Assembly (NCBI RefSeq): GCF_003025005.1
Contig: NZ_PVSS01000004.1
Span: forward strand, 62,001 to 126,000
Source of the DNA: Brumimicrobium mesophilum
Lineage (GTDB): Bacteria > Bacteroidota > Bacteroidia > Flavobacteriales_D > Crocinitomicaceae
Length of the DNA stretch: 64,000 nucleotides
Reading direction: 5' to 3'
The notes under the pieces were generated by a model. That model was not told where the DNA came from and ran no database searches. It worked only from the letters and a program-made list of their open reading frames with translations. Position numbers and translations under genes: made by a program. Numbering within the stretch: the stretch's first letter is position 1; the number at the start of each line of letters is the position of its first letter. Shown here one piece after another: positions 1 through 64,000 of this stretch.

Positions 1-1
1 A

Positions 2-586
2 CCTGAAATTGACGGTGAAAATTATGATGAATACATGTCCTTTATGGCTAGGGTTTTTGATAAGGAAGCAGATTTTAAACCCAATAAAAAATACAGTTAT
101 TCTAATTCTAACTATCTATTGTTAGCAGAGCTAATGGATAGATCCTTGGGTTATTCACATCATGATTATATCCAAGCAGAAATACTTGATCCATTAAATT
201 TAGTGAACACGTTTAATGACTACCATGATTCCGACACAAGCAAGGTAATGAGTGGTTATTTAATCGGCTGGGATCCCGACTTAAAGTCCTGGGATCACCC
301 TCTGCCTGGTGGAAGCATGGTTGCGACTGCTGAAGATGTTGGAATCTTTTTGCGAGCACTAATCGATGGAACATTATTCAATGAGGAAGAACAAACAATT
401 TATTCCTCTGTATATGCTTATGAACACACAGGTTGGTTACCAGGATACACCAGTATTGCTCGATACCACAGTGACATTGATGCGATAGTTGTTCAATTTG
501 TGAATACAAGCGGTAAGGAAATCTTTTGGCTCAAATTAGAAAAAATATATAGTAGAATTGTTGGCGCTGTAGAAAATGCTCAGTAA
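2..586 (+). CDS. Serine hydrolase, beta-lactamase/PBP4* family (5' truncated by window edge)
   Basis: This is the C-terminal part of a penicillin-binding-protein-like serine hydrolase (Beta-lactamase, PF00144 type). The frame is open to the left edge, so the gene starts outside the window and the SxxK nucleophile motif is not visible. The YSN motif (second catalytic box) follows the KKY segment at about nt 98-106. An HTG triad that takes the place of the KTG box lies at nt 425-433, followed by the usual W-L-P-G-Y run. Family members are usually periplasmic or outer-membrane esterases or peptidases; the substrate cannot be told. The next gene starts 13 bases downstream, suggesting co-transcription. 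Confidence 0.8.
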   Translation, partial: PEIDGENYDEYMSFMARVFDKEADFKPNKKYSYSNSNYLLLAELMDRSLGYSHHDYIQAEILDPLNLVNTFNDYHDSDTSKVMSGYLIGWDPDLKSWDHPLPGGSMVATAEDVGIFLRALIDGTLFNEEEQTIYSSVYAYEHTGWLPGYTSIARYHSDIDAIVVQFVNTSGKEIFWLKLEKIYSRIVGAVENAQ

Positions 587-599
587 AACACCAGTGACT

Positions 600-1157
600 A
601 TGAAACAATATATCATCATAACATTACTTGGATTGTTTACTTTTAGTACTCCCGTCCAGTCACAAGATACTCCAAATGGTTTTGGATTTGCAATAAACTC
701 CAGCTTGAATGGAGAACTTGATCCAATTCGAATTGTGCCCAGTATTATTTATTTTAATGGGAAAAGTCAGTTCGAACTCGGAATGGGATTTAATCCATTT
801 GGCAGACAAATCGATAAGCTTCTAAGTGGTGAAATTAACTACAAATATTTTCCCAATGGGCGTGATGAAAAGTTTAATATGTTCTTTATTTCTCGAATTA
901 CGTATGTGAATAACGTCAAAAAAACATATTATCCCACTGCTTACAATTACCTCTTTGTTCATGGAGGGTATGGTTTTGAAATTATCCCTTTTAAAAATGC
1001 TTCTATTGGAACAAATGTCAGTCTTGGAGCTTTCACTTTTGATAAAAAAAGTGAAGTTCCTTATGACGCCTTTAAAAGTCAAATATTTTTCGATGAAATA
1101 GGGGGGAGCCTAGCATTTCAAGTTAGTATTGGTTATAGATTTTGTGAAAATCGATAG
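600..1157 (+). CDS. Secreted protein, predicted outer-membrane beta-barrel
   Basis: A 185-residue protein with a clear Sec signal peptide (MKQY, hydrophobic core, cleavage near VQSQ-D). The mature part alternates hydrophobic and polar residues and ends in an aromatic-rich strand (GYRFCENR), the pattern of a small outer-membrane barrel. The ATG at 600 is preferred to an in-frame start at 576, because it begins exactly at the signal peptide and does not overlap the upstream gene. No enzymatic motif is visible and I do not recognise the family. It lies 13 bases after the serine hydrolase and may share its transcript. Confidence 0.7.
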   Translation: MKQYIIITLLGLFTFSTPVQSQDTPNGFGFAINSSLNGELDPIRIVPSIIYFNGKSQFELGMGFNPFGRQIDKLLSGEINYKYFPNGRDEKFNMFFISRITYVNNVKKTYYPTAYNYLFVHGGYGFEIIPFKNASIGTNVSLGAFTFDKKSEVPYDAFKSQIFFDEIGGSLAFQVSIGYRFCENR

Positions 1158-1204
1158 TAAAAAACATCACAGAAACAATTACTTCCTAATTATTAAGGCT
1201 CCTT

Positions 1205-1820
1205 TTAAATATTCTTCAAGTATTCTTTCTTTCCTTCAGTTGTAAGATAAGGATATAGCATAGCTAACATGGTATTTCGCTGACTGTCTATAAATTCCTT
1301 TGTGTTTTTTAATCGATATATTTCAGAGGAATATATCCAAGTATCGCCAAAGTTCACCATTCTCTGGGCAAGCATTTCATATTCTCTGGGAAATTCTGCT
1401 TTTCGCATCAGTCCCATATTAGTTAAGTGATTAAAGAGATACAAGTTTCCTTCAATTCTCTTTTTATTGACTGTAGCGAAATGCTCAAAAATTTTATCAT
1501 TGAGCATGAGTAAATTATACATGTCGGTCCATATAAACTTGTATTGAACCATCCGCTCCATGCTTGAACCAATATCCGTTTTAATTTGTTGAAAAGAAAT
1601 ATCAGTTTCCGCTAAATCTTTCACCCTTTGATCAAATTCTGTGACCATTTGAAAGTATAATGCCTCTAGTATATCTTCCCTTTTTTTGAAATGATAGTTA
1701 AGATTTCCTGAACTCATTTTAAGTTCTAGCGCAATCATTCTTATTGTTACTTGCTGGTAGCCAATCTCATTAAAGAGTTTTAGTGCTGTGTCTAATATTC
1801 TTTTTTTTTGTTTTATTCAT
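1205..1820 (-). CDS. TetR/AcrR-family regulator, frame interrupted at a 9-A tract
   Basis: The intact minus-strand frame (start codon at 1738) lacks most of the DNA-binding domain. Upstream of it, the same reading frame encodes RILDTALKLFNEIGYQQVT directly before RMIALELKMSSGNLNYHF, a typical TetR helix-turn-helix. That frame has no start codon. An ATG at 1820-1818 (MNKTK) enters it only if one A is lost from the run of nine A (T on the + strand, 1801-1809). Explanations are a sequencing error, slippage-based phase variation or a real inactivation. The C-terminal ligand domain is complete to 1205. The gene is divergent from the hydrolase at 1880, across a duplicated operator-like sequence. 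Confidence 0.72.
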
Positions 1821-1868
1821 TAGTAAACTCGTCCTAAATTAAATATTATTAGTAAATTTGTCCTAAAT
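1819..1868. promoter_or_regulatory. Two 21-bp direct repeats, candidate TetR operator
   Basis: Repeat copies at 1819-1839 and 1848-1868 (ATTAGTAAACTCGTCCTAAA and continuation) differ at two bases and start 29 bp apart. Each copy is itself an imperfect dyad with TTAG...CTAA ends, the usual shape of a TetR half-operator pair. The first copy overlaps the regulator's start codon and the second covers the hydrolase promoter. Autoregulation and repression of the divergent hydrolase are inferred. Confidence 0.6.
1853..1860 (+). promoter_or_regulatory. -7 box of Bacteroidota-type promoter
   Basis: TAAATTTG matches the TAnnTTTG -7 element of Bacteroidota primary sigma factor. It sits 19 bases before the ATG at 1880 and within the second operator-like repeat. 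No convincing -33 element was seen. Confidence 0.45.
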
Positions 1869-1879
1869 ATATGAATAAC

Positions 1880-2806
1880 ATGAAAAAAGCAATAATATTA
1901 TTGTTAATTATTAGCTGTTCGACATCCGGCATAACTCAAAAAAACACAGAAATGAAGTCCTTATTTAAATCAGAAGCAGGTAAAAAGAAAATTATCGATT
2001 TGTACGATGAAAAATTAGAAAGTTTAACCATTGACTATCATTATGAAACTGTTGATACAAAATATGGGAAAACTAATGTTATAGTAACTGGGGATGCAAC
2101 TAAACCTCCTATGATTTTGGTACATGGATCAAATGGATCAGCTCCAATAGCACTTGAAACGTGTCAAAACCTTCATAAAAAGTATAGGTTATATGCAGTT
2201 GATGTTCTGGCTCAACCGAATAAGAGTGAGGGCACACGATTAAATATGAAAGATGATTCCTATGGAGAATGGATGACTGAAGTCATTAATCACTTTAGCT
2301 TTGACTCTGTTGAAATGGCTGGATTTTCGTTTGGTGGTTTGGTGATTTTGAAAACACTTGAATATGACGAAAGTAAAGTAAAAGAGGTGTATTTGAGTGC
2401 GCCTGCATATATTGCTAATGGAAGTCAATTAAAGGCATTGTTTAAGTTCTTTATTCCTATGAAGCGATATATGAAGACAAAAAAGCAAAAATACGTTGAA
2501 AAGTTTTTGGATGAAGTTTTTACAAAGAAAGACGAATTTGCCATAAATCAACTCTCTCTTGTATTTTTAGAGTTTGAAATGGACTTCACTCCAGTACCAG
2601 TTATTGACGCTAAGAAGGCGAAGGAAATAAAAACCCCAATCACTATTTTTGCCGCAAAAGATGACATTATTTTTCCTGGTAAGAAAATGCTCAAACGCGC
2701 GTCGAAAATATTTCCATCATTAAAGCATACTGTGCTAATTGAAGACTCAAAACATGTTCAAAACAGCGCCCAAAATGAGATGATTGAAGAAGTTATTTTG
2801 AAATAA
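1880..2806 (+). CDS. Alpha/beta-hydrolase lipoprotein
   Basis: A 308-residue alpha/beta hydrolase with a lipoprotein signal (MKKAIILLLIISC; Cys is the lipidation site), so it is probably anchored in a membrane facing the periplasm. Family features are the oxyanion segment ILVHGSNGS, the nucleophile elbow GFSFGG, an acidic residue near AAKDDIIFPG and a catalytic His in SKHVQNS. The ATG at 1880 is preferred to one nine bases upstream because it places the signal peptide correctly. It is divergent from a TetR-family gene and probably controlled by it. Substrate is unknown; family members include esterases, lipases and haloperoxidase-like proteins. Confidence 0.8.
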   Translation: MKKAIILLLIISCSTSGITQKNTEMKSLFKSEAGKKKIIDLYDEKLESLTIDYHYETVDTKYGKTNVIVTGDATKPPMILVHGSNGSAPIALETCQNLHKKYRLYAVDVLAQPNKSEGTRLNMKDDSYGEWMTEVINHFSFDSVEMAGFSFGGLVILKTLEYDESKVKEVYLSAPAYIANGSQLKALFKFFIPMKRYMKTKKQKYVEKFLDEVFTKKDEFAINQLSLVFLEFEMDFTPVPVIDAKKAKEIKTPITIFAAKDDIIFPGKKMLKRASKIFPSLKHTVLIEDSKHVQNSAQNEMIEEVILK

Positions 2807-2989
2807 TTTATTCAAACAGCCATTTCCCACTTTCAATTTTTCTACTTTTCCAAATGAAGTAAATAGAATAGTCGTTTAAAGACATTGAAAAATAAAACAG
2901 TTATTACATTTGATTAAGTATATTGTAAGTCAAAGTGAGTGCGTGTAGTTCGTTACCGCGCTTATTCTATCGGTTACCTAGTAAAAACA

Positions 2990-3295
2990 ATGACGCAAAG
3001 TATAACATATTACATAACGCTATTAGTCATCAGGCTAAAAGGAATTAAAAGAATTTTTAGTGAGAATCCTATAAACTTTGCAAAATTAAGAAGGGAAGTT
3101 ATTCATCTACCAGGTGGTCGATTTTTCAAAAAATATTTATTGCGGAGGTTTGAAATTTCCGATTCCACAATTTCAGAAATAGGATTTGACGAAAATTCCG
3201 AAAACCTTTTAACATTCATACACGTAGGAGCGTTCGTTTATGGACCTACTAAACCACATTGGGAAACCGCAAAAGAGATTGCAAAAATCTGTTGA
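2990..3295 (+). pseudogene. Alpha/beta hydrolase (acetylesterase-like), N-terminal remnant
   Basis: About 100 residues resemble the N-terminus of Aes/HSL-type alpha/beta hydrolases: a leading amphipathic segment, a lead-in strand, then FIHVGAFVYGP, which corresponds to the HGGAFxxGP oxyanion motif with one Gly changed to Val. The frame stops about 20 residues later, before the GDSAGG nucleophile, and no continuation appears in the other two frames before the next gene. The following 60 bases read as a short unrelated in-frame peptide ending in stop. It is best explained as a deletion remnant. Confidence 0.5.
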
Positions 3296-3444
3296 ATTAA
3301 ATGATAATGAATACTATAAGAGTAAAATGCTAGAGTTGAAAAAAGGCTAATAGTAGCTAAAAAATGAATGAGACAAATCTTTTGAGGTATGGCTCAAATG
3401 ATGGACGGTGAATCAAACTTACAAAATCAAAAATGTAAATTGAC

Positions 3445-3933
3445 ATGATACATTTAATAGTTGGAAATACAGGATCTGGAAAAACAACCTATTCGGCCAA
3501 ATTAAAAAATGAAACGAACGGAGTTGTTTTTTCAATTGATAAATGGAATAAGACGCTTTTTCTTGCAGATAAAAAAGAAAGTGATGGTTTAGAATGGTTT
3601 TTAGAACGGATAGAAAGAGCAGAAGAAATAATAATAGATTTAATCCATCAATTGGAGTCTGCAAATACTGATACTATTCTCGATTTGGGTTTCTCAAAAT
3701 TCAAACATCGTGAAAAATTCAGAGCAATAGCTAACTCACATGGATATGATTTAAAACTCCATTATTTGAACATATCTAAAGAAACACGTTTGAAGCGAGT
3801 TATGAAAAGGAATAACGAAAAAGGGGCTACTTTCGAATTTGAAGTGACTCAAGAAAATTTTGATTTTATGGAAAGTTGGTTTGAGGAACCGAGTTTAATA
3901 GAAATTGAAAAAGGAATAATTATTACCGAGTAA
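3445..3933 (+). CDS. P-loop ATP-binding kinase-like protein
   Basis: A 162-residue AAA_33/zeta-toxin-like P-loop protein. Walker A is G7-N-T-G-S-G-K-T14. A conserved FSIDKW segment follows as in small-molecule kinases, and a Walker B-like strand TILDLGF lies near residue 75. An Arg-rich lid (RLKRVMKRNNEK) is near residues 112-123. Such proteins phosphorylate small molecules or nucleotides; the substrate is not known. A paralogue with the same architecture lies at 10125-10646. It is followed by a hairpin terminator and a convergent small lipoprotein gene. Confidence 0.7.
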   Translation: MIHLIVGNTGSGKTTYSAKLKNETNGVVFSIDKWNKTLFLADKKESDGLEWFLERIERAEEIIIDLIHQLESANTDTILDLGFSKFKHREKFRAIANSHGYDLKLHYLNISKETRLKRVMKRNNEKGATFEFEVTQENFDFMESWFEEPSLIEIEKGIIITE

Positions 3934-3957
3934 TAGCTAAGTTTAATTAAAATAAAA

Positions 3958-3982
3958 ATCGGCCAGCTTAAAGCTGACTGAT
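3958..3982. terminator. Hairpin between convergent genes
   Basis: ATCGGCCAGCTT pairs with AAGCTGACTGAT, with G-U or mismatched positions in the middle. It lies between the convergent kinase-like gene and the 52-residue lipoprotein and could stop both transcripts. The T tract is weak. Confidence 0.4.
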
Positions 3983-4004
3983 TCCTAACAAAAGCGAATA
4001 TTGT

Positions 4005-4163
4005 CTATTCACAATTTGAGTCTATAGAAAACTCAAAACTTTTGCCTTTTCTTGAATCTAACCTGTCCTCATCGCAGTTAATATCCATGCTCTCTAGCAT
4101 GCTTACACATGAGGTCATTCCTAGTAATACTGTACCAATAATCATTAATCTTACCTTTTTCAT
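4005..4163 (-). CDS. Small lipoprotein (52 residues)
   Basis: The minus strand encodes a 52-residue protein starting MKKVRLMIIG with the lipobox LLGMTSC, so the mature peptide is about 34 residues starting at Cys19. It has acidic and basic stretches and two further Cys. It lies 47 bases downstream of the DUF4386 gene on the same strand and may share its transcript. I do not recognise the family; the clean signal and lipobox support a real gene. Confidence 0.6.
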   Translation of the reverse strand: MKKVRLMIIGTVLLGMTSCVSMLESMDINCDEDRLDSRKGKSFEFSIDSNCE

Positions 4164-4210
4164 TGTACTTATTTTAAATTAAATAATTGATTTATTTTAG
4201 GCGGCCAACC

Positions 4211-4894
4211 CTAAATAATTAAGCCATCTTTTTTATTTTTTTCTGCCTTAAAAAGCAACCAGAATGTCAGTGATAATTCACCAATAATTCCAGGCAACAC
4301 AACAACAAGCGCTGAAATATCCGCAATACTTGTATAATCTGAGTACCCAAACTGAAGTGCTGTATCTACAATATAACCAATACCTGCTATCATTAATAGC
4401 GCTGGAATAATTTTACCCACTCTACCTGATTTGCATAATAAAACCGACAATAAGATTAAATGAATGCCAAAAAACACCAATCCAATTAACCAAACATCAT
4501 TAAATCCCTCCAAGGCTAATGTCATTTCTCGTGTTGCTCCAGATTTTGAAACAGGATTTGAAATCAAGTTTAATATTGTAGTAAAGTGTAACAATGCGAC
4601 TCCAAATGCCAATGCATTTATGAACCTGAACCAAGCCGTAATCTTTGACAGTTTTGGTTCTTGTTTCTTGAATAAGACAAACAATACCCATGTCAATATT
4701 ACATCAAACACAACCATTCCTATCAAGGCAATAAAAGCCATTACAACGAGTGACTGATTATTTACAAAGTTTAGAAATGTCATTTTTTCATCTCCTACTA
4801 CTTTTAATTCTTCTAGGACGAAGAAGTTGGCAAAAATACCAGTGACAAAGATCACCAAGTACCCCATCCCTCCTAATAGTGCCATTTTTCTCAT
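4211..4894 (-). CDS. DUF4386-family membrane protein
   Basis: A 227-residue integral membrane protein with about six hydrophobic segments. The start (MRKMALLGGMGYLVIFVTGIFANFFV) and the loop between helices 1 and 2 match DUF4386 proteins, which are common in Bacteroidota and Firmicutes and have no established function. A charged tail (KAEKNKKDG) ends the protein. The gene follows the oxidoreductase gene at 4928 on the same strand with a 33-base gap, so the two are probably one operon. Confidence 0.75.
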   Translation of the reverse strand: MRKMALLGGMGYLVIFVTGIFANFFVLEELKVVGDEKMTFLNFVNNQSLVVMAFIALIGMVVFDVILTWVLFVLFKKQEPKLSKITAWFRFINALAFGVALLHFTTILNLISNPVSKSGATREMTLALEGFNDVWLIGLVFFGIHLILLSVLLCKSGRVGKIIPALLMIAGIGYIVDTALQFGYSDYTSIADISALVVVLPGIIGELSLTFWLLFKAEKNKKDGLII

Positions 4895-4927
4895 TTCTCT
4901 GATTTTTCAAAGGTTAAACAATATGTA

Positions 4928-5905
4928 TTAGGCTATTTTTACAATAACATTTCCGCGCTTATGTCCTGTATCAACGTATTTATGTGCCTCTTGAATTTGA
5001 TCCAAAGCGTATACTTTATCGATCACCGTTTTTAATTTATTGGTGGCGATAAGATTTTTTATTTTCTCAAAATCTCGCATCCTTTGCTCTTGTTTACGCA
5101 GTCCTGTAGCAGCGAACTTTAATTTCTTCTTTGAAAATGGGTTCACAAATAACATGTGAAAAAGGGCCGAAAGCGCTAACACCGGCGTGAGAAATACTCC
5201 TTGAGTAGAGAGCTTATTTTTCGTTTTTCTATATGATAGTTTTCCAACAGTATCAAAGATTACGTCAAACTGAGTATCACACCTAGCAAGTTCATCTTTC
5301 GTGTAATCTAGTACATGATCTGCACCGAGCCCTTTAACCAGTTCGGCATTTTTTCCACTACATAAAGCAGTAACGTTCGCACCAGCAGTTTTTGCCAGTT
5401 GAATCGCTGCCGTACCAATACTTCCTGACGCACCATTTATCAATACTTTACTACCCTTATGAATATTCACTTGATCCGTCAAGAAAGCCAAAGCGGTGCT
5501 GCCACCATCAATAATCCCCGTAGCTTCTTCTGCTGAAACATTTTCTGGTTGGTGTAAGATCATATCGTCCTCAGACAAGCAAATGTATTCTGCATAAGCA
5601 CCACATTTTAAATCTGTAGCCGCCATTACTTTATCACCAACTTTAAATTTTTTTGCTTCTTTACCAACAGCGTCGACAATTCCAGCAAGATCAGTACCTG
5701 GTGTCTTTATTTTAGGTTTTGAAATACCCGTAAATACACGACCAAAATAGGGGGTCCCAGTCCTCATCATCACACTCGCTCTTGTTACAGCAGTTGCTTT
5801 GATCTTAACTAATACTTCATTTGTTTTTGGAGTTGGTTTTTCAATGTTTTTTAATTTGAGTACCTCTGGTCCTCCATACGCATTTACAATGATTGATTTC
5901 ATCAT
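4928..5905 (-). CDS. NAD(P)-dependent oxidoreductase, quinone-reductase-like MDR family
   Basis: A 325-residue medium-chain dehydrogenase/reductase. The N-terminal GroES-like domain contains PGTDLAGIVDAVG and KVGDKVMA. The Rossmann domain contains the NADP loop INGASGSIGTAAIQLAK near residues 157-173 and the GADHVLDY segment typical of the quinone-oxidoreductase branch. Structural-zinc cysteines of classical alcohol dehydrogenases are absent, which fits the zinc-independent quinone reductase or enoyl-reductase subgroup. It probably reduces a quinone or unsaturated carbonyl with NADPH. It leads a two- or three-gene minus-strand operon. Confidence 0.85.
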   Translation of the reverse strand: MMKSIIVNAYGGPEVLKLKNIEKPTPKTNEVLVKIKATAVTRASVMMRTGTPYFGRVFTGISKPKIKTPGTDLAGIVDAVGKEAKKFKVGDKVMAATDLKCGAYAEYICLSEDDMILHQPENVSAEEATGIIDGGSTALAFLTDQVNIHKGSKVLINGASGSIGTAAIQLAKTAGANVTALCSGKNAELVKGLGADHVLDYTKDELARCDTQFDVIFDTVGKLSYRKTKNKLSTQGVFLTPVLALSALFHMLFVNPFSKKKLKFAATGLRKQEQRMRDFEKIKNLIATNKLKTVIDKVYALDQIQEAHKYVDTGHKRGNVIVKIA

Positions 5906-6239
5906 ACTATTCGTGTTTGTTATTCGACTACAAATCTAGCGCAAGCCAAATGATAAAACGTTCGGATATAGAAGTATGCGTTCTGAATTATAAATCGGAA
6001 CCTGTTTGAGTAAGCAATCAATTAAGTAACACTTGATAATAACTACTTTATGAATAACTATAAAACACTGCTGTCGAGCCGTTTCGAATGATAAATAATC
6101 CTAGCCTAATCCTCTCTATTTTAAATTATTGCTTAACTTTGTATTAACGGGCTTTAGGCTGATTAACGTGGTATCCGATTTGTAGGAAAATATCAATTCC
6201 AATGTCAGCAAACATAAGTCCAGTTATAGCATCGAAAAA
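5906..6239. other. Divergent intergenic region
   Basis: This holds the leader regions of the divergent oxidoreductase and AraC-type genes. A TAGATTTG on the minus strand (5938-5931) matches TAnnTTTG and may be the oxidoreductase promoter. I see no ORF or RNA gene. Confidence 0.4.
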
Positions 6240-8045
6240 GTGAGCAAACATCAATTCATATCAACGTCTAACAAGTCAATTGTGGTTCTCCCTTTTGTGA
6301 ATATGAGTACCGATGAAGAGAACGAATACTTCAGCGATGGTATTACAGAAGAAATCATCAATGCACTAACCACTGTTAAGGGGTTGAAAGTTATTGCCCG
6401 AACCTCCTCTTTTGCCTTTAAAAATAAAAATATAGATGTACGAACCATAGGGGATCAACTAGGGGTAAGTACAGTTTTGGAAGGGAGTGTTAGGAAAGCG
6501 AATAACAAGGTGCGTATTACAGCGCAGTTGATCAGTACTGATGACGGTACTCATTTCTGGTCACAAAATTTCGATCGGGATTTAGAGGACATATTTGCAG
6601 TACAAGATGAAATAAGCATACTCATTGCAGACCAAATCCGAGAAAATTTTGGTCATCTCGAAATTCAAGAACATTTAATTGAAGCATCAACTCAAAATAT
6701 GGAAGCCTACGACCTTTATCTTAAAGGTCGCCATCAGCAATTAAGGTGGGATGGACCAGGAATAGCAAACTCAGTAAAGCTCTATGAACAAAGTGTTACT
6801 ATAGACCCCTCATTTGCTTGGCCCTACTTTGGTTTGGCGTTTAGTTATGCCTTGTACGGATCCTGGGGAAATGATAAGAGCTTATTGCAATTGTCAGAAG
6901 AGAACCTTCGCAAAGGTTTTAAGCTAGACAAGCAATCCTATATGGGGTATTTTAGTAAAGGGGAATTGGCTTTTTGGGGGCATTGGGATTTTATTAATGC
7001 ACATCAATCTTTTCAAAAAGCAATAGAACTGAATCCATCTTATACAGAATCAGAAGAATGTTTATGCGAATTATACACAGCAGAAGGTTCTTTCGAAAAA
7101 GCATTATGGCATGCAAACAATATTTTAAAAATAAACCCGCTGTCTCCAAATCATTATTTCACCAAAGCGAATATTTTTTATTTAAAAGAGGATTATACAA
7201 AAGCCTTGGAATGTATTGAGACCTCCTTGAGTATCAATCCCGATTTTACTCATGCTATTGCACTAAAACAGTTGTGCTTAATTCTTACAAAAGAGTACGA
7301 AAAACTAAATGACTTTTTAGATAAAACCCCTTTGGCAGAGCGACCAGAAGAGTGCCGTGTATTATACAAGTTAGTGAACCCGGAAGATAAGATAGATGTT
7401 GATATCAGCAAGGCAGGCGCACTGATTAAACTAGAGTTTGGTCAAGCACTTTTTCCCTGGCAACTTTTTTTGTTGACTCATTTGGAGAAACACTCAATGG
7501 CATTGGATTTTCTGGAAGAAAACATCAAAATGCATAGCGGTCAAGTCATTAACTTTATGAATATTCCGTTGCTTAAACCTTTGCGCCAATATCAGCGATT
7601 CCAAGATTTGGTGCAAGCTACTTTCGGAGCAGAGCTATTACCTTCTGAACAAGAAGTACAAATACAAATCCCCGCTAGTAAAGCCTTAATGTCAGCTGAT
7701 GAAATAGATATGGTTTTAAATAATTTGGAAAAAGGAATGAAGGAAGAAAATTGGTTCCAAAACCCATCTTTATCTTTACGCGAGGTAGCCGAAAACGTGG
7801 ATATTAGTAGCAATAAGCTTTCCTGGTTGGTAAATGAACAAATTGGGCAAAACTTTAATGAATACATCAACAGCTTACGCTTGAAACACTTCAAAGAGAA
7901 TGCCTTAAATCCTGCCAATAACCACCTTTCCCTTTTAGGTCTAGCGTATGAAAGCGGCTTCAATTCTAAATCAGTTTTCAATGTCTTCTTTAAAAAATCC
8001 GAAGGGATGACACCAAAAGATTGGTTGAAATTGAATAAAAAATAG
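6240..8045 (+). CDS. TolB-like/TPR/AraC-type transcriptional regulator
   Basis: A 601-residue three-part regulator. Residues about 12-140 match the adenylate-cyclase-associated TolB-like domain (SIVVLPFVNMSTDEENEYFSDGITEEIINAL and SVRKANNKVRITAQLI). Residues about 160-400 form TPR-like helical repeats. The last 110 residues are an AraC-type double helix-turn-helix (YINSLRLKHFKE... AYESGFNSKSVFNVFFKKSEGMTPKDW). No transmembrane segment is seen, so it is probably cytosolic. Translation appears to start at GTG 6240; the frame is open upstream to 6186 without ATG, and GTG 6204 is an alternative. A hairpin terminator follows. The signal sensed is unknown. Confidence 0.85.
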   Translation: MSKHQFISTSNKSIVVLPFVNMSTDEENEYFSDGITEEIINALTTVKGLKVIARTSSFAFKNKNIDVRTIGDQLGVSTVLEGSVRKANNKVRITAQLISTDDGTHFWSQNFDRDLEDIFAVQDEISILIADQIRENFGHLEIQEHLIEASTQNMEAYDLYLKGRHQQLRWDGPGIANSVKLYEQSVTIDPSFAWPYFGLAFSYALYGSWGNDKSLLQLSEENLRKGFKLDKQSYMGYFSKGELAFWGHWDFINAHQSFQKAIELNPSYTESEECLCELYTAEGSFEKALWHANNILKINPLSPNHYFTKANIFYLKEDYTKALECIETSLSINPDFTHAIALKQLCLILTKEYEKLNDFLDKTPLAERPEECRVLYKLVNPEDKIDVDISKAGALIKLEFGQALFPWQLFLLTHLEKHSMALDFLEENIKMHSGQVINFMNIPLLKPLRQYQRFQDLVQATFGAELLPSEQEVQIQIPASKALMSADEIDMVLNNLEKGMKEENWFQNPSLSLREVAENVDISSNKLSWLVNEQIGQNFNEYINSLRLKHFKENALNPANNHLSLLGLAYESGFNSKSVFNVFFKKSEGMTPKDWLKLNKK

Positions 8046-8132
8046 ACAGTTAATACCTAAGAGTAGCATCAAGTTTACCCCTTGTCAATTTCTTTTGTGG
8101 GCATTATGTCTTATTAATTACGAAATCTTTAA

Positions 8133-8162
8133 TTCAGTGCCACGTTGAAGGTGACACTGAAT
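8133..8162. terminator. Hairpin between convergent genes
   Basis: TTCAGTG-c-CAC and GTG-a-CACTGAA form a ten-pair stem with one mismatch and a seven-base loop. It lies between the AraC-type gene and the convergent barrel gene. Confidence 0.55.
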
Positions 8163-8190
8163 AAGGTCTGAATAAATATTAGATATTATT

Positions 8191-9045
8191 TTAAAAGCTG
8201 ATCATAGCTGCCAATCTCACCTGATTTTCTAGTTGTCTGATTTCAGCTCCTAGATTGTTGTTAGTCGCTTTAAAGTTGTAGTTCAGACTCAATTCCAAGA
8301 AATTGGTAACATTATAACCTACCGATAACGCTATTTCTGGAACTTGATACTTATTGATTGATGTCCATTCTCCATTTGTAAACAATTTAGAGAGGTTTCC
8401 ACCTGTAATTGTTGTGCTAGGATCATTTGATCGGTAAACGTGTGATACTAATGGCATGTTCAATCCCAATGAAGTTCGCCATTTATTCTTCGTATATTCT
8501 AAATGTACAGCTGCATTAAGGTTATGCGAGGTGATCGAGCTGAAATTACCGCTAAATTGACTACTATTTACCCAATTGGCAAATCGCGTACTGAAACCAT
8601 AGTTACTACCCAGGTGCATTTTGAAACCTCCTTCAGTATTAACTACCGGTGCTAAGAAACCAATACGCGATTCAAATGCTACGTAAGGAACACCTCTTTT
8701 TTCACTTTCTGGTTTCAGTAAAGTAGATTCGTTGTTAAGATGAAGCTGAAAACGGAAGTCGTTTTTCAAGTGATACTCATATCCCAATCGTAAACTCAGT
8801 GAGTTGTAAGTGATCTCAGCATTGGTAAGTTGACTGTCTTCCAGTTTTCCAATTCCAGTACCTGCTTCTATCGTTATGTGGTTACTTCTGTTCTTGATTT
8901 TCGATTCATTACCTCCTCCTATTTGCGCCATTGACGAACTTGCCAACATAAGGAAGGAAAACACTGTTAATACTCCAGTTTTCTTTACGCTACGATTAAA
9001 CTCTTTTTTGATTTTTAACTTGTTACTTTTTTCAATTGATTTCAT
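8191..9045 (-). CDS. Predicted outer-membrane beta-barrel protein
   Basis: A 284-residue exported protein. A charged N-terminal stretch precedes a hydrophobic signal (VLTVFSFLMLASSSMAQ). The mature sequence is built of alternating amphipathic strands with aromatic ends (LSLRLGYEYHL, LSLSVGYNV, LELSLNYNF) and closes with VRLAAMISF, the C-terminal Phe expected for outer-membrane barrel insertion. The function is not recognisable. The unusually long n-region may mean that a later start is used, but no better-placed Met was found. A TAATTTTG on the minus strand at 9096-9089 could be its -7 promoter box. Confidence 0.7.
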   Translation of the reverse strand: MKSIEKSNKLKIKKEFNRSVKKTGVLTVFSFLMLASSSMAQIGGGNESKIKNRSNHITIEAGTGIGKLEDSQLTNAEITYNSLSLRLGYEYHLKNDFRFQLHLNNESTLLKPESEKRGVPYVAFESRIGFLAPVVNTEGGFKMHLGSNYGFSTRFANWVNSSQFSGNFSSITSHNLNAAVHLEYTKNKWRTSLGLNMPLVSHVYRSNDPSTTITGGNLSKLFTNGEWTSINKYQVPEIALSVGYNVTNFLELSLNYNFKATNNNLGAEIRQLENQVRLAAMISF

Positions 9046-9440
9046 TTTTTTGTTTTTATTGATTTATAATTGAATTTTATTTCCGGCACAAAATTATGGA
9101 GGTCAAAGTGATCATTAGTTCCGAATCTCATGTTCTTGGTTCGGATATGTAAATTGGTACTCATTGTAGAGCTTTGAAGGCATAAAGCAGAGATTTGCAC
9201 TCCGTTTCATCAACGAAATATGAAACTACGATTAGAAGAAAAATAGTAAGGGAAAATAAAAAGTTTCAAATCTCACTATTAAGTTCTCAATTATAATTTA
9301 GAACGACTCACCTTTTATTACTCTTCATCTTTGCAATGTCAAAACGATAAAGCAGAGTAAATGATCAAAAGTTGATTCACTTCTCCACTAAATAGAAATG
9401 GGAGATACTTTGTAAAATAGAAATTTTAAAAACAGAAATT
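9046..9440. other. Divergent intergenic region
   Basis: 395 bases between two divergent outer-membrane protein genes. Apart from the candidate TAATTTTG box for the minus-strand gene, I see no ORF, strong hairpin or repeat. Confidence 0.4.
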
Positions 9441-10007
9441 ATGAAAAGGATTTTATTAACATTGACTTTATGCGGATTAACTTTATTTGCTAAGTCTCAA
9501 AATGCAAGTGTAGAAAAGTCAACATTCGGTATTCAAACTGGAGTGTTAGGATTATGGGTGTATAATGAAGCAAAACTATCAGATGCCTTTGCCTTGAGAA
9601 CGGAGCTTGGTTTTGATTTTGGTATTTGGGAAACAACTTATTATGATGATTTTGATTCTCCATTTATACAAACCCCAGTTATAGTGCTTGAGCCAAGGTT
9701 TTATTACAACCTCAAAAAACGTTCTGAAAATTCAAAAAGAATTGATGGAAATAGTGGTAATTTTATTGCCTTAAAGACAAGTTATCATCCAGAATTTGCC
9801 CTTTTCAATACTGACAATGCTCCGGTGGTAAGTGATTTCGCAATCATACCTACTTGGGGAATTAGAAGAAATATTGGGGATCATTTTAATTATGAAGCAG
9901 GTATAGGTGTTGGATACAGTTACACATTTGCTGAACGCGCAGGTTATTCTGAAGACGAAAGCGGATTAGAGTTAAATATGCATTTGCGAATAGGGTATAG
10001 GTTTTAA
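9441..10007 (+). CDS. Predicted outer-membrane beta-barrel protein
   Basis: A 188-residue protein with signal peptide (MKRILLTLTLCGLTLFAKSQ) and a barrel-like mature part. It contains repeated aromatic strand ends (LRTELGFDFGIWE, LEPRFYYNL, YEAGIGVGYSYTF) and ends in LRIGYRF, with a C-terminal Phe that is the usual outer-membrane assembly signal. It resembles the loosely related OmpA/OprF-type eight-stranded barrels of Bacteroidota. It lies just upstream of the first attC-like hairpin and may be the gene flanking the cassette array, or its first cassette. Confidence 0.7.
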   Translation: MKRILLTLTLCGLTLFAKSQNASVEKSTFGIQTGVLGLWVYNEAKLSDAFALRTELGFDFGIWETTYYDDFDSPFIQTPVIVLEPRFYYNLKKRSENSKRIDGNSGNFIALKTSYHPEFALFNTDNAPVVSDFAIIPTWGIRRNIGDHFNYEAGIGVGYSYTFAERAGYSEDESGLELNMHLRIGYRF

Positions 10008-10052
10008 CAGAAACTGTTCTTGTTTTACAGGCCGCTAGGTTTGAATCAAGAG

Positions 10053-10097
10053 ACAACCGTGTGAATAAAGAACATTTGTTTTTTATTCACACGTTGT
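10053..10097. repeat. attC-like inverted repeat, site 0
   Basis: ACAACcGTGTGAATAAA pairs with TTTATTCACACGTTGT. This leaves one extrahelical base and a loop of about 12 bases, and the site ends in a GTTGTAG core. The shape (short arms carrying AAC...GTT ends and a bulged base) is that of a short integron attC. This is the leftmost such site found. Confidence 0.5.
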
Positions 10098-10124
10098 AGT
10101 GCATTTAAAAATAGAGCAATAAGA

Positions 10125-10646
10125 ATGAGTGAAATACATATAGTTTTTGGTCCACAAGGTGCTGGAAAATCCACCTATTCCAATAAAATATCGAAAGAAA
10201 CAAATGGTGTTCATTTATCCATTGATGATTGGATGTGGAAATTGTATGGTGATGACTTACCTAAGTCCATGAATTTGAGTTGGATTATGGAAAGAGTTGA
10301 AAGGTGCGAAAAACAAATTTGGTCTACTTCAGAAAAAATATCCAAGTCAGGTTCTATAGTAATTCTTGACCTTGGTTTTATGAAATTAGCAAAAAGAGAA
10401 CTTTTTAAATCTTTAGCTAAAAAACAAAATATCTCAACAAAATTACATTACGTTAAAGCTCATCATTCGATAAGAAGGAAACGTGTTTTAAACAGAAATA
10501 AAGAAAAGGGAGATACTTTTTCTTTCGAAGTCACACCAGGAATGTTTGATTTTATGGAAACTGAATTTCAAATTCCAACTGAAAAAGAACTTGTTAATGC
10601 TGTTGTAATTGATACGAATCCGGATTTAAGTAAAATTAATAGTTAA
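10125..10646 (+). CDS. P-loop ATP-binding kinase-like protein, paralogue of 3445-3933
   Basis: A 173-residue P-loop protein with Walker A G9-P-Q-G-A-G-K-S16, the shared LSIDDW segment, a Walker B-like strand IVILDLGF near residue 82 and an Arg-rich lid (RRKRVLNRNKEKGDTF). Its layout and many residues match the protein at 3445, including the tail motif EVTPGMFDFME. It is probably a small-molecule or nucleotide kinase of the AAA_33/zeta-toxin type; the substrate is unknown. It lies between attC-like sites 0 and 1, but the expected match between unit start and end is not clear here, so membership of the array is uncertain. Confidence 0.7.
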   Translation: MSEIHIVFGPQGAGKSTYSNKISKETNGVHLSIDDWMWKLYGDDLPKSMNLSWIMERVERCEKQIWSTSEKISKSGSIVILDLGFMKLAKRELFKSLAKKQNISTKLHYVKAHHSIRRKRVLNRNKEKGDTFSFEVTPGMFDFMETEFQIPTEKELVNAVVIDTNPDLSKINS

Positions 10647-10704
10647 TGATTTAGGATATTAATATGTGCGACAAAAATCAATCAGAACGAAAAAAAACTG
10701 CTTA

Positions 10705-11107
10705 AATAACTAAGCCTTCCTGTAAGTCAAAGTAAGCTCGCCAAACGCATGAATAAAACGATTGAATACCTTGTTTTTGAAAAATTATTTTGGTGTTTTA
10801 CGCTTTGATATTGAGCGTGTGTTTTTAAATGTTTGTAGGTTTTTTTATGCCTTTTCTGTTTATTCCTCTTCAATTTTCAATTGACAAAATTCATGCGTAA
10901 TTATTGCGGAGCCAAATCCCCTGCAAAAAACCTTAGCCGTAGAATTATTCGAATAATATACGCTTACGCGAATAATCTATTTTCATCTTCTTGCGATAAG
11001 CTATAGAAAATAGACGGAGTGACATGCCTTTGCATTGAGAATAATGCTATATTTGATGGAGAAGATACAGGCGATATATGCGCAATGCGCATAGCTAATT
11101 GTTGAAC
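10705..11107. repeat. attC-like spacer of the long type, site 1
   Basis: It starts AATAACTAAGCCTTC, shared with the left ends of sites 5 and 9, and ends in ATTGTTGAAC. Positions 10759-11103 are almost identical, and equal in length, to 15276-15620. No ORF of note is inside. It is proposed to be a recombination spacer of the cassette array; the left part is diverged from the other copies and has lost their clean hairpin. Confidence 0.5.
10759..11103. repeat. 345-bp direct repeat, copy 1
   Basis: This copy matches 15276-15620 with only scattered substitutions and no net length change. It runs from CGATT(T)GATACCTTG to AATTGTT. A shortened, diverged copy of the left end begins at 20806. It contains the internal dyad ATGCGCAATGCGCAT. 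Confidence 0.85.
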
Positions 11108-11141
11108 TAAACCGATTTTCAAATCGGTTTAGTTCAACAAT
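11098..11141. repeat. 44-bp perfect palindrome; ORF-less mini-unit of the array
   Basis: Arms 11098-11118 and 11121-11141 are exactly complementary (21 bases, ATTGTTGAACTAAACCGATT...), with a two-base spacer. In array terms it starts with a GTTGAAC core and ends with the complement GTTCAACAATAAC, like the gene-carrying units, but with no gene between. Confidence 0.7.
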
Positions 11142-11311
11142 AACTAAATTCAATTTGCATTTACAATTAAGTGGTTTACATATCTGAAAGTGACACCAAA
11201 ACATGGTTTAGAACAATAAAAATGATTAATTTGGCTAAACAATGCTTTGGCGGTTATCTATTTACATTGTGCAAAGTAATGCAAACAGTAATTTAGTCAA
11301 GCGTTGTACTC
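11137..11311. repeat. attC-like site 2
   Basis: The left boxes ACTAAATT (11143-11150) and TTTGCATT (11154-11161) pair exactly with AATGCAAA (11278-11285) and AATTTAGT (11290-11297). Unequal unpaired spacers separate the boxes, as in attC sites. The core GTTGTACTC is at 11303-11311. Confidence 0.65.
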
Positions 11312-11321
11312 AATTGCAAAA

Positions 11322-11930
11322 ATGAATAAAAGAATATTCAATATTATCTATATCCTTCTGTTTTCCTTTAGTGTTTGCGGTCAACAAAAACTTACAGGAA
11401 CAGTAATTGATCAGTCTAACTCTGAAGAAATTCCCTTCGCTAATGTTAGTATTGAATACAATGATACTATACAACAAACTCAAACAGATTTAAACGGGAA
11501 ATTTCATTTTAAAAATATTCAGTCTGAAAGAATAAAATTAATTATTAAATCGGCCGAATATTACAATTATGATTCAATTCTAATACTTAAACCTAGTACT
11601 CCAAATCTAACAATTGAATTAAGTAGTAATGAGGCGATTCTATATGAATTATTAAAATCCAATTTTAACAAAAAAGGTGCTTTAAAGGATATTAAGAATA
11701 ATGAAATCAAACTACTATTGCCTGGTGGTTTAATAGGTTCATCAGTAACACCAAGTGATACCATATTTGAGAATAAATATAAATTAACATTCATAAGCCA
11801 AGGTTGCGTAAGATTAAAGGGTGACAACGAAACCGAATACAACAAAGAAGTTTTCATGTATTTAGACAACAAATTTGGAACTTCTTGGAGGTTTGAAATA
11901 CGAAAAGATGTAATTGGAATAAATAACTGA
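11322..11930 (+). CDS. Secreted protein with carboxypeptidase-regulatory-like domain (cassette)
   Basis: A 202-residue protein with signal peptide (MNKRIFNIIYILLFSFSVCGQ) followed at residues about 22-105 by a CarboxypepD_reg-like beta-sandwich: KLTGTVIDQSNSEEIPFANVSI and TDLNGKFHFKNI. The remainder is unrecognised. Such domains are common at the N-terminus of Bacteroidota surface proteins; here the protein is short and may stand alone. The ATG at 11322 lies 11 bases after the GTTGTACTC core, and the stop codon overlaps the complementary GAGTACAAC at 11929. The gene is therefore exactly framed by the cassette ends. Confidence 0.75.
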   Translation: MNKRIFNIIYILLFSFSVCGQQKLTGTVIDQSNSEEIPFANVSIEYNDTIQQTQTDLNGKFHFKNIQSERIKLIIKSAEYYNYDSILILKPSTPNLTIELSSNEAILYELLKSNFNKKGALKDIKNNEIKLLLPGGLIGSSVTPSDTIFENKYKLTFISQGCVRLKGDNETEYNKEVFMYLDNKFGTSWRFEIRKDVIGINN

Positions 11931-12125
11931 GTACAACAGTTTGTATATTTCATAGGGCGTGCAGAGGTTTGTAAAGAGTCTGGGTTTCCTACTAGCACCG
12001 CCAAATTTACAATTTGGCTTTACAACAATTAAAATGTAAAAACAAAATTGTAAATTTGGCTTAGAGCAAACCTGAAGCAAAGCGCTTTTCAATGCCCTAC
12101 AAAACATACAAGAATCGTTGTGTGC
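11929..12125. repeat. attC-like site 3
   Basis: It begins GAGTACAAC, the exact complement of the GTTGTACTC that precedes the gene before it, and ends with the core GTTGTGTGC (12117-12125). Arms TTTGTAT...ATAGGGC...AGGTTTG near the left pair with CAAACCT...GCCCTAC...ATACAAG near the right. An internal dyad AAATTTACAATTT/AAATTGTAAATTT forms a second hairpin. Confidence 0.7.
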
Positions 12126-12149
12126 AACTAGAGAAGAACCTACTAAGTA

Positions 12150-14534
12150 ATGATATCTAACTTTTTAACATATTTTTGTTTTAGACACTTAGTAATATTC
12201 GTTTTTCTCGTGAATGGTTTTTTCTGCATAGCACAAACACCATTTAATAAGGACAATATTGATCCCACAATTCTTAATAATTTTATTCAGAAAGAATTAA
12301 ATTCATTTAGAAAAAGAGCAAAGGTTGATCCAGTAAAGACAGAGTTTGCTTTGTCTTTTGCCGCGGATGACCATTCTGCTTATATGTTAAAAAAGAAAAA
12401 ACTGACTCATAATCAGCGGCTCAAAGTAAAGAAGACACCTAAGAACAGAGTTGATTTCTATGGTGCTCAATTTAATAGTGTTGGAGAAAACGTTCAAGTG
12501 AATAATTTGAATCTACATTCTTCCGTGGATGACAAAAACTCTCCTCTAATCAATACCTACGAAAAACTAGCCGAAAAACTCGTTCAAGCTTGGAAAAACT
12601 CACCACCGCACTATGCGAATATGATTAACCCCAATTTCAAAACAAGTTTCACATCCGTTGCAATCGGTGGAAAGGGTGATATTTACGCTTGTCAGTTGTT
12701 CGGAGGTTCAAAATACAAGGATAAGTATGCTAAAGAACGTGATACAATTGAATTTAAGCCAGACCGGTCTTGGAGATGCTGGAGATGTAAAGTACGTGCT
12801 CCACAAGGCCAGATTATTATCTTAGAAGATAGCACTATTATTTACAAATTTATTTCTCCAAGAATGCTTTGGGGCTTACTTCCTCGACCATCAATAAACA
12901 GAACACGTATGCGTTTCTTCAATCCTTGGAGAGATGGATTAGCCGCTGATATAATCGTAAAGTCACAATATAAATGTGATAGTAATTCTTATCACAACGG
13001 ATTAAGTAATGTACGAGGACTACTTTTAGAACCTGTATATAAAAAAGATTATATGGGTATTCCGTTTAGTCATACAAAAATCGTTTTGGGTAAGGTGCCT
13101 AGTTTCATCAATGAAGATTTTGAAGTAAACTTAGTTGTTATCCAAAATAAACGTCCTTGTTCAAATACAATGTATAATGTTATGCCTTCTGATTTTGAGG
13201 TCAAAATTCCTATAAACTTTGCATTTCAACCTTCTGATGCAATTATAAAAGAATATCAAATAGACACGCTTTCCAAACAGTTATATTTTGACAAATCTGA
13301 TGTTACTCCAAACGACAGCATACTACCAGAAATCATAGGATTGGTAAATAAAAATAAAGAGATATTGACAAAAGTTAAAATAATTGGATTGGCAAGTATT
13401 GAGGGGACTGCTGAAAACAACGCCTCACTTTATGAAAAGAGAGCTGAGTATCTTCTTAAAGCAATAATGAATATCGGGATTGATTCTTCTCTCGTAGATG
13501 TTATTGCTACAGAAAACTTTAAGGACTTTAGGAAAGATATCATAGGCACCGATTATGAAAACCTTGGCGAATTCAACGACTCTTTATTGAAAGAAAAATT
13601 AGCAAAAAAAGAACTGAGTAATGAATTAGAATTCATTTTAAAAAATCATCGTTATGTAAATATTCAGCTTATCACACGACGTGAATACGATTTAAAATAT
13701 ACAGCAGAAAATGTAAACGAAAAATTGAAGCGTTCTATTGCAAGAAAAAACATCAATGAAAGTATTAAACTACAGCGTATACAATATGGATTAGCGTTGG
13801 CAGATAAAATGTCTTATGAAGAGATTGAATCTGTAGAAATCGTTTATGATAAAAAGAATTATAAACTTCTTCATAATCGTGCTTTGATGAAGTATTTAAC
13901 CGATACGATAACCATTGAATCATTGAAAGAATTTCGCACCCATCTTTCAGCATTAGACACCCTGAAAGAAAAGGATCGAGTAATAAACACATCTCTCGCA
14001 ATTATAGATTATTACCTATATACTTTAGGTGAGTATAAAAATAAAAAAGTAGCCTTTTACGATAAAATACGAAAATGGAAATACATAGACAGGGTTCAAC
14101 AAGCCAGAATATTATTAAATACAGCTACAAAAAGTGATTGGGGTCATTGGCTGGCTACAGGTTCACGTTCAGAAAGTAGTTATTATTTCAATAAAGTGAA
14201 ACGTTACATTCGACCAGCTAGACTAGATGTAGATAAAACATTCGAAATTGCTTCCTATTACACCTTCTTTTGGCAATATAAGTATGCATTAAATCTAACA
14301 AAAGGAAAAATAAACCAAACTACGAATCCAGAAGATTTAATTAACTTTTTGAAACTTATCCATCTTACAGATTTAAAACTCCCCCGGAATCAATATTTGA
14401 ACTACTTTGAAAAAATAAGACGCTATTCAGGTAATGAGTTTTGTAATTATTTTAATAATCCAGCTTTAAATTTTCAGATTTTAGATGACGAAGAAATAAA
14501 AAAAATATATTGTAAAGAGTGTGGAGATAATTAA
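12150..14534 (+). CDS. Secreted CAP-domain protein with OmpA-like segment (cassette)
   Basis: A 794-residue exported protein. After the signal peptide (to about residue 29), residues about 35-190 form a CAP/SCP-like domain: FIQKELNSFRKRAKVDPV, AADDHSAYML, LVQAWKNSPPHYANMINPNF and YACQLFGG. Residues about 370-520 resemble an OmpA-type peptidoglycan-binding fold (LYFDKSDVTPNDS, VKIIGLASIEGTAENNASLYEKRAEYL). The C-terminal part is helical and unrecognised. It probably acts in the periplasm or at the cell surface. The unit starts with core GTTGTGTGC and ends with ACACACAAC (one mismatch to the complement). It is a very large gene for a cassette. Confidence 0.75.
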   Translation: MISNFLTYFCFRHLVIFVFLVNGFFCIAQTPFNKDNIDPTILNNFIQKELNSFRKRAKVDPVKTEFALSFAADDHSAYMLKKKKLTHNQRLKVKKTPKNRVDFYGAQFNSVGENVQVNNLNLHSSVDDKNSPLINTYEKLAEKLVQAWKNSPPHYANMINPNFKTSFTSVAIGGKGDIYACQLFGGSKYKDKYAKERDTIEFKPDRSWRCWRCKVRAPQGQIIILEDSTIIYKFISPRMLWGLLPRPSINRTRMRFFNPWRDGLAADIIVKSQYKCDSNSYHNGLSNVRGLLLEPVYKKDYMGIPFSHTKIVLGKVPSFINEDFEVNLVVIQNKRPCSNTMYNVMPSDFEVKIPINFAFQPSDAIIKEYQIDTLSKQLYFDKSDVTPNDSILPEIIGLVNKNKEILTKVKIIGLASIEGTAENNASLYEKRAEYLLKAIMNIGIDSSLVDVIATENFKDFRKDIIGTDYENLGEFNDSLLKEKLAKKELSNELEFILKNHRYVNIQLITRREYDLKYTAENVNEKLKRSIARKNINESIKLQRIQYGLALADKMSYEEIESVEIVYDKKNYKLLHNRALMKYLTDTITIESLKEFRTHLSALDTLKEKDRVINTSLAIIDYYLYTLGEYKNKKVAFYDKIRKWKYIDRVQQARILLNTATKSDWGHWLATGSRSESSYYFNKVKRYIRPARLDVDKTFEIASYYTFFWQYKYALNLTKGKINQTTNPEDLINFLKLIHLTDLKLPRNQYLNYFEKIRRYSGNEFCNYFNNPALNFQILDDEEIKKIYCKECGDN

Positions 14535-14554
14535 TTCATCCAGACAAACAAGAT

Positions 14555-14685
14555 ACACACAACACAGCCTTTGACGGTCAGCCTGTAAAACTCTTCGATT
14601 TTTACATTCATGTAAAACTAAAAGTTTGTATCTTCGATAAAACATTTAGCTAACAGGCCGCCGCAAAGCCTCATCCGTTGTGCAT
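14555..14685. repeat. attC-like site 4 (131-bp type)
   Basis: It starts ACACACAACACAGCCTTTG and ends CGCAAAGCC...CCGTTGTGC. The outer arms AGCCTTTGACGGtcAGCCTGT and ACAGGCCGCCGCAAAGCCT are complementary with small bulges. The same family occurs as sites 6 and 8. The centre contains a second dyad around ATCGAAGA. Confidence 0.75.
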
Positions 14686-14705
14686 AATTTAAGAAAACTC
14701 ACGAA

Positions 14706-15185
14706 TTGAATAAAATAATAGGAATAATATTGACAATTACCCTTCTGATTTCTTGTGAAAATTTGGGAAAAACAGAAACGGAAAATAGTTCTGATTCTGA
14801 AATTAAATTCACTCAAACGGAATTAATAAAATCGGAATCAAATCAAACCGAATTGATTGCTCAAAAAATACTCGACCTTCCTAAACTTCAATGGATTTAT
14901 CATCCAGAAGTAAAAGAAAGATTACCCGTAAAAATTTTGGAATCTGAACTGGTTGACAAAAGTTTGAACTTAAATAAATTCGGACAAAAAGTTAGAATAT
15001 TATCAATATCGGAATTGGAAAACGAAGGAATTAAAGACTATGTAATATTTGATAAAATAAAAATCGGAAAAGATACAACTGATTTTGAACTTCACTATAA
15101 AATAGAAGGTGCAGGTTGTAGTGGAAAGTTCTTAAACGAAAATGGGAAATGGAAAATTATCGATTATTCTGTTTGGGAAAATTAA
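14706..15185 (+). CDS. Small lipoprotein of unknown function (cassette)
   Basis: A 159-residue lipoprotein starting at TTG 14706 (MNKIIGIILTITLLISCEN). The lipobox LLISC gives lipidation at Cys17, and no in-frame ATG exists upstream. The mature part is hydrophilic with a final domain LHYKIEGAGCSGKFLNENGKWKIIDYSVWEN; I do not recognise the family. The unit begins with core GTTGTGCAT (14677) and ends with ATGCACAA-TAAC (15192), an eight-base complementary pair framing the gene. Confidence 0.65.
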   Translation: MNKIIGIILTITLLISCENLGKTETENSSDSEIKFTQTELIKSESNQTELIAQKILDLPKLQWIYHPEVKERLPVKILESELVDKSLNLNKFGQKVRILSISELENEGIKDYVIFDKIKIGKDTTDFELHYKIEGAGCSGKFLNENGKWKIIDYSVWEN

Positions 15186-15191
15186 AAAACT

Positions 15192-15626
15192 ATGCACAAT
15201 AACTAAGTCTTCGGCGTGCCGATAGGCTAACGCTGAAGACCATGTTGACGGATCCGGATTTCCTTATGGGGAAAGCGATTTGATACCTTGTTTATGAAAA
15301 ATTATTTTGCTGATTTACGCTTTGATATTGAGCGTGTGTTTTTAAATGTTTGTAGGTTTTTTTATGCCTTTTCTGTTTATTCCTCTTCAATTTTCAATTG
15401 ACAAAATTCATGCGTAATTATTGCGGAGCCAAATCCCCTGCAAAAAACCTTAGACGTAGAATTATACGGATAATATACGCTTACGCGAATAATCTATTTA
15501 GATCTTCTTGCGATAAGCTATAGAAAATAGACGGAGTGACATGCCTTTGCATTGAGAATAATGCTATATTTGATGGAGAAGATACAGGCGATATATGCGC
15601 AATGCGCATAGCCAATTGTTAAGTGT
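15192..15626. repeat. attC-like spacer of the long type, site 5
   Basis: It begins ATGCACAATAACTAAG. A left hairpin GTCTTCGGCGT (15207-15217) pairs with ACGCTGAAGAC (15230-15240). Positions 15276-15620 are the second copy of the 345-bp repeat. The core at the right is GTTAAGTGT (15618-15626). The first 96 bases from 15198 are identical to those from 20728 (site 9). Confidence 0.65.
15276..15620. repeat. 345-bp direct repeat, copy 2
   Basis: It matches 10759-11103 at the same length with scattered substitutions. Both copies end at an ATTGTT core where a new unit starts. Confidence 0.85.
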
Positions 15627-15653
15627 AACTAGTTGAATCCTGCGTAAAGAAAC

Positions 15654-16658
15654 ATGAACATCAATAGAAACATAATTACAGTAATCATTTCGATCATCTT
15701 TGTAAGGTGTGTTTTTGGGCAAACTGAACTCCAAAACAAAAATATAGAGATGTATACGACCTTGCTAGAAGATAGTCAAGGATATCCAAATTGTGATTTG
15801 AAAGAGAAGGGTTCAAGTTTTATATTTAAAGTAATTAGTTCAACTGACACTACAATTAGCCCCGGAAGCACAATTGCCATAGCAATAATCTGTACGCAAA
15901 ATTTAATAGACGAACTATCTGTTGGTACATCCTATAATCTCAATTTGTCAAATAATCTTATTTATAACGGCTCTAAAGTAACCGATTTACTCCAAGATGG
16001 TGGGGAACTTATTCAACAACATAATGAGTCTAATAAAATATATTGGGTATTAGATTTAGATAAAATAAGACCCGATTTTATCAGAAGAGCAGAGTTAAAA
16101 CTAGGAATTGAGGATTTTCCAATGAAAAAGCTAAATACAAAAAAGCCTTTAAGCTCAAATTACATTGCTTCTTCTGATAACAGTGATAGAGAAGGTGAAA
16201 AAAGTGCTCTTATTAATGTTGCAAACTATCCATTCCCAATAAAAAATGAAACCTATTTACCCGATGGTGAGATAGGCCTTTTCGTAGATACAACAATTCA
16301 AGATTATTATGATAGTAAATATCAAGGTTATCGTATGTTTTTATTCAATAATAGCAACAAGACAGCTATCTTCTCTTCCAACGATAATAGAATACACTTA
16401 ATTGCACAAGCTCAGGATCAGAATGGAGTTTGGCGCGACATCGAAGTTTATGACTTTAGCGATTGCGCCCATAGTTACTATGATGTGATTCTTATACCTA
16501 AAAATCAATGGAGTTTTGTCGCCCCTTTACCAAGTGGTAAAAACCTGACCAAAATTCGAATGTCACTTCATTATACCGAAGGAGACTATAAAAAAATGAT
16601 ATATAGCAACGAATACGAAGGATATATTAATTGGGAACAAATAATTATTGAAGAATAA
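15654..16658 (+). CDS. Secreted protein of unknown function (cassette)
   Basis: A 334-residue exported protein with signal peptide MNINRNIITVIISIIFVRCVFGQ. The mature part looks beta-rich, with two halves (about 25-165 and 190-334); the second contains RMFLFNNSNKTAIFSSNDNRIHL and WSFVAPLPSGKNLTKIRMSL, suggesting a sandwich-type domain. I do not recognise a family. The unit starts with GTTAAGTGTA (15618) and ends with TACACATAAC (16659), the complement with one mismatch. The stop codon is directly next to the site. Confidence 0.65.
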   Translation: MNINRNIITVIISIIFVRCVFGQTELQNKNIEMYTTLLEDSQGYPNCDLKEKGSSFIFKVISSTDTTISPGSTIAIAIICTQNLIDELSVGTSYNLNLSNNLIYNGSKVTDLLQDGGELIQQHNESNKIYWVLDLDKIRPDFIRRAELKLGIEDFPMKKLNTKKPLSSNYIASSDNSDREGEKSALINVANYPFPIKNETYLPDGEIGLFVDTTIQDYYDSKYQGYRMFLFNNSNKTAIFSSNDNRIHLIAQAQDQNGVWRDIEVYDFSDCAHSYYDVILIPKNQWSFVAPLPSGKNLTKIRMSLHYTEGDYKKMIYSNEYEGYINWEQIIIEE

Positions 16659-16790
16659 TACACATAACACAGCCTTTGACGGTCAGCCTGTAAAACTCTT
16701 CGATTTATACATTCATGTATATCTAAATGTTTGTATCTTCGATAAAACATTTAACAAACAGGCCGCCGCAAAGCCCCAAACGTTATACTC
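16659..16790. repeat. attC-like site 6 (131-bp type)
   Basis: It has the same family and nearly the same sequence as sites 4 and 8: TACACATAACACAGCCTTTG ... ACAGGCCGCCGCAAAGCCCC. It ends with the core GTTATACTC (16782-16790). Confidence 0.75.
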
Positions 16791-16800
16791 AATTAAATAA

Positions 16801-17196
16801 ATGATACTCGATTGCTATAAAATATTGAAACAGATGGAACGCAGACCCGCAATGTGGGTTGGGGAAAATACGTTGAAAGCAATTCACTTGTATATATCAG
16901 GATATTACCATGCTCTTTTAGATGAGGGAGTTGTAACTGCTGCTCATACAGACGAACCTTTCTTCGACTGGGTAGCGGACAAATTAGGGTATTTTGAATC
17001 AACAGCTGGATGGGTAAATATGATAGTTGCAGAATCAATGGGGTTTGAATCAAAAAACATTAGTTGGGAGGAAGTATTTGAAACTCCAACAACAAAAGAG
17101 CAACACTCTATTTCAATTAATCGATTTTATGAGTTACTCGAAGAATTTAAAAAAGAAATGGAAGAACAGAGTATAACAAAACCTAAACTGCATTGA
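16801..17196 (+). CDS. Small cytosolic protein of unknown function (cassette)
   Basis: A 131-residue acidic protein with no signal peptide and probably mostly helical. It contains an ERRPAMWVGENTL segment near residues 14-26, a WVADKLGYF segment near residue 58, and a charged C-terminal helix. I do not recognise the family. ATG 16801 is 10 bases after the core GTTATACTC, and the matching GAGTATAAC (17169) lies inside the coding region. The last eight codons and the stop therefore belong to the recombination site. Confidence 0.65.
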   Translation: MILDCYKILKQMERRPAMWVGENTLKAIHLYISGYYHALLDEGVVTAAHTDEPFFDWVADKLGYFESTAGWVNMIVAESMGFESKNISWEEVFETPTTKEQHSISINRFYELLEEFKKEMEEQSITKPKLH

Positions 17197-17223
17197 AACG
17201 CAGTTTAGCCAAACGTTAAGTGT
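17169..17223. repeat. attC-like site 7 (short, 55 bp)
   Basis: This is the most canonical site of the array. GAGTATAAC is the exact complement of the GTTATACTC at the start of the unit. TAAACTGC (17184-17191) pairs with GCAGTTTA (17200-17207), with unpaired spacers AAAACC and GCCAAAC. The right core is GTTAAGTGT (17215-17223). Confidence 0.8.
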
Positions 17224-17276
17224 AATTGTATAGTACCAAATTCGTGAATAAACATGAATAAATTATATATCTAGTT

Positions 17277-18002
17277 ATGAAGATCATTTTTTTAATCACT
17301 TTATTTTTATTTTCTTTTTTAGATTTTAGTGTTTGTCAAACAACAGATTTATTCAATATCAATATCAAATTTGTTGACGAATCTAACAGTCCTATACATG
17401 GCTTACCAGTTAGTATAAGTTATACAGGTGCGCCTAGTTCTATGTATCATGTTACTAATGAGAAAGGTTTAATAAACGTAAATATCTCAATACTCAACCC
17501 TTTTTCACCAGACACACTTTTCGGATGTTATGTTGGGGTAGTCTATAATGATTACGAATTTTTATCTGAGACACTCACAATAGCTAAGGATACTTTGAAA
17601 GAAGACTTTACTAAAATTTACAAAATGCAAAAAATGCAGCCAGTGGAATTGGATGAAGAACAATTTAATAATTTAACTGGAATAATTTCGTTAGAAGACT
17701 TTGTCAAAAAGGATACACTTTTTTTATATCAATCTTTTATGATGCCTGCACCCATACCTATGGCATTAGGTTTTAACTCTATAGAGTTAATTAAACTATC
17801 AAAGAATACATTTAAGTTAGATCTCTATAGCTCAGAATCTTCCTACGCAAAACATCGAGTGGAAAAACTTATCCAAGTAAATCTAAAAAAAAGTAAAGTT
17901 ATAATAGAGATAGACGGTGTTAAATTCAAGTTTTTATTACAAACACTACAAAGTCAAACACAATATGGTTATACATACAGATATATGCTCATTCGAATGT
18001 AA
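17277..18002 (+). CDS. Secreted protein with Ig-like/regulatory-like N-terminal domain (cassette)
   Basis: A 241-residue exported protein (signal MKIIFLITLFLFSFLDFSVCQ). Residues about 28-100 look like a beta-sandwich of the Big/CarboxypepD_reg type (IKFVDESNSPIHGLPVSISYTG, VTNEKGLINVNISI). The C-terminal part (about 130-241) is a mixed domain with no recognised family. The unit begins with GTTAAGTGTA (17215) and ends with TACACTTAAC (18003), an exact ten-base complement. The stop codon is next to the site. Confidence 0.65.
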   Translation: MKIIFLITLFLFSFLDFSVCQTTDLFNINIKFVDESNSPIHGLPVSISYTGAPSSMYHVTNEKGLINVNISILNPFSPDTLFGCYVGVVYNDYEFLSETLTIAKDTLKEDFTKIYKMQKMQPVELDEEQFNNLTGIISLEDFVKKDTLFLYQSFMMPAPIPMALGFNSIELIKLSKNTFKLDLYSSESSYAKHRVEKLIQVNLKKSKVIIEIDGVKFKFLLQTLQSQTQYGYTYRYMLIRM

Positions 18003-18133
18003 TACACTTAACACAGCCTTTGCCGTCAGTATGTAAAACTCTTCGATTTTTACATTCATGCAAATCTAAAAGTTTGTATCTTCGATAAAACATATAGCAA
18101 ACAGGCCGCCGCAAAGCCTCAACCGTTATGCCC
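18003..18133. repeat. attC-like site 8 (131-bp type)
   Basis: TACACTTAACACAGCCTTTG ... ACAGGCCGCCGCAAAGCCTC ends with the core GTTATGCCC (18125-18133). It is the third copy of the 131-bp family, diverged in the left arm (CCGTCAGTATGT). Confidence 0.75.
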
Positions 18134-18156
18134 AAGCAAAATAAAGACCTACGATT

Positions 18157-20712
18157 ATGAACAGTAATGCAAAAGAATATTTAAAAGAATTTGCCACCTC
18201 TCAACCTGATTGGTTAAAAGCTCTTATTTATGATTCTATTGAATCAAATGGGAATATAACAAATGAGAGAAAAAACGAAATATTCAGCCATTTAACAAAT
18301 GGTACTAACTTAAATATTACAGAACCAAATCTAAGTAACGAAACTACTGATTCTGAGATTCGACTTACAAAACTAATTCATAAAAGTGGAGTAAATGCTT
18401 TAAAAGAAAACCAGACGATAAAGTTCTCTAACGATGTAACAATTTTATACGGTATGAATGGTGCTGGAAAAAGTAGTTATTTCAAAGTATTGAACGAAAT
18501 AGTTGGAGGAAATCAAAAGAAAGAAATATTACCAAATATTTATACTGAAACCTCAAAGCCAATTGAAATAGAACTAAGCTTTGAATCTCAAAATGGACAA
18601 AACCAAACAATAAATTGGAATGGAAGCAACCGCTCCCTCAATTTGCTTAATAAATGTAAAGTTTTTGACACTTCGTATTTAGAAGGTCTTTTGGCAACAA
18701 GGAAAGCTGACAGTACGCTTATCCAACCTTTAGGTTTAAATCTGTTTACTTATTTAGTTGGAGTAATTGATGATTTTAAGGACAAGGTAAATAACAAAGC
18801 CGATAAAAAAAGGCTTGAAAAACCAACATTAGAATTAAAACATTTAAGTGATGATATAAAAACATCTTTTGAAAGTCATCAGGTTTCCAGTAGTATTAAA
18901 TCACAAGTTGAAAAACTAGATACTTTTTCTGACGAAGATTCAGTGAAACTTAAAACCAAAAAAGGTGAGCTAAAAAACTTAAAGCAGATTAATATTCAAG
19001 ATAAAATTCGTCTTAAAAAGAATGATAAAGACGAATTAGAGAGCGTTAAAAGTCATATTGACAATGCTGTTAAAAAGATTTCTGGAGCATTAACAAGAAC
19101 ACAAAATTCCATTAAAACATATACAGAAAGTAAAGAGGCTAATAAGTTAGCGAAAAAGCAATTTGATATTTTATCAAATATCCCTGCCAACAATACGGAA
19201 GAATGGAAAGAGTTTATTAAAGCAGGAGAAAAATACACTTCAAAATTAGACTCCGCAGAAAAAGTTTGTGCTTATTGTCGTCAACCTTTGGCAGATGATA
19301 ATTCCATTAATTTGGTTCAATCATATGGGAATTTCCTTAAAGACGAATCGGAACAAAAATTGAATGGAGCGATTCAAAATTTGGAATCACTTAAACAGGA
19401 ACTTAATGGAATTTCGGTTAAGCTGAAAATAAAAGAAAACATAGAAGCGATTTTAAAAGAAACTAAAATAGCGGATTCGGACGAAACACTTAATAAACTC
19501 ATAGGTAATATCATTTCTAATCTTGAAAAAGGAAAAGAAGAATTAATTACTGCTATAGATAGCAAAAGTTCTAAAGATTTTGAAATTGAATTTAAGAACA
19601 AGGATATTGTTAATTTAAAACTTTCTGCAATAATTGATAGCTTACAAGCTGAAATCGTAAAATTTGAGAATGATAATAAGGACAAGAAAACTCAAATAGA
19701 CAAACTTGAAAAAGAAATAAAAGGCTTTTTAGAAAATGAATCAATTAGCCAACAGAAAGAAAATATTGAGAAATGGTTTAGTGTTGATTCTGTTGAGAAA
19801 GAGTTAAGACAAAAATCAAAAAAAATAAATACAAAAAAAGTCAGTGATCTTTCAAAAACAGCTCATAATGATTTATTGACAGAAACGTTAAAAACCGGTT
19901 TTACCGATGAATTGACAGGTTTAGGTTTTAATAAACTTGAAGTAAAGCTCGAAAATGCAAGAGGACAGAAAGGAACTTCGAATACAAAATTAACTCTTAC
20001 CAAAAATAAGGATATAAAAGCTGTTTTAAGTGAAGGAGAACAAAAAGCTGTCGCTTTAGCTCTCTTTGTTGCAGAAGCTAAAATTCAAAAAAGTATCAAT
20101 CCAATAATTTTAGATGACCCAGTTAATAGTCTTGACCATAAAATTGCTGGAAATTTTACCAATAGACTATTACAGTTAGAGAATCAAATTATTCTCTTTA
20201 ATCACAATAAGTTATTCCTTGAAGCTTTTGAAACATCAAAAGAAAATCATATTTGTAAAACTATTGATTCTGCTTGTAATAATTCGAGAGGTAAACACAT
20301 TAGAGTTTATCTTGTCAACAACGAAGGTAAAAATTCAAAAGGAGTATTGACAAATTACAAATTGAACAAAGCTTCAAATCATATTCGTGATGCGAAAAGA
20401 TTACTAAACGGTTCTCCATTTGAAGACGGCTTAAAAGTCGCAAATTTGCTTAGGAAGGCAGTTGAATGTACAATTGATGAAAAGATATTCAATAACCAAG
20501 TACCAACTAAGAATAGTACAAAAAACAATCGTATTAATTGGGACGAATTGAAAAAACTAAATAATGATGAACTTACAATAAACTCATTAAAAAACATTCA
20601 CAGTAGAGTCTCTGGTGGAGAAATGCATAATGGGACTGAAAACGAAGAAAATCCTATTGAGATAGATGAATTCAATACGATGATTTCTGATATTGAACAG
20701 TTATTAAATTGA
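18157..20712 (+). CDS. RloC/PrrC-like ATPase with zinc hook and HEPN-type C-terminus (cassette)
   Basis: An 851-residue AAA_13-type protein. Walker A GMNGAGKSS is at about residues 99-107. Long coiled-coil arms (about 200-365 and 390-580) flank a Rad50-like zinc-hook motif C371-A-Y-C374. The ABC signature SEGEQKAVALALF is at about 625 and the Walker B/D-loop LDDPVNSLDH at about 651. The last 110 residues contain R817-x6-H824 (RVSGGEMH), matching the HEPN ribonuclease RX4-6H motif. Known RloC and PrrC proteins of this plan cleave tRNA anticodon loops and abort phage infection; the same role is inferred here. The unit runs from core GTTATGCCC (18125) to GGGCATAA-TAAC (20722), so it is a complete cassette. 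Confidence 0.8.
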   Translation: MNSNAKEYLKEFATSQPDWLKALIYDSIESNGNITNERKNEIFSHLTNGTNLNITEPNLSNETTDSEIRLTKLIHKSGVNALKENQTIKFSNDVTILYGMNGAGKSSYFKVLNEIVGGNQKKEILPNIYTETSKPIEIELSFESQNGQNQTINWNGSNRSLNLLNKCKVFDTSYLEGLLATRKADSTLIQPLGLNLFTYLVGVIDDFKDKVNNKADKKRLEKPTLELKHLSDDIKTSFESHQVSSSIKSQVEKLDTFSDEDSVKLKTKKGELKNLKQINIQDKIRLKKNDKDELESVKSHIDNAVKKISGALTRTQNSIKTYTESKEANKLAKKQFDILSNIPANNTEEWKEFIKAGEKYTSKLDSAEKVCAYCRQPLADDNSINLVQSYGNFLKDESEQKLNGAIQNLESLKQELNGISVKLKIKENIEAILKETKIADSDETLNKLIGNIISNLEKGKEELITAIDSKSSKDFEIEFKNKDIVNLKLSAIIDSLQAEIVKFENDNKDKKTQIDKLEKEIKGFLENESISQQKENIEKWFSVDSVEKELRQKSKKINTKKVSDLSKTAHNDLLTETLKTGFTDELTGLGFNKLEVKLENARGQKGTSNTKLTLTKNKDIKAVLSEGEQKAVALALFVAEAKIQKSINPIILDDPVNSLDHKIAGNFTNRLLQLENQIILFNHNKLFLEAFETSKENHICKTIDSACNNSRGKHIRVYLVNNEGKNSKGVLTNYKLNKASNHIRDAKRLLNGSPFEDGLKVANLLRKAVECTIDEKIFNNQVPTKNSTKNNRINWDELKKLNNDELTINSLKNIHSRVSGGEMHNGTENEENPIEIDEFNTMISDIEQLLN

Positions 20713-20721
20713 ACAATGCCA

Positions 20722-21333
20722 GGGCATAATAACTAAGTCTTCGGCGTGCCGATAGGCTAACGCTGAAGACCATGTTGACGGATCCGGATTTCCTTATGGG
20801 GAAAGCGATTTGATACCTTGTTTTTGAAAAAATATTTTAGTGTGTTACGCTTTGATTATGAGCGTGCATTTCGAATTTAAGTTGGTTGATTACAATTCTT
20901 TGTTCTTAAAAAGGAGTATTTACCAGATGTTTCATTGTTTTTATGTTTATTTCACTACTTATAAGCCATAACTTCTCCATTACGTTAATATCGTTGCATT
21001 TATTCTGTTGATTTATTGATACTTAAAGTTTTTCTCCAGTTTTCTGGTGGACCTCTTCCATCAAAAAGCAGAACAGTGATTAATTTTCCTTTTTTACACG
21101 TTGGACATCTCCTGTTGTGCGTTGGGTTTTCCTTAATAATTTCGGACGTATTTTGTTTATTCAATAACTTTTGAAGTTCGGGAAGCTTTACCTTTTTCCA
21201 ACTGCTGCTTAATATTCCAAAATGCCTTATTCGAGTAAAAGCTTGTTGGTTTTATAAATGAGATTATTGTTATATTTGGTAGAAATACTACAGTTTGGTA
21301 GTAGACTATTGTCGAAAGCCGATTGTTAAGTGC
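20722..21333. repeat. attC-like spacer of the long type, site 9, with insertion
   Basis: It begins GGGCATAATAAC. The first 96 bases from 20728 are identical to site 5, including the hairpin GTCTTCGGCGT/ACGCTGAAGAC (20737-20747 with 20760-20770). After about 20870 the sequence departs from the 345-bp repeat and contains a transposase remnant on the minus strand. The right end is GATTGTTAAGTGC with the core at 21325-21333. Confidence 0.55.
21000..21240 (-). pseudogene. IS91-type (Y2) transposase, C-terminal remnant
   Basis: The minus strand reads TRIRHFGILSSSWKKVKLPE..., then RRCPTCKKGKLITVLLFDGR and GPPENW, to a stop at 21002-21000. The RIRHFG(I/F)L segment and the Cys-x2-Cys followed by an RGPP run are hallmarks of the end of IS91-family transposases. 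The catalytic Y2 region and the N-terminus are missing, with no start codon. It is a fossil insertion inside spacer 9. Confidence 0.6.
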
Positions 21334-21345
21334 AACAACAACAAA

Positions 21346-22062
21346 ATGAAAATACCTAAGATTAAAGGAATAATTGACCGTAGAATCCTTATCAATTACC
21401 AAGTTGACAAGGAAGTTTTGGATAATTATTTACCTGAGCCGTTTAAACCAAAACTAGTTAACGGAAAAGGTATTGCCGGAATTTGTCTGATAAGGCTAAA
21501 ACAAATAAGACCTAAAGGTTTTCCCAAGCAAATCGGAATATCATCTGAAAATGGAGCCCATAGAATTGCTGTTGAATGGACTGAGAATGGTCAATTAAAG
21601 GAAGGTGTTTACATTCCAAGAAGAGATACTTCTTCCAAATTGAACGCTTTGGCAGGTGGAACTATTTTTCCAGGAGTTCATCACTTTGCTAAGTTCACTG
21701 TAAAGGAATCTAATGGTAATTATAACGTTGCATTTATTAGCGAGGACGAAACATCCCTTTCAATTATCGCTAAAGAAACTGATGTTTGGAATGACCAAAG
21801 TATATTTGATAATTTGGAATGTGTATCCCAGTTTTTTGAAGCTGGATCTGTTGGATATTCACCGCATAAAACCGAATTTGATGGACTTGAACTTAAAGCA
21901 TATAATTGGAAAGTTTCTATGCTTAAAGTGACAAAAGTTAATTCTAGCTTTTTCGAAGATTTGACAATATTTCCTAAAGGTTCAGTGGTTTTTGATAATG
22001 CTTTATTAATGAAAGATATTGAACATGAGTGGATTGGGTTACCTAGGATAAAAGGCATTTAA
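21346..22062 (+). CDS. DUF2071 (YqjF-like) family protein (cassette)
   Basis: A 238-residue cytosolic protein matching DUF2071/COG3361: IDRRILINYQVDKEVLDNYL, PKLVNGKGIAGICLIRLKQI, GVYIPRRDTSSKLNALAGG and PGVHHFAKF. The fold is related to acetoacetate decarboxylase; the function is not established. The Met at 21346 (MKIPKIKG) is preferred over upstream non-ATG codons. It lies 12 bases after the core GTTAAGTGC (21325), and the stop codon lies within GCATTTAAC (22055), which is the complement with one mismatch. Confidence 0.8.
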   Translation: MKIPKIKGIIDRRILINYQVDKEVLDNYLPEPFKPKLVNGKGIAGICLIRLKQIRPKGFPKQIGISSENGAHRIAVEWTENGQLKEGVYIPRRDTSSKLNALAGGTIFPGVHHFAKFTVKESNGNYNVAFISEDETSLSIIAKETDVWNDQSIFDNLECVSQFFEAGSVGYSPHKTEFDGLELKAYNWKVSMLKVTKVNSSFFEDLTIFPKGSVVFDNALLMKDIEHEWIGLPRIKGI

Positions 22063-22249
22063 CATTACTTATGTTTCTTTGGAGAAGTTGCGTAGAACTA
22101 GAAAATTTGAATTGTATTTGACAGAGCACCAAATAACCGATTTGGCTTTCAAGAAAATAAAAACAAAATGCGGTGAGTTGGCTTGTGGAAATTTGGAAAA
22201 TCCGTAACTTTCTAATTCGCCTACGAAAACAAACATTTACCGTTAGCAT
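22055..22249. repeat. attC-like site 10
   Basis: It begins GCATTTAAC (overlapping the stop codon of the previous gene) and ends with the core GTTAGCAT (22242-22249). Arms GTAGAACTAGAAAATT and AACTTTCTAATTCGCCTAC pair with a bulge. It is less regular than the other sites. Confidence 0.5.
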
Positions 22250-22281
22250 TAGTTATGGAATTATTTTGAAGGTTGAATCTT

Positions 22282-22863
22282 ATGAATATGAAAACAATAC
22301 ACATCTTGATAATCAGTAGCATTTTTGTTTCACTTACAGCTTGTATGAAAAGAAATATTGCAGGAGATTATTCTGCAAAAGTATTTCATTACCCCAAGGG
22401 AATGAATCATGAAATACTGGAAGAAAAAAAATCAAGGGTATCTGTTGATCCAAATGGTGTCGCAAGCATAAAAACTGAGACGATTTCTTTTCATTTGATA
22501 CCTGAAAGAAATGAGAGTATCACAAAATTTTTCATGTACATTGATAAAAATCTGAATATTTATGCCACATATTGTGCAGGAGGTCTAATCCCAAGCACAG
22601 AATACCAAGGAAAAGGTAAATTAGATCATGGCATGCTCTATGTCGATTTTTTCAGAAAAGATATTTTCGGTTTTAATCGACAAAAAATGGATTCAATTCT
22701 ATTCGATAAACCTTTCCAATTGAAATTTTCGGTTGAGAAGGATGAATCATGGAAAAATATGGGTATTGAATATTTTCCAACAAGACAAAAATTGAATATT
22801 AAAGACAGTATTTGGAGTGTCCATTATTTATTTAATATACAAGATAATACTCACACCATGTAA
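22282..22863 (+). CDS. Lipoprotein of unknown function (cassette)
   Basis: A 193-residue lipoprotein; the lipobox SLTAC gives a mature start at Cys in CMKRNIAGDYSAKVFHYPKG. The ATG at 22282 or 22288 fits the signal peptide. The rest looks beta-rich (IAGDYSAKV, SIKTETISFHLI, LKFSVEKDESWKNMG), possibly a lipocalin-like sandwich, but no family is recognised. It lies between sites 10 and 11. The expected complementarity between unit start and end is weak here. Confidence 0.6.
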   Translation: MNMKTIHILIISSIFVSLTACMKRNIAGDYSAKVFHYPKGMNHEILEEKKSRVSVDPNGVASIKTETISFHLIPERNESITKFFMYIDKNLNIYATYCAGGLIPSTEYQGKGKLDHGMLYVDFFRKDIFGFNRQKMDSILFDKPFQLKFSVEKDESWKNMGIEYFPTRQKLNIKDSIWSVHYLFNIQDNTHTM

Positions 22864-22900
22864 AAAGCATTAAAACGACATTTTACACTAAACGTTATTA
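22859..22900. repeat. Possible degenerate attC-like site 11
   Basis: TGTAAAA (22859-22865) pairs with TTTTACA (22881-22887), and the core GTTATTA follows at 22894-22900, eight bases before the next ATG. It is short, and the left inverse core is not evident. Confidence 0.3.
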
Positions 22901-22907
22901 AAAAACG

Positions 22908-23609
22908 ATGAAAATGAAATTTTGGTTTCCACTTGTACTTACACTATTATGGAACGCTTGCCTTTCTCAGTCAATAGATATTGATTACTTTGGGAGGTTT
23001 AATAAATCGAACAATTTTGCATCAGAGGATAGTTTAATTCTTTCTCTTAAAAGTGACTTCTCCTTTACATTGGAGTTCAATGACCCTTATGTTTGTGCTG
23101 CTTATACTGACTCTAAACGATTTTGCACTGGAACATATTCAAAGAGAGGTGACACTTTAAGCTTAAAAAGCAAATCGTCTGAAAGTAACTTTTACATAAT
23201 GCAAGAATCGAACGTTGAGAACGTACATTCAGACTCTATTTTCATTATACTTTCACCATCAAAAAGCGTGCATTTAAAGGGCCCACGACTATACGTCTCT
23301 GTTAATTCAGTTCCAATCGGAGAATATCAAATTGGAGATACAATTACCATTGACAAAGCGACCTCAGATATTAGGATATTCAGCAAATGCCTGTACGATA
23401 TGTATTGGAAAATCACCCTGAATGGAAGCTACAAACCTAGAGTTTACCACCTTCAATTAAATCTCAAAGCCGCAGAGGAAAACCTAAGTTTGGAAAATAT
23501 CAAATTTCTTTTAAAAGACGGTGAATTGCTTATGATGGAAGACTTCTATTTCATTGATATCTTAGAAAACCGATTAAAGGAAAAACAACCGCCAATAATC
23601 AAGCCCTAA
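22908..23609 (+). CDS. Secreted protein of unknown function (cassette)
   Basis: A 233-residue exported protein (signal MKMKFWFPLVLTLLWNACLSQ). The region FGRFNKSNNFASEDSLILSLKSDFSFTLEF followed by CAAYTDSKRFCTGTYSKRGDTLSLKSK resembles the lipocalin-like beta strands found in many Bacteroidota secreted proteins. The C-terminal half is unrecognised. It starts eight bases after the core GTTATTA. Its stop codon is the start of TAATAAAC (23607), close to the complement TAATAAC, so it may be the last cassette of the array. Confidence 0.6.
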   Translation: MKMKFWFPLVLTLLWNACLSQSIDIDYFGRFNKSNNFASEDSLILSLKSDFSFTLEFNDPYVCAAYTDSKRFCTGTYSKRGDTLSLKSKSSESNFYIMQESNVENVHSDSIFIILSPSKSVHLKGPRLYVSVNSVPIGEYQIGDTITIDKATSDIRIFSKCLYDMYWKITLNGSYKPRVYHLQLNLKAAEENLSLENIKFLLKDGELLMMEDFYFIDILENRLKEKQPPIIKP

Positions 23610-23652
23610 TAAACACAAATAAACCTTGATTTCATTGTGCTTGGTGTTGAAC
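23607..23652. repeat. Candidate attC-like site 12 (right end of array)
   Basis: TAATAAACACAA ... TTGTGCTTGGTGTT, with the GTTGAAC core at 23646-23652. AACAC/GTGTT and CACAA/TTGTG can pair. It is weak, but in the expected place. Confidence 0.35.
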
Positions 23653-24020
23653 TCCGCCTTTGGTAGCGGGTTCGAAGCCTAAAAAACCATAGAGATTCAA
23701 TACCAAAAGGTGTGATTGAATTTCTAAAAATTGGACTTTCTATTTTTAAAAATGGAGTGTCTATATTTTTGTGACTAAGTCCGAAGAGTAAGGGTTTTAA
23801 ATTTAAAGATTTTTTAGAAATATAATATCAAATATCATAGTCGTAATTATAGTGTTGTTTATTAGATTGTTAAGAGTTTATTTTCTGTGTATAAAACTCA
23901 AGTTAAAACTTAATTTTATTTATATTTTACACCCAATTCTCAAATTAAATTAGGATTTTCAACAAAACAATTTTATACTTGTACCCGAAATAGAATAATA
24001 ACCCATTAAAAACCAAAGCA
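23653..24020. other. Gene-free region after the array
   Basis: I see no ORF. Two near-identical adjacent segments occur at about 23735-23778 (AAAAATTGGACTTTCTATTTTT and AAAAATGGAGTGTCTATATT...). A TATACTTG near 23972 could be the -7 box of the short transcript that starts the next entry. Confidence 0.35.
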
Positions 24021-24101
24021 ATGTTTGTACTAACATCATATAAAAAATCTGGAACTTGTGATCAAGTTTTCAATATGCTTTGGAATAAAAAGATTTCATA
24101 A
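24021..24101 (+). CDS. 26-codon ORF, possible leader peptide
   Basis: ATG 24021 to TAA 24101 encodes MFVLTSYKKSGTCDQVFNML plus WNKKIS. It sits about 40 bases after a possible promoter and 20 bases before a strong terminator, so it would be the only product of a transcript of about 190 bases. It could be a leader peptide for attenuation of the rtcB-prfH operon, a small protein, or an incidental ORF in a small RNA. There is no run of one regulatory codon. Confidence 0.3.
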   Translation: MFVLTSYKKSGTCDQVFNMLWNKKIS

Positions 24102-24121
24102 TCTTACTCAATATTTTTATG

Positions 24122-24158
24122 AAAGTCCGAAGCACCAAGTGTTTCGGACTTTTTTTTT
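24122..24158 (+). terminator. Strong intrinsic terminator
   Basis: AAAGTCCGAA-g-CAC pairs with GTG-t-TTCGGACTTT around a three-base loop, followed by a run of T. It is the strongest terminator in the window and lies 260 bases before the next gene, which makes an attenuator or a small RNA end possible. Confidence 0.8.
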
Positions 24159-24420
24159 GTATCAGATCCACAGAACAATTCCCGTTCGCAACACTCCAAG
24201 ATAATTAACTCTTCAAAAAGAGACATTACAATTTCCTAAGGTTCTTTTTTTCATCTGTCAGCATAAGAAAACTGGCAAACGTGAATAATTCAGCCTGATG
24301 AAATTTAATTTAAAACAAAAGCAATGAAACAGATTTACACCACAAGGAAAATCTAGTTAATTCAAATTTTTAGCTAGTAAAATCAAAAATTAGAATACTA
24401 AACGCTAAAAAAACAATACA

Positions 24421-25089
24421 ATGAAACCTGTTTCTATAAAAGAAATAAGAGAGAAAGAGGTTCGCAGATTGTACAAGGAATGGAGCGAAATTAATCGTAA
24501 AAAACGGAATTTAGGTTACATAAAATTAGAAAAACCTATCCGTCATGGCTGGTTTAAAGAACTAGTTCTTCTCAATAAATTGGAACGATATAAGTGCAAA
24601 CCCGAAATAGAGGAAATTGCACAAGAATTAAATCATTCGGTTTGGGGAAGAACCAAGGAGGAAGCTCAAAAAAAATGGGATAACGAACAATCAAATTATT
24701 TGATTTACAGAGATATTCCAACATTGAGTCCTAAATCTTACAATAAGTTAAGCGATAAAGCGAAGAAACACTGTACTATTTTCGAGTTTAAATACTATAA
24801 AAAAATTCGAAAACGATACTATGTTAGAATTCCTAAACACACTTATAAAATAAAATTTATACGTGCTTACAATACTCATTCTAAAATAATTGACCCAGAA
24901 CTTGAATCTAAAACAGATTTGATTCGACAACAGTTTCATAAAAAAGGATGGTACGGAATTGCGAACCATGGATACTCATGGAAAGACGATTGGGGGATTA
25001 ATCCTACTAAGATTGATAGGATTCAAACCAAACGAAAATTAAATAAATACAAAAATTACTCCTTAGAGGAGATAGAAAACAACCTATAA
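24421..25089 (+). CDS. Basic protein of unknown function, first gene of rtcB-prfH operon
   Basis: A 222-residue, very basic and aromatic-rich protein without signal peptide or membrane segment (for example KKIRKRYYVRIPKHTYKIKF near residue 122). The composition suggests RNA or ribosome binding, but no domain is recognised. Its stop overlaps the start of the RtcB gene (TAATG), so the two are translationally coupled. By context it may take part in recognition or repair of damaged ribosomes. Confidence 0.65.
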   Translation: MKPVSIKEIREKEVRRLYKEWSEINRKKRNLGYIKLEKPIRHGWFKELVLLNKLERYKCKPEIEEIAQELNHSVWGRTKEEAQKKWDNEQSNYLIYRDIPTLSPKSYNKLSDKAKKHCTIFEFKYYKKIRKRYYVRIPKHTYKIKFIRAYNTHSKIIDPELESKTDLIRQQFHKKGWYGIANHGYSWKDDWGINPTKIDRIQTKRKLNKYKNYSLEEIENNL

Positions 25090-26480
25090 TGGGAAAGAAA
25101 CTAAGCGGGAAAGACCTAATAAAATTGGGTTTCCCACAGAATAACAGCATCAATATTACATTAGGAATACTAAGTAATCAGCTGAAAAAGAAAGGAAAAC
25201 AGAAAATACTAAAAGAAGCGTCTGAAGTCGTTAAAAACCCAGAATATTATTTGGGAGACGGAACTTGGGGCAAAATAGCCGAAAGTTTGGTAGAACCTGT
25301 TGATATAAGCAAACAAAAATTGAAAACACAAAGAGTGCCTTTTACCATTTTTGGTGAGAACGAAATTAATGAAGAAGCAAAATTCCAATTGTTTGGAGCT
25401 TTAAAACTTCCTGTTTCGGTCGCGGGTGCATTGATGCCTGACGCACACTCAGGTTATGGATTACCGATTGGTGGAGTTTTAGCGACTAAAAACGCAATTA
25501 TTCCTTACGCAGTTGGAGTTGACATTGGCTGCCGAATGTGTTTGAGTATTTACCCAATAAAATCTTCATACCTCAATGGTAAGAAAGACCAATTGGTGAA
25601 TATACTAAACGAACATACAAAGTTTGGAATGAAAGAAACTCATCGTAAAAAACACGATAGCGAAGTATTCTACAGAAGTGAATTTAAGGACATTCCGCTT
25701 GTAAAAAGTCTTTTAGACAAAGCGTACAAGCAGTTAGGAACTTCCGGAGGAGGAAATCATTTTGTGGAATTTGGTGAAGTGAGAATTACAGATGTTGACA
25801 ATGAGTTTGGTTTAGGTATCGGAACTTATTTGGGTCTGTTATCACACAGTGGTTCCAGAGGATTAGGGGCGAATATTGCCATGCATTACTCTCGATTAGC
25901 CGAAAAACAATGTCCTTTACCTAAACAAGTTCAACATTTGGCTTGGCTAGACACGAATACACATGACGGAATGGAATATTGGTTGGCGATGAATTTAGCT
26001 GGTGATTATGCTAAAGCTTGTCATGACGATATTCACGATAGAATATCTAAACAATTGGGGAGTCGTGCTGTGGCAAAAATAGACAACCATCACAATTTTG
26101 CATGGAAAGAATTCGTGAATGGCGAAGAGTGTATCGTTCACCGAAAGGGAGCAACTCCAGCTGCGAAAGGAGAGTTGGGAATTATTCCAGGTTCTATGAC
26201 TGCGCCAGGTTACATTGTGAGAGGAAAAGGAAATAGCCAAAGTTTAAATTCTGCATCACATGGTGCTGGAAGAGCATTTTCTAGAAGTAAATGCAAACAA
26301 AATTTTACGCAAACAGAAATGAATAAATTACTGAAAGAAAAAGACGTAACACTCATTGGTGGAGGAATAGACGAAGCTCCGATGGCGTACAAAGACATCG
26401 ACAAAGTGATGCGAAATCAAGCTGAATTAGTTGATGTGATTGGGAGTTTTACTCCAAAGATCGTCAGAATGAATTATTAA
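25089..26480 (+). CDS. rtcB: RtcB-family RNA ligase (RtcB2 type)
   Basis: A 463-residue RtcB 3'-phosphate/5'-hydroxyl RNA ligase. Metal-site and active motifs are present in order: DAHSGYGLPIGG, VGVDIGC148RMC (metal-binding Cys), GTSGGGNHFVEFGEV, SHSGSRGLG, DNHHNFAWKE, GSMTAPGYIVRG, and SH391GAGRAFSR (the His that carries GMP). Family enzymes seal RNA ends with GTP and Mn2+. In the prfH-linked RtcB2 branch the substrate is 16S rRNA cut in the decoding centre. It overlaps the preceding gene by one base, and prfH follows after 10 bases, so one operon is certain. Confidence 0.93.
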   Translation: MGKKLSGKDLIKLGFPQNNSINITLGILSNQLKKKGKQKILKEASEVVKNPEYYLGDGTWGKIAESLVEPVDISKQKLKTQRVPFTIFGENEINEEAKFQLFGALKLPVSVAGALMPDAHSGYGLPIGGVLATKNAIIPYAVGVDIGCRMCLSIYPIKSSYLNGKKDQLVNILNEHTKFGMKETHRKKHDSEVFYRSEFKDIPLVKSLLDKAYKQLGTSGGGNHFVEFGEVRITDVDNEFGLGIGTYLGLLSHSGSRGLGANIAMHYSRLAEKQCPLPKQVQHLAWLDTNTHDGMEYWLAMNLAGDYAKACHDDIHDRISKQLGSRAVAKIDNHHNFAWKEFVNGEECIVHRKGATPAAKGELGIIPGSMTAPGYIVRGKGNSQSLNSASHGAGRAFSRSKCKQNFTQTEMNKLLKEKDVTLIGGGIDEAPMAYKDIDKVMRNQAELVDVIGSFTPKIVRMNY

Positions 26481-26490
26481 GAAAAATAGA

Positions 26491-27180
26491 ATGAAGAAAT
26501 ACATACAAATAACCTCAGGAAGAGGTCCAGAAGAATGCTGTTTTGTAGTGGCTCAAGTGCTTAAGAAAATAATTAAAGAGTGTAAAGCAAGCAATTGTTA
26601 CTACGAAATTATTTCACGAGAAAAGAGTAACATAAATGGTAATTTACATTCTGCTTCATTGTGGATAGACACCACTAGAAACAAGGAAATAGGAAAAGAT
26701 TGGTTGGGAACGATTCAATGGGTTGGAGAAAGTCCGTTTAGAAAATACCACAAGCGTAAAAATTGGTTTGTGGGAGTTTTTGAAATTGAACAGAGCAATT
26801 TTAAAGAGTTGAGTCAAAAAGAGATATCCTATGAAGCGATTCGTAGTTCAGGTCCTGGAGGGCAAAATGTAAACAAAGTAAGTTCTGCAGTTAGAGCAAC
26901 CCATTTACCGACTGGAATTAGTGTAAAAGTGATGGATACCAGATCTCAATTACAAAATAAAAAACTAGCCAAACAAAGAATAGAAAAGGCTTGGGAAGAA
27001 CATCAACTTGCTACTATTAGAAAAAGGGAAGACGATGCATGGTTTAATCACATGAACTTAGAAAGAGGAAACCCCGTCAAAGTTTTCAAATCAATTGACT
27101 TTAAACAAGAAGCTCAACCTAAAAAATTCCGAAATGAAAGAAAAACGAGAAAACAAGAATGGAAGAGAGAGATTGGGTGA
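26491..27180 (+). CDS. prfH: PrfH, peptide chain release factor homologue
   Basis: A 229-residue class I release-factor homologue with the catalytic loop G123-G-Q125 in SSGPGGQNVNKVSSAVRATH and a basic C-terminal tail (KKFRNERKTRKQEWKRE) that binds the ribosome. It is too short to hold the codon-recognising domains of RF1/RF2, as expected for PrfH. PrfH hydrolyses peptidyl-tRNA on ribosomes whose 16S rRNA has been cleaved, splitting them so that RtcB2 can religate the RNA. Adjacency to rtcB supports the assignment. Confidence 0.9.
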   Translation: MKKYIQITSGRGPEECCFVVAQVLKKIIKECKASNCYYEIISREKSNINGNLHSASLWIDTTRNKEIGKDWLGTIQWVGESPFRKYHKRKNWFVGVFEIEQSNFKELSQKEISYEAIRSSGPGGQNVNKVSSAVRATHLPTGISVKVMDTRSQLQNKKLAKQRIEKAWEEHQLATIRKREDDAWFNHMNLERGNPVKVFKSIDFKQEAQPKKFRNERKTRKQEWKREIG

Positions 27181-27595
27181 TAAACGTTAGATAAAAAATC
27201 ATTAACGTTTGGAGTAAATTCTACCTGATTCGTAAAACACTTAATATTAAGGACTACTAGTTAGATTTTTGAATAGAGGCCTTAATATTTCAAAAATCTC
27301 AAAATCGGAGCGCCTGGGATTCCACAGCGAAATATGAGTTTTCAAGTGGAATTGCATTTCTTTGAAAAAGAAATAAAGCATGCAACGATAGAAAATCTCA
27401 TGGTGCGCAGCATTCGCCTTGGAATTTCATTGATTTTTTTGTTTCGTTTTTTTATCAAGAAAAAAATGAACCGATACGATGTGAGCTCATGAAGACCTTT
27501 AAAAGGTTTAAAAAACTGAATAAAAGAAATATATTTTAAAGTGAAAACCTAATTATCGGAGCAGGTGCTTTTTACCTGACGATTGAAATAAATAA
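27181..27595. other. Gene-free region with nested inverted repeats
   Basis: 415 bases with no credible ORF. ATGAG-TTTTC (27334-27343) pairs with GAAAATCTCAT (27391-27401) around an inner hairpin GCATTTCTTT/AAAGAAAT (27354-27374). A segment ending TTTTTTATCAAGAAAAAAATGAA follows (about 27430-27470). It could be a degenerate mobile repeat or a structured leader. Confidence 0.4.
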
Positions 27596-28168
27596 ATGAA
27601 AATGAACCAAAATAATACATATTTAATAAAAGCCTTAGATAATTATCCATATAATTTGGAAGAAACGGTTGAGTCTTTGAATTTTGCACTTTCTTATGAT
27701 CCTAAAAACACGCATGCACTGTGTTTACAAGGAAGAATTGAGGTTGATGTTTATCAAAATTATGAATTAGCGATTGAATTTTACCAAGAAGCTTTGGGAG
27801 AAAATATGAGGGCTACATTTGTGTACCCTCACTTTGTTCTTGCATTAATTTTAAATGAAGATTATGAGAAAGCGCATAAATTAATTGATTTTGCCTTAAC
27901 CATTAAAGCTTCAGATAAAGGATTGATTTATACCCGACAAGTATATTTATTAGAGTGTCAGAGAGAATACGAAAAAGCACTTGAAGTAATTAAAATAGCT
28001 AAGAAACATTGCTATGATGACAGTTTAATGGATGATTTAAATGACTTTAAAAAACGTATCAAATCAAAAATGCCTAAAAAAGAAAAAAATGAAATGAAGA
28101 ACAGTAAGCCAGATAAAAAAGAATCGGAGCCCGAAAAAAGAAAGTGGTTCTGGAGTAGAAAAAAGTGA
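27596..28168 (+). CDS. TPR protein with charged C-terminal tail
   Basis: A 190-residue cytosolic protein. Residues about 20-155 form three to four tetratricopeptide-like helical pairs (ALCLQGRIEVDVYQNYELAIEFYQEAL, HFVLALILNEDYEKAHKLI). A highly charged Lys/Glu tail follows, ending in RKWFWSRKK. It has no catalytic motif, so it is probably a protein-interaction scaffold. A strong terminator follows directly, so the gene is likely monocistronic. Confidence 0.7.
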   Translation: MKMNQNNTYLIKALDNYPYNLEETVESLNFALSYDPKNTHALCLQGRIEVDVYQNYELAIEFYQEALGENMRATFVYPHFVLALILNEDYEKAHKLIDFALTIKASDKGLIYTRQVYLLECQREYEKALEVIKIAKKHCYDDSLMDDLNDFKKRIKSKMPKKEKNEMKNSKPDKKESEPEKRKWFWSRKK

Positions 28169-28510
28169 AATGTCCAAGCATGCGATTATTTGCGTGCTTG
28201 GGTATTTTTAAAAATAGTTGAAACAATTCATCCCTAGCTTCTAGATTGAAGTTATTGAGTATTGGTGAGAATAAACATGGATAATATTGTACTTGTTTTC
28301 ATCTAAAACCAGTGTATTTATATGTAAATATTCCATTTCCTTTTAAGTTTAGGATGTGGTTTTAAATCCTAACTTTGAAAGAATAAATAGATCAGTATTT
28401 CAACTTTATATCAATTGGAAAATCCAATTTGAGTTATTGTTTTCTAATAATTTTCTATTTTTACCCTTAAAGCGAATAGGTTCCTACTTAACTAAACTAC
28501 TACATAACTT
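28169..28510. other. Gene-free region before the large TPR gene
   Basis: This holds a terminator at its left end and probably the promoter of the next gene. TTG at about 28437 and TATTTTTA near 28455 are a weak match to the Bacteroidota -33/-7 pair. Nothing else was seen. Confidence 0.35.
28174..28209 (+). terminator. Intrinsic terminator
   Basis: CCAAGCATGC pairs with GCGTGCTTGG (one G-U) around an eight-base loop, followed by TATTTTT. It lies five bases after the TPR gene's stop codon. Confidence 0.7.
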
Positions 28511-30715
28511 ATGAAACGATACGAAAAAATATTACTTATCATTTTTAGTATTGTATTTTTACTTCAATTTTTTGACTTCCCTGGGAAAATTTTATTACTT
28601 GTTCTTACCAGTTGGCTTATAGCAGCGTCTTACCTTGTTGGGGGTTATTGGATTTTTCAAACAAAAGAGCGTAAAAATTCAATTCTGGCTATTCTGGCTG
28701 GAATAGTGTTTGCTGTCTCGGTTTATAAATTACCTTTCTTAGTTCAATTAAGAAATAATCCAAATAATATTTATTTTCCACTTTCAAATGGCTTACTATT
28801 TATTGTTTTAACAGTCTTTCTTTTAATTAAACGAAAATCGGATTCTAAGTATAGAAATACAAAATTAATATGGCTACGTTCTTTAATAATTTTAGTTGTT
28901 GTTTCATTTTTCACTTATATACCAACTACATTTAAACCCTATAGAAACCTAATTTACGGTCTTAATAATGGAAATTTTTCTATTCAAGAAAATCTCAAAA
29001 TGTTTGATTTTAATGAGCTATTTGATGAAGCATATGAAGAAGGGGATTGTGAAAATGCAATTATTTATGCTGAAAAAGCAGTCGAATCTGGGAAAAATTG
29101 GTTAGGAGTGCCTTCAGATCAAGAAGCCGAGGATTATTTAAATTCAGTTGAAATAAATGCGATTAGTGGAGCTTTTACCAGTTTGTACAAGGCTTATGCG
29201 TGTAAAGCCAATGAGTATTATGATAGAGATCAATTTGACCAAGCATTAAATACCTATCTAAAATCAGAAAAAGCAATTTCTATTTCTAGACCAAGTTCTG
29301 AATACTGGAAGATAGAGCATATATTGCTTAAAAATAGAATTGCTTTATGTTACCGGAATATTTTTGACTATGAAAAAGCAGATTCTATTTTTGTAGAAGT
29401 AATCCAAGAGTATACTTCATTAAAAGATTCTACAGATGAAAATACGGCTGAATTTTATAGTAACCTGGCTAAATCACTTGCTGAGCAGGGGGGGCTTGAA
29501 TATTCTAATTCATTCTTTGAAGAAGCTATTTTTATACTCAAAAAAGAAGATTCAGAAGATGAGGATATTAATTATGCTTTGATTTATAACTATCATAATT
29601 TAATTACAAACCTTATTGGTTTAGAACAATTGGATAAAGCTAAATTCTATATAGATGAAACATTCCAAATTCTAGATGAGACTGACTATGCTTTTTGTAC
29701 AACAAGCTATTATGATGGTTACTATTATTACCGATTGAGCGAATACAAAAAAGCCGATGAAGTCCTCTCCAAGAGTTTAGCGCTACTAGAATCTTTTAAT
29801 GAACCAAAAAATAATGGGATTGCAGAAAACCTTTTCATAAAATCTAAAGTAAAAATTGCACTTGCTGAATATGATGAAGCGAGAACTCACTTGCAAAGAG
29901 CAATGCAAATAGTTGCTAAATCTCAAGGGGAAAATCACAGTAGATATGCTAATTTTCTCTTCTTAGATGCCGAATTAGATCAATTGTTAGGGCAATATCA
30001 GAGTGCTGAATCAAAATACCACCGGATTATCAATTCAAATAACGAATATGACATTGAATTAGCAGAAGTTTATTCCAGCTTGGCTAATCTTGAATTAATA
30101 CTTGCGAAATTCAACAAGGCTAAATCACATTCTGAAATTTCAATATCAAGTCTAAATGATTTAATAGGTGAGGAAGATCCTTCAATCACTGGTGTAATAA
30201 ATAATGGGGCTTATGTGAATTATTACATCGGAAATTATGCGCTTGCAGATTCCTTTTACCGAAAAACGATAAATATTAATGCTGACTTTGAGTTGCAATC
30301 AACTGCTTCGACTGCAATAGCTTTAAATGGATTAGGATTGGTTATGGCTGCTAGAAAAGACTACAAAAACGCAGACTCGCTATTTGTTCAATCTTTAGAG
30401 TTACACAAACAATTATTCACGGAAAATCATCCTTTAACTGCGATAGTATATTTGAATTATTCTGGTTTATCGATAAGTCAAAAGCAGCTCAAGAAAGCCA
30501 ATGAAATGCTTGATAAATCAATGCGAATTAACAGAAATTTCTTTGATGAAAAGCATGATGTGTTTGCAGATATTTTCTCGAGCTATGGTGATTTAGCAAT
30601 AGCAGAAAAGCAAATTGATTTGGCTAAAGAATATTATAGAAAAGCACATAAAATTTATCTTGAGAAGTTTGGAGAGAATCACATTAAAGTAAAATCTTTG
30701 AGCAAGAAGCTATAA
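28511..30715 (+). CDS. Membrane-anchored TPR protein
   Basis: A 734-residue protein. The first 145 residues hold about five hydrophobic segments (near 7-25, 28-48, 56-76, 85-103 and 120-140). The remaining 590 residues are a long array of TPR-like repeats, with repeated ALxKALxL-type helices and several YNxxNA/LGLVMAARKDYKNADSLF units near 590-620 as in kinesin-light-chain-like TPRs. No enzymatic domain is seen. It leads a set of three + strand genes of unknown function with small gaps (28511-32499). A role as envelope-anchored scaffold is inferred. Confidence 0.7.
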   Translation: MKRYEKILLIIFSIVFLLQFFDFPGKILLLVLTSWLIAASYLVGGYWIFQTKERKNSILAILAGIVFAVSVYKLPFLVQLRNNPNNIYFPLSNGLLFIVLTVFLLIKRKSDSKYRNTKLIWLRSLIILVVVSFFTYIPTTFKPYRNLIYGLNNGNFSIQENLKMFDFNELFDEAYEEGDCENAIIYAEKAVESGKNWLGVPSDQEAEDYLNSVEINAISGAFTSLYKAYACKANEYYDRDQFDQALNTYLKSEKAISISRPSSEYWKIEHILLKNRIALCYRNIFDYEKADSIFVEVIQEYTSLKDSTDENTAEFYSNLAKSLAEQGGLEYSNSFFEEAIFILKKEDSEDEDINYALIYNYHNLITNLIGLEQLDKAKFYIDETFQILDETDYAFCTTSYYDGYYYYRLSEYKKADEVLSKSLALLESFNEPKNNGIAENLFIKSKVKIALAEYDEARTHLQRAMQIVAKSQGENHSRYANFLFLDAELDQLLGQYQSAESKYHRIINSNNEYDIELAEVYSSLANLELILAKFNKAKSHSEISISSLNDLIGEEDPSITGVINNGAYVNYYIGNYALADSFYRKTININADFELQSTASTAIALNGLGLVMAARKDYKNADSLFVQSLELHKQLFTENHPLTAIVYLNYSGLSISQKQLKKANEMLDKSMRINRNFFDEKHDVFADIFSSYGDLAIAEKQIDLAKEYYRKAHKIYLEKFGENHIKVKSLSKKL

Positions 30716-30783
30716 TTAGAAGAGAAAATTTAAAAATAAGTATTGGAGTAACTGGTTGTTAATCAATATGAAAAAGAACTAAA

Positions 30784-31620
30784 ATGAAAAATGTACTTTT
30801 CACCCTAATAATTTCATTCCTCTTCCTAGGAACATTACAATCTCAAAGGAATTATATCGAATATTATCAATTAATTGAAAAGGTCAAATTCAATAAAAAA
30901 GGTGACAGCGCTATCTTTGATCTAAAGAAGGCTTTTGCATCGGTTGATTATATCCACATTGAAAATTTGAAATTAGGAAAAAAAATAGCAAGGAAAAACA
31001 ATGATAAAGAATTGCTGCGGTATTGTAAAGCTGAGTTAGCCAAATCGAAAGACAATTTAAATCAAGACTTGAAATCAAAATTAGATAGTATTGGGGAAGA
31101 AGATCAAAGAGTTAGGGGAAGAAAGTATTCTAAAGCTAAAAATTATTGTTATCGCCATTTGACAGACTCAACATTTGAATATAGTGGAAAAGAATTATTG
31201 AAATCCCAACAACTCATGAGAGAATGGTGGAGTGTTGATAGCTCTAATGTCGAATACATTAAATACATAATTTCAAAATATGGATATCCATCAGAGCAAT
31301 TAGTGGGGAGAAAAACCAATCGTTCCGTAGGAATTATCCTTCTTCATTATGATAAGGACACTGCAAATCATATTATGGGAGAAGATTTAAAAAGAGCTTT
31401 GGTAGCAGGGAAGATTGATCCAAAAACTTATGCATGGATAATTGATCGACATTTGATGTATGCTGGCAAACCACAGAAGTTTTACTCAATACCAAACCCT
31501 TGGAACAAAATGAGTGAAGAGAAAAAAATGGAATACAATAAAAACAGGCATGCCATAGGATTAAAGTCTTTAGATGAGATTAAAATAATTGTGAGAGGCA
31601 ATCGTACGATAGTGAAGTGA
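30784..31620 (+). CDS. Exported protein resembling DUF6624
   Basis: A 278-residue protein with signal peptide (MKNVLFTLIISFLFLGTLQSQ). From about residue 105 the pattern EEDQRVRGRK ... WWSVDSSNVEYIKYIISKYGYPSEQLVGRK ... LLHYDKDTANHI ... AWIIDRHLMYAGKPQKFYS follows the layout of DUF6624-type proteins (DQ-R, KYGxPS, H-D, DR...G..Q). The function of that family is unknown. It is nine bases before the following lipoprotein gene and probably in the same operon. Confidence 0.6.
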   Translation: MKNVLFTLIISFLFLGTLQSQRNYIEYYQLIEKVKFNKKGDSAIFDLKKAFASVDYIHIENLKLGKKIARKNNDKELLRYCKAELAKSKDNLNQDLKSKLDSIGEEDQRVRGRKYSKAKNYCYRHLTDSTFEYSGKELLKSQQLMREWWSVDSSNVEYIKYIISKYGYPSEQLVGRKTNRSVGIILLHYDKDTANHIMGEDLKRALVAGKIDPKTYAWIIDRHLMYAGKPQKFYSIPNPWNKMSEEKKMEYNKNRHAIGLKSLDEIKIIVRGNRTIVK

Positions 31621-31629
31621 TAGGAATTT

Positions 31630-32499
31630 ATGAAGAGGATAATTTACATATCGGTCATCTTAATAATAGCATTGTCATGTTCTGAAAGAGATGTAGAAAT
31701 TAAATCAAAAGACTGGGAAAAAGAATTGATAGGCGTTGGTTTTATTGGAGAAAATCCAGATTCATTGGTTTATCCTTTTAGTTATTATCCTCAAAATCAT
31801 CAACAACCAGGTAAATTAAAAGAAGTCTTTAGACTAAATAGTAGTATTTCAAGTGATACAATTTCAATACCCAATACTTTTCTTTATAATTTGTTAAGTG
31901 AGGTGAAATTGGACAATAGAATTACTGGTGAATCATCAACTTTTAAAATAACAAAATTTGAATCTTTATATCTGTTTTCAAAAATAATAGGGTTTGATTT
32001 TATACCAGAGATAATTTATTTCGATAAAGCTCCAAATATATATCCAGAGTTTTTAGATTATACTTTCATCACAGGATTTGATCTCCTAGGTCGTTATGAA
32101 ATTGAGATATCGAAGCAAGACGATATAAAAGTATGGCTTTCATCGGGTGCGTACAGTAAATACATATTCGAACAATACGAAACAGACCATGTGGATAAAT
32201 TATTCATTAATTCTGTATTGAATCTTTCAACTGAGAAAAGGTATGATACAATAAGCAATGATCTTTTTACATGCGGTGTTTCCTTTCTTGAAACTAGTGT
32301 CTATAATGACTCATTATTCAAGTATAACCTTAATTTTTACAGAAAACCTAGTGCAGGAATATTGGTTGGTTATTTCCGTTCAAAAATAAATGATACTATT
32401 CATGGTAAAGATGAAATTAGTACTGATATTGAGTGTCCGTTTGATCCGAAATATTTTCGCAACTTGCCTGTAGCCATCAAACCAAAAATAAATGATTAA
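31630..32499 (+). CDS. Lipoprotein of unknown function
   Basis: A 289-residue lipoprotein (MKRIIYISVILIIALSCSE, lipobox IALSC). The mature part is rich in Asp, Ser and aromatic residues with no recognised domain, and probably faces the periplasm or cell surface. It follows the DUF6624-like gene by nine bases. Confidence 0.6.
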   Translation: MKRIIYISVILIIALSCSERDVEIKSKDWEKELIGVGFIGENPDSLVYPFSYYPQNHQQPGKLKEVFRLNSSISSDTISIPNTFLYNLLSEVKLDNRITGESSTFKITKFESLYLFSKIIGFDFIPEIIYFDKAPNIYPEFLDYTFITGFDLLGRYEIEISKQDDIKVWLSSGAYSKYIFEQYETDHVDKLFINSVLNLSTEKRYDTISNDLFTCGVSFLETSVYNDSLFKYNLNFYRKPSAGILVGYFRSKINDTIHGKDEISTDIECPFDPKYFRNLPVAIKPKIND

Positions 32500-32738
32500 T
32501 CTAGGTCTGCCTTTTGTGAAGAGTAATCATTTTTTTAACGTAATATAGTTGAAAATAAATGGTTGTGAAAATCTATTTAAAGGTATAAAGAGACGTAAAT
32601 CATAAATTAACTTGAAGACTTTATCTGTATTTATTAAGGTGTGTCCTAACTTCTTGTCTTTTCGTCATTATTCTAATACTATCCAACACAAAATTAATTT
32701 CATTATCTTTAACCAAGATTACAACATTGCTAAAACTC

Positions 32739-34637
32739 ATGAAAACCAAAATGAAAAAACAACTTATTTTATTCGGTGCAATTTTATTCGTTCAATCTGG
32801 TATAAATGCTCAAAATGAACAAGACAGAAAGACAATTATTGAGCAAACCAATACAAGTGCCCTTAAAGCGATATCTGATAGACACAAAGCTCAATATATT
32901 TCAGCGTTAGAAAAAGCACAAAAAGAAGGGATTCCGTTAAAAATCACAAATAGCAAAAATGAAATTGGTCATTTCTCTGGATTCGATTCAATGGGAAAGC
33001 CAGTTTATGATTTTGATGACAACGAAAATGCGGCAATCACAAGTAGAATAGATAGAATTAGGGATGGAGGTACAAGCGGTCTTGATTTAGATGGAGATGG
33101 TATTGAAATTGGACATTGGGAAGCTGGAGGTTTGGCTTTAACAACTCATCAAGAATTTGATGGAAGAGTAACCCATATGGAAAATTTTGCTGTGAGTAGT
33201 CATTCTACACATACCGCAGGGACAATGATTGGGTCAGGAATAGATACAGATGCTCGAGGAATGGCCTCAAGCGCAACCATTGTTTCTCGCCAAAGCGGTA
33301 ATGATGAATCTGAAATAGCTGATTTTGGAGCTGCTGGGGGACTAGTCTCCAATCATTCTTATAGTTCTGGAAATCCTAACGGTTCAATTCCATCTTATGG
33401 TTTATACAACAATAACGCAAGTGAATGGGATGAAATTTTATTCAATGCACCTTATTTGACTGCATGTAAATCGGCTGGAAATACCAGAAATGATGGAGTT
33501 AATACTGGAGATAATGGTTATGATATTCTATATACTACGGCAACGAGTAAGAATTTATTATGTATTGGAGCAGTAAATGACATAAGTTTATATGTGAATC
33601 CTTCATCTGTAAATCAATCTTCTTTTAGCAGCTGGGGTCCAACCGATGATTGGAGAATTAAACCTGATTTAGTTGCGAACGGTGTATCAATGTATTCAGC
33701 AGACAATGGTGGTGATGATGACTATGGCGTTAAAAGTGGAACTTCTATGTCTACACCTACCGTTACAGGGGCGATTGCTTTGTTACAACAACATTATCAC
33801 AACGAGAATAGTGTTTACATGAAGTCGGCAACTGTAAAAGCTTTATTGTTAGGTACAACAGATGAAGCTGGAGCAAATGATGGTCCCGATTTTGAAAATG
33901 GTTGGGGTTTATTGAATGCAGAGCGTGCCAGTGAGGTAATTTCAAATCATGGAACCACATCTAGAATAAATGAACTTTCCTTAACGAATGGAAATACGTA
34001 CACAACAACTTTTAAATCTGATGGTTCAAAACCTATTGCATTAACCATTGTTTGGACTGATCCTTTTGGAAATCCAGTAACAGGGACAACTGATAATCAA
34101 ACTCCAATGTTGGTTAATGATTTAGATGTAAGAATATCTGGGAATTCTTTGGTTTACGAACCTTGGGTAATGACCCCAAACGCTACTTCTGATAACTTCA
34201 CTGATGCCGCAACTAAAGGTGATAATTTTAGAGATAATATTGAAAGAATAGACATAGATACTATTCCAGCGGGTGAATATACTGTTTCTGTTAGTCACAA
34301 AGGAAGTTTAGAGAATGGGTTCCAAGATTTTTCTTTGGTGATTAATGGAATATCTGTGAGTACAGTAGATTTAAAAGAAAGCCAAACAGAAGAAATTTCA
34401 ATTTTGGTTTATCCAAATCCTACAGAAAATGGTTTGCTCAATGTTACAATTCCTGAAGAGTTAAATGGTGGGAATTATGAAATTCAAATGTTGGATTTAT
34501 TGGGGAAAATCATGATAAAAGAAAGTCACACCAATAAAAATATCAAAATCAATGTTTCAGATTTGAATACGGGTTCGTATATTTTGCGAGTACTGGTAGG
34601 AGGAAAGTCATTTAAGAAGATGGTTGTGGTGGAGTAA
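32739..34637 (+). CDS. Secreted S8 (subtilisin-like) peptidase with T9SS sorting domain
   Basis: A 632-residue protease. It has a signal peptide (to INAQ), a prodomain of about 80 residues, then the S8 domain with catalytic His155 (SSHSTHTAGT) and Ser336 (SGTSMSTPTVTG). A jelly-roll-like domain follows (about 410-540). The last 75 residues are a Por secretion-system tail (VYPNPTENGLLNVTI ... GSYILRVLVGGKSFKKMVVVE), so the protein is exported by type IX secretion. The position of the catalytic Asp reads IGHWE128AGG instead of the usual WDxG. ATG 32739 is the first Met before the signal; 32751 is also possible. Confidence 0.88.
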   Translation: MKTKMKKQLILFGAILFVQSGINAQNEQDRKTIIEQTNTSALKAISDRHKAQYISALEKAQKEGIPLKITNSKNEIGHFSGFDSMGKPVYDFDDNENAAITSRIDRIRDGGTSGLDLDGDGIEIGHWEAGGLALTTHQEFDGRVTHMENFAVSSHSTHTAGTMIGSGIDTDARGMASSATIVSRQSGNDESEIADFGAAGGLVSNHSYSSGNPNGSIPSYGLYNNNASEWDEILFNAPYLTACKSAGNTRNDGVNTGDNGYDILYTTATSKNLLCIGAVNDISLYVNPSSVNQSSFSSWGPTDDWRIKPDLVANGVSMYSADNGGDDDYGVKSGTSMSTPTVTGAIALLQQHYHNENSVYMKSATVKALLLGTTDEAGANDGPDFENGWGLLNAERASEVISNHGTTSRINELSLTNGNTYTTTFKSDGSKPIALTIVWTDPFGNPVTGTTDNQTPMLVNDLDVRISGNSLVYEPWVMTPNATSDNFTDAATKGDNFRDNIERIDIDTIPAGEYTVSVSHKGSLENGFQDFSLVINGISVSTVDLKESQTEEISILVYPNPTENGLLNVTIPEELNGGNYEIQMLDLLGKIMIKESHTNKNIKINVSDLNTGSYILRVLVGGKSFKKMVVVE

Positions 34638-34652
34638 TAAAAACGAGTAAAA

Positions 34653-34688
34653 AAAAAGCGCGGTAATCATATGACTACCGCGCTTTTT
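34653..34688. terminator. Bidirectional intrinsic terminator
   Basis: AAAAAGCGCGGTA pairs exactly with TACCGCGCTTTTT around a ten-base loop. It lies between the convergent subtilase and coiled-coil lipoprotein genes. Confidence 0.85.
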
Positions 34689-34705
34689 GTATTTTATATA
34701 TTTTC

Positions 34706-35554
34706 TTACTTAACTGTAACGACTAAGTATTTTGAAACTTTCCAAAACTTCTCAGCATCCAAAATGATTAATTTATCACCCTTCCATTCATAAGAAGAAA
34801 TAGGGTGGTCTGTTACTAAATCTGGTTTGTTTCCAACGATTCTGATTTCTTTCACTTTAGTTTTATCCATTTTCTGGAAATATTTTTGGTTTAAGTCTTC
34901 AGCAATGTTTGTCTTACGACCAATACCAATAAAACCACCATCTCTTACCAAAACATTATTGGCCGTTAATTCGTCTATTGTTCCGTATGCATAGAATACA
35001 GAATTCAATTCTTTGATGACATCTAAAGTCATTTCGACTTGTTCTTGATACTCATCGAAAAGTTCCGAATATTCCATATCTAAGTCAGCCAAAGATTTTT
35101 GAAGTGCAGTAATTTGTTCGTCTTTCGCACGAATTTGCATGACCAAACGATCCGTCATACCTTCTAATTCAGCAATTTTCAAATCTTTTTTACTTAGACT
35201 CTGTTTTAAGTTCTTTACGTTTTGAGCATTTTGATTTCTCAAAAAATTAATATTTTGAATTTGTTGAAGAATCCACTCTTGATCGTCTTGAGAAATTTCA
35301 GGATTATTACTTCTAACACGAATCTCTTCTTCCTTCACATTAATTTTGGCAAGGTTTTCTTGAACCTCATTGAAAAATGAAATCGCTTCATTTAAAGCAG
35401 AATCCTTTTGAGCACTTTCAAGCTCCATTTGTGCTACTTTATTTCGCAACTCAATCATTTCAGCTTCTTGCTCAGTTGTCAACTGATTTTCTGTCGTATC
35501 ACTTTTACAAGCAGCAAAAGCGATTATAAGTGTAAATAAAAAAATGTATTTCAT
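34706..35554 (-). CDS. Coiled-coil lipoprotein
   Basis: A 282-residue lipoprotein (MKYIFLFTLIIAFAACKSD, lipobox AFAAC). Residues about 25-180 are a long heptad-patterned coiled coil, followed by a compact C-terminal domain with a conserved-looking VRDGGFIGIGRKTNIAEDLN segment. Proteins of this plan are common in Bacteroidota and unassigned in function. It is divergent from the M61 peptidase gene and convergent with the subtilase. Confidence 0.7.
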   Translation of the reverse strand: MKYIFLFTLIIAFAACKSDTTENQLTTEQEAEMIELRNKVAQMELESAQKDSALNEAISFFNEVQENLAKINVKEEEIRVRSNNPEISQDDQEWILQQIQNINFLRNQNAQNVKNLKQSLSKKDLKIAELEGMTDRLVMQIRAKDEQITALQKSLADLDMEYSELFDEYQEQVEMTLDVIKELNSVFYAYGTIDELTANNVLVRDGGFIGIGRKTNIAEDLNQKYFQKMDKTKVKEIRIVGNKPDLVTDHPISSYEWKGDKLIILDAEKFWKVSKYLVVTVK

Positions 35555-35608
35555 CCGTTTGTTTATTTGATTCTATTCACAAAACTAACGAATTCTTTGG
35601 GTTAATCG

Positions 35609-35616
35609 TATATTTG
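35609..35616 (+). promoter_or_regulatory. -7 box of Bacteroidota-type promoter
   Basis: TATATTTG fits TAnnTTTG and lies 20 bases before the ATG of the M61 peptidase gene. Confidence 0.4.
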
Positions 35617-35636
35617 AGAAAATTCAATGATATATT

Positions 35637-37418
35637 ATGAAAATTTACAATTTACTCGTTGCAGTTTTACTTTTTAGTGGAACTGTCTTAGGTCAAAAAG
35701 TGCATCATGAACTCTCTATGCCTGCACCAGAAACACATTACTTCCATGTGGAAACAACATTAACTGATTTCGAAGAAAAAAAATTGGTCATCGTAATGCC
35801 AGTTTGGTCTCCAGGATCTTATTTAGTAAGAGAATTTCCTAAAAATGTAAATCTAGTTCGTGCAAAAGATGAAAACGGAAAGGAACTTGCAGTTCAAAAA
35901 GTGAGTAAAAACAAATGGGAAATCGATAAAGGAAACGCCAAAAAAGTAACGGTAAACTATGAAGTATACTCTTTCGAATTAACCGTAAGAACTTCTTTTT
36001 TAGATAAAACACATGGGTATTTAAATGGAACAACAATCTTCACTTTCCCAGAAGGTCACATGGATTTAGGAGGAAACTTAACAATTGTTCCTCATTCTTC
36101 ATTTAAAACAATTACTGCCCCTCTAAAAAAGTCAAAAGAAGGATTCAGTACTGACAATAGAGCTGAAACTTTCGAATTTGAAAATTTTGAACAATTGGGT
36201 GATACACCAATAGAAATTGGAAACCAAGAAGAATTCAGTTTTCAAGCTGCTGGAATTAAGCACAACGTTGCAATGTATGGTCCAGGAAACTACGATGTTG
36301 AAAAATTAAAAGTAGACATGGCGAAGATTGTTGAATCTACAACAGCAGTTTTCGGTCAAAATCCAAATAAGGAATATTGGTTCATCATTCACAATACAGA
36401 TTCTAGAGGTGGGGGATTAGAGCACATGAATTCTACAACTTTACATGTGAATAGATGGACTTATGGACCGGAGAAATATAATCAGTTTCTTTCTTTAGTT
36501 GCGCACGAATATTTTCATGTTTGGAATGTAAAACGTTTACGTCCAGCAAACCTTGTGGAATATGATTACAGCAATGAAAACTACACAGATTTATTGTGGG
36601 TAATGGAAGGATTTACTTCGTATTATGACGAATTGATCTTGAGAAGAGCAGGATTCTATACAGAAAAGGAGTACATGAATGTATTTAAAAATACAATCAA
36701 TTATGTTGAAGGAACACCAGGAAACAAGGTTCAACCTGTTGCACATTCTTCTTATGATGCTTGGATTAAATCTTACCGTCCAAATGAAAACAGCAGAAAC
36801 ACAAATATTTCTTACTACTCGAAAGGTGGGTTGTTGGCACATGCGATAGAGGCAATGATCATCAAGAAAACGAAAGGAAAAAAGTCTTTGGATGAATTTA
36901 TGCAAGTTCTTTATAGCAAATTCTATGAAGAAAATAACACAGGAATGACACCTGCGCAATTCAAAGCTACTTTAGAGGAGTTTTTGGGTGACAATATGGA
37001 TGAATTCTTTAAAAAGTACGTTTATGGAACTGAAACAATTCCTTATGCCGAATATTTTAAGGATTTAGGTCTGAAAATCGATATGAATATTGAAAAAAGA
37101 GTTTCAATGGGTATTTCAATGTCAAATAACGAAGGGAAATTAATTGTGAACAATGTTCAATCGAACAGTGCTGCAGAACGCGCGGGTATATCACCAAACG
37201 ATGAAATTATCGCATTTAATGGATTCCGTGTTGATGTTAGTGGTCTACAAGATTTCCTAGGTAAACTATCAGAAAATGATGAATTCAATTTGATCATCGC
37301 TAGAGGAGACCAATTAATGAGTATTGATGTGGTAATGGGAACTATTGAAATTCCACGTTATGAATTCTCTTATGAAGAAAATAAATTAGGAACGTATTGG
37401 TTGCGTGAAAAGAAATAG
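35637..37418 (+). CDS. M61-family metallopeptidase with PDZ domain
   Basis: A 593-residue exported peptidase. After the signal peptide (to VLGQ), the N-terminal beta domain (about 25-190) leads to the thermolysin-like catalytic domain with the zinc motif H290-E-Y-F-H294 in VAHEYFHVWNVKRLRP. The third ligand is probably in WVMEGFTSYYDE (about 322-333). A PDZ domain (about 490-560; LIVNNVQSNSAAERAGISPNDEIIAFNG) closes the protein. Characterised M61 enzymes are glycyl aminopeptidases. A terminator follows, so it is likely monocistronic. Confidence 0.88.
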   Translation: MKIYNLLVAVLLFSGTVLGQKVHHELSMPAPETHYFHVETTLTDFEEKKLVIVMPVWSPGSYLVREFPKNVNLVRAKDENGKELAVQKVSKNKWEIDKGNAKKVTVNYEVYSFELTVRTSFLDKTHGYLNGTTIFTFPEGHMDLGGNLTIVPHSSFKTITAPLKKSKEGFSTDNRAETFEFENFEQLGDTPIEIGNQEEFSFQAAGIKHNVAMYGPGNYDVEKLKVDMAKIVESTTAVFGQNPNKEYWFIIHNTDSRGGGLEHMNSTTLHVNRWTYGPEKYNQFLSLVAHEYFHVWNVKRLRPANLVEYDYSNENYTDLLWVMEGFTSYYDELILRRAGFYTEKEYMNVFKNTINYVEGTPGNKVQPVAHSSYDAWIKSYRPNENSRNTNISYYSKGGLLAHAIEAMIIKKTKGKKSLDEFMQVLYSKFYEENNTGMTPAQFKATLEEFLGDNMDEFFKKYVYGTETIPYAEYFKDLGLKIDMNIEKRVSMGISMSNNEGKLIVNNVQSNSAAERAGISPNDEIIAFNGFRVDVSGLQDFLGKLSENDEFNLIIARGDQLMSIDVVMGTIEIPRYEFSYEENKLGTYWLREKK

Positions 37419-37435
37419 ATATTGAATGCATACAA

Positions 37436-37474
37436 AAGGTTGTCCCTGTTCTGAATGGGGGCAACTTTTTTTTT
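37436..37474 (+). terminator. Intrinsic terminator
   Basis: AGGTTGTCCC pairs with GGGGGCAACTT around a ten-base loop, followed by nine T. It lies downstream of the M61 peptidase gene. Confidence 0.75.
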
Positions 37475-37595
37475 GGTAAAGAATTTGAAATAGGCTGGAA
37501 AAAGCGATAAAATATTTAAAGAAAAAGTGACCAGTAACTTACTATAACCACTATATTCGTGGCAATACCACACAAGCAACAAAATTGTAAAATAC

Positions 37596-39071
37596 ATGAA
37601 CTTCGAACAAACTTTCAAAAATATAGACGACCTTCTTTACAAAGATGCAGGTTCAGACAGTGAATTAGATTACATAGGACAAACCTCTTGGGTAATGTTC
37701 TTGCGCTACCTCGACGAACTAGAAAAAGACAAAGCAGACGAAGCAGAACTTTCTGGAAAAGAATACAAATTCATTATTGACGAAGAATTCAGATGGGGAA
37801 GATGGGCAATGCCTAAAAGACTGAAAGAAGCGTCGACAAATGAATACGAAACAGATATCAATAAAGCATTGACTGGATCGGATTTGGTACAATTCGTTGA
37901 TTCAAAACTCTTCCCGTATTTGGCTAAATTTAAAGTTACTGCAGAAAACCCAAAAACGATTGATTATAAAATTGGAGAAATTTTCTCTGAACTAAAAAAT
38001 AAAATTCAAAGTGGATATATTTTAAGAGAGATTCTAGAATATGCCGACGAACTTCCATTCCGTTCTTCAACCGACAAGCATGAGTTGAGTCACTTGTATG
38101 AAACGAAGATCAAGAACATGGGGAACGCTGGACGAAATGGTGGACAATATTATACGCCTAGACCGCTAATTCGTGCAATGATTAATGTCGTTGACCCACA
38201 AATTGGTGAAAAAGTCTATGATGGTGCAGCAGGTTCATGTGGTTTCTTGGTGGAAGCCTTCGACCACATGTATGAACGCATGGAAAAAACAACCGCTAAC
38301 TTAAAAACTTTACAAGAAGATTCTTTCTATGGAAAAGAGAAAAAGAACTTGGCCTATGTGATTGGTACAATGAACATGATTCTCCACGGAATTGAAGCAC
38401 CAAACCTTATTCATACCAACACTTTAGGTGAAAACATTCGTGACATACAAGAGAAAGACCGTTACCATGTGATTCTCGCTAATCCACCATTTGGAGGAAA
38501 GGAAAGACCAGAAGTTCAGCAAAATTTCGATATTAAAACTGGAGAAACAGCTTCTCTTTTCTTACAACACTTCATTAAAAGTCTTAAAACAGGTGGAAAA
38601 GCAGCAATTGTTATAAAAAACACCTTTTTAAGTAATACTGACAATTCTTCTATTGCATTGCGTAAACATTTATTGGAAAGCTGTAACCTACACACCGTTT
38701 TAGACATGCCAGCAGGAACTTTCACTGGTGCAGGGGTGAAAACAGTAGTTTTGTTTTTCCAAAAAGGAGAACCAACGAAAAAGATTTGGTATTATCAATT
38801 AGCCCCAGGAAGAAACATGGGAAAAACCAATCCTTTAAATGACAAGGATATGGAAGTGTTTCTGAAGGATTATAAAAAGCAATCTAACACAGAACAATCT
38901 TGGGTTTTCAAGATGAATAACATTGATCAAGAAACCTACGATTTATCTCCAAAAAACCCAAACACTCCCGAGGAATCTCCGTTGAGAAGTCCAGAAGTTA
39001 TTTTGGAAGAAATGGTGAGTTTGGATGAAGAAACAAGTTCTATTTTGGAATCAATAAAAGGGTTGATATGA
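37596..39071 (+). CDS. hsdM: Type I restriction-modification system, DNA methyltransferase subunit
   Basis: A 491-residue adenine-N6 methylase. An N-terminal helical HsdM_N domain (1-130) precedes the catalytic domain with GQYYTPRPLIRAMI (about 180), the SAM-binding region VYDGAAGSCGFLVEAF (about 208) and the N296-P-P-F motif IV. With HsdS it methylates the recognition site, and with HsdR it forms the restriction complex. It overlaps hsdS by four bases (ATGA), a sign of coupled translation. It is intact and of the usual length. Confidence 0.93.
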   Translation: MNFEQTFKNIDDLLYKDAGSDSELDYIGQTSWVMFLRYLDELEKDKADEAELSGKEYKFIIDEEFRWGRWAMPKRLKEASTNEYETDINKALTGSDLVQFVDSKLFPYLAKFKVTAENPKTIDYKIGEIFSELKNKIQSGYILREILEYADELPFRSSTDKHELSHLYETKIKNMGNAGRNGGQYYTPRPLIRAMINVVDPQIGEKVYDGAAGSCGFLVEAFDHMYERMEKTTANLKTLQEDSFYGKEKKNLAYVIGTMNMILHGIEAPNLIHTNTLGENIRDIQEKDRYHVILANPPFGGKERPEVQQNFDIKTGETASLFLQHFIKSLKTGGKAAIVIKNTFLSNTDNSSIALRKHLLESCNLHTVLDMPAGTFTGAGVKTVVLFFQKGEPTKKIWYYQLAPGRNMGKTNPLNDKDMEVFLKDYKKQSNTEQSWVFKMNNIDQETYDLSPKNPNTPEESPLRSPEVILEEMVSLDEETSSILESIKGLI

Positions 39072-40288
39072 GCATGAAAGAGAGACCAAAATTACCGAAA
39101 GGCTGGAAAATACGTAAAATAAATAAGATTGGTAATTTATTCAGCGGAAACAGTATTAATGCAAAAATAAAGGAGGAGAAATATATGAACATTCAAGGTG
39201 GCATACCATATATTGCTACAAAAGATGTTGGATTTGATAGAAGCATTGACTATGAAAATGGAGTTAGAATACCTGAATCGGACTTAAGTAAATTCAGAGT
39301 TGCAACAAAAAACACTATACTTATTTGCGCTGAAGGAGGAAGTGCTGGGCGAAAGATAGGAATAACTAATCAAGATGTTTGCTTAGTAAACAAACTATTT
39401 ACCTTATCAGTAAACATTGATGTACAACCTTATTATGTATTTTATTATTATCAATCTGAAAGGTTTCAAACAGAATTTAAATCAAATTTAACAGGGTTAA
39501 TAGGTGGAGTCTCTAAAAGTAAATTTAAGAACATTCAAATCCCAATCCCTCCTCTCCCAGAACAAAAACAAATCGTTGAAATTCTAGATAAAGCTTTTGA
39601 AGCCATAGACAAAGCAAAAGCCAATATTGAAAGGAATATTGTTAATGCGAATGAATTGTTTCAATCAAAATTGAATGAGATTTTTAGTCAGAAAGGTGAA
39701 GGATGGGAAGAGACTACACTTAAAAAAGTTTGTGAAATAACAAGTAAATTAGTAAACCCTGAAGAGAGTAAATATATTGATTTAATACATGTTGGAGGAG
39801 GTAATATAGAAGCAGAAACTGGGAAGTTGATAAATTTAAAAACTGCAAGAGAAGAAGAACTAAAATCAGGTAAATTCAAATTTAACTCTACAATGGTTTT
39901 GTATAATAAAATCCGACCATATTTGGTGAAGGTGACAAGACCAGAGTTTAATGGTTTGTGCAGTGCAGATATGTATCCACTAGTTCCAATTAAAGATGAA
40001 ATAACAAGAGATTTTTTGTACTATTTATTAATTTCTAAAAACTTTACTGATTATGCTATTAGTGGTTCTTCTAGAGCTGGAATGCCTAAAGTAAATAGGA
40101 AACATTTATTTGATTATCAATTCTCTATCGCCTCGCTCGAAAAGCAAAAAAAACTAACTAAAGAATTGGAACTTTTAAGAACAGAATATATGTCCATAAC
40201 TAGTTTTTATAACCAAAAACTCGCCTCTCTCGAAGAACTCAAAAAATCCATACTGGAAAAAGCATTTTCTGGGGAGTTAACAAGTTAA
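39068..40288 (+). CDS. hsdS: Type I restriction-modification system, specificity subunit
   Basis: A 406-residue HsdS with two target-recognition domains, each followed by a conserved helix: TRD1 ends near IPIPPLPEQKQIVEILDKAFEAIDKAK (about 160-185) and TRD2 ends near EKQKKLTKELELLR and KLASLEELKKSILEKAFSGEL at the C-terminus. These domains set the bipartite DNA target; the actual sequence cannot be predicted by eye. The start codon overlaps the end of hsdM. Confidence 0.9.
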   Translation: MSMKERPKLPKGWKIRKINKIGNLFSGNSINAKIKEEKYMNIQGGIPYIATKDVGFDRSIDYENGVRIPESDLSKFRVATKNTILICAEGGSAGRKIGITNQDVCLVNKLFTLSVNIDVQPYYVFYYYQSERFQTEFKSNLTGLIGGVSKSKFKNIQIPIPPLPEQKQIVEILDKAFEAIDKAKANIERNIVNANELFQSKLNEIFSQKGEGWEETTLKKVCEITSKLVNPEESKYIDLIHVGGGNIEAETGKLINLKTAREEELKSGKFKFNSTMVLYNKIRPYLVKVTRPEFNGLCSADMYPLVPIKDEITRDFLYYLLISKNFTDYAISGSSRAGMPKVNRKHLFDYQFSIASLEKQKKLTKELELLRTEYMSITSFYNQKLASLEELKKSILEKAFSGELTS

Positions 40289-40299
40289 TCTAACACCAC

Positions 40300-41694
40300 A
40301 TGACCACACTAAATCCATTTGAAGACTTAACAAACATCACATTTGCAGATTGCAAGTTAGAAAGAGAAAAATATGCAGATGTACTCACTGATATTGTAAG
40401 AACAAATCCAAATGGTTTTGTTTTGGCAATAGACAACAAATGGGGAACGGGTAAAACCACCTTTGTTAACATGTGGAGAAACAAGTTAAAGAAGGATGAA
40501 GAGTTTAAAACGCTATATTTCAACGCCTGGGAAAATGATTTTGAAAACAATCCTTTTGTAGCTATTACAGCAGAATTGAAGGAGCTGTTGGGAAAGGAAT
40601 CATCAGCAACTTTTAAAGCTGTTTTAGAAAAAGGGAGTATGATAGCTAAATCAGCTCTTCCTTCAATTTTAAAGAATCTAGCCAAACGATATGGAGGAGA
40701 AGATGTATCGGATATTTTAGAAAAGACAAGTGAAGGAATTTTAGCATCTTTTGACGATGATATTCAAGATTATTTAGAGCGTAAAAAGAACATCAAGGAT
40801 TTCCATAAAAAACTAGAAGAATACATTGATGAAAATTCTAATGGCAACCCTATAGTGTTTATAATTGACGAATTAGATCGTTGTCGTCCAGATTATGCCG
40901 TTTCGGTTTTAGAAAATATCAAACACCTATTTTCTGTAAAAGGAATTGTATTCGTTCTATCCATTGACAAAGAGCAGTTAGGTCATGCCGTTTGTGGAGT
41001 TTATGGAAGTGAGAAAATGGACTCAAATGAATACTTGAGAAGATTCATTGATGTGGAGTATTCTCTTCCAACGCCTGAGTTGAAGAATTATGTTTTTTAT
41101 TTAATGGAAGCTCATAAATTGAATGAGTTTTTCAATCATAACATAAGGAAAGGTGATGTGTACACCAACGAGAAGTCTAGTTTTATTACGTTCACTATGT
41201 TTATATTTAGACTAAAAGGTCTATCTCTAAGACAGCAAGATAAAATAATTAGACACGCTGGAATTACATTAAAAAGTTTTAAAGGAGATTCATTTATTAT
41301 TCCTGAGTTGTTGGTTTATCTTATTTATTTAAGATCATATTATGGTGCCATATATTCTCAAATTAAAAATAAAGAATTCAAGCACCAGCAATTAATAGAT
41401 AGTATCCAAGTTACTTTAAATGGTGTATTAGATATTGTGCATGATAATTACCTTCGTTCAAATATTGAAGCGTTTATGGTATTGTTCTATAATGAATATT
41501 TAGAATTTGATTATAAATTAAAATCTTTGACCAATTTTGATAGAAGAAAAGAAATAGACTTAAGATCAAAATTTGATCAAAATCAATTTTTACATTTTTT
41601 AGATAAAGAAAAAAACAACTACGATAGAAGTAGAACCTCAATAGAATATCTACTCAATAAGATTGATTTAATGGAACCATTTCAAGATATGTAA
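40300..41694 (+). CDS. KAP-family P-loop NTPase
   Basis: A 464-residue KAP NTPase. Walker A is KWGTGKTT near residues 48-55. The Walker B/KAP box VFIIDELDRCRPDYAVSVLENIKHLF lies near residues 186-211, where the DELDRC run is diagnostic. No clear transmembrane segments are seen, unlike many KAP proteins. KAP NTPases are widespread in phage-defence islands. This one starts 12 bases after hsdS, inside the restriction locus, which supports a role in defence or in control of the RM complex. Confidence 0.82.
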   Translation: MTTLNPFEDLTNITFADCKLEREKYADVLTDIVRTNPNGFVLAIDNKWGTGKTTFVNMWRNKLKKDEEFKTLYFNAWENDFENNPFVAITAELKELLGKESSATFKAVLEKGSMIAKSALPSILKNLAKRYGGEDVSDILEKTSEGILASFDDDIQDYLERKKNIKDFHKKLEEYIDENSNGNPIVFIIDELDRCRPDYAVSVLENIKHLFSVKGIVFVLSIDKEQLGHAVCGVYGSEKMDSNEYLRRFIDVEYSLPTPELKNYVFYLMEAHKLNEFFNHNIRKGDVYTNEKSSFITFTMFIFRLKGLSLRQQDKIIRHAGITLKSFKGDSFIIPELLVYLIYLRSYYGAIYSQIKNKEFKHQQLIDSIQVTLNGVLDIVHDNYLRSNIEAFMVLFYNEYLEFDYKLKSLTNFDRRKEIDLRSKFDQNQFLHFLDKEKNNYDRSRTSIEYLLNKIDLMEPFQDM

Positions 41695-41710
41695 TTTCTT
41701 ATTTGATAAT

Positions 41711-41728
41711 AGTTGCGTTATCGCAACT
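41711..41728. terminator. Hairpin after the KAP gene
   Basis: AGTTGCG pairs with CGCAACT around TTAT, 17 bases after the KAP stop codon. There is no clear T run. Confidence 0.35.
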
Positions 41729-41928
41729 GAAACCATTGAATATATAGATGTTGTTATTTTATGGTTATTTGATTTAAGATTTCAAAATCCTATTTATCAT
41801 ATAATTAAGATTCAAACCTACTATATAATTATTTTTTCATAACTTGTTATAACAATCAAGAATAACCAGGTCAATCTGAAAGGCATTTTTTTTACCAAAC
41901 CTTAAGGATGACATAAAACCTAAATGAT

Positions 41929-42390
41929 ATGGCAGGAACCTATTCACAAATCTATATTCAATTCGTCATTGTAGTAAAAGGTCGAGAAAACCTATTGCAA
42001 AAAGAGTGGCGCGCAGAAGTTTTTAAATATATTTCAGGAGTTATTAAAGCAAAAAATCAAAAATCTATCATTGTAAATGGAGTAGCTAATCACGTTCATA
42101 TTTTTGTTGGGTTAAAACCATCAATGAGAATTTCAGATTTAGCCAGAGATATAAAAAACAATACCTCAAAATTCATCAATGAGCAAAATTGGCTCAAAAG
42201 TAAATTTTCTTGGCAAGAAGGATATGGCGCTTTCTCTTATGCTCAATCTCAAATAGATAATGTATATAAATACATTTTAAACCAACAAGAGCATCATCGC
42301 AAGAAGACTTTTAGAGAAGAGTATTTAGAATTTCTAGAAAAATTTGAAGTAGATTATGACGAACGATATCTTTTCGATTGGCTCGAGTAA
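41929..42390 (+). CDS. REP-associated tyrosine transposase (RAYT; IS200/IS605-type Y1)
   Basis: A 153-residue HUH single-strand transposase with the metal-binding H55-V-H57 (ANHVHIFVGL) and catalytic Tyr104 (GAFSYAQSQ). It is complete and of family length. Y1/RAYT enzymes bind and nick single-stranded palindromes. The gene is preceded by a REP-like AAGGATGACAT near 41902 and followed immediately by three tandem repeats full of CCCGAAGGGA palindromes. This marks it as the domesticated, REP-mobilising kind rather than a simple IS200 copy. Confidence 0.88.
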   Translation: MAGTYSQIYIQFVIVVKGRENLLQKEWRAEVFKYISGVIKAKNQKSIIVNGVANHVHIFVGLKPSMRISDLARDIKNNTSKFINEQNWLKSKFSWQEGYGAFSYAQSQIDNVYKYILNQQEHHRKKTFREEYLEFLEKFEVDYDERYLFDWLE

Positions 42391-43360
42391 TATCACCTCT
42401 TCGAGGTTTTTGCTCCTCGTTCATGTACTATTTTAGAATTATTTCAGCCTTTCAGGCTTAATATTCGTAAAACATAAGTTTTTGCTTTACTCTTAATGAT
42501 GAAAAGAAAAAGAAATAACACTTCTTCAAATCCAGAGGGATGGCATATTTCTAAGCCCTAGAGCACATGAACTGTAAATCACGAAGTGATGAAATTATTA
42601 TAACCTAAAACTAATGATACTTCAACAAATCCCGAAGGGATGACATAATTATAAAGAGTTGAACCACTTGGTGTACCAATCCCGAAGGGATGACATATTA
42701 AAAATATAGATTCAAGAAATATCACCTCTTCGAGGTTTTTGCTCCTCGTTCAAGTACTATTTTAGAATTATTTCAGCCTTTCAGGCTTAATATTCGTAAA
42801 ACATAAGTTTTTGCTTTACTCTTAATGATGAAAAGAAAAAGAAATAACACTTCTTCAAATCCAGAGGGATGGCATATTTCTAAGCCCTAGAGCACATGAA
42901 CTGTAAATCACGAAGTGATGAAATTATTATAACCTAAAACTAATGATACTTCAACAAATCCCGAAGGGATGACATAATTATAAAGAGTTGAACCACTTGG
43001 TGTACCAATCCCGAAGGGATGACATATTAAAAATATAGATTCAAGAAATATCACCTCTTCGAGGTTTTTGCTCCTCGTTCAAGTACTATTTTAGAATTAT
43101 TTCAGCCTTTCAGGCTTAATATTCGTAAAACATAAGTTTTTGCTTTACTCTTAATGATGAAAAGAAAAAGAAATAACACTTCTTCAAATCCAGAGGGATG
43201 GCATATTTCTAAGCCCTAGAGCATATGAACTGTAAGTCACAAAGTGATGAAATTATTATAACCTAAAACTAATGAAACTTCAACAAATCCCGAAGGGATG
43301 ACATAATTCTAAGCCCCAAACCACACGAACTACCAATCCCGAAGGGATGAAATATTAAAG
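42391..43360. repeat. Three tandem 329-bp repeats rich in REP palindromes
   Basis: Units start at 42391, 42720 and 43049. The first two are nearly identical; the third diverges in its last 70 bases. Each has CCTCTTCGAGG, CAGCCTTTCAGGCTT, CCAGAGGGATGGCAT, ATCACGAAGTGAT and two CCCGAAGGGATGACAT motifs. CCCGAAGGGA occurs six times (near 42631, 42681, 42960, 43010, 43289 and 43338). There is no coding content. The palindromes are probable substrates of the adjacent RAYT. Confidence 0.88.
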
Positions 43361-43399
43361 AAATTTGTATATTGCAGGAGGTAATAAAACCACCAATTA

Positions 43400-45898
43400 A
43401 TGAACGAATCCCAAACTAGACATGACTTAATTGACCCAGCGTTGAGAAATGCGGGTTGGAACGATGTTCTGGGCAGTCGAATTAAAGTAGAAGTAATTAC
43501 TGCCGGCCGAATTATCGGTAAAGATAGTAAAGGAAATTTGATTCAGAAAAAACCACTTTCTTGCGACTATGTATTAGAATATAATGGTAGAAGATTGGCG
43601 GTTATTGAGGCTAAAGCACGTGATAAATATTATACAGATGGACTAGCACAAGCTAAAGATTATGCAAATCGATTAAACACTCGTTTTGCTTATTGCACAA
43701 ATGGTATTGAAATCTACGGTGTTGATATGGATGAAGGAACAGAAGGCGATGTTTCCAAATTCCCTTCTCCTGATGAATTGTGGGAAATGTGTTTCCCCAC
43801 CCCAAAAGAAGACTATAAAATAGAAATCGAAAATTGGAAAGACCGTTTTAAAGAAGTGCCTTTTCCTTTATTTAAAGGTCAATATTTACCAAGATATTAT
43901 CAACGTACCGCAGTAGAAAAGTGTTTGGAAGCAATTTCTAACAAACAAGATAGATTGTTATTGACAATGGCTACTGGTACTGGAAAAACAGCAACAGCTT
44001 TTCATTTGTGCTGGAAACTCTTTCAATCAAAATGGAATTTACAAAGAGATGCCGCAAGAAGTCCACGTATATTGTTTTTAGCAGATAGAAACATTTTGGC
44101 TGACCAAGCTTTTAATGCTTTCGAAGTTTTTGACAATATTGATACTAACATTAGAAAACGCATTAGTCCAGCAGAAATTAGAAAAACAGGACATGTTCCT
44201 AAAAATGGAGGTTTATTCTTCACGATTTTTCAATCCTTGGTTACAACAGCTTCCACAGGAGAAGAAGATAGTGAAGTGGAAGAGGAGTACACTCCTTTAG
44301 CGGCAGAGCCCCTTGAAATATTATATTCTTCTGATGAAAGAATAGAAATTAGAGAACGTTATTTAGAATATCCAGAAGATTTTTTCGATTTAATTATTAT
44401 TGATGAGTGTCATAGAGGTGGAGCAAATGACGAAAGTTCATGGCGTGAAATTATGGAGTATTTCTCTCCTGCAGTTCAGCTGGGATTAACCGCTACACCT
44501 AAACGTGATGTCAACGCAGATACTTATGATTATTTTGGAGAACCAATATACACTTACGCTTTAAAAGACGGAATTAATGATGGTTTCTTGACTCCGTTTA
44601 GGGTAAAGCAAATTCAAACCAATTATGATGAATACACCGTAACTTCCGACGATACTATAATTGCGGGAGAAGCGGAAGTCGGTGATACGTTTACATACAA
44701 AGACTATGGAAGAACCGTAATTATTGACCAGATTGAACGATTTAGAGTACGAAAGTTCTTAAGTCAAATCAATCAAAATCATAAAACGCTAGTCTTTTGT
44801 GCAACACAAGTTCATGCGGCTGCAATTAGAGACATTATTAATCAAGAAAGCGATAGTAAAAGTATTGATTATTGTAAACGAGTAACCGCTGAGGATGGAA
44901 AGATGGGTGAACAAGCCTTAGCAGATTTTCAGAATAACGAAAAGCTAATTCCAACAATTCTTACAACATCTCAAAAGTTAAGCACAGGTGTAGATGCTCC
45001 TGAAATTAGAAATATTGTTCTTCTTCGACCTGTAAACTCAATGGTTGAATTCAAACAGATTGTAGGAAGAGGAACTCGACTATATGATGGAAAAGATTAT
45101 TTCACGGTTTATGACTTTGTAAAAGCGCACAAGCATTTCCAAGATCCTGCATGGGATGGAGAACCAGAATCTCCTGAAACTCCAATTGGAGGAAAACCTG
45201 GGGCTGGGATTTGTATAGTATGCAACATTAAACCATGTGAATGTTCTACTGCTCATCCAGAACCATGTCCAATATGTGGTAACCTGCCTTGTAATTGTGA
45301 AAAAACTCCTACTGGAATCATCAAAATCAAACTTTCAGATGGTAAAGAGAGAGAAATAGACGCAACCATTAAAACAACATTTTGGAGTCCATCAGGAAAA
45401 CCAATCTCATCAGCAGAATTCATGGATCAACTGTATGGTGAATTGCCAAAATTATTCGAAAATGAAGACGAATTACGTAAAATTTGGAGTATTCCAAGCA
45501 CACGTAAAAAACTACTCACAGAACTCGAAGAAAAAGGATATTCAAACTCACAACTTGAAGATCTTCGTGACTTAATTCATGGTCAGGATAGTGATTTATA
45601 TGATGTATTGAGTTATATCGCTTATAAAAGTCAACTTGTCGCACGACTTGAACGAGCAGGTCGCGCCAAAATCCAACTTGGAGAATACAACCCAAAGCAA
45701 CAAGAATTCCTCAACTTCGTTTTAGATCAATATGTTAAAGAAGGGTTTGAAGAATTAGATACTGATAAGCTATCTCCTTTGTTGCATCTAAAATACAACA
45801 GCATTACCGATGCTAAAAACGAATTAGGAGATATAAACTCCATTAAAAGTACATTTATTGGTTTTCAAGAGCATTTGTATAAGAAACAAGTGAGTTAG
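43400..45898 (+). CDS. hsdR: Type I restriction-modification system, endonuclease/translocase subunit
   Basis: An 832-residue HsdR. The N-terminal nuclease domain shows the PD-(D/E)xK-like CDYVLEYNGRRLAVIEAKA near residues 53-72. The superfamily 2 motor has Walker A A191-TGTGKT, D335-E-C-H (Walker B), GLTATPKRD and motif VI FKQIVGRGTRLYDGKDYF. Residues 605-633 hold two C-x2-C-x4-C-x-C clusters, a possible zinc-binding insertion. A helical C-terminal domain follows. It restricts unmodified DNA by ATP-driven translocation. It is separated from hsdMS by the KAP gene and the RAYT/REP block but is intact. Confidence 0.92.
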   Translation: MNESQTRHDLIDPALRNAGWNDVLGSRIKVEVITAGRIIGKDSKGNLIQKKPLSCDYVLEYNGRRLAVIEAKARDKYYTDGLAQAKDYANRLNTRFAYCTNGIEIYGVDMDEGTEGDVSKFPSPDELWEMCFPTPKEDYKIEIENWKDRFKEVPFPLFKGQYLPRYYQRTAVEKCLEAISNKQDRLLLTMATGTGKTATAFHLCWKLFQSKWNLQRDAARSPRILFLADRNILADQAFNAFEVFDNIDTNIRKRISPAEIRKTGHVPKNGGLFFTIFQSLVTTASTGEEDSEVEEEYTPLAAEPLEILYSSDERIEIRERYLEYPEDFFDLIIIDECHRGGANDESSWREIMEYFSPAVQLGLTATPKRDVNADTYDYFGEPIYTYALKDGINDGFLTPFRVKQIQTNYDEYTVTSDDTIIAGEAEVGDTFTYKDYGRTVIIDQIERFRVRKFLSQINQNHKTLVFCATQVHAAAIRDIINQESDSKSIDYCKRVTAEDGKMGEQALADFQNNEKLIPTILTTSQKLSTGVDAPEIRNIVLLRPVNSMVEFKQIVGRGTRLYDGKDYFTVYDFVKAHKHFQDPAWDGEPESPETPIGGKPGAGICIVCNIKPCECSTAHPEPCPICGNLPCNCEKTPTGIIKIKLSDGKEREIDATIKTTFWSPSGKPISSAEFMDQLYGELPKLFENEDELRKIWSIPSTRKKLLTELEEKGYSNSQLEDLRDLIHGQDSDLYDVLSYIAYKSQLVARLERAGRAKIQLGEYNPKQQEFLNFVLDQYVKEGFEELDTDKLSPLLHLKYNSITDAKNELGDINSIKSTFIGFQEHLYKKQVS

Positions 45899-45921
45899 GC
45901 TTGGAATAATATTATCAACAA

Positions 45922-45949
45922 AAACGGCGCACCGCATGATTCGCCGTTT
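45922..45949. terminator. Hairpin between convergent genes
   Basis: AAACGGCG pairs exactly with CGCCGTTT around a 12-base loop, between hsdR and the convergent acetylation genes. Confidence 0.65.
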
Positions 45950-45960
45950 AGGCTAAAATC

Positions 45961-47094
45961 CTATTTTGTGTGATCTTTGGTGAAATTTCCAATATGAGTT
46001 TCCAAACCAAGGAAGATTACCACATCAGGTTTAAATTTTTCAATTATTTCTTCGTTGAGTTTATACTCCCATGCATCAAAAATCAATAATGTTTCTGAAA
46101 AAACTTCTCTAACCAAAGGAATTATTGCTTCACCAAAAGAATCTCGAATAATGAGTACACGCAATCCATTTTTCAAATTAGTGTTCGTGTATCTATTTTC
46201 ATAGGACCAAGGATAAGCAAAATCTTCAATGATAGGGAAACCATACTTTTCTGCTTCCACAGATTTTGGATTGTCAATCACAATTAGTTCGTTTTCCTCA
46301 GTTAATTCATCAATTCCCATCACATTGTAGTGATAACCTTTCTGGATTTTTTCCTTTTCCCAATGCAGTTTTGGTATGTCAATAATGTTTTTATTTGGAA
46401 ATTGAACTCTTAATTTTTCCAAGATCAATTCTGTAAGTAAGTGTGCTGCACGATGATTCCAATGGTTGTCTAATTTTAGATATAGTTTTAGACTATCTTT
46501 TTTGGAGAGGAAATATGGAATAGGATCGAGAATTAAATTTGGAAATTCTTTTTCCATGTGTTTTTTTAGCATTTCAGTTCTATTACTTTTAGAAACATGA
46601 ATATTATAAGGTAGTTTATCCGTATAGATCATATGTTTCATAGGTGCAATAATCCAAAAAAATGGGATATTCCTTTCATCTAAGTAAACTTTTCTCTCTC
46701 TCCATTCAGCACTAAAATCGTTTAATTGATCTTTGCTAAAATTATGTTTACCACTAATTAATTCTAATTCTTCACCTGATTTAAACATCCAGCCATCCCT
46801 TCCAATAATAGCTTTTTCAGGATGTGGCGAAATATTAAAAGTGTAAAATTTCATATAATGAAACATTTTCAATAATGGAGATCTAAAAAAGAAATTGTCT
46901 GCGGCAAATTCATCGAAATCTGATGGGAAATTATCTAATTTATTGATGTTTATAGAAATAGAATCTTTAAAAGAACGATTTTCATCTTTTCTACTGAATC
47001 CTTCAATTCCGGAAAAAGAAAGTAAGGCAGGAGCAATAATGATGATAATAAATAGAAATGGTAAAAGATATTTAATGAATTTACTCTCTTTCAT
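45961..47094 (-). CDS. AlgX/AlgJ-like SGNH-type protein, O-acetylation partner
   Basis: A 377-residue protein with one N-terminal membrane segment (about residues 8-28) and a periplasmic domain. Features shared with the AlgJ/AlgX/DHHW family include DGWMFKSGEELELISGK, the catalytic-type D-N-H-W in LKLDNHWNHRAAHLL and RVLIIRDSFGEAIIP near residue 300, whose Ser is the likely nucleophile. Such proteins transfer acetyl groups to polysaccharide. It directly follows the MBOAT gene (three-base gap), which supplies acetyl groups across the membrane. Confidence 0.8.
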   Translation of the reverse strand: MKESKFIKYLLPFLFIIIIIAPALLSFSGIEGFSRKDENRSFKDSISININKLDNFPSDFDEFAADNFFFRSPLLKMFHYMKFYTFNISPHPEKAIIGRDGWMFKSGEELELISGKHNFSKDQLNDFSAEWRERKVYLDERNIPFFWIIAPMKHMIYTDKLPYNIHVSKSNRTEMLKKHMEKEFPNLILDPIPYFLSKKDSLKLYLKLDNHWNHRAAHLLTELILEKLRVQFPNKNIIDIPKLHWEKEKIQKGYHYNVMGIDELTEENELIVIDNPKSVEAEKYGFPIIEDFAYPWSYENRYTNTNLKNGLRVLIIRDSFGEAIIPLVREVFSETLLIFDAWEYKLNEEIIEKFKPDVVIFLGLETHIGNFTKDHTK

Positions 47095-47097
47095 AAT

Positions 47098-48519
47098 TTA
47101 GAATCTAAAGTAAATAAATGGACTATATGAACCTGAATTAATATAAAAAATACAAAGCAAAAGCATAAGAACAATCCCAATATCCAACATTATTTGGGTT
47201 CCAATTGATTGAGTTATGTTTCTCCTGTCGAAGAATTCTTTAATTTTCACAAAAAATAATGAGCTGGATAATAGAGCTAAAACCAAAACAGCTAATCTTT
47301 CATTGTTTAAATGAGATATAACTTTACTACTTCCAATGTTTTCAAATGAAAAAAGTTTGACAATGTATATAATTGCTTCAGAAAAAATTTCAATTCTAAA
47401 TAAAACCCAGCCAATCATAACCACAATAATGGCATAAAACCATTGTATTCCTTTTGGAAGTTTATCTAATATTTTTTTTAATCCAATGCGCTCCATTATT
47501 AGGAAAAAGCCATGAAATAATCCCCAAATTACAAAGCTCCAAGTGGCTCCGTGCCAAATTCCAGTTAATAAGAAAACTAAGGTTAAATTGAAGTAGGTTT
47601 TATAAGTCCCATTTCTATTTCCGCCCAAAGGAATGTAAACGTAATCACGAAACCAAGTTGATAAGGAAATGTGCCATCTTCTCCAAAATTCCTGAATGCT
47701 TTTAGAAATATATGGGAAATTAAAGTTTTCAAGAATTTTAAACCCAAACATTCTTCCTAATCCAATGGCCATGTCAGAATACCCGGAAAAATCAAAATAT
47801 ATTTGTAGAGAATAGGCAATAATTCCTAACCAAGCTGTTGGTGTATCAAGAAGTTCAAATGAATGATTAAATATTGAATCGGCTAATTCACCACATGTAT
47901 TAGCAATAACTACTTTTTTAAATAAACCGAGGACAAATCGCTGTACTCCCGATCGAAATAGGGAAATTGATGATACCCGCACTTGAATCTGTTCCACAAT
48001 ATCATTGTACCTTACAATTGGTCCAGCGATCAATTGTGGGAATAGACTAATGTATAATGCTACATTAGAAAGTGACGTCTTTTGAGTATTTTCATTTCTG
48101 TAAACATCCCAAATCAACGACATTTGCTGGAAAGTAAAGAATGAAATCCCTAAAGGTAAAATTATATTTTGGTATGGAATAGCATCAAAACCAGTGCTAA
48201 AAGTAGAACCAATTACATTTATATTATTAATCAGAAAATCCAAGTATTTAAAAAATACTATAATTAGGATGTTCACAATAAGTCCAATAATGAGCCAATT
48301 TTTCTTTAACGAATTGTTTTTTTCAATTTGTTTTACAAATAGGTAATTAATTAAAATAGAACCTATTAAGATCAATGAATAAGATACACCTCCCCAAGCA
48401 TAAAAAATTAAACTAAAGACAAGTAAAGTATAATTTCTATATTTATTAGGTGTCAAATAATAGAGCAGAAGAAGTACTGGAAGAAATGCAAAAAGAAAAA
48501 CTATACTATTGAATAACAT
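47098..48519 (-). CDS. MBOAT-family O-acyltransferase (AlgI/DltB-like)
   Basis: A 473-residue polytopic membrane protein with the MBOAT signature: WRRWHISLSTWFRDYVYIPLGGNR near residue 285 and the catalytic His in LTGIWHGATWSFVIWGLFHG near residue 325. It moves acetyl groups across the inner membrane to a periplasmic acceptor. It is probably one operon with the AlgJ-like gene downstream. The acceptor could be the polysaccharide made by the cluster at 55.9-63.7 kb, but this is inference. Confidence 0.88.
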   Translation of the reverse strand: MLFNSIVFLFAFLPVLLLLYYLTPNKYRNYTLLVFSLIFYAWGGVSYSLILIGSILINYLFVKQIEKNNSLKKNWLIIGLIVNILIIVFFKYLDFLINNINVIGSTFSTGFDAIPYQNIILPLGISFFTFQQMSLIWDVYRNENTQKTSLSNVALYISLFPQLIAGPIVRYNDIVEQIQVRVSSISLFRSGVQRFVLGLFKKVVIANTCGELADSIFNHSFELLDTPTAWLGIIAYSLQIYFDFSGYSDMAIGLGRMFGFKILENFNFPYISKSIQEFWRRWHISLSTWFRDYVYIPLGGNRNGTYKTYFNLTLVFLLTGIWHGATWSFVIWGLFHGFFLIMERIGLKKILDKLPKGIQWFYAIIVVMIGWVLFRIEIFSEAIIYIVKLFSFENIGSSKVISHLNNERLAVLVLALLSSSLFFVKIKEFFDRRNITQSIGTQIMLDIGIVLMLLLCIFYINSGSYSPFIYFRF

Positions 48520-48530
48520 GGTAAATCAAT

Positions 48531-49676
48531 TTAAGCCACCATGTCCTTCTCAAACGCTTCTTTTAAAACACCCACTGCGAAATCTATTTCTTCTTTTGTT
48601 GTATATCTCGAGAACGAGAACCTAACGTTTGGTCGAGTAGTATCTGCTTTGATTCCAGCCAATACGTGAGAGCCAATTGCACTTCCGGAAGTACAAGCAG
48701 AACCTCCAGAGCAAGCTACACCTTTTAAGTCAAGTGTGAACAATAGCATGGCTGATTTATCTGTTTTCGGTAAACACATGTTTACAACAGTGTATAAGCT
48801 TTTTTCTGGCGTTGTATCTCCATGTACATGAACATCTTCAATTTGTGATTGTACTTGCTCAATCATGTAAGATTTTAAACCTTGAACATGTTTTTGGTGA
48901 CCTTCTAAATCTTCGTAAGCGATTTCCATTGCTTTCGCTAGACCAACAATTCCGTATAAGTTTTCTGTTCCACCTCTTAAACCACGTTCTTGTGAACCTC
49001 CTTGGATGAAAGGCAAACCTTTTATACTGTTCTTGATGTACAAGAAACCAATTCCTTTTGGTCCGTGAAATTTATGTGCTGCACCAGTAATGAAATCAAT
49101 GTCTAATTCGTTTAAATCAAAAGCATAATGTGCCATTGTTTGAACGGTATCAGAATGGAAATATGCATTGTGCTTGCGACACATTTGACTTACTTTTTCT
49201 AAAGGAAGTAAATTCCCAATCTCATTGTTTCCATGCATTAATGAAACCAAAGTAGTTTTATCAGTCTTTGCTAACAATTCTTCTAAATGATCTAAATCTA
49301 CGTGACCATTTGGTAAAATTCTAACTAAATCTAATTCTATTTTATTCTTTTGACAAATATTTTCAGCGGTATGAATTACAGCGTGGTGTTCAATTTCTGA
49401 AGTAATTACACGCGTTACGCCTAATTCGTTGATTGAAATACTGAAAGCCATGTTATCAGCTTCCGTTCCTCCAGAAGTAAAAACTATTTCAGAAGGTTTT
49501 GAGTTAATTAGCTTTGCAATTGTTCTTCTAGAAGTCTCAATAGTTCCTTTGGCTTGACGACCAAATGAGTGAGTAGAGGATGGGTTACCAAACTCATTTT
49601 TTAAAAATGGCACCATAGTTTCAAAAACTTCTGGAGCGACTGGTGTTGTTGCAGCGTTATCTAAATAAACTCTCAT
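48531..49676 (-). CDS. Cysteine desulfurase (NifS/IscS family)
   Basis: A 381-residue PLP enzyme that mobilises sulfur from cysteine. It starts MRVYLDNAATTPVAPEV. The PLP-binding Lys is in ITGAAHKFHGPKGIG, and the catalytic-loop Cys is in GVACSGGSACTSGSAIGSH, matching the NifS-type loop. The ATG at 49676 is chosen because the family begins at the YLDNAATT strand; an in-frame ATG 51 bases upstream would add a tail that is not conserved. No iron-sulfur scaffold gene lies next to it. Confidence 0.92.
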   Translation of the reverse strand: MRVYLDNAATTPVAPEVFETMVPFLKNEFGNPSSTHSFGRQAKGTIETSRRTIAKLINSKPSEIVFTSGGTEADNMAFSISINELGVTRVITSEIEHHAVIHTAENICQKNKIELDLVRILPNGHVDLDHLEELLAKTDKTTLVSLMHGNNEIGNLLPLEKVSQMCRKHNAYFHSDTVQTMAHYAFDLNELDIDFITGAAHKFHGPKGIGFLYIKNSIKGLPFIQGGSQERGLRGGTENLYGIVGLAKAMEIAYEDLEGHQKHVQGLKSYMIEQVQSQIEDVHVHGDTTPEKSLYTVVNMCLPKTDKSAMLLFTLDLKGVACSGGSACTSGSAIGSHVLAGIKADTTRPNVRFSFSRYTTKEEIDFAVGVLKEAFEKDMVA

Positions 49677-49803
49677 AACTGTATATTGTTCTTTGTGTTC
49701 AAAAACTTTAAACTCGTAAAAGTTCAAAATTAGCTTAAAACTATAATTCTGTAATTGAAAAATGAGGTTAAAAATTCTCTATTCTTGAATTCTTAAAATT
49801 GAT

Positions 49804-51189
49804 TTACATCAAACCCTCAATCTCCACCATAATATCTTTGGCCAATTGATCAGCTTTTTCATTGTTTTCACTTTCAGCATATATTCTGATGATAGGTTCG
49901 GTATTACTTTTACGTAAATGCACCCATTCCTTTTCAAAATAAATTTTTACCCCATCCGTTGAATCAACTTCTTGCTTGCTGTATTTCTCAGCCATTTTTA
50001 CAAGTACTTGGTCAACATCCGTTGCTGGAGTTAATTGAATCTTGTTTTTTGAAATCGTATACTTTGGATAACTGTCTCTTAATTCTGAAGCAGTAACTTT
50101 TGCTTTGGCTAATTGTGTCAAGAATATTGCTATTCCAACTAAGGCATCACGACCATAATGAAGCTCTGGAAGTATAACACCACCGTTTCCTTCACCACCG
50201 ATAACAGCGTTAACTTCCTTCATTTTCGCAACAACATTCACTTCGCCAACTGCTGATGCAAAGTATTGATGTCCATGTTTTTCTGTTACATCACGTAAAG
50301 CACGAGTTGAAGACAGATTTGAAACAGTTGAACCACCTTTATGTGCTAAAACAAAATCTGCAACAGCAACCAAAGTGTATTCTTCACCGAACATTGTACC
50401 GTCTTCACAAACCATTGCCAAACGATCAACATCTGGGTCAACAGTAATTCCTAAGTCAGCTTTATGTTGTAAAATAGCTTCTGATAAATCTACCAAGTGA
50501 GCCGGTAACGGCTCAGGGTTATGAGCGAAAATTCCATTAGGTTCACAGTGGATACCTGTTACTTTTTTGACACCTAAAGCATCTAATAGTAATGGAACTG
50601 CAATTCCACCAGTAGAATTCACTGCATCAACAACGATTGAAAAATCTGCATTTTTAATTGCTTCAATATCGATATATGGAAGATCAAGGACAGCTTCGAT
50701 GTGTTTTTGAATGTATTCGTTATTTTCCGTAAGTTTTCCTAATGAATCAACATCAGCAAAGTCAAATAATTCTTTTTCAGCAATTTCAAGGACTTTTTCA
50801 CCTTCTTCACCAGAAATAAATTCTCCAGCTCCGTTTAATAATTTAAGTGCATTCCATTCCTTAGGATTGTGACTTGCAGTGATAATGATACCTCCGTGTG
50901 CTTTTTCCATTGTTACTGCCATTTCAACAGTTGGAGTAGTGGAGAGGCCTAAATCAACAACGTTAATTCCAAGACTTCTTAAAGAAGCAATTACTAAATT
51001 GTTTACAACTGGACCAGAAATTCTAGCGTCGCGACCGATAACTATAGTTAGTTTCTTCGCATTATTTTCTTGCTGCAACCATGTTCCGTATGCAGATGAA
51101 AATTTTACAATATCTAAAGGAGAAAGTCCTTCACCGACTTTTCCACCAATTGTTCCTCGAATTCCTGAAATAGATTTAATTAAGGTCAC
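49804..51189 (-). CDS. glmM: Phosphoglucosamine mutase
   Basis: A 461-residue alpha-D-phosphohexomutase that converts glucosamine-6-phosphate to glucosamine-1-phosphate for peptidoglycan and surface-sugar precursors. The phosphoserine loop is TAS106HNPKEWNALK, the metal loop DPDVDRLAM, the sugar-binding GEGNGG and the phosphate-binding RKSNTEPIIRIYAES. Translation probably starts at GTG 51189 (MTLIKSISGIRGTIGG, the usual Bacteroidota start). An upstream ATG at 51237 would overlap ribH and add an unconserved stretch. It follows ribH in a minus-strand run. Confidence 0.9.
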   Translation of the reverse strand: MTLIKSISGIRGTIGGKVGEGLSPLDIVKFSSAYGTWLQQENNAKKLTIVIGRDARISGPVVNNLVIASLRSLGINVVDLGLSTTPTVEMAVTMEKAHGGIIITASHNPKEWNALKLLNGAGEFISGEEGEKVLEIAEKELFDFADVDSLGKLTENNEYIQKHIEAVLDLPYIDIEAIKNADFSIVVDAVNSTGGIAVPLLLDALGVKKVTGIHCEPNGIFAHNPEPLPAHLVDLSEAILQHKADLGITVDPDVDRLAMVCEDGTMFGEEYTLVAVADFVLAHKGGSTVSNLSSTRALRDVTEKHGHQYFASAVGEVNVVAKMKEVNAVIGGEGNGGVILPELHYGRDALVGIAIFLTQLAKAKVTASELRDSYPKYTISKNKIQLTPATDVDQVLVKMAEKYSKQEVDSTDGVKIYFEKEWVHLRKSNTEPIIRIYAESENNEKADQLAKDIMVEIEGLM

Positions 51190-51200
51190 GCTTCTAGTTT

Positions 51201-51689
51201 TTAAATTGATTTTTTCAAATGAACCATTTTTATACAAGCAATGGCAGCTTCAATTCCTTTGTTTCCATGTATACCACCCGAACGATCTATGGCTTGTTGC
51301 ATAGTATTGTCAGTTAAAACACAAAAGATAGCAGGTTTATTGTATTTTAATCCTACATCTTTTACACCTTGAGCCGTTGCATCACATACAAAATCGAAAT
51401 GTTTAGTATCACCTTGAATCACAGATCCTATTGCTACAACGCCATCAATGTCTTCTTTTTCTAAAAGCCATTGAGATGCCAAAGGCAATTCGAATGATCC
51501 AGGAGCGTAATGCACATGAATGTTTTCTTCTTTTACACCATTTTCAAGCAATGCTTCCTTTGCACCTTTAAGCAAATTGAATGTTATGCTTTCGTTCCAT
51601 TCAGAAACAACAATGCCGATGTTGAAATCGGCACCGTTTGGTATACTGTCTTTATCGTAATGAGATAAGTTTTTATTTACTGTAGCCAC
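51201..51689 (-). CDS. ribH: 6,7-dimethyl-8-ribityllumazine synthase
   Basis: A 162-residue RibH, the enzyme that condenses 5-amino-6-ribitylaminouracil with dihydroxybutanone phosphate in riboflavin synthesis. Diagnostic segments are FNIGIVVSEWNESIT, YAPGSFELPLASQWL, VVAIGSVIQGDTKHFDFVCDATAQG (catalytic His) and PAIFCVLTDNTMQQA. It lies two bases downstream of a TPR gene, so it is probably co-transcribed with it. No FMN riboswitch was seen. Confidence 0.93.
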   Translation of the reverse strand: MATVNKNLSHYDKDSIPNGADFNIGIVVSEWNESITFNLLKGAKEALLENGVKEENIHVHYAPGSFELPLASQWLLEKEDIDGVVAIGSVIQGDTKHFDFVCDATAQGVKDVGLKYNKPAIFCVLTDNTMQQAIDRSGGIHGNKGIEAAIACIKMVHLKKSI

Positions 51690-51691
51690 AA

Positions 51692-52333
51692 TTATTCGAT
51701 TACTGAATTTTCTGCTCTAGTAATGTATTTATCAATTCCTTTTTGACTAGCAAATGATAAATAATCACTTTTAATAATAGTATAGTACTCTGCGGCTTTA
51801 GCGAAATCTCCTGCTTCTTCAGCATTTAATCCTGCTTTGTAATAAAACATTGGCGTTGTAACGTCGTTTGTTTTACGTTCAGCTGCTTTTACATACATTT
51901 TTACTGCGTTTTTGTAGTCACCTAATTCTGAATAACAATCTCCTTGTGTTCCAATTGCTAAAGTCATTAAGTATGTGTCTTCAATTTTAACACCTTTCAA
52001 TTCGTTCAGTGCTGCTTCGTAATTTCCTTGCTCGAAATATAAATTTCCAAGTGCATATTGAGCTACTTCACCACCTTTGTAACCATCATATTCTGATGTT
52101 AAGTATTCAAACTCTTCAGTCGCTAATTGCGTTGAATCATTTTCTAAGTACATTATAGCATTTGCTATCTCTGCTTCAGAAGCCTTTTCATTTGGCCCCG
52201 AAATAAAGTAGTTATATGCAAGTACGGCTAGTACCACAACTGCGATTACACCTACAACTATTGTAGAGTACTTAAGGATCTTGTTGCCCTTAAATTGTTC
52301 GATAATTTCTTCTTTTGTAATGTTTTCACTCAT
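51692..52333 (-). CDS. Membrane-anchored TPR protein
   Basis: A 213-residue protein with one membrane helix near residues 20-45 (STIVVGVIAVVVLAVLAYNYF). It is followed by three to four TPR repeats (AQYALGNLYFEQGNYEAALNEL, GDCYSELGDYKNAVKMYVKAAER, AEYYTIIKSDY). This is the YfgM-like plan: an inner-membrane anchor with the repeats outside. It is the first gene of the minus-strand run TPR-ribH-glmM; this order is common in Flavobacteriales. Confidence 0.8.
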   Translation of the reverse strand: MSENITKEEIIEQFKGNKILKYSTIVVGVIAVVVLAVLAYNYFISGPNEKASEAEIANAIMYLENDSTQLATEEFEYLTSEYDGYKGGEVAQYALGNLYFEQGNYEAALNELKGVKIEDTYLMTLAIGTQGDCYSELGDYKNAVKMYVKAAERKTNDVTTPMFYYKAGLNAEEAGDFAKAAEYYTIIKSDYLSFASQKGIDKYITRAENSVIE

Positions 52334-52907
52334 AATTAGCTATTTTAAAGCAAGTGCAAAAATAAGTTTTTTTTTCATCCAAAACGAAGATTTTATAAAA
52401 AGTCACGTGTTAGTAACTTATTTAAATTAAAAAGTGCTTGCAAAAGCTTGTGAATATTGGTTTTAGCTTTTATATGGTCTTTAATAATTCTCTTATTATT
52501 TAATGATAAATTCACAGTAAATGCTATCAATCCAATAAAGTTGTTTGATTTTAAATGAATCTAGTGCGGTTTTTCTTAAATATTTATTGAATTATGAAGA
52601 ATGGTGGATTACAGAAAGAGTTGTATGAAATTCTGGTTTTTGCAACTAAGGAAAATCCTTGAATGCTTTCGTTTAGTGTGAATCTTAGCACAAAAACCTT
52701 TAATTTATCTGGAGAAAGACTCATATAAATATGAGTCAAATACTAACCAAAAAAAAACTCTATAAATTGTAATGTTATCCAATCCATAAGAAATAAAATT
52801 CTTAATTCTAATCTAGGAGAATCACCTTTTTCAGAAAACTCATTAATTATCATGAAATATCGAGCAATTCACAAAAAAGTGTGTCTATCTTTGTTGAAAA
52901 AAATAGA
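52334..52907. other. Divergent gene-free region
   Basis: 574 bases between the TPR gene and the helicase gene, with no ORF or strong hairpin. The right end carries the helicase promoter. Confidence 0.4.
52886..52893 (+). promoter_or_regulatory. -7 box of Bacteroidota-type promoter
   Basis: TATCTTTG is a full match to TAnnTTTG, 15 bases before the ATG at 52908. A -33 element is not clear. Confidence 0.45.
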
Positions 52908-54203
52908 ATGTCCAAACTTTTATCCGAATTAGGAATTAATCCTCAGATCCAGCAAGCTTTAAACGAATTAAAAATAACTGTAGCGACAGATATTCAAGCA
53001 CAAGTTATTCCCATTATTCTCAATGAAAATCAGGATGTTGTAGCGCTTGCTAAAACTGGAACGGGTAAAACAGCTGCTTTTGGATTGCCTTTGATTCAGT
53101 CGGTTGAAGTTGAAAATGAAAGTATTCAGACCTTAGTTTTGTCTCCAACTAGAGAATTGAGTCAGCAGATATTTAATAATTTGGTGGCTTATGCAAAGCA
53201 CTCACCAGAAGTGAAGATCACTTTGCTTACAGGAGGAACAGCTTTAAAAACTCAAATTGAGGAGTTAAAATCTCCAACTCATATTGTTGTAGCTACTCCA
53301 GGTAGATTTTTGGATTTAGCAGAGAAGAATGCATTAGATGTGAAATCATTGAAAAATCTTGTTTTGGATGAAGCAGATGAAATGTTTCAAGCGTTGAAAG
53401 ATGATTTGCTGCCAATTCTTAAGGCTTTACCTAAAAAACGACGTACACTTTTATTCAGTGCTACTATGCCGGGTGGACTAAAGGATATCGTTCATAATTA
53501 CATGTCGAAAAGTGCAATTTCTGTAGATTCAGATATGGTTACGGTTGGACATAAGGGAATTGATCATCAATATACGGTTGTAGAACCGATTGAGAAATTG
53601 GATGTTTTATTACACTTTTTAGGAACCCAACAAGGTGGAAGGGGAATTATTTTCTGTAAAACAAAGGCTGCAGTGAATAAATTGGCTAAAAATTTAGCGA
53701 TACGTAAGATTTCGTCAGGCGCTTTGCATGGAAGCTTAACCCAAGGAATTCGAGATCGAATTATGGAGCAATTTCGTGAAGGCCACATCGATATTCTTGT
53801 TGCAACGGATTTGGTTGCACGTGGAATTGATATAAAAGAATTGGCGTTTATTGTGAATTATCATTTACCTGACACTTACGAAGCGTATGTACACAGAAGT
53901 GGACGAACTGGTAGAGCAGGAGCGAAAGGACTTTCAATGACTATTCTTCAAAAAGAGGAGGTTGCTGAAATTGCTGGTTTTGAAAAGGAACTGGGAATTG
54001 AGTTTAAAGCTATTCAAAAAGCAAATTCTGAGGCCATCGAAGAAAATAATACTTTGGTTTGGGCGAAAAAAGTTTTCAAAACAAAACCAAATCGTCAAAT
54101 GCCCGAAGAATTGAAAGACCAAGTGAAAACGATTTTTAAGCATTTAACAAAAGAAGAATTGATTGAAAAGGTGTTGGCTAATTATTGGAAAGAAAATAGC
54201 TAA
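52908..54203 (+). CDS. DEAD-box RNA helicase
   Basis: A 431-residue RhlE/CsdA-like helicase. The Q motif region is near residues 6-30, motif I ALAKTGTGKTAAFGLP, motif Ia SPTRELSQQI, motif II LDEADEMF, motif III SAT and motif VI HRSGRTGRAG. The short C-terminal tail is charged with no recognised RNA-binding domain. It probably unwinds structured RNA in ribosome assembly or at low temperature. The ATG at 52908 (MSKLLSELGI) is chosen over a GTG at 52881 because it fits the promoter spacing and the family start. Confidence 0.92.
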   Translation: MSKLLSELGINPQIQQALNELKITVATDIQAQVIPIILNENQDVVALAKTGTGKTAAFGLPLIQSVEVENESIQTLVLSPTRELSQQIFNNLVAYAKHSPEVKITLLTGGTALKTQIEELKSPTHIVVATPGRFLDLAEKNALDVKSLKNLVLDEADEMFQALKDDLLPILKALPKKRRTLLFSATMPGGLKDIVHNYMSKSAISVDSDMVTVGHKGIDHQYTVVEPIEKLDVLLHFLGTQQGGRGIIFCKTKAAVNKLAKNLAIRKISSGALHGSLTQGIRDRIMEQFREGHIDILVATDLVARGIDIKELAFIVNYHLPDTYEAYVHRSGRTGRAGAKGLSMTILQKEEVAEIAGFEKELGIEFKAIQKANSEAIEENNTLVWAKKVFKTKPNRQMPEELKDQVKTIFKHLTKEELIEKVLANYWKENS

Positions 54204-54305
54204 ACTTGATGGAGTGTTTAAAACGAAGCACTTTAGAAAAGTATAAATTGCAACTAAATTAAAAGAAAGGTATTGAATCAAATACCATTTTAAAGTAAAA
54301 AAGAA

Positions 54306-55619
54306 ATGGCTAATAATATAAAATCGCAACGAGATATTCTTGATAAATTAAATATCGAGGAGTTAAATTCTATGCAAAAGGAGGCAAATAAGATAATCGT
54401 TAAAAATGAAAATACGATTGTTCTTTCTCCTACTGGAACGGGAAAAACATTGTCGTTCTTGATGCCATTGTTTAGTGTTTTAGATCCTAAAGTTGATGGA
54501 ATTCAGGCCTTAATTGTTGTGCCTTCTCGTGAATTAGCCATTCAGATTGAACAAGTTTTTCGCCATATGGGAACGGGGTTTAAATTAAATGCTGTTTATG
54601 GTGGACGTTCAAAATCAAAGGACAGAATGGAATTAAAGCATATTCCTTCAGTTCTGATTGGAACACCTGGTCGAATTTTGGACCATTTCACAGATGAAAG
54701 AATGGATACCAATACAGTTAAATATTTAGTATTGGATGAATTTGATAAAATTCTAGAAGTTGGTTTTGAGGAGGAGTTGAGTCAAATACTTGGTTTTTTG
54801 CCCAATTTAGAAAAACGAATCCTAACATCTGCAACGAATATTGAAAAGGTTCCATCATTTGTAAAGCTGAAAGAACCAAAAATATTAAATTATTTGGATG
54901 CTGGTTCAAAATCAAAATTAGACCTAAAAGTTGTTGAATATGTGAAATCTCAAAAGGCTGATATTCTGGTAGATTTATTGAAACATTTAGGAAATCAAAA
55001 TGGAATTGTTTTTTGTAATTTTAAAGCTACGATTGAGGAAGTAAGTTCTCTGCTAGAAGAGAATAATGTTGAGCACAGTTGTTTTTCTGGAGGAATGGAA
55101 CAAATAGAGCGTGAACGTTCTTTGATTAAATTCAGAAATGGAAGTACGCATGTCATGGTAGCAACCGATTTAGCTGCCCGCGGATTGGATATACCAGAAT
55201 TGAGTTACATTATTCATTACGAATTGCCTCATGCTTACGAAGAATTTACGCACAGGAATGGACGTACAGCAAGGGTTTCAGCGAATGGAACTTCTTATGT
55301 TTTAAAAGATAAGGACAGAAGTTTACCGGATTTCATTAAAAACACAACGCTTTTAAAGCAATTTAAAAATGCAGGATTAGCCAAACCATATCACACAACT
55401 TTATTTATTTCAGGAGGAAGAAAAGACAAGATTTCAAAAGGAGATATCGCTGGTCTTTTTATGAAAATAGGAGGGTTGTCAAGCGACGAATTGGGATTAA
55501 TTGAATTGAAACAAGATTGTGCTTTTGTTGCAGTGCCATTAAAAAAGGCAGATCAATTGATTAAAAAATTGAACAATTCGCACTTGAAAAAAAAGAAGGT
55601 AAGGATTTATGGAATTTAG
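54306..55619 (+). CDS. DEAD-box RNA helicase with DbpA RNA-binding domain
   Basis: A 437-residue helicase with motif I LSPTGTGKTLSFLMP, motif II LVLDEFDKIL (DEFD instead of DEAD), motif III TSAT and motif VI HRNGRTARVS. The last 75 residues (LFISGGRKDKISKGDIAGLFMKIGG to KKVRIYGI) form a DbpA-type RNA-binding domain, which in DbpA recognises hairpin 92 of 23S rRNA. Large-subunit assembly is the likely role. It is separated by 102 bases from the other helicase gene and is a diverged paralogue of it. Confidence 0.9.
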   Translation: MANNIKSQRDILDKLNIEELNSMQKEANKIIVKNENTIVLSPTGTGKTLSFLMPLFSVLDPKVDGIQALIVVPSRELAIQIEQVFRHMGTGFKLNAVYGGRSKSKDRMELKHIPSVLIGTPGRILDHFTDERMDTNTVKYLVLDEFDKILEVGFEEELSQILGFLPNLEKRILTSATNIEKVPSFVKLKEPKILNYLDAGSKSKLDLKVVEYVKSQKADILVDLLKHLGNQNGIVFCNFKATIEEVSSLLEENNVEHSCFSGGMEQIERERSLIKFRNGSTHVMVATDLAARGLDIPELSYIIHYELPHAYEEFTHRNGRTARVSANGTSYVLKDKDRSLPDFIKNTTLLKQFKNAGLAKPYHTTLFISGGRKDKISKGDIAGLFMKIGGLSSDELGLIELKQDCAFVAVPLKKADQLIKKLNNSHLKKKKVRIYGI

Positions 55620-55642
55620 CATAAATCCTTTTTGAGTGTAAC

Positions 55643-55671
55643 TCGTAAAAAATGTAGTTCATTTTTTACGA
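55643..55671 (+). terminator. Hairpin after the second helicase gene
   Basis: TCGTAAAAAATG pairs with CATTTTTTACGA around a five-base loop. It is AT-rich and without a clear T run afterwards, so it may be a weak terminator. Confidence 0.45.
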
Positions 55672-55731
55672 ATAATAACACTGTGAGAGTGCAAAACATA
55701 AAATATAGATATAAGTATAGCTATAAAACAC

Positions 55732-55762
55732 AAAATCCTTTGACGTAATGCCAAAGGATTTT
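55732..55762. terminator. Bidirectional intrinsic terminator
   Basis: AAAATCCTTTG pairs exactly with CAAAGGATTTT around a nine-base loop, between the helicase gene and the convergent polysaccharide cluster. Confidence 0.7.
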
Positions 55763-55875
55763 AAAATCAATTAATACTAGAGTGATATATTCTTACTTTA
55801 TTTCATAAATAATTCCAAATAATTTGGCCTCCTTTCTTAATTCAACGTTTGACTTTTTACTTGAATTCCTATACA

Positions 55876-57015
55876 TTAATGATTCTCTACAATCTTCAAT
55901 ATAGCCTTTAAAATTCTTTCTCTATCGTCATCAGACAAATTCGAACTACTTGGCAGACACAATCCAATTTCGAAAAGGTCTTCTGCTACATTTGTACCGT
56001 AGTAATCACAATTTTCAAAAATAGGTTGCATATGCATTGGTTTCCAAAGTGGTCGTGTTTCAATGTTTTCTTCTTCAAGGGCCAAGCGTAAATCTTCTCT
56101 AGAGAAACCGGCTTCTTTAGCATGAATAAGTACTGTAGACAACCAACGGTTACTGTATATACCTTCTGGTTCATCTACAAATTCAAAACCACGTAGATGA
56201 CCTAAATTCTCCTTGTAAAATCCAAAATTTGCACGTCGTAAATTTATGTGTTTGTCTAAAATCATCATTTGACCTCGGCCAATTCCTGCAGAAATGTTAG
56301 ACATTCGATAATTATAACCAATTTCACTGTGTTGGTAATGAGTAGCTGGATCTTTTGATTGAGTGGCAAAGAATACAGATTTTTTCTTTTCTTCTTCTGT
56401 GTTACTAATTAAAGCACCACCTCCAGAAGTTGTAATTATTTTGTTTCCATTAAAGGAAAGAATACCATGTTTTGATAGCGTTCCACACTTTTGACCTTTG
56501 TAACTACTACCTAAAGCTTCGGCAGAATCTTCAACAACTGGAATATCATACTTTTCTGAAATAGCATTGATTTCTTCAGCTAAATAAGGCATTCCATACA
56601 AATGTACAGCTACAATTGCTTTAGGTTTTACACCATGCTTTTTGATGGTTCCTTCAATGGCTTTAATTAAATCAGTTGGACAAATATTCCATGTTTTTGT
56701 CTCACTATCTACAAATACTGGGTTTGCACCTTGATATAAAATTGGATTTGCAGAAGCAGAAAAAGTCATGGATTGACAAATTACAAAATCTCCATTTTTA
56801 ACCCCAAGCATAATTAGTGCTAAATGGATGGCTGCGGTTCCAGAACTTAGTGCTGAAACTTGCTTTTCGTTGCCTAAGTAGGACTTTAAATCTTCTTCAA
56901 AACCATTTACATTTGGTCCAAGAGGGGCAACCCAATTTTCATCAAATGCTTGTTGTACAAATGCTTGTTCGTGTCCTCCCATGTGAGGAGATGAAAGCCA
57001 TATTTTTGAGTTCAT
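55876..57015 (-). CDS. DegT/DnrJ/EryC1/StrS aminotransferase
   Basis: A 379-residue PLP aminotransferase of nucleotide-sugar pathways (PglE/PseC/ArnB group). It starts KIWLSSPHMGGHEQAFV, has SALSSGTAAIHLAL near residue 56 and SFNGNKIITTSGGGAL with the PLP-binding Lys near residue 190. It would add an amino group to a UDP-4-keto sugar. Next to a PglC-like transferase this suggests a bacillosamine- or AAT-type sugar at the start of the polymer. The acetyltransferase and dehydratase expected for that pathway are not in the window. Confidence 0.88.
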   Translation of the reverse strand: MNSKIWLSSPHMGGHEQAFVQQAFDENWVAPLGPNVNGFEEDLKSYLGNEKQVSALSSGTAAIHLALIMLGVKNGDFVICQSMTFSASANPILYQGANPVFVDSETKTWNICPTDLIKAIEGTIKKHGVKPKAIVAVHLYGMPYLAEEINAISEKYDIPVVEDSAEALGSSYKGQKCGTLSKHGILSFNGNKIITTSGGGALISNTEEEKKKSVFFATQSKDPATHYQHSEIGYNYRMSNISAGIGRGQMMILDKHINLRRANFGFYKENLGHLRGFEFVDEPEGIYSNRWLSTVLIHAKEAGFSREDLRLALEEENIETRPLWKPMHMQPIFENCDYYGTNVAEDLFEIGLCLPSSSNLSDDDRERILKAILKIVENH

Positions 57016-57165
57016 TTTTTTGTTATAGTTTTAATGTGAGTTTAGAACTAATGGTATGTAAATTAGTACATTAATCCAAAGTACCATAGCGGAATTGTAT
57101 TTAAAAATCCTTTTTCAATATTGTCTTTAACAACAAATCCATTTTATATATTTTTAACTTGTTTT

Positions 57166-57768
57166 TTACCATTCACTTTCATCAAATCCACCTAAAACTG
57201 TTTGTATAATCAATTGAAGGTCCAATTTTAAATTTTGACGTTCTAAATAAAGTAAATTGATTCTAATTTTATCAGGGTAAATAACATTGTCATTGTAATG
57301 TATAGGGTCTTCTTGCGCAGCCAATAGCTCTTCCTCATTTTTGTACTTTAGACTTGCTGGACCTGTAATACCCGGCTTTAGCTTTAATATATCTCTGTCT
57401 CTTCCTTTTAGTAAATCAGCATAACCGGGCACATCTGGTCTTGGACCAACAAAACTCATATCACCAATAAGTACGTTCCATAAGCCAGGTAATTCGTCAA
57501 TTTTGTATGCACGTAGTTTTTCTCCCAATGGAGTAATTCTGCTTTCTCCTTTTACTGAGATTGAAGATCCACTGTGTGAAACAGACATTGAACGGAATTT
57601 TATCATTGTGAACAATTTTCCGTCTTGACCAACTCTTTTTTGCTTAAAGAAAGCTGGCCCTCCTGGCATTTTAATTTTAATAAGAATGGCTACAAGCAAT
57701 AAAACGGGCCATAATAAGGAGAGTCCGAACAATGCTAACAGAAAGTCTACTATACGTTTTTGGGTCAT
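57166..57768 (-). CDS. Initiating sugar transferase (PglC/WcaJ family)
   Basis: A 200-residue polyprenyl-phosphate sugar-1-phosphate transferase. It has one membrane helix (about 10-32), then KQKRVGQDGKLFTMIKFRSM, KIDELPGLWNVLIGDMSFVGPRPDVPGY and KPGITGPASL, all conserved in PF02397. Its short size is that of PglC, without the extra helices of WcaJ. It attaches the first sugar phosphate to undecaprenyl phosphate. Its start overlaps the stop of the GT2 gene by one base. Confidence 0.92.
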   Translation of the reverse strand: MTQKRIVDFLLALFGLSLLWPVLLLVAILIKIKMPGGPAFFKQKRVGQDGKLFTMIKFRSMSVSHSGSSISVKGESRITPLGEKLRAYKIDELPGLWNVLIGDMSFVGPRPDVPGYADLLKGRDRDILKLKPGITGPASLKYKNEEELLAAQEDPIHYNDNVIYPDKIRINLLYLERQNLKLDLQLIIQTVLGGFDESEW

Positions 57769-58760
57769 TATTTTTTAGTGATGAGTTGAATTAATCCCAT
57801 TAGTGAACCTGTTCCATAAGATAAATGCAAAGTGATAAATGCAAAAAACAAGTAAAATAAATTGAGGTTCTCTTTAGATGAAATCTTTAAACTAATGAAG
57901 GTAATTAAAGTTGAATAAGCAAAAATTGATAATAAGGCGAGAAAAATAAATGGAAACCAAATCAAACTTAACAGAGTAGGGACCAGCATAGACATTACGA
58001 ATATGAAAGGAATGAAATGGCGAATTGATAAAGAATCTAGGTTCTTTGTATATTTCATCATTAATATATTCCACTTTCCATTTTGGAAATTATTTTTTGC
58101 TAAAGCACCGTAATCTTCTCTTGCGAAATAAGTACAATAAGTATCAGGAACTAAATAGATCTTTCCACCATTTCTTAAAATCCTCTTGTTTAATTCGATA
58201 TCTTGGTTTCTTGTTAATTTTGGGTTGTATAAACCATATTCTTCGAAAACTTCCTTTTTATAACAGCCAAATGGAACAGTATCTACTTGAGTAACATCTT
58301 CGATACCTAAGCGAAACATTGAATTTCCGACTCCAAATTTATTACTGAGCACTTCGCGAATGGCTAAACTTTTTGGAGTTTTATTGATCACGTCAGTTTG
58401 ACAAACAGCACCAACGTTTGTGGCATCTAATTCAATCAATGCCTTACTCAAAACGGATACATAGTTCGCTTCGAAATGAGAATGTGCGTCAATTCGCATG
58501 ATGATATCACCTTTCGCAGCGTCAATTCCATAATTCATAGCGAAAGGAACAGTCCTCTCTGGATTGTCTATTAGTTGAATAAATGGGTGAGTGGAATGGT
58601 ACCGATTGATAATTTCACGTGTTTTATCTGTACTTCTTCCATCAACAAAAAGTAATTCAATATCTGATTTATCAATATCTTGAAAAAGCATTGAATCAAT
58701 ACACTTTTCAATATATTTTTCTTCGTTGTAAGTTGGACAAATGACTGAAATTTTAGGCAT
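57768..58760 (-). CDS. Glycosyltransferase family 2, ExoA-like
   Basis: A 330-residue GT-A transferase starting SVICPTYNEEKYIEKCIDSML, with the metal motif DAH in MRIDAHSHFEANYV near residue 94. A C-terminal membrane part has about three helices (FIFVMSMLVPTLLSLIWFP onward). It resembles ExoA of succinoglycan synthesis, which adds a glucosyl residue to a lipid-linked chain. It overlaps the sugar transferase gene by one base and belongs to the same transcript. Confidence 0.88.
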   Translation of the reverse strand: MPKISVICPTYNEEKYIEKCIDSMLFQDIDKSDIELLFVDGRSTDKTREIINRYHSTHPFIQLIDNPERTVPFAMNYGIDAAKGDIIMRIDAHSHFEANYVSVLSKALIELDATNVGAVCQTDVINKTPKSLAIREVLSNKFGVGNSMFRLGIEDVTQVDTVPFGCYKKEVFEEYGLYNPKLTRNQDIELNKRILRNGGKIYLVPDTYCTYFAREDYGALAKNNFQNGKWNILMMKYTKNLDSLSIRHFIPFIFVMSMLVPTLLSLIWFPFIFLALLSIFAYSTLITFISLKISSKENLNLFYLFFAFITLHLSYGTGSLMGLIQLITKK

Positions 58761-58811
58761 GAAAACTGTTTCTAAACTTGATGTGAATATTGAATTAAAT
58801 CAATCGCAAAA

Positions 58812-59948
58812 TTAGTTATTTCTATTGGATTCTATCCCATTATACACGTTAACATATTTAAGGGCGATTTTATTCCAGTCTAGTTTTTTAACTATTTTTT
58901 TTGGTTCATAGTCAAATTGATCATAGCTGTCAATCACCTTTTTAATTCCTTCAACAATAGATGGAATTGATCTTGGGTTAACAGCAACTCCAATTTTATC
59001 TTTAAAAACTCCATCAATTCCTTCATTTTGAGAGTAAATAACTGGAATTCCTTGTGAAAGGGCTTCTCCATATACTAACCCAAAAGTTTCTCGAATAGAT
59101 GTCATTACATAGATGCTACTTTTTTGAAAGAAATTTTCTAATTTTAATTTATCATATACTTTTCCATGAAATTTGAAATAGGACTTATTCTCAATGAAAT
59201 TCAAAATTTGTTTCTCCAAAGGGCCACCACCACCTACTAAGTCAAGTTGACAATCAACACCTTGTTTGACTAATTCTTCTACGGCTTTTAGTAAGTTTAG
59301 CACATTTTTCGCTTCAGAAAAGACTCCTATGTACAATAACTTAACTGGTTGACCGCAATCTAAATTTTTAGGCTTTACATGTGCTAACCAATAAGGGTCT
59401 AATCCGTTAGGAATAACAACTGTTTTAGACTTAATATCTTCACCAAGAATTTTAACTTTATTTAAGTTGAGCAAACGTTTTTGGTAGGTGGGAGTGATTA
59501 AGACAATTTTTGAAGCGTTTTTTAATATCTCTAATCCTTGTTTTTTCAGATGTGGAAGTTTCCAAAACTGGTTTAAGTCAGAGCCTCTGACCGCAATCAT
59601 ATACGTAATATTATATTTCTTATGCAATTTTAATGCAACAGCTCCATCGCTAAACCACGTATGTGCATGAATATTCTTGATTTTCGAGAAGTCAACTTTT
59701 GATTGAATATCCTTATAAATCTTGTTTATTTTCATATTAAACAAAACCCTATCCACATGCATGTTGAGGATGTTGCTGTAAATGATTTTAGAGTTCTTTT
59801 CTTTTAATTCAATCAGGTTCCCACCAATACTTGATTCGCTTTTTACTGGAGTGTAAACAATTTGCTCAATTCCATGCTCATCAAGATTTGAAATCAAATT
59901 TTTGTAAACTGTTGAACCCGCATAATCGTTGGTGATGTGGAGAATCAT
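58812..59948 (-). CDS. Glycosyltransferase family 4
   Basis: A 378-residue GT-B transferase. The N-terminal domain has IKNIHAHTWFSDGAVALKL. The C-terminal domain has KLLYIGVFSEAKNVLNLLKAVEEL, DLVGGGGPLEKQI and SIRETFGLVYGEALSQGIPVIYS, where the E-x7-E motif is the nucleotide-sugar site. It probably adds one sugar in the repeat unit; donor and linkage are unknown. It is separated by 10 bases from the neighbour upstream. Confidence 0.88.
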   Translation of the reverse strand: MILHITNDYAGSTVYKNLISNLDEHGIEQIVYTPVKSESSIGGNLIELKEKNSKIIYSNILNMHVDRVLFNMKINKIYKDIQSKVDFSKIKNIHAHTWFSDGAVALKLHKKYNITYMIAVRGSDLNQFWKLPHLKKQGLEILKNASKIVLITPTYQKRLLNLNKVKILGEDIKSKTVVIPNGLDPYWLAHVKPKNLDCGQPVKLLYIGVFSEAKNVLNLLKAVEELVKQGVDCQLDLVGGGGPLEKQILNFIENKSYFKFHGKVYDKLKLENFFQKSSIYVMTSIRETFGLVYGEALSQGIPVIYSQNEGIDGVFKDKIGVAVNPRSIPSIVEGIKKVIDSYDQFDYEPKKIVKKLDWNKIALKYVNVYNGIESNRNN

Positions 59949-59958
59949 TGTGAAAGTT

Positions 59959-60915
59959 CTATTTGGTATTATGATTAGCCGTCACATTATCAAAAATATC
60001 TTTATTCAAAGTTTTAAGATAATAATTTCTTACAGCATTAATTTGAACATCATTAAGGTCTTCATCAACATTTTGAGAAGACAATGAAATGTTTTGTGCT
60101 ATTGATATTGGAATCTGAGATGCAAATTGTGAAGAGATTTTATTCAGGTTGGTCCCATTAAGTTTGCTCATAGCATTGAGCCAAACATCATCAGCAAGCT
60201 TACAAATTTCCATAAATACTTTTTCATTCGTAGCTTCTGGATGCAAAGAATTTGGTGGAAAAAGTGTACCACCACCACTTGTGAAAAACACTAAGCTTGA
60301 TGTGGTTGATTCTTTTATTTCTTTAGTCCAGCTGTTGTAACTTTCAACCTTACCATTCTGAGTTGTCATCATGTGACCACGCAAGAAGCAAATGTCCTTC
60401 GGATGTTTTTGATGCTCAGAAAATAATTCTTCAATCATATTTGAAGGGTAGAAGAAGTCATCATCAACGGTGATAAAAGCACTGATTGGATATTTTTTTA
60501 AGGTATAATAGTATTTTTTGTGTGAACGTATATCTCCTTCACACAACACAATTTCTAAACCTCTGTCTCTTAATTTTAAAAGTCTTTTAGGAAGAATCTC
60601 TAAACTGCCAAACTGTTCCTTGGAAAGCCAAAGTATGATTTTATCTGGTTTATGTGTTTGTCTAAGCATACATTCAATCACCAGCCATATTTTATTAATT
60701 CTTGCTGGAAATGTAGTTAAAGAAACAATTAGTTGATCATTTCCATCATTAGCTAAACAATGAGAACACGAATTATCTAATTTATACTTTAAAGGGATTA
60801 AAAAATTAGCTAACCTTCTTATTATAAATCTTTGAAATCCATAGAATTTAATCTTTGATAAAAAAGGATTTTTATTTTCAATGTCCGTATAGATTCGGAT
60901 AAGAAAATCAGTCAT
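59959..60915 (-). CDS. Glycosyltransferase, GT-A fold
   Basis: A 318-residue protein with LIVSLTTFPARINKIWLVIECMLRQ near residue 62 and a metal-binding D-x-D in FITVDDDFFYPSNMIEELF near residue 150, as in a subgroup of GT2-like capsule transferases. A cluster C-x2-C is near residue 50. It overlaps the polymerase gene start by eight bases (60908-60915). The sugar donor is unknown. Confidence 0.78.
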   Translation of the reverse strand: MTDFLIRIYTDIENKNPFLSKIKFYGFQRFIIRRLANFLIPLKYKLDNSCSHCLANDGNDQLIVSLTTFPARINKIWLVIECMLRQTHKPDKIILWLSKEQFGSLEILPKRLLKLRDRGLEIVLCEGDIRSHKKYYYTLKKYPISAFITVDDDFFYPSNMIEELFSEHQKHPKDICFLRGHMMTTQNGKVESYNSWTKEIKESTTSSLVFFTSGGGTLFPPNSLHPEATNEKVFMEICKLADDVWLNAMSKLNGTNLNKISSQFASQIPISIAQNISLSSQNVDEDLNDVQINAVRNYYLKTLNKDIFDNVTANHNTK

Positions 60916-62140
60916 ATGAAATATTTGATTTGTTTAAACTACCTATACAATAGATACTAGCAATAAAAATCCAAACAATAGGATGAAGTAGATAAGTACT
61001 GTTGATAATAATTATTAAAGGGAAAGTTAAGAAAATAGAGATAAGCATAGCTTTCGGAGTAGATTTAAGGTTAGGGATATTTTTAAAAAGATTTAAAAGA
61101 ATAATACATAAAACTACTGTTGCAATTAATCCGAACTGTACTAAGAACTCTAAAAATAAATTGTGAGGTAAGGTGATTAAAACATTTTCCATTTCTTCTT
61201 GAATACTTCCAATTCCAGAACCAAAAAATGGTTTTTCCCAGAAGGCATTAAAAGCGCTTAAAAATAATTCCATTCTTCCTTCATCTTGTATAAAAGAACT
61301 TCCATTAGAAACACGATTTGAAACTTGATCTAAAATAACATTTATATGGTTAAATATTGCATATATAGCCAAAGGTATGAGAATAAGCATTTTTATTTTT
61401 GGATGATTTACTTTTTTTCTTTGGGCAAAAATTATCCATGTTAAAAGAATGATACCACCAGCAATCAACCCACCTCTTGAAGCATTGATGAATAGCACAA
61501 AATAGGAAGATGTGATAACCAAAATTGTAAACAATTGAGTTTGAAATCTCTTATGAAGAAACAGAAATCCGAATAAAAAGGGAAGTGCCATTGCAATAAC
61601 CATAACATAAGTATTATAGTTACCAAAGGTTACTGAAGCGAACTTCTTATAAATCCCTTTTCCATCAACATAAATCTTAAAATCACTTTCAATTAGGCTA
61701 ACGCTCAAATGTTGGTTGTAAAAAATTTCAAAATAAGCCACAACTAATGACAGTGAAATTAGAATGATCCATCCTTTAGTGAGGGATTTTAATGGATTAT
61801 TTGCTTTGTTATAACATAAAATGGTCAAGATAAGTAGTGAAAAATGGCTGAGGTAATAGAATATTTCTTTAGCTCCTTGCACAATGTCGGAAGTCCACAG
61901 AATAGTGAAAACTATCCATAGAAAGAGTAACCCTGATGTTTTATAAACATTGTTGATGTTTTTTACATCTCTAGTTTCTAAAAAACTAATAATTATAAAA
62001 GGAATAGAACTTAACGCAACTACTCGAATAGGTTGTAAACTATCGCCATACATACCAAATATGAGTAAACATATTAGAGTAATCAAAAAATAATCATACT
62101 TATTATTTTTCAAATTATCTATTTTGGGCGAAGGATTCAT
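60908..62140 (-). CDS. O-antigen ligase/polymerase (Wzy_C family)
   Basis: A 410-residue integral membrane protein with about 11 hydrophobic segments and the Wzy_C/WaaL periplasmic loop FGSGIGSIQEEMENVLITLPHNLFLEFLVQFG, containing the conserved Pro-His-Asn. It either polymerises the repeat units or ligates the chain to lipid A; sequence alone does not decide. The overlap with the transferase gene and its location beside a flippase fit a Wzx/Wzy pathway. Confidence 0.85.
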   Translation of the reverse strand: MNPSPKIDNLKNNKYDYFLITLICLLIFGMYGDSLQPIRVVALSSIPFIIISFLETRDVKNINNVYKTSGLLFLWIVFTILWTSDIVQGAKEIFYYLSHFSLLILTILCYNKANNPLKSLTKGWIILISLSLVVAYFEIFYNQHLSVSLIESDFKIYVDGKGIYKKFASVTFGNYNTYVMVIAMALPFLFGFLFLHKRFQTQLFTILVITSSYFVLFINASRGGLIAGGIILLTWIIFAQRKKVNHPKIKMLILIPLAIYAIFNHINVILDQVSNRVSNGSSFIQDEGRMELFLSAFNAFWEKPFFGSGIGSIQEEMENVLITLPHNLFLEFLVQFGLIATVVLCIILLNLFKNIPNLKSTPKAMLISIFLTFPLIIIINSTYLLHPIVWIFIASIYCIGSLNKSNISYD

Positions 62141-62219
62141 TCTTATCTTTAGCAGTGTTTTATATGTCCTAAATTAACAATATAGTTACATGATTCTAAT
62201 TTACCATGTATTTTTATCC

Positions 62220-63659
62220 TTATTTATTTCTGTTTTTAATTAGCCAAATGGCATCATGCAGCGGACTCTTTTTATAAATCAAACTTATAGCTAGGTAAAA
62301 GACTATTCCTAAGATAGATGGAATGAAAATTTGAATAGCAATATTACTTTCTGACAAGAATGAATAAATAATGAACATTCCTATAGCCATTAATCCTGTA
62401 ATTAGAAGCGTGAAAAACATATCTTTTATCTGACTCATGACAGGGTAATTGATTAACTTACTGGAATATAACATAATTACACCTAAGGAAATGAAAGAAG
62501 CAATTACAGAACCCCATAAAAGTCCTATAATACCGAATGAGAAGGTTGCTAAAATTGCAATAACGGTAATTCCATTTTTTATTAATTCTAGTTTTAGGAA
62601 TAAATCACTTCTGCCGTAAACCTTTAGAATATTCAGATTAAACGATTGAACCGGAAAGAGCATCAAGGCAAGACAAAGTATTTGAAAAAAGATAACAGCT
62701 GGAAGCCATTCTTCTCCAAGAATTAAATAGAAAATTGGTTCAGCAATGGCAGCTGTTCCCAACATTAATGGTGCTATGAAATAAAATGAAACACGAATTA
62801 GCTTTTTATATAAATATTCAAGTTTTTCTTTATCATCTTGAATGCTTGAAAGTAGAGGGTAGGTTACTTTGTTAATAACCCCTGTTAAGGTTGCTGAAGG
62901 ATAAGTCGCAAATTGTTTTGAACGTTCATAATACCCTAAGGCTTGAGGACTATAATATTTACCGATGATGATATTGTAAATATTTTGAAAGACATTATGA
63001 ATAACACTTGAAAGCATTAGCTTATATCCAAATCCAAAGTGGTAGCGCATTTTTTCTTTTGAAAATAAAAGTTTTGGTCGCCATTTGGAAGATATCCACA
63101 AAAGGCAAGACCTAACAATCTCAGTGGTGAGGTACATCCATACTATACTCCAAACGCCATATCCATTATATCCCAGATACAATCCAACACCTATTCCGCT
63201 GAGTGTACTTGGGGCATTGATGAGCGTAATCTTCTTAAACTCCAAGTTTTTATTCAATAATGTGAGTTGAATTGCTGAAAAAGCAATAATTAAAAAAACT
63301 AAACAATAAAGTCTAATAACCTCAATAAGTATTTCTTGCTTAAAAAAGTGAGCAATTGCAGGAGCTGAGAAATAAATAACAGAATAGACAAAAAGACTTA
63401 TCCCCACATTCATAAAAAAGAGGGTAGAGAAATCTCTTTGATCTGCGTTTTTGGTGCGGATTAGTGATTCTGTCATTCCACTGTCACTGATTACTTTCCC
63501 TAAACCAATAAAAACAGCAATCATACCTATCAAACCAAATTCTTTAGGACCTAACCAACGTGCCAATAAAAGCATCGCTAGGAAAGATAAAGCACGGATA
63601 AAAAATGTATCAATTAATGTCCATATAATTCCAGAAAAGGTTGTTTTCTTTAAAGACAT
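62220..63659 (-). CDS. Polysaccharide flippase (MOP family, Wzx/WzxC-like)
   Basis: A 479-residue membrane protein with about 12-14 helices. It starts MSLKKTTFSGIIWTLIDTFFIRALSFLAMLLLARWLGPKEFG, typical of the WzxC/lipopolysaccharide exporter branch. It moves undecaprenyl-linked repeats from the cytosolic to the periplasmic side. It is the first gene of the minus-strand surface-polysaccharide cluster that ends at 55876, so the cluster promoter is likely upstream of 63660. Confidence 0.88.
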   Translation of the reverse strand: MSLKKTTFSGIIWTLIDTFFIRALSFLAMLLLARWLGPKEFGLIGMIAVFIGLGKVISDSGMTESLIRTKNADQRDFSTLFFMNVGISLFVYSVIYFSAPAIAHFFKQEILIEVIRLYCLVFLIIAFSAIQLTLLNKNLEFKKITLINAPSTLSGIGVGLYLGYNGYGVWSIVWMYLTTEIVRSCLLWISSKWRPKLLFSKEKMRYHFGFGYKLMLSSVIHNVFQNIYNIIIGKYYSPQALGYYERSKQFATYPSATLTGVINKVTYPLLSSIQDDKEKLEYLYKKLIRVSFYFIAPLMLGTAAIAEPIFYLILGEEWLPAVIFFQILCLALMLFPVQSFNLNILKVYGRSDLFLKLELIKNGITVIAILATFSFGIIGLLWGSVIASFISLGVIMLYSSKLINYPVMSQIKDMFFTLLITGLMAIGMFIIYSFLSESNIAIQIFIPSILGIVFYLAISLIYKKSPLHDAIWLIKNRNK

Positions 63660-64000
63660 TTAAATTATAAATAGTTTTTTCATAAAAAGACAATGAATAT
63701 AGATTAGCGTTTTAAACATACATTTTAATCAGAAAATAATTATGGTTTAAGTACGGCTTCGCCCAAGCGAGTCACATTTATATGTGTCGTAACATTCCAG
63801 ATTTTAACATTTGCGAATATAAAGAAATTAGCGGTACAAGCAATTAAACGGAGAAAAGTCAATGTCGAAAGGGTTGGAGTTTGATTGTATTGAAGCTTTA
63901 GTTAGAGCGGTATATTTTTAATTAAATTTAACTTTTCATTAACGCTCAAATATTATGCTTCATATTTATGGTTTAAGGTGTTGTTTTTTAATGTTTTAAA
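63660..64000. other. Upstream region of the polysaccharide cluster
   Basis: 341 bases with no ORF. On the minus strand a TTG and a TATATTCG near 63820-63845 weakly resemble -33 and -7 elements and could drive the flippase operon. No conserved leader such as an ops element was recognised. Confidence 0.3.

Follow-up and report, generated by a model that had tools for sequence, protein, structure and literature searches.

Genome surveys detect integrons by the IntI-specific domain together with attC models (PMC9668308, PMC9024848, in the portions available), and the domain serves such surveys as the defining feature in the accessible part of PMC9668308. In the portion of the IntegronFinder 2.0 paper available (PMC9024848), a single complete integron is given for Bacteroidetes proper, that of Salinibacter ruber M1. 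The cassette array described here, hosted by the marine bacterium Brumimicrobium mesophilum, is very probably a cluster without a local integrase (CALIN-like) of an integron-like system that is run by a Xer-like integrase and occurs in many Bacteroidota. Searches of the open-access literature listed no account of such a system.

The window, a stretch of 64,000 nucleotides, contains a real array of swappable genes at 10.09–23.6 kb, as seen from its unit ends and folds. A preliminary description had counted about ten units with one + strand gene each; the ORFs of those units are present, but 12 unit starts were set, including an added unit at 11101 that has no ORF. The same description held that the start of a unit is the reverse complement of its end, which is confirmed: for ten of the 12 starts, two of them weak, the unit itself contains the 9-nt reverse complement with no more than one mismatch (mean for shuffled tags, 2.3), and for four it contains an exact one (mean 0.5). 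None of 5000 shuffles, in which tags were swapped among units, reached four exact or ten near matches.

Exact own pairs are found in unit 1b (11101–11302, the ORF-less one, with a palindrome from GTTGAACTA), unit 2 (11303–12116; ORF 11304–11930, CarboxypepD_reg-like), unit 6 (16782–17214; ORF 16801–17196), and unit 7 (17215–18124; ORF 17277–18002), all units being on the + strand. Own pairs with one mismatch delimit unit 3 (12117–14676; ORF 12150–14534, CAP domain), unit 4 (14677–15617; ORF 14706–15185), unit 8 (18125–21324; ORF 18157–20712, an AAA ATPase of the candidate defence family PDC-S06), and unit 9 (21325–22241; ORF to 22062, DUF2071). Unit 5 (15618–16781; ORF 15654–16658) and the doubtful unit 11 (22894–23652; ORF 22908–23609) are the weak ones among the ten, because their best in-unit match falls inside the ORF and not at the unit end; for unit 5, an alternative pair with a mismatch is present near 16658 (TACACATAAC). 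The end rule does not hold in unit 1 (10093–11100, three mismatches; ORF 10125–10646, AAA_33 kinase-like, with a weak Zeta_toxin match below the cut-off) and unit 10 (22242–22893, two mismatches; ORF 22273–22863).

The separators had been described as imperfect inverted repeats, and this is true of about half of them. On the bottom strand, six of the 11 form folds that bring their two ends together (z −2.3 to −6.1), whereas no end-to-end fold was obtained for the long separators at 10694–11109, 15192–15626, and 20722–21333 or for those at 22055–22250 (z 0.6) and 22846–22902. Another, short hairpin (10053–10101; z −4.9, 19 end-to-end pairs) forms the left end, before the first GTT at 10093. The attC-like sites, all on the − strand, lie at 11130–11311 (z −2.6, 30 end-to-end nt), 11929–12125 (z −5.2), 14555–14685 (z −6.1), 16660–16790 (z −5.9), 17169–17223 (a short site, z −3.2), and 18004–18133 (z −2.3). 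The last four are matched by R1, a site model built from other loci with the window left out of its training, and the edges of these matches agree with the unit-end rule; the matches are weak (E 0.025, 9.3e-4, 0.12, and 0.014, respectively), and three of the four represent one repeat family. With five of 11 separators unfolded, two of 12 units failing the end rule, and two more weak, the array is degenerate. Elsewhere in the genome, on other contigs, the end rule is followed by three of seven neighbour pairs of R1 matches.

As stated in the preliminary description, the window encodes no integrase: no tyrosine recombinase was found in it, and none of the six PF00589 matches of the genome lies on its contig (C34). 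A fitting recombinase, for which a search was proposed there, is present elsewhere in the genome, incomplete in the assembly. The integron integrase profile found no IntI over the cut-off in this genome. The unusual integrase has sequence on contig C6 and is incomplete in all its copies: one stops at residue 207 where its contig ends, before attI is reached, a second, next to another contig end, is spread across two reading frames, and two more are 3′ remnants. A motif at the right end of the separator 10694–11109 is also seen after the integrase remnants on contig C6.

The layout of the system is evident from related loci, in which the integrase lies upstream of an attI-like site and points towards it, followed by co-directional cassettes with attC-like hairpins of about 136 nt between them. 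Of 72 loci that extend 125 nt or more beyond the stop codon of the integrase, 70 have the attI-like site, TATAAACAA|GTTR, downstream of it (random windows, 9/1440), and 56 of 72 identified sites are 101–108 nt past the stop. Locus pairs at least 0.8 identical before the attI GTT (44 pairs) average 0.34 after it. When the opening 9 nt of cassette 1 are taken as a tag, 41 of 52 loci contain its reverse complement no more than 4 kb away, compared with 1.2 expected from swapped tags. The same pairing at 11 nt occurs in 0/52; complementarity stops at 10 nt. Exact-paired unit starts number 153 in these loci. The own-pair excess is similar on both strands (198 vs 42 and 198 vs 46) because the measure is nearly symmetrical, and the direction of the arrays therefore rests on attI and the model. 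In 27 of 80 loci the contig breaks off within 1 kb on the downstream side of the integrase, compared with three of 80 on the upstream side; such downstream ends are expected of repetitive or variable arrays.

The attC-like hairpins show strong covariation, with structure conserved over sequence (covariation score 0.638 vs 0.168 for shuffled and at most 0.132 for slid alignments). Since the source sites of R1 were selected partly by folding, pair counts lean that way; a subset chosen without folding answers this in part, with 93.1% of cells paired in 27 rows vs 67.2%. Nearly all fold-free sites (38/39) measure 128–139 nt. The sites have an asymmetric unpaired spacer and a bulge, presumably corresponding to the UCS and extrahelical bases. 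In 77 loci, 210 of the 211 R1 matches (training sites included) are downstream of the integrase, and 207 are on the expected strand. Complementarity belongs to the cassette rather than to the site, within which it amounts to 5.8/9. Three cassettes are common to different loci or contigs with both edges exactly at GTT, and one such exchange shows 99.7% identity over 709/709 nt inside and 0.35 and 0.30 outside. Exchange of single units with exact edges, proposed earlier as a check, is thus seen for three cassettes in related loci; the genes flanking the window array were not found in nine congeners, which leaves no empty site for comparison.

The integrase constitutes a clade of its own, separate from IntI, with a Xer-like catalytic core. 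TIGR02249, the NCBIfam integron integrase model, scores 195–220 bits in six of six proteins, below its cut-off of 265 bits. The new integrases lack 41 residues that IntI has (the IntI-specific additional domain, or I-patch). The spacing from the GLRR-type motif to HxLRHS could be measured in 55 of 79 new proteins and is 88 in every one of them. Of 20 canonical IntI, 16 were measurable and 15 of these have a spacing of 129; the sole canonical exception is an 819-residue frame. Likewise, KGxKxR and LRHS are 61 apart in 42/42 measurable of 78 new proteins and 102 apart in 17/17 measurable of 20 canonical ones. In the alignment to 2A3V, 23 residues replace 65 there (residues 182–246). In most members of the clade, about 60 additional residues form a further domain at the N-terminus. 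As the enzyme beside such arrays is without the integron-defining part, standard searches would probably miss the system.

Among 296 sampled genomes of the phylum, 149 have attC matches. Their occurrence is associated with that of the integrase profile (odds ratio 14, p 3e-20) and shows no association with IntI (odds ratio 0.6, p 0.054). At the profile threshold of E 1e-50, which also catches other Xer-like enzymes (e.g., an IS91-associated one in the genome studied here), 63 of the 149 genomes have no match to the profile, and 13 of the 99 genomes with the profile have no attC matches. Some sites of the window belong to this Bacteroidota attC-like family, which is accompanied by a non-IntI integrase clade. 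Three readings had been offered earlier: an array whose intI lies out of view, a cluster of attC sites without integrase, and another recombination system that follows the same logic. A mixture of the last two is supported, and no canonical intI was found over the cut-off in this genome.

In the proposed mechanism, the Xer-like integrase would bind the folded bottom strand of the attC-like hairpin, cut at the GTT core, and join the attC to either attI or a second attC. Each cassette would thereby have its own site divided between its ends, the right half at the start and the left half at the end. The anatomy, the covariation, the orientation, the exact edges of cassettes, and their sharing between contigs are observed; recombination itself, this enzyme as its agent, the strand used, and the cut point within GTT are inferred. 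The cassettes of the window may have been moved by it and may still be moving. The cassettes could also be moved by a canonical IntI, present or past, with the Xer-like integrase as a bystander. Canonical IntI exceeds the cut-off in 85 of the 296 phylum genomes, and R1 weakly recognises sites near some canonical IntI genes (six matches at E ≤0.1 in 364 kb), so both kinds of site share features. This is nevertheless very unlikely, given the lack of IntI over the cut-off in the host genome and the conserved attI that adjoins the Xer-like integrase. Moreover, the sample includes 73 genomes from within the class or closer; attC matches are present in 57 of them, whereas IntI exceeds the cut-off in one of the 73, a genome without attC matches.

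Housekeeping Xer pairs can exchange genes between dif-like sites, pdif modules being an example of such XerC/XerD-driven exchange. The integrase core is Xer-like and the genome has XerC- and XerD-like genes, yet the sites are covarying hairpins of about 136 nt and a dedicated integrase gene and attI head the arrays, which makes such modules a highly improbable explanation. The separators might instead be immobile intergenic hairpins (terminators or REP-like elements), with the end complementarity caused otherwise, as the degenerate separators of the window and the missing empty-site comparison would allow. The sharing of exact-edged cassettes between contigs, and a complementarity that is the cassette's own and stops at 10 nt, render this exceedingly improbable. 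As to the origin of the Xer-like system, an independent second integron in Bacteroidota is conceivable, tentatively and at somewhat less than even chance: a Xer-like integrase that has no IntI domain would have gained recognition of folded single-stranded sites, perhaps via its N-terminal domain, and capture would have arisen twice. Should the system be confirmed, gene exchange on a large scale would have escaped notice so far, the need for the IntI insertion in folded-attC recombination would become directly testable, and new recombinases and a pointer to a source pool of cassettes would be gained.

Compared with known systems, the window array resembles a CALIN in that it has several attC-like sites but lies next to no integrase; it differs in that its sites are of the Bacteroidota family and in that some separators are degenerate. 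The integrase shares with the Xer recombinases (XerA, XerC, XerD, and XerH) the catalytic core and the absence of the IntI insertion, and differs from them by the dedicated attI, the cassette array, and the N-terminal extension of most members. The integron is likewise a cassette array with one insertion site, folded sites that keep structure while diverging in sequence, and unit ends exchanged at GTT. As in the Treponema-type integron, according to the available part of PMC3607928, the integrase is transcribed towards attI, along the cassettes. The new integrase is set apart from that of integrons by the lack of the IntI-specific domain, scores below the IntI cut-off, its separate clade, and, in most members, the extra N-terminal domain; at the cassettes themselves, position 11 of the start is A in 151 of 153 cases here, while the canonical array side has A there in 22 of 83.

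Twelve unit starts can be placed in the 9.0-28.6 kb of the window examined for the array. The preliminary description held that the start and end of a unit are reverse complements of each other, and this is borne out: the first 9 nt recur as reverse complement within the same unit exactly in 4/12 units and with at most one mismatch in 10/12. Shuffling of the tags among units gave means of 0.5 (exact) and 2.3 (≤1 mismatch), the observed values being reached in 0/5000 shuffles. In two of the ten matching units (15618 and 22894), the matched partner lies inside the ORF. The separators had all been regarded as inverted repeats. This holds for six of 11, which form an end-to-end fold on the bottom strand, and fails for the other five (the three long separators and the final two); repeat families join the separators of the window. 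One cassette gene (18157-20712) matches the PADLOC candidate defence family PDC-S06 with 1156 bits. Short near-perfect palindromes that begin with GTT, contain no ORF and stand at the head of an array or unit are present at 11101-11138 and at two comparison loci (L169, 13137-13174, and L135).

The expectation that the window encodes no integrase was correct: none of the six PF00589 matches in the genome (3.88 Mb, 89 contigs) is on its contig, C34, of which the window covers 62001-126000, and no canonical integron integrase (IntI) of this genome exceeds the cut-off. DNA similar to the window separators, partly short, is found at other places on C34 and on seven further contigs. Contig C6 terminates within an integrase gene, of which an N-terminal part of 207 residues is present, and the end of contig C11 carries an integrase copy split across two frames; the last 25 bases are common to both contig ends. 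A motif around GCGCAATGCGCATAGC, immediately 5' of GTT, lies at the right ends of long separators 10694-11109 and 15192-15626 and occurs also 3' of integrase gene 3' remnants on C6 (~100.4 kb and ~106.9 kb, locus L032); this could be an ancient attI from a second lineage of integrases. On pHH1107 (L168, 4795-5010), a palindrome and GTT resembling this motif lie between tnpF, an integrase relative, and tet(X3), ~190 nt downstream; the own-tag test there was negative. Another genome of the genus (G007) has 12 further copies of a ~300-residue relative, 31-33% identical to the C6 fragment.

With the C6 fragment as query, 72 of 99 genomes, its own included, gave matches at E ≤1e-10. Of 12 fetched loci, ten encode an uninterrupted frame of 286-378 residues, one carries an internal TAG and one is broken. 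Scanning named genomes yielded at least 596 pattern stretches, at least 570 of them relatives, from which the best 80 were kept as loci; these 80 are recorded as Bacteroidota or unclassified relatives, except L114 (Ignavibacteria), L098 and L123. The contigs of the latter two, recorded as Bifidobacterium breve and Rhizobium sp., respectively, are probably mis-binned Bacteroidota DNA. With NCBIfam models, six of the new integrases score 195-220 bits against a cut-off of 265 with TIGR02249 and 208-224 bits with the XerA model NF040815, whose cut-off of 220 is attained by two of the six. Comparison with VchIntIA (2A3V) shows that the insertion region is missing, and all new proteins in which the motif spacing could be measured have it 41 residues shorter than canonical IntI. 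In a 57-row tree with an arbitrary root, the new clade (34 rows) and IntI (19 rows) each have support of 100/99; the four Xer, IS91-associated and tnpF rows form long branches. With an AlphaFold2 model (pLDDT 83, pTM 0.51), XerA ranks first in a follow-up structural comparison. Arg201, His291, Arg294, His317 and Tyr326, presumably the catalytic residues, are invariant across 40 proteins.

An attI-like pattern follows the integrase in 70 of the 72 loci (from 80) with at least 125 nt 3' of the stop, and is absent at L111 and L148; with two sites in shorter stretches, 72 were identified, 56 of them 101-108 nt from the stop. The same rule matched 9/1440 random upstream windows. The consensus around the core is TATAaAcaA|GTTa. 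In 44 locus pairs with at least 0.8 identity over the 60 nt before GTT, the sequences past GTT are unrelated (mean 0.34).

Fifty-two loci extend 1 kb or more past attI. In 41 of them, the reverse complement of the first-cassette 9-nt start turns up within 4 kb, where swapped tags predict 1.2; at 10 nt it recurs in 21 (0.36 expected) and at 11 nt in none of the 52. Chaining gave 181 units across these loci, some false at chain ends, compared with 0.44 units per upstream control start and 23/240 control chains with at least two. In a control of the tag rule, arrays of the new integrases contain 198 own pairs (42 expected), and 20 canonical IntI loci contain 83 on their array side (14 expected); DNA upstream of the new integrase contains 48 (36 expected) and DNA downstream of canonical intI 25 (13 expected). 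The 99 strict attC-like sites from 29 loci have a median length of 136 nt (range 75-139). Since the two ends of one site match at only 5.8/9 positions on average, full complementarity is a property of the cassette, not of the site. In 50 non-redundant sites, 17 of 22 consensus pairs are changed on both sides, and 93.4% of cells are paired vs 67.5% in shuffled and 32-50% in slid alignments. Folding was used in choosing the strict sites; a fold-free control fixed 39 sites by tags alone (82 tested, 12 ambiguous), of which 38 are 128-139 nt long, in agreement with the folded set, and 38 also belong to that set. In 27 tag-only rows, the proportions are 93.1% vs 67.2%.

A between-locus search of 165 units returned nine with a match covering at least 45% in another locus, and three cassettes are common to different contigs with both edges at GTT: L101 unit 2 and L123 (709/709 nt, 99.7%; outside identity 0.35 and 0.30; integrases ~70% alike), L107 unit 2 and L138 (709/709 nt, 97.3%; 0.59 and 0.33; integrases ~74% alike), and L158 unit 3 and L134 (585/594 nt, 97.1%; 0.31 and 0.31; integrases ~96% alike). 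The left flank of L107/L138 (0.59) is a site of the same family. L153 unit 4 and L185 share the GTT edge on the left side only, and the remaining matches are partial.

The attC-like site model R1, whose training set excluded the window and all Brumimicrobium loci, gave 17 matches at E ≤1 (12 at E <0.01) on 15 sources from the own genome. Four window sites (14555-14685, 16660-16790, 17169-17223 and 18004-18133) are among its finds, on the strand expected for + cassettes. Seventeen further sources, including Brumimicrobium relatives, gave 33 matches at E ≤0.1, of which 32 have the expected orientation; 77 related loci gave 211, one upstream of the integrase (L106) and four on the other strand; 20 canonical IntI loci gave six at E ≤0.1.

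Across 296 genomes of the phylum (completeness at least 90%), R1 sites occur in 149, integrase profile A2 (E 1e-50) in 99 and IntI over the cut-off in 85; in the 73 of class or nearer, taken from listing order, the numbers are 57, 42 and 1. These are lower bounds because few candidates were scored per genome. Integrase, attI and sites occur on a plasmid of Chryseobacterium sp. SNU WT5, whose integrase copy is annotated as 'site-specific tyrosine recombinase/integron integrase'. Canonical IntI exceeds the cut-off in 84 of the 223 genomes sampled outside the class, far more than the one complete Bacteroidetes integron given by PMC9024848 (IntegronFinder 2.0), where the phylum limits may differ.

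A review (PMC8618304) includes Bacteroidota among integron-bearing phyla. None of the titles and abstracts found in searches of open-access literature describes the system. Judged from its sequence, it is best regarded as a new, integron-like variant distinct from the canonical integron. It works in the same way in the features tested and differs in the defining domain of the enzyme and in the model score, and because of these two departures we file it as an integron variant and not as a canonical integron.
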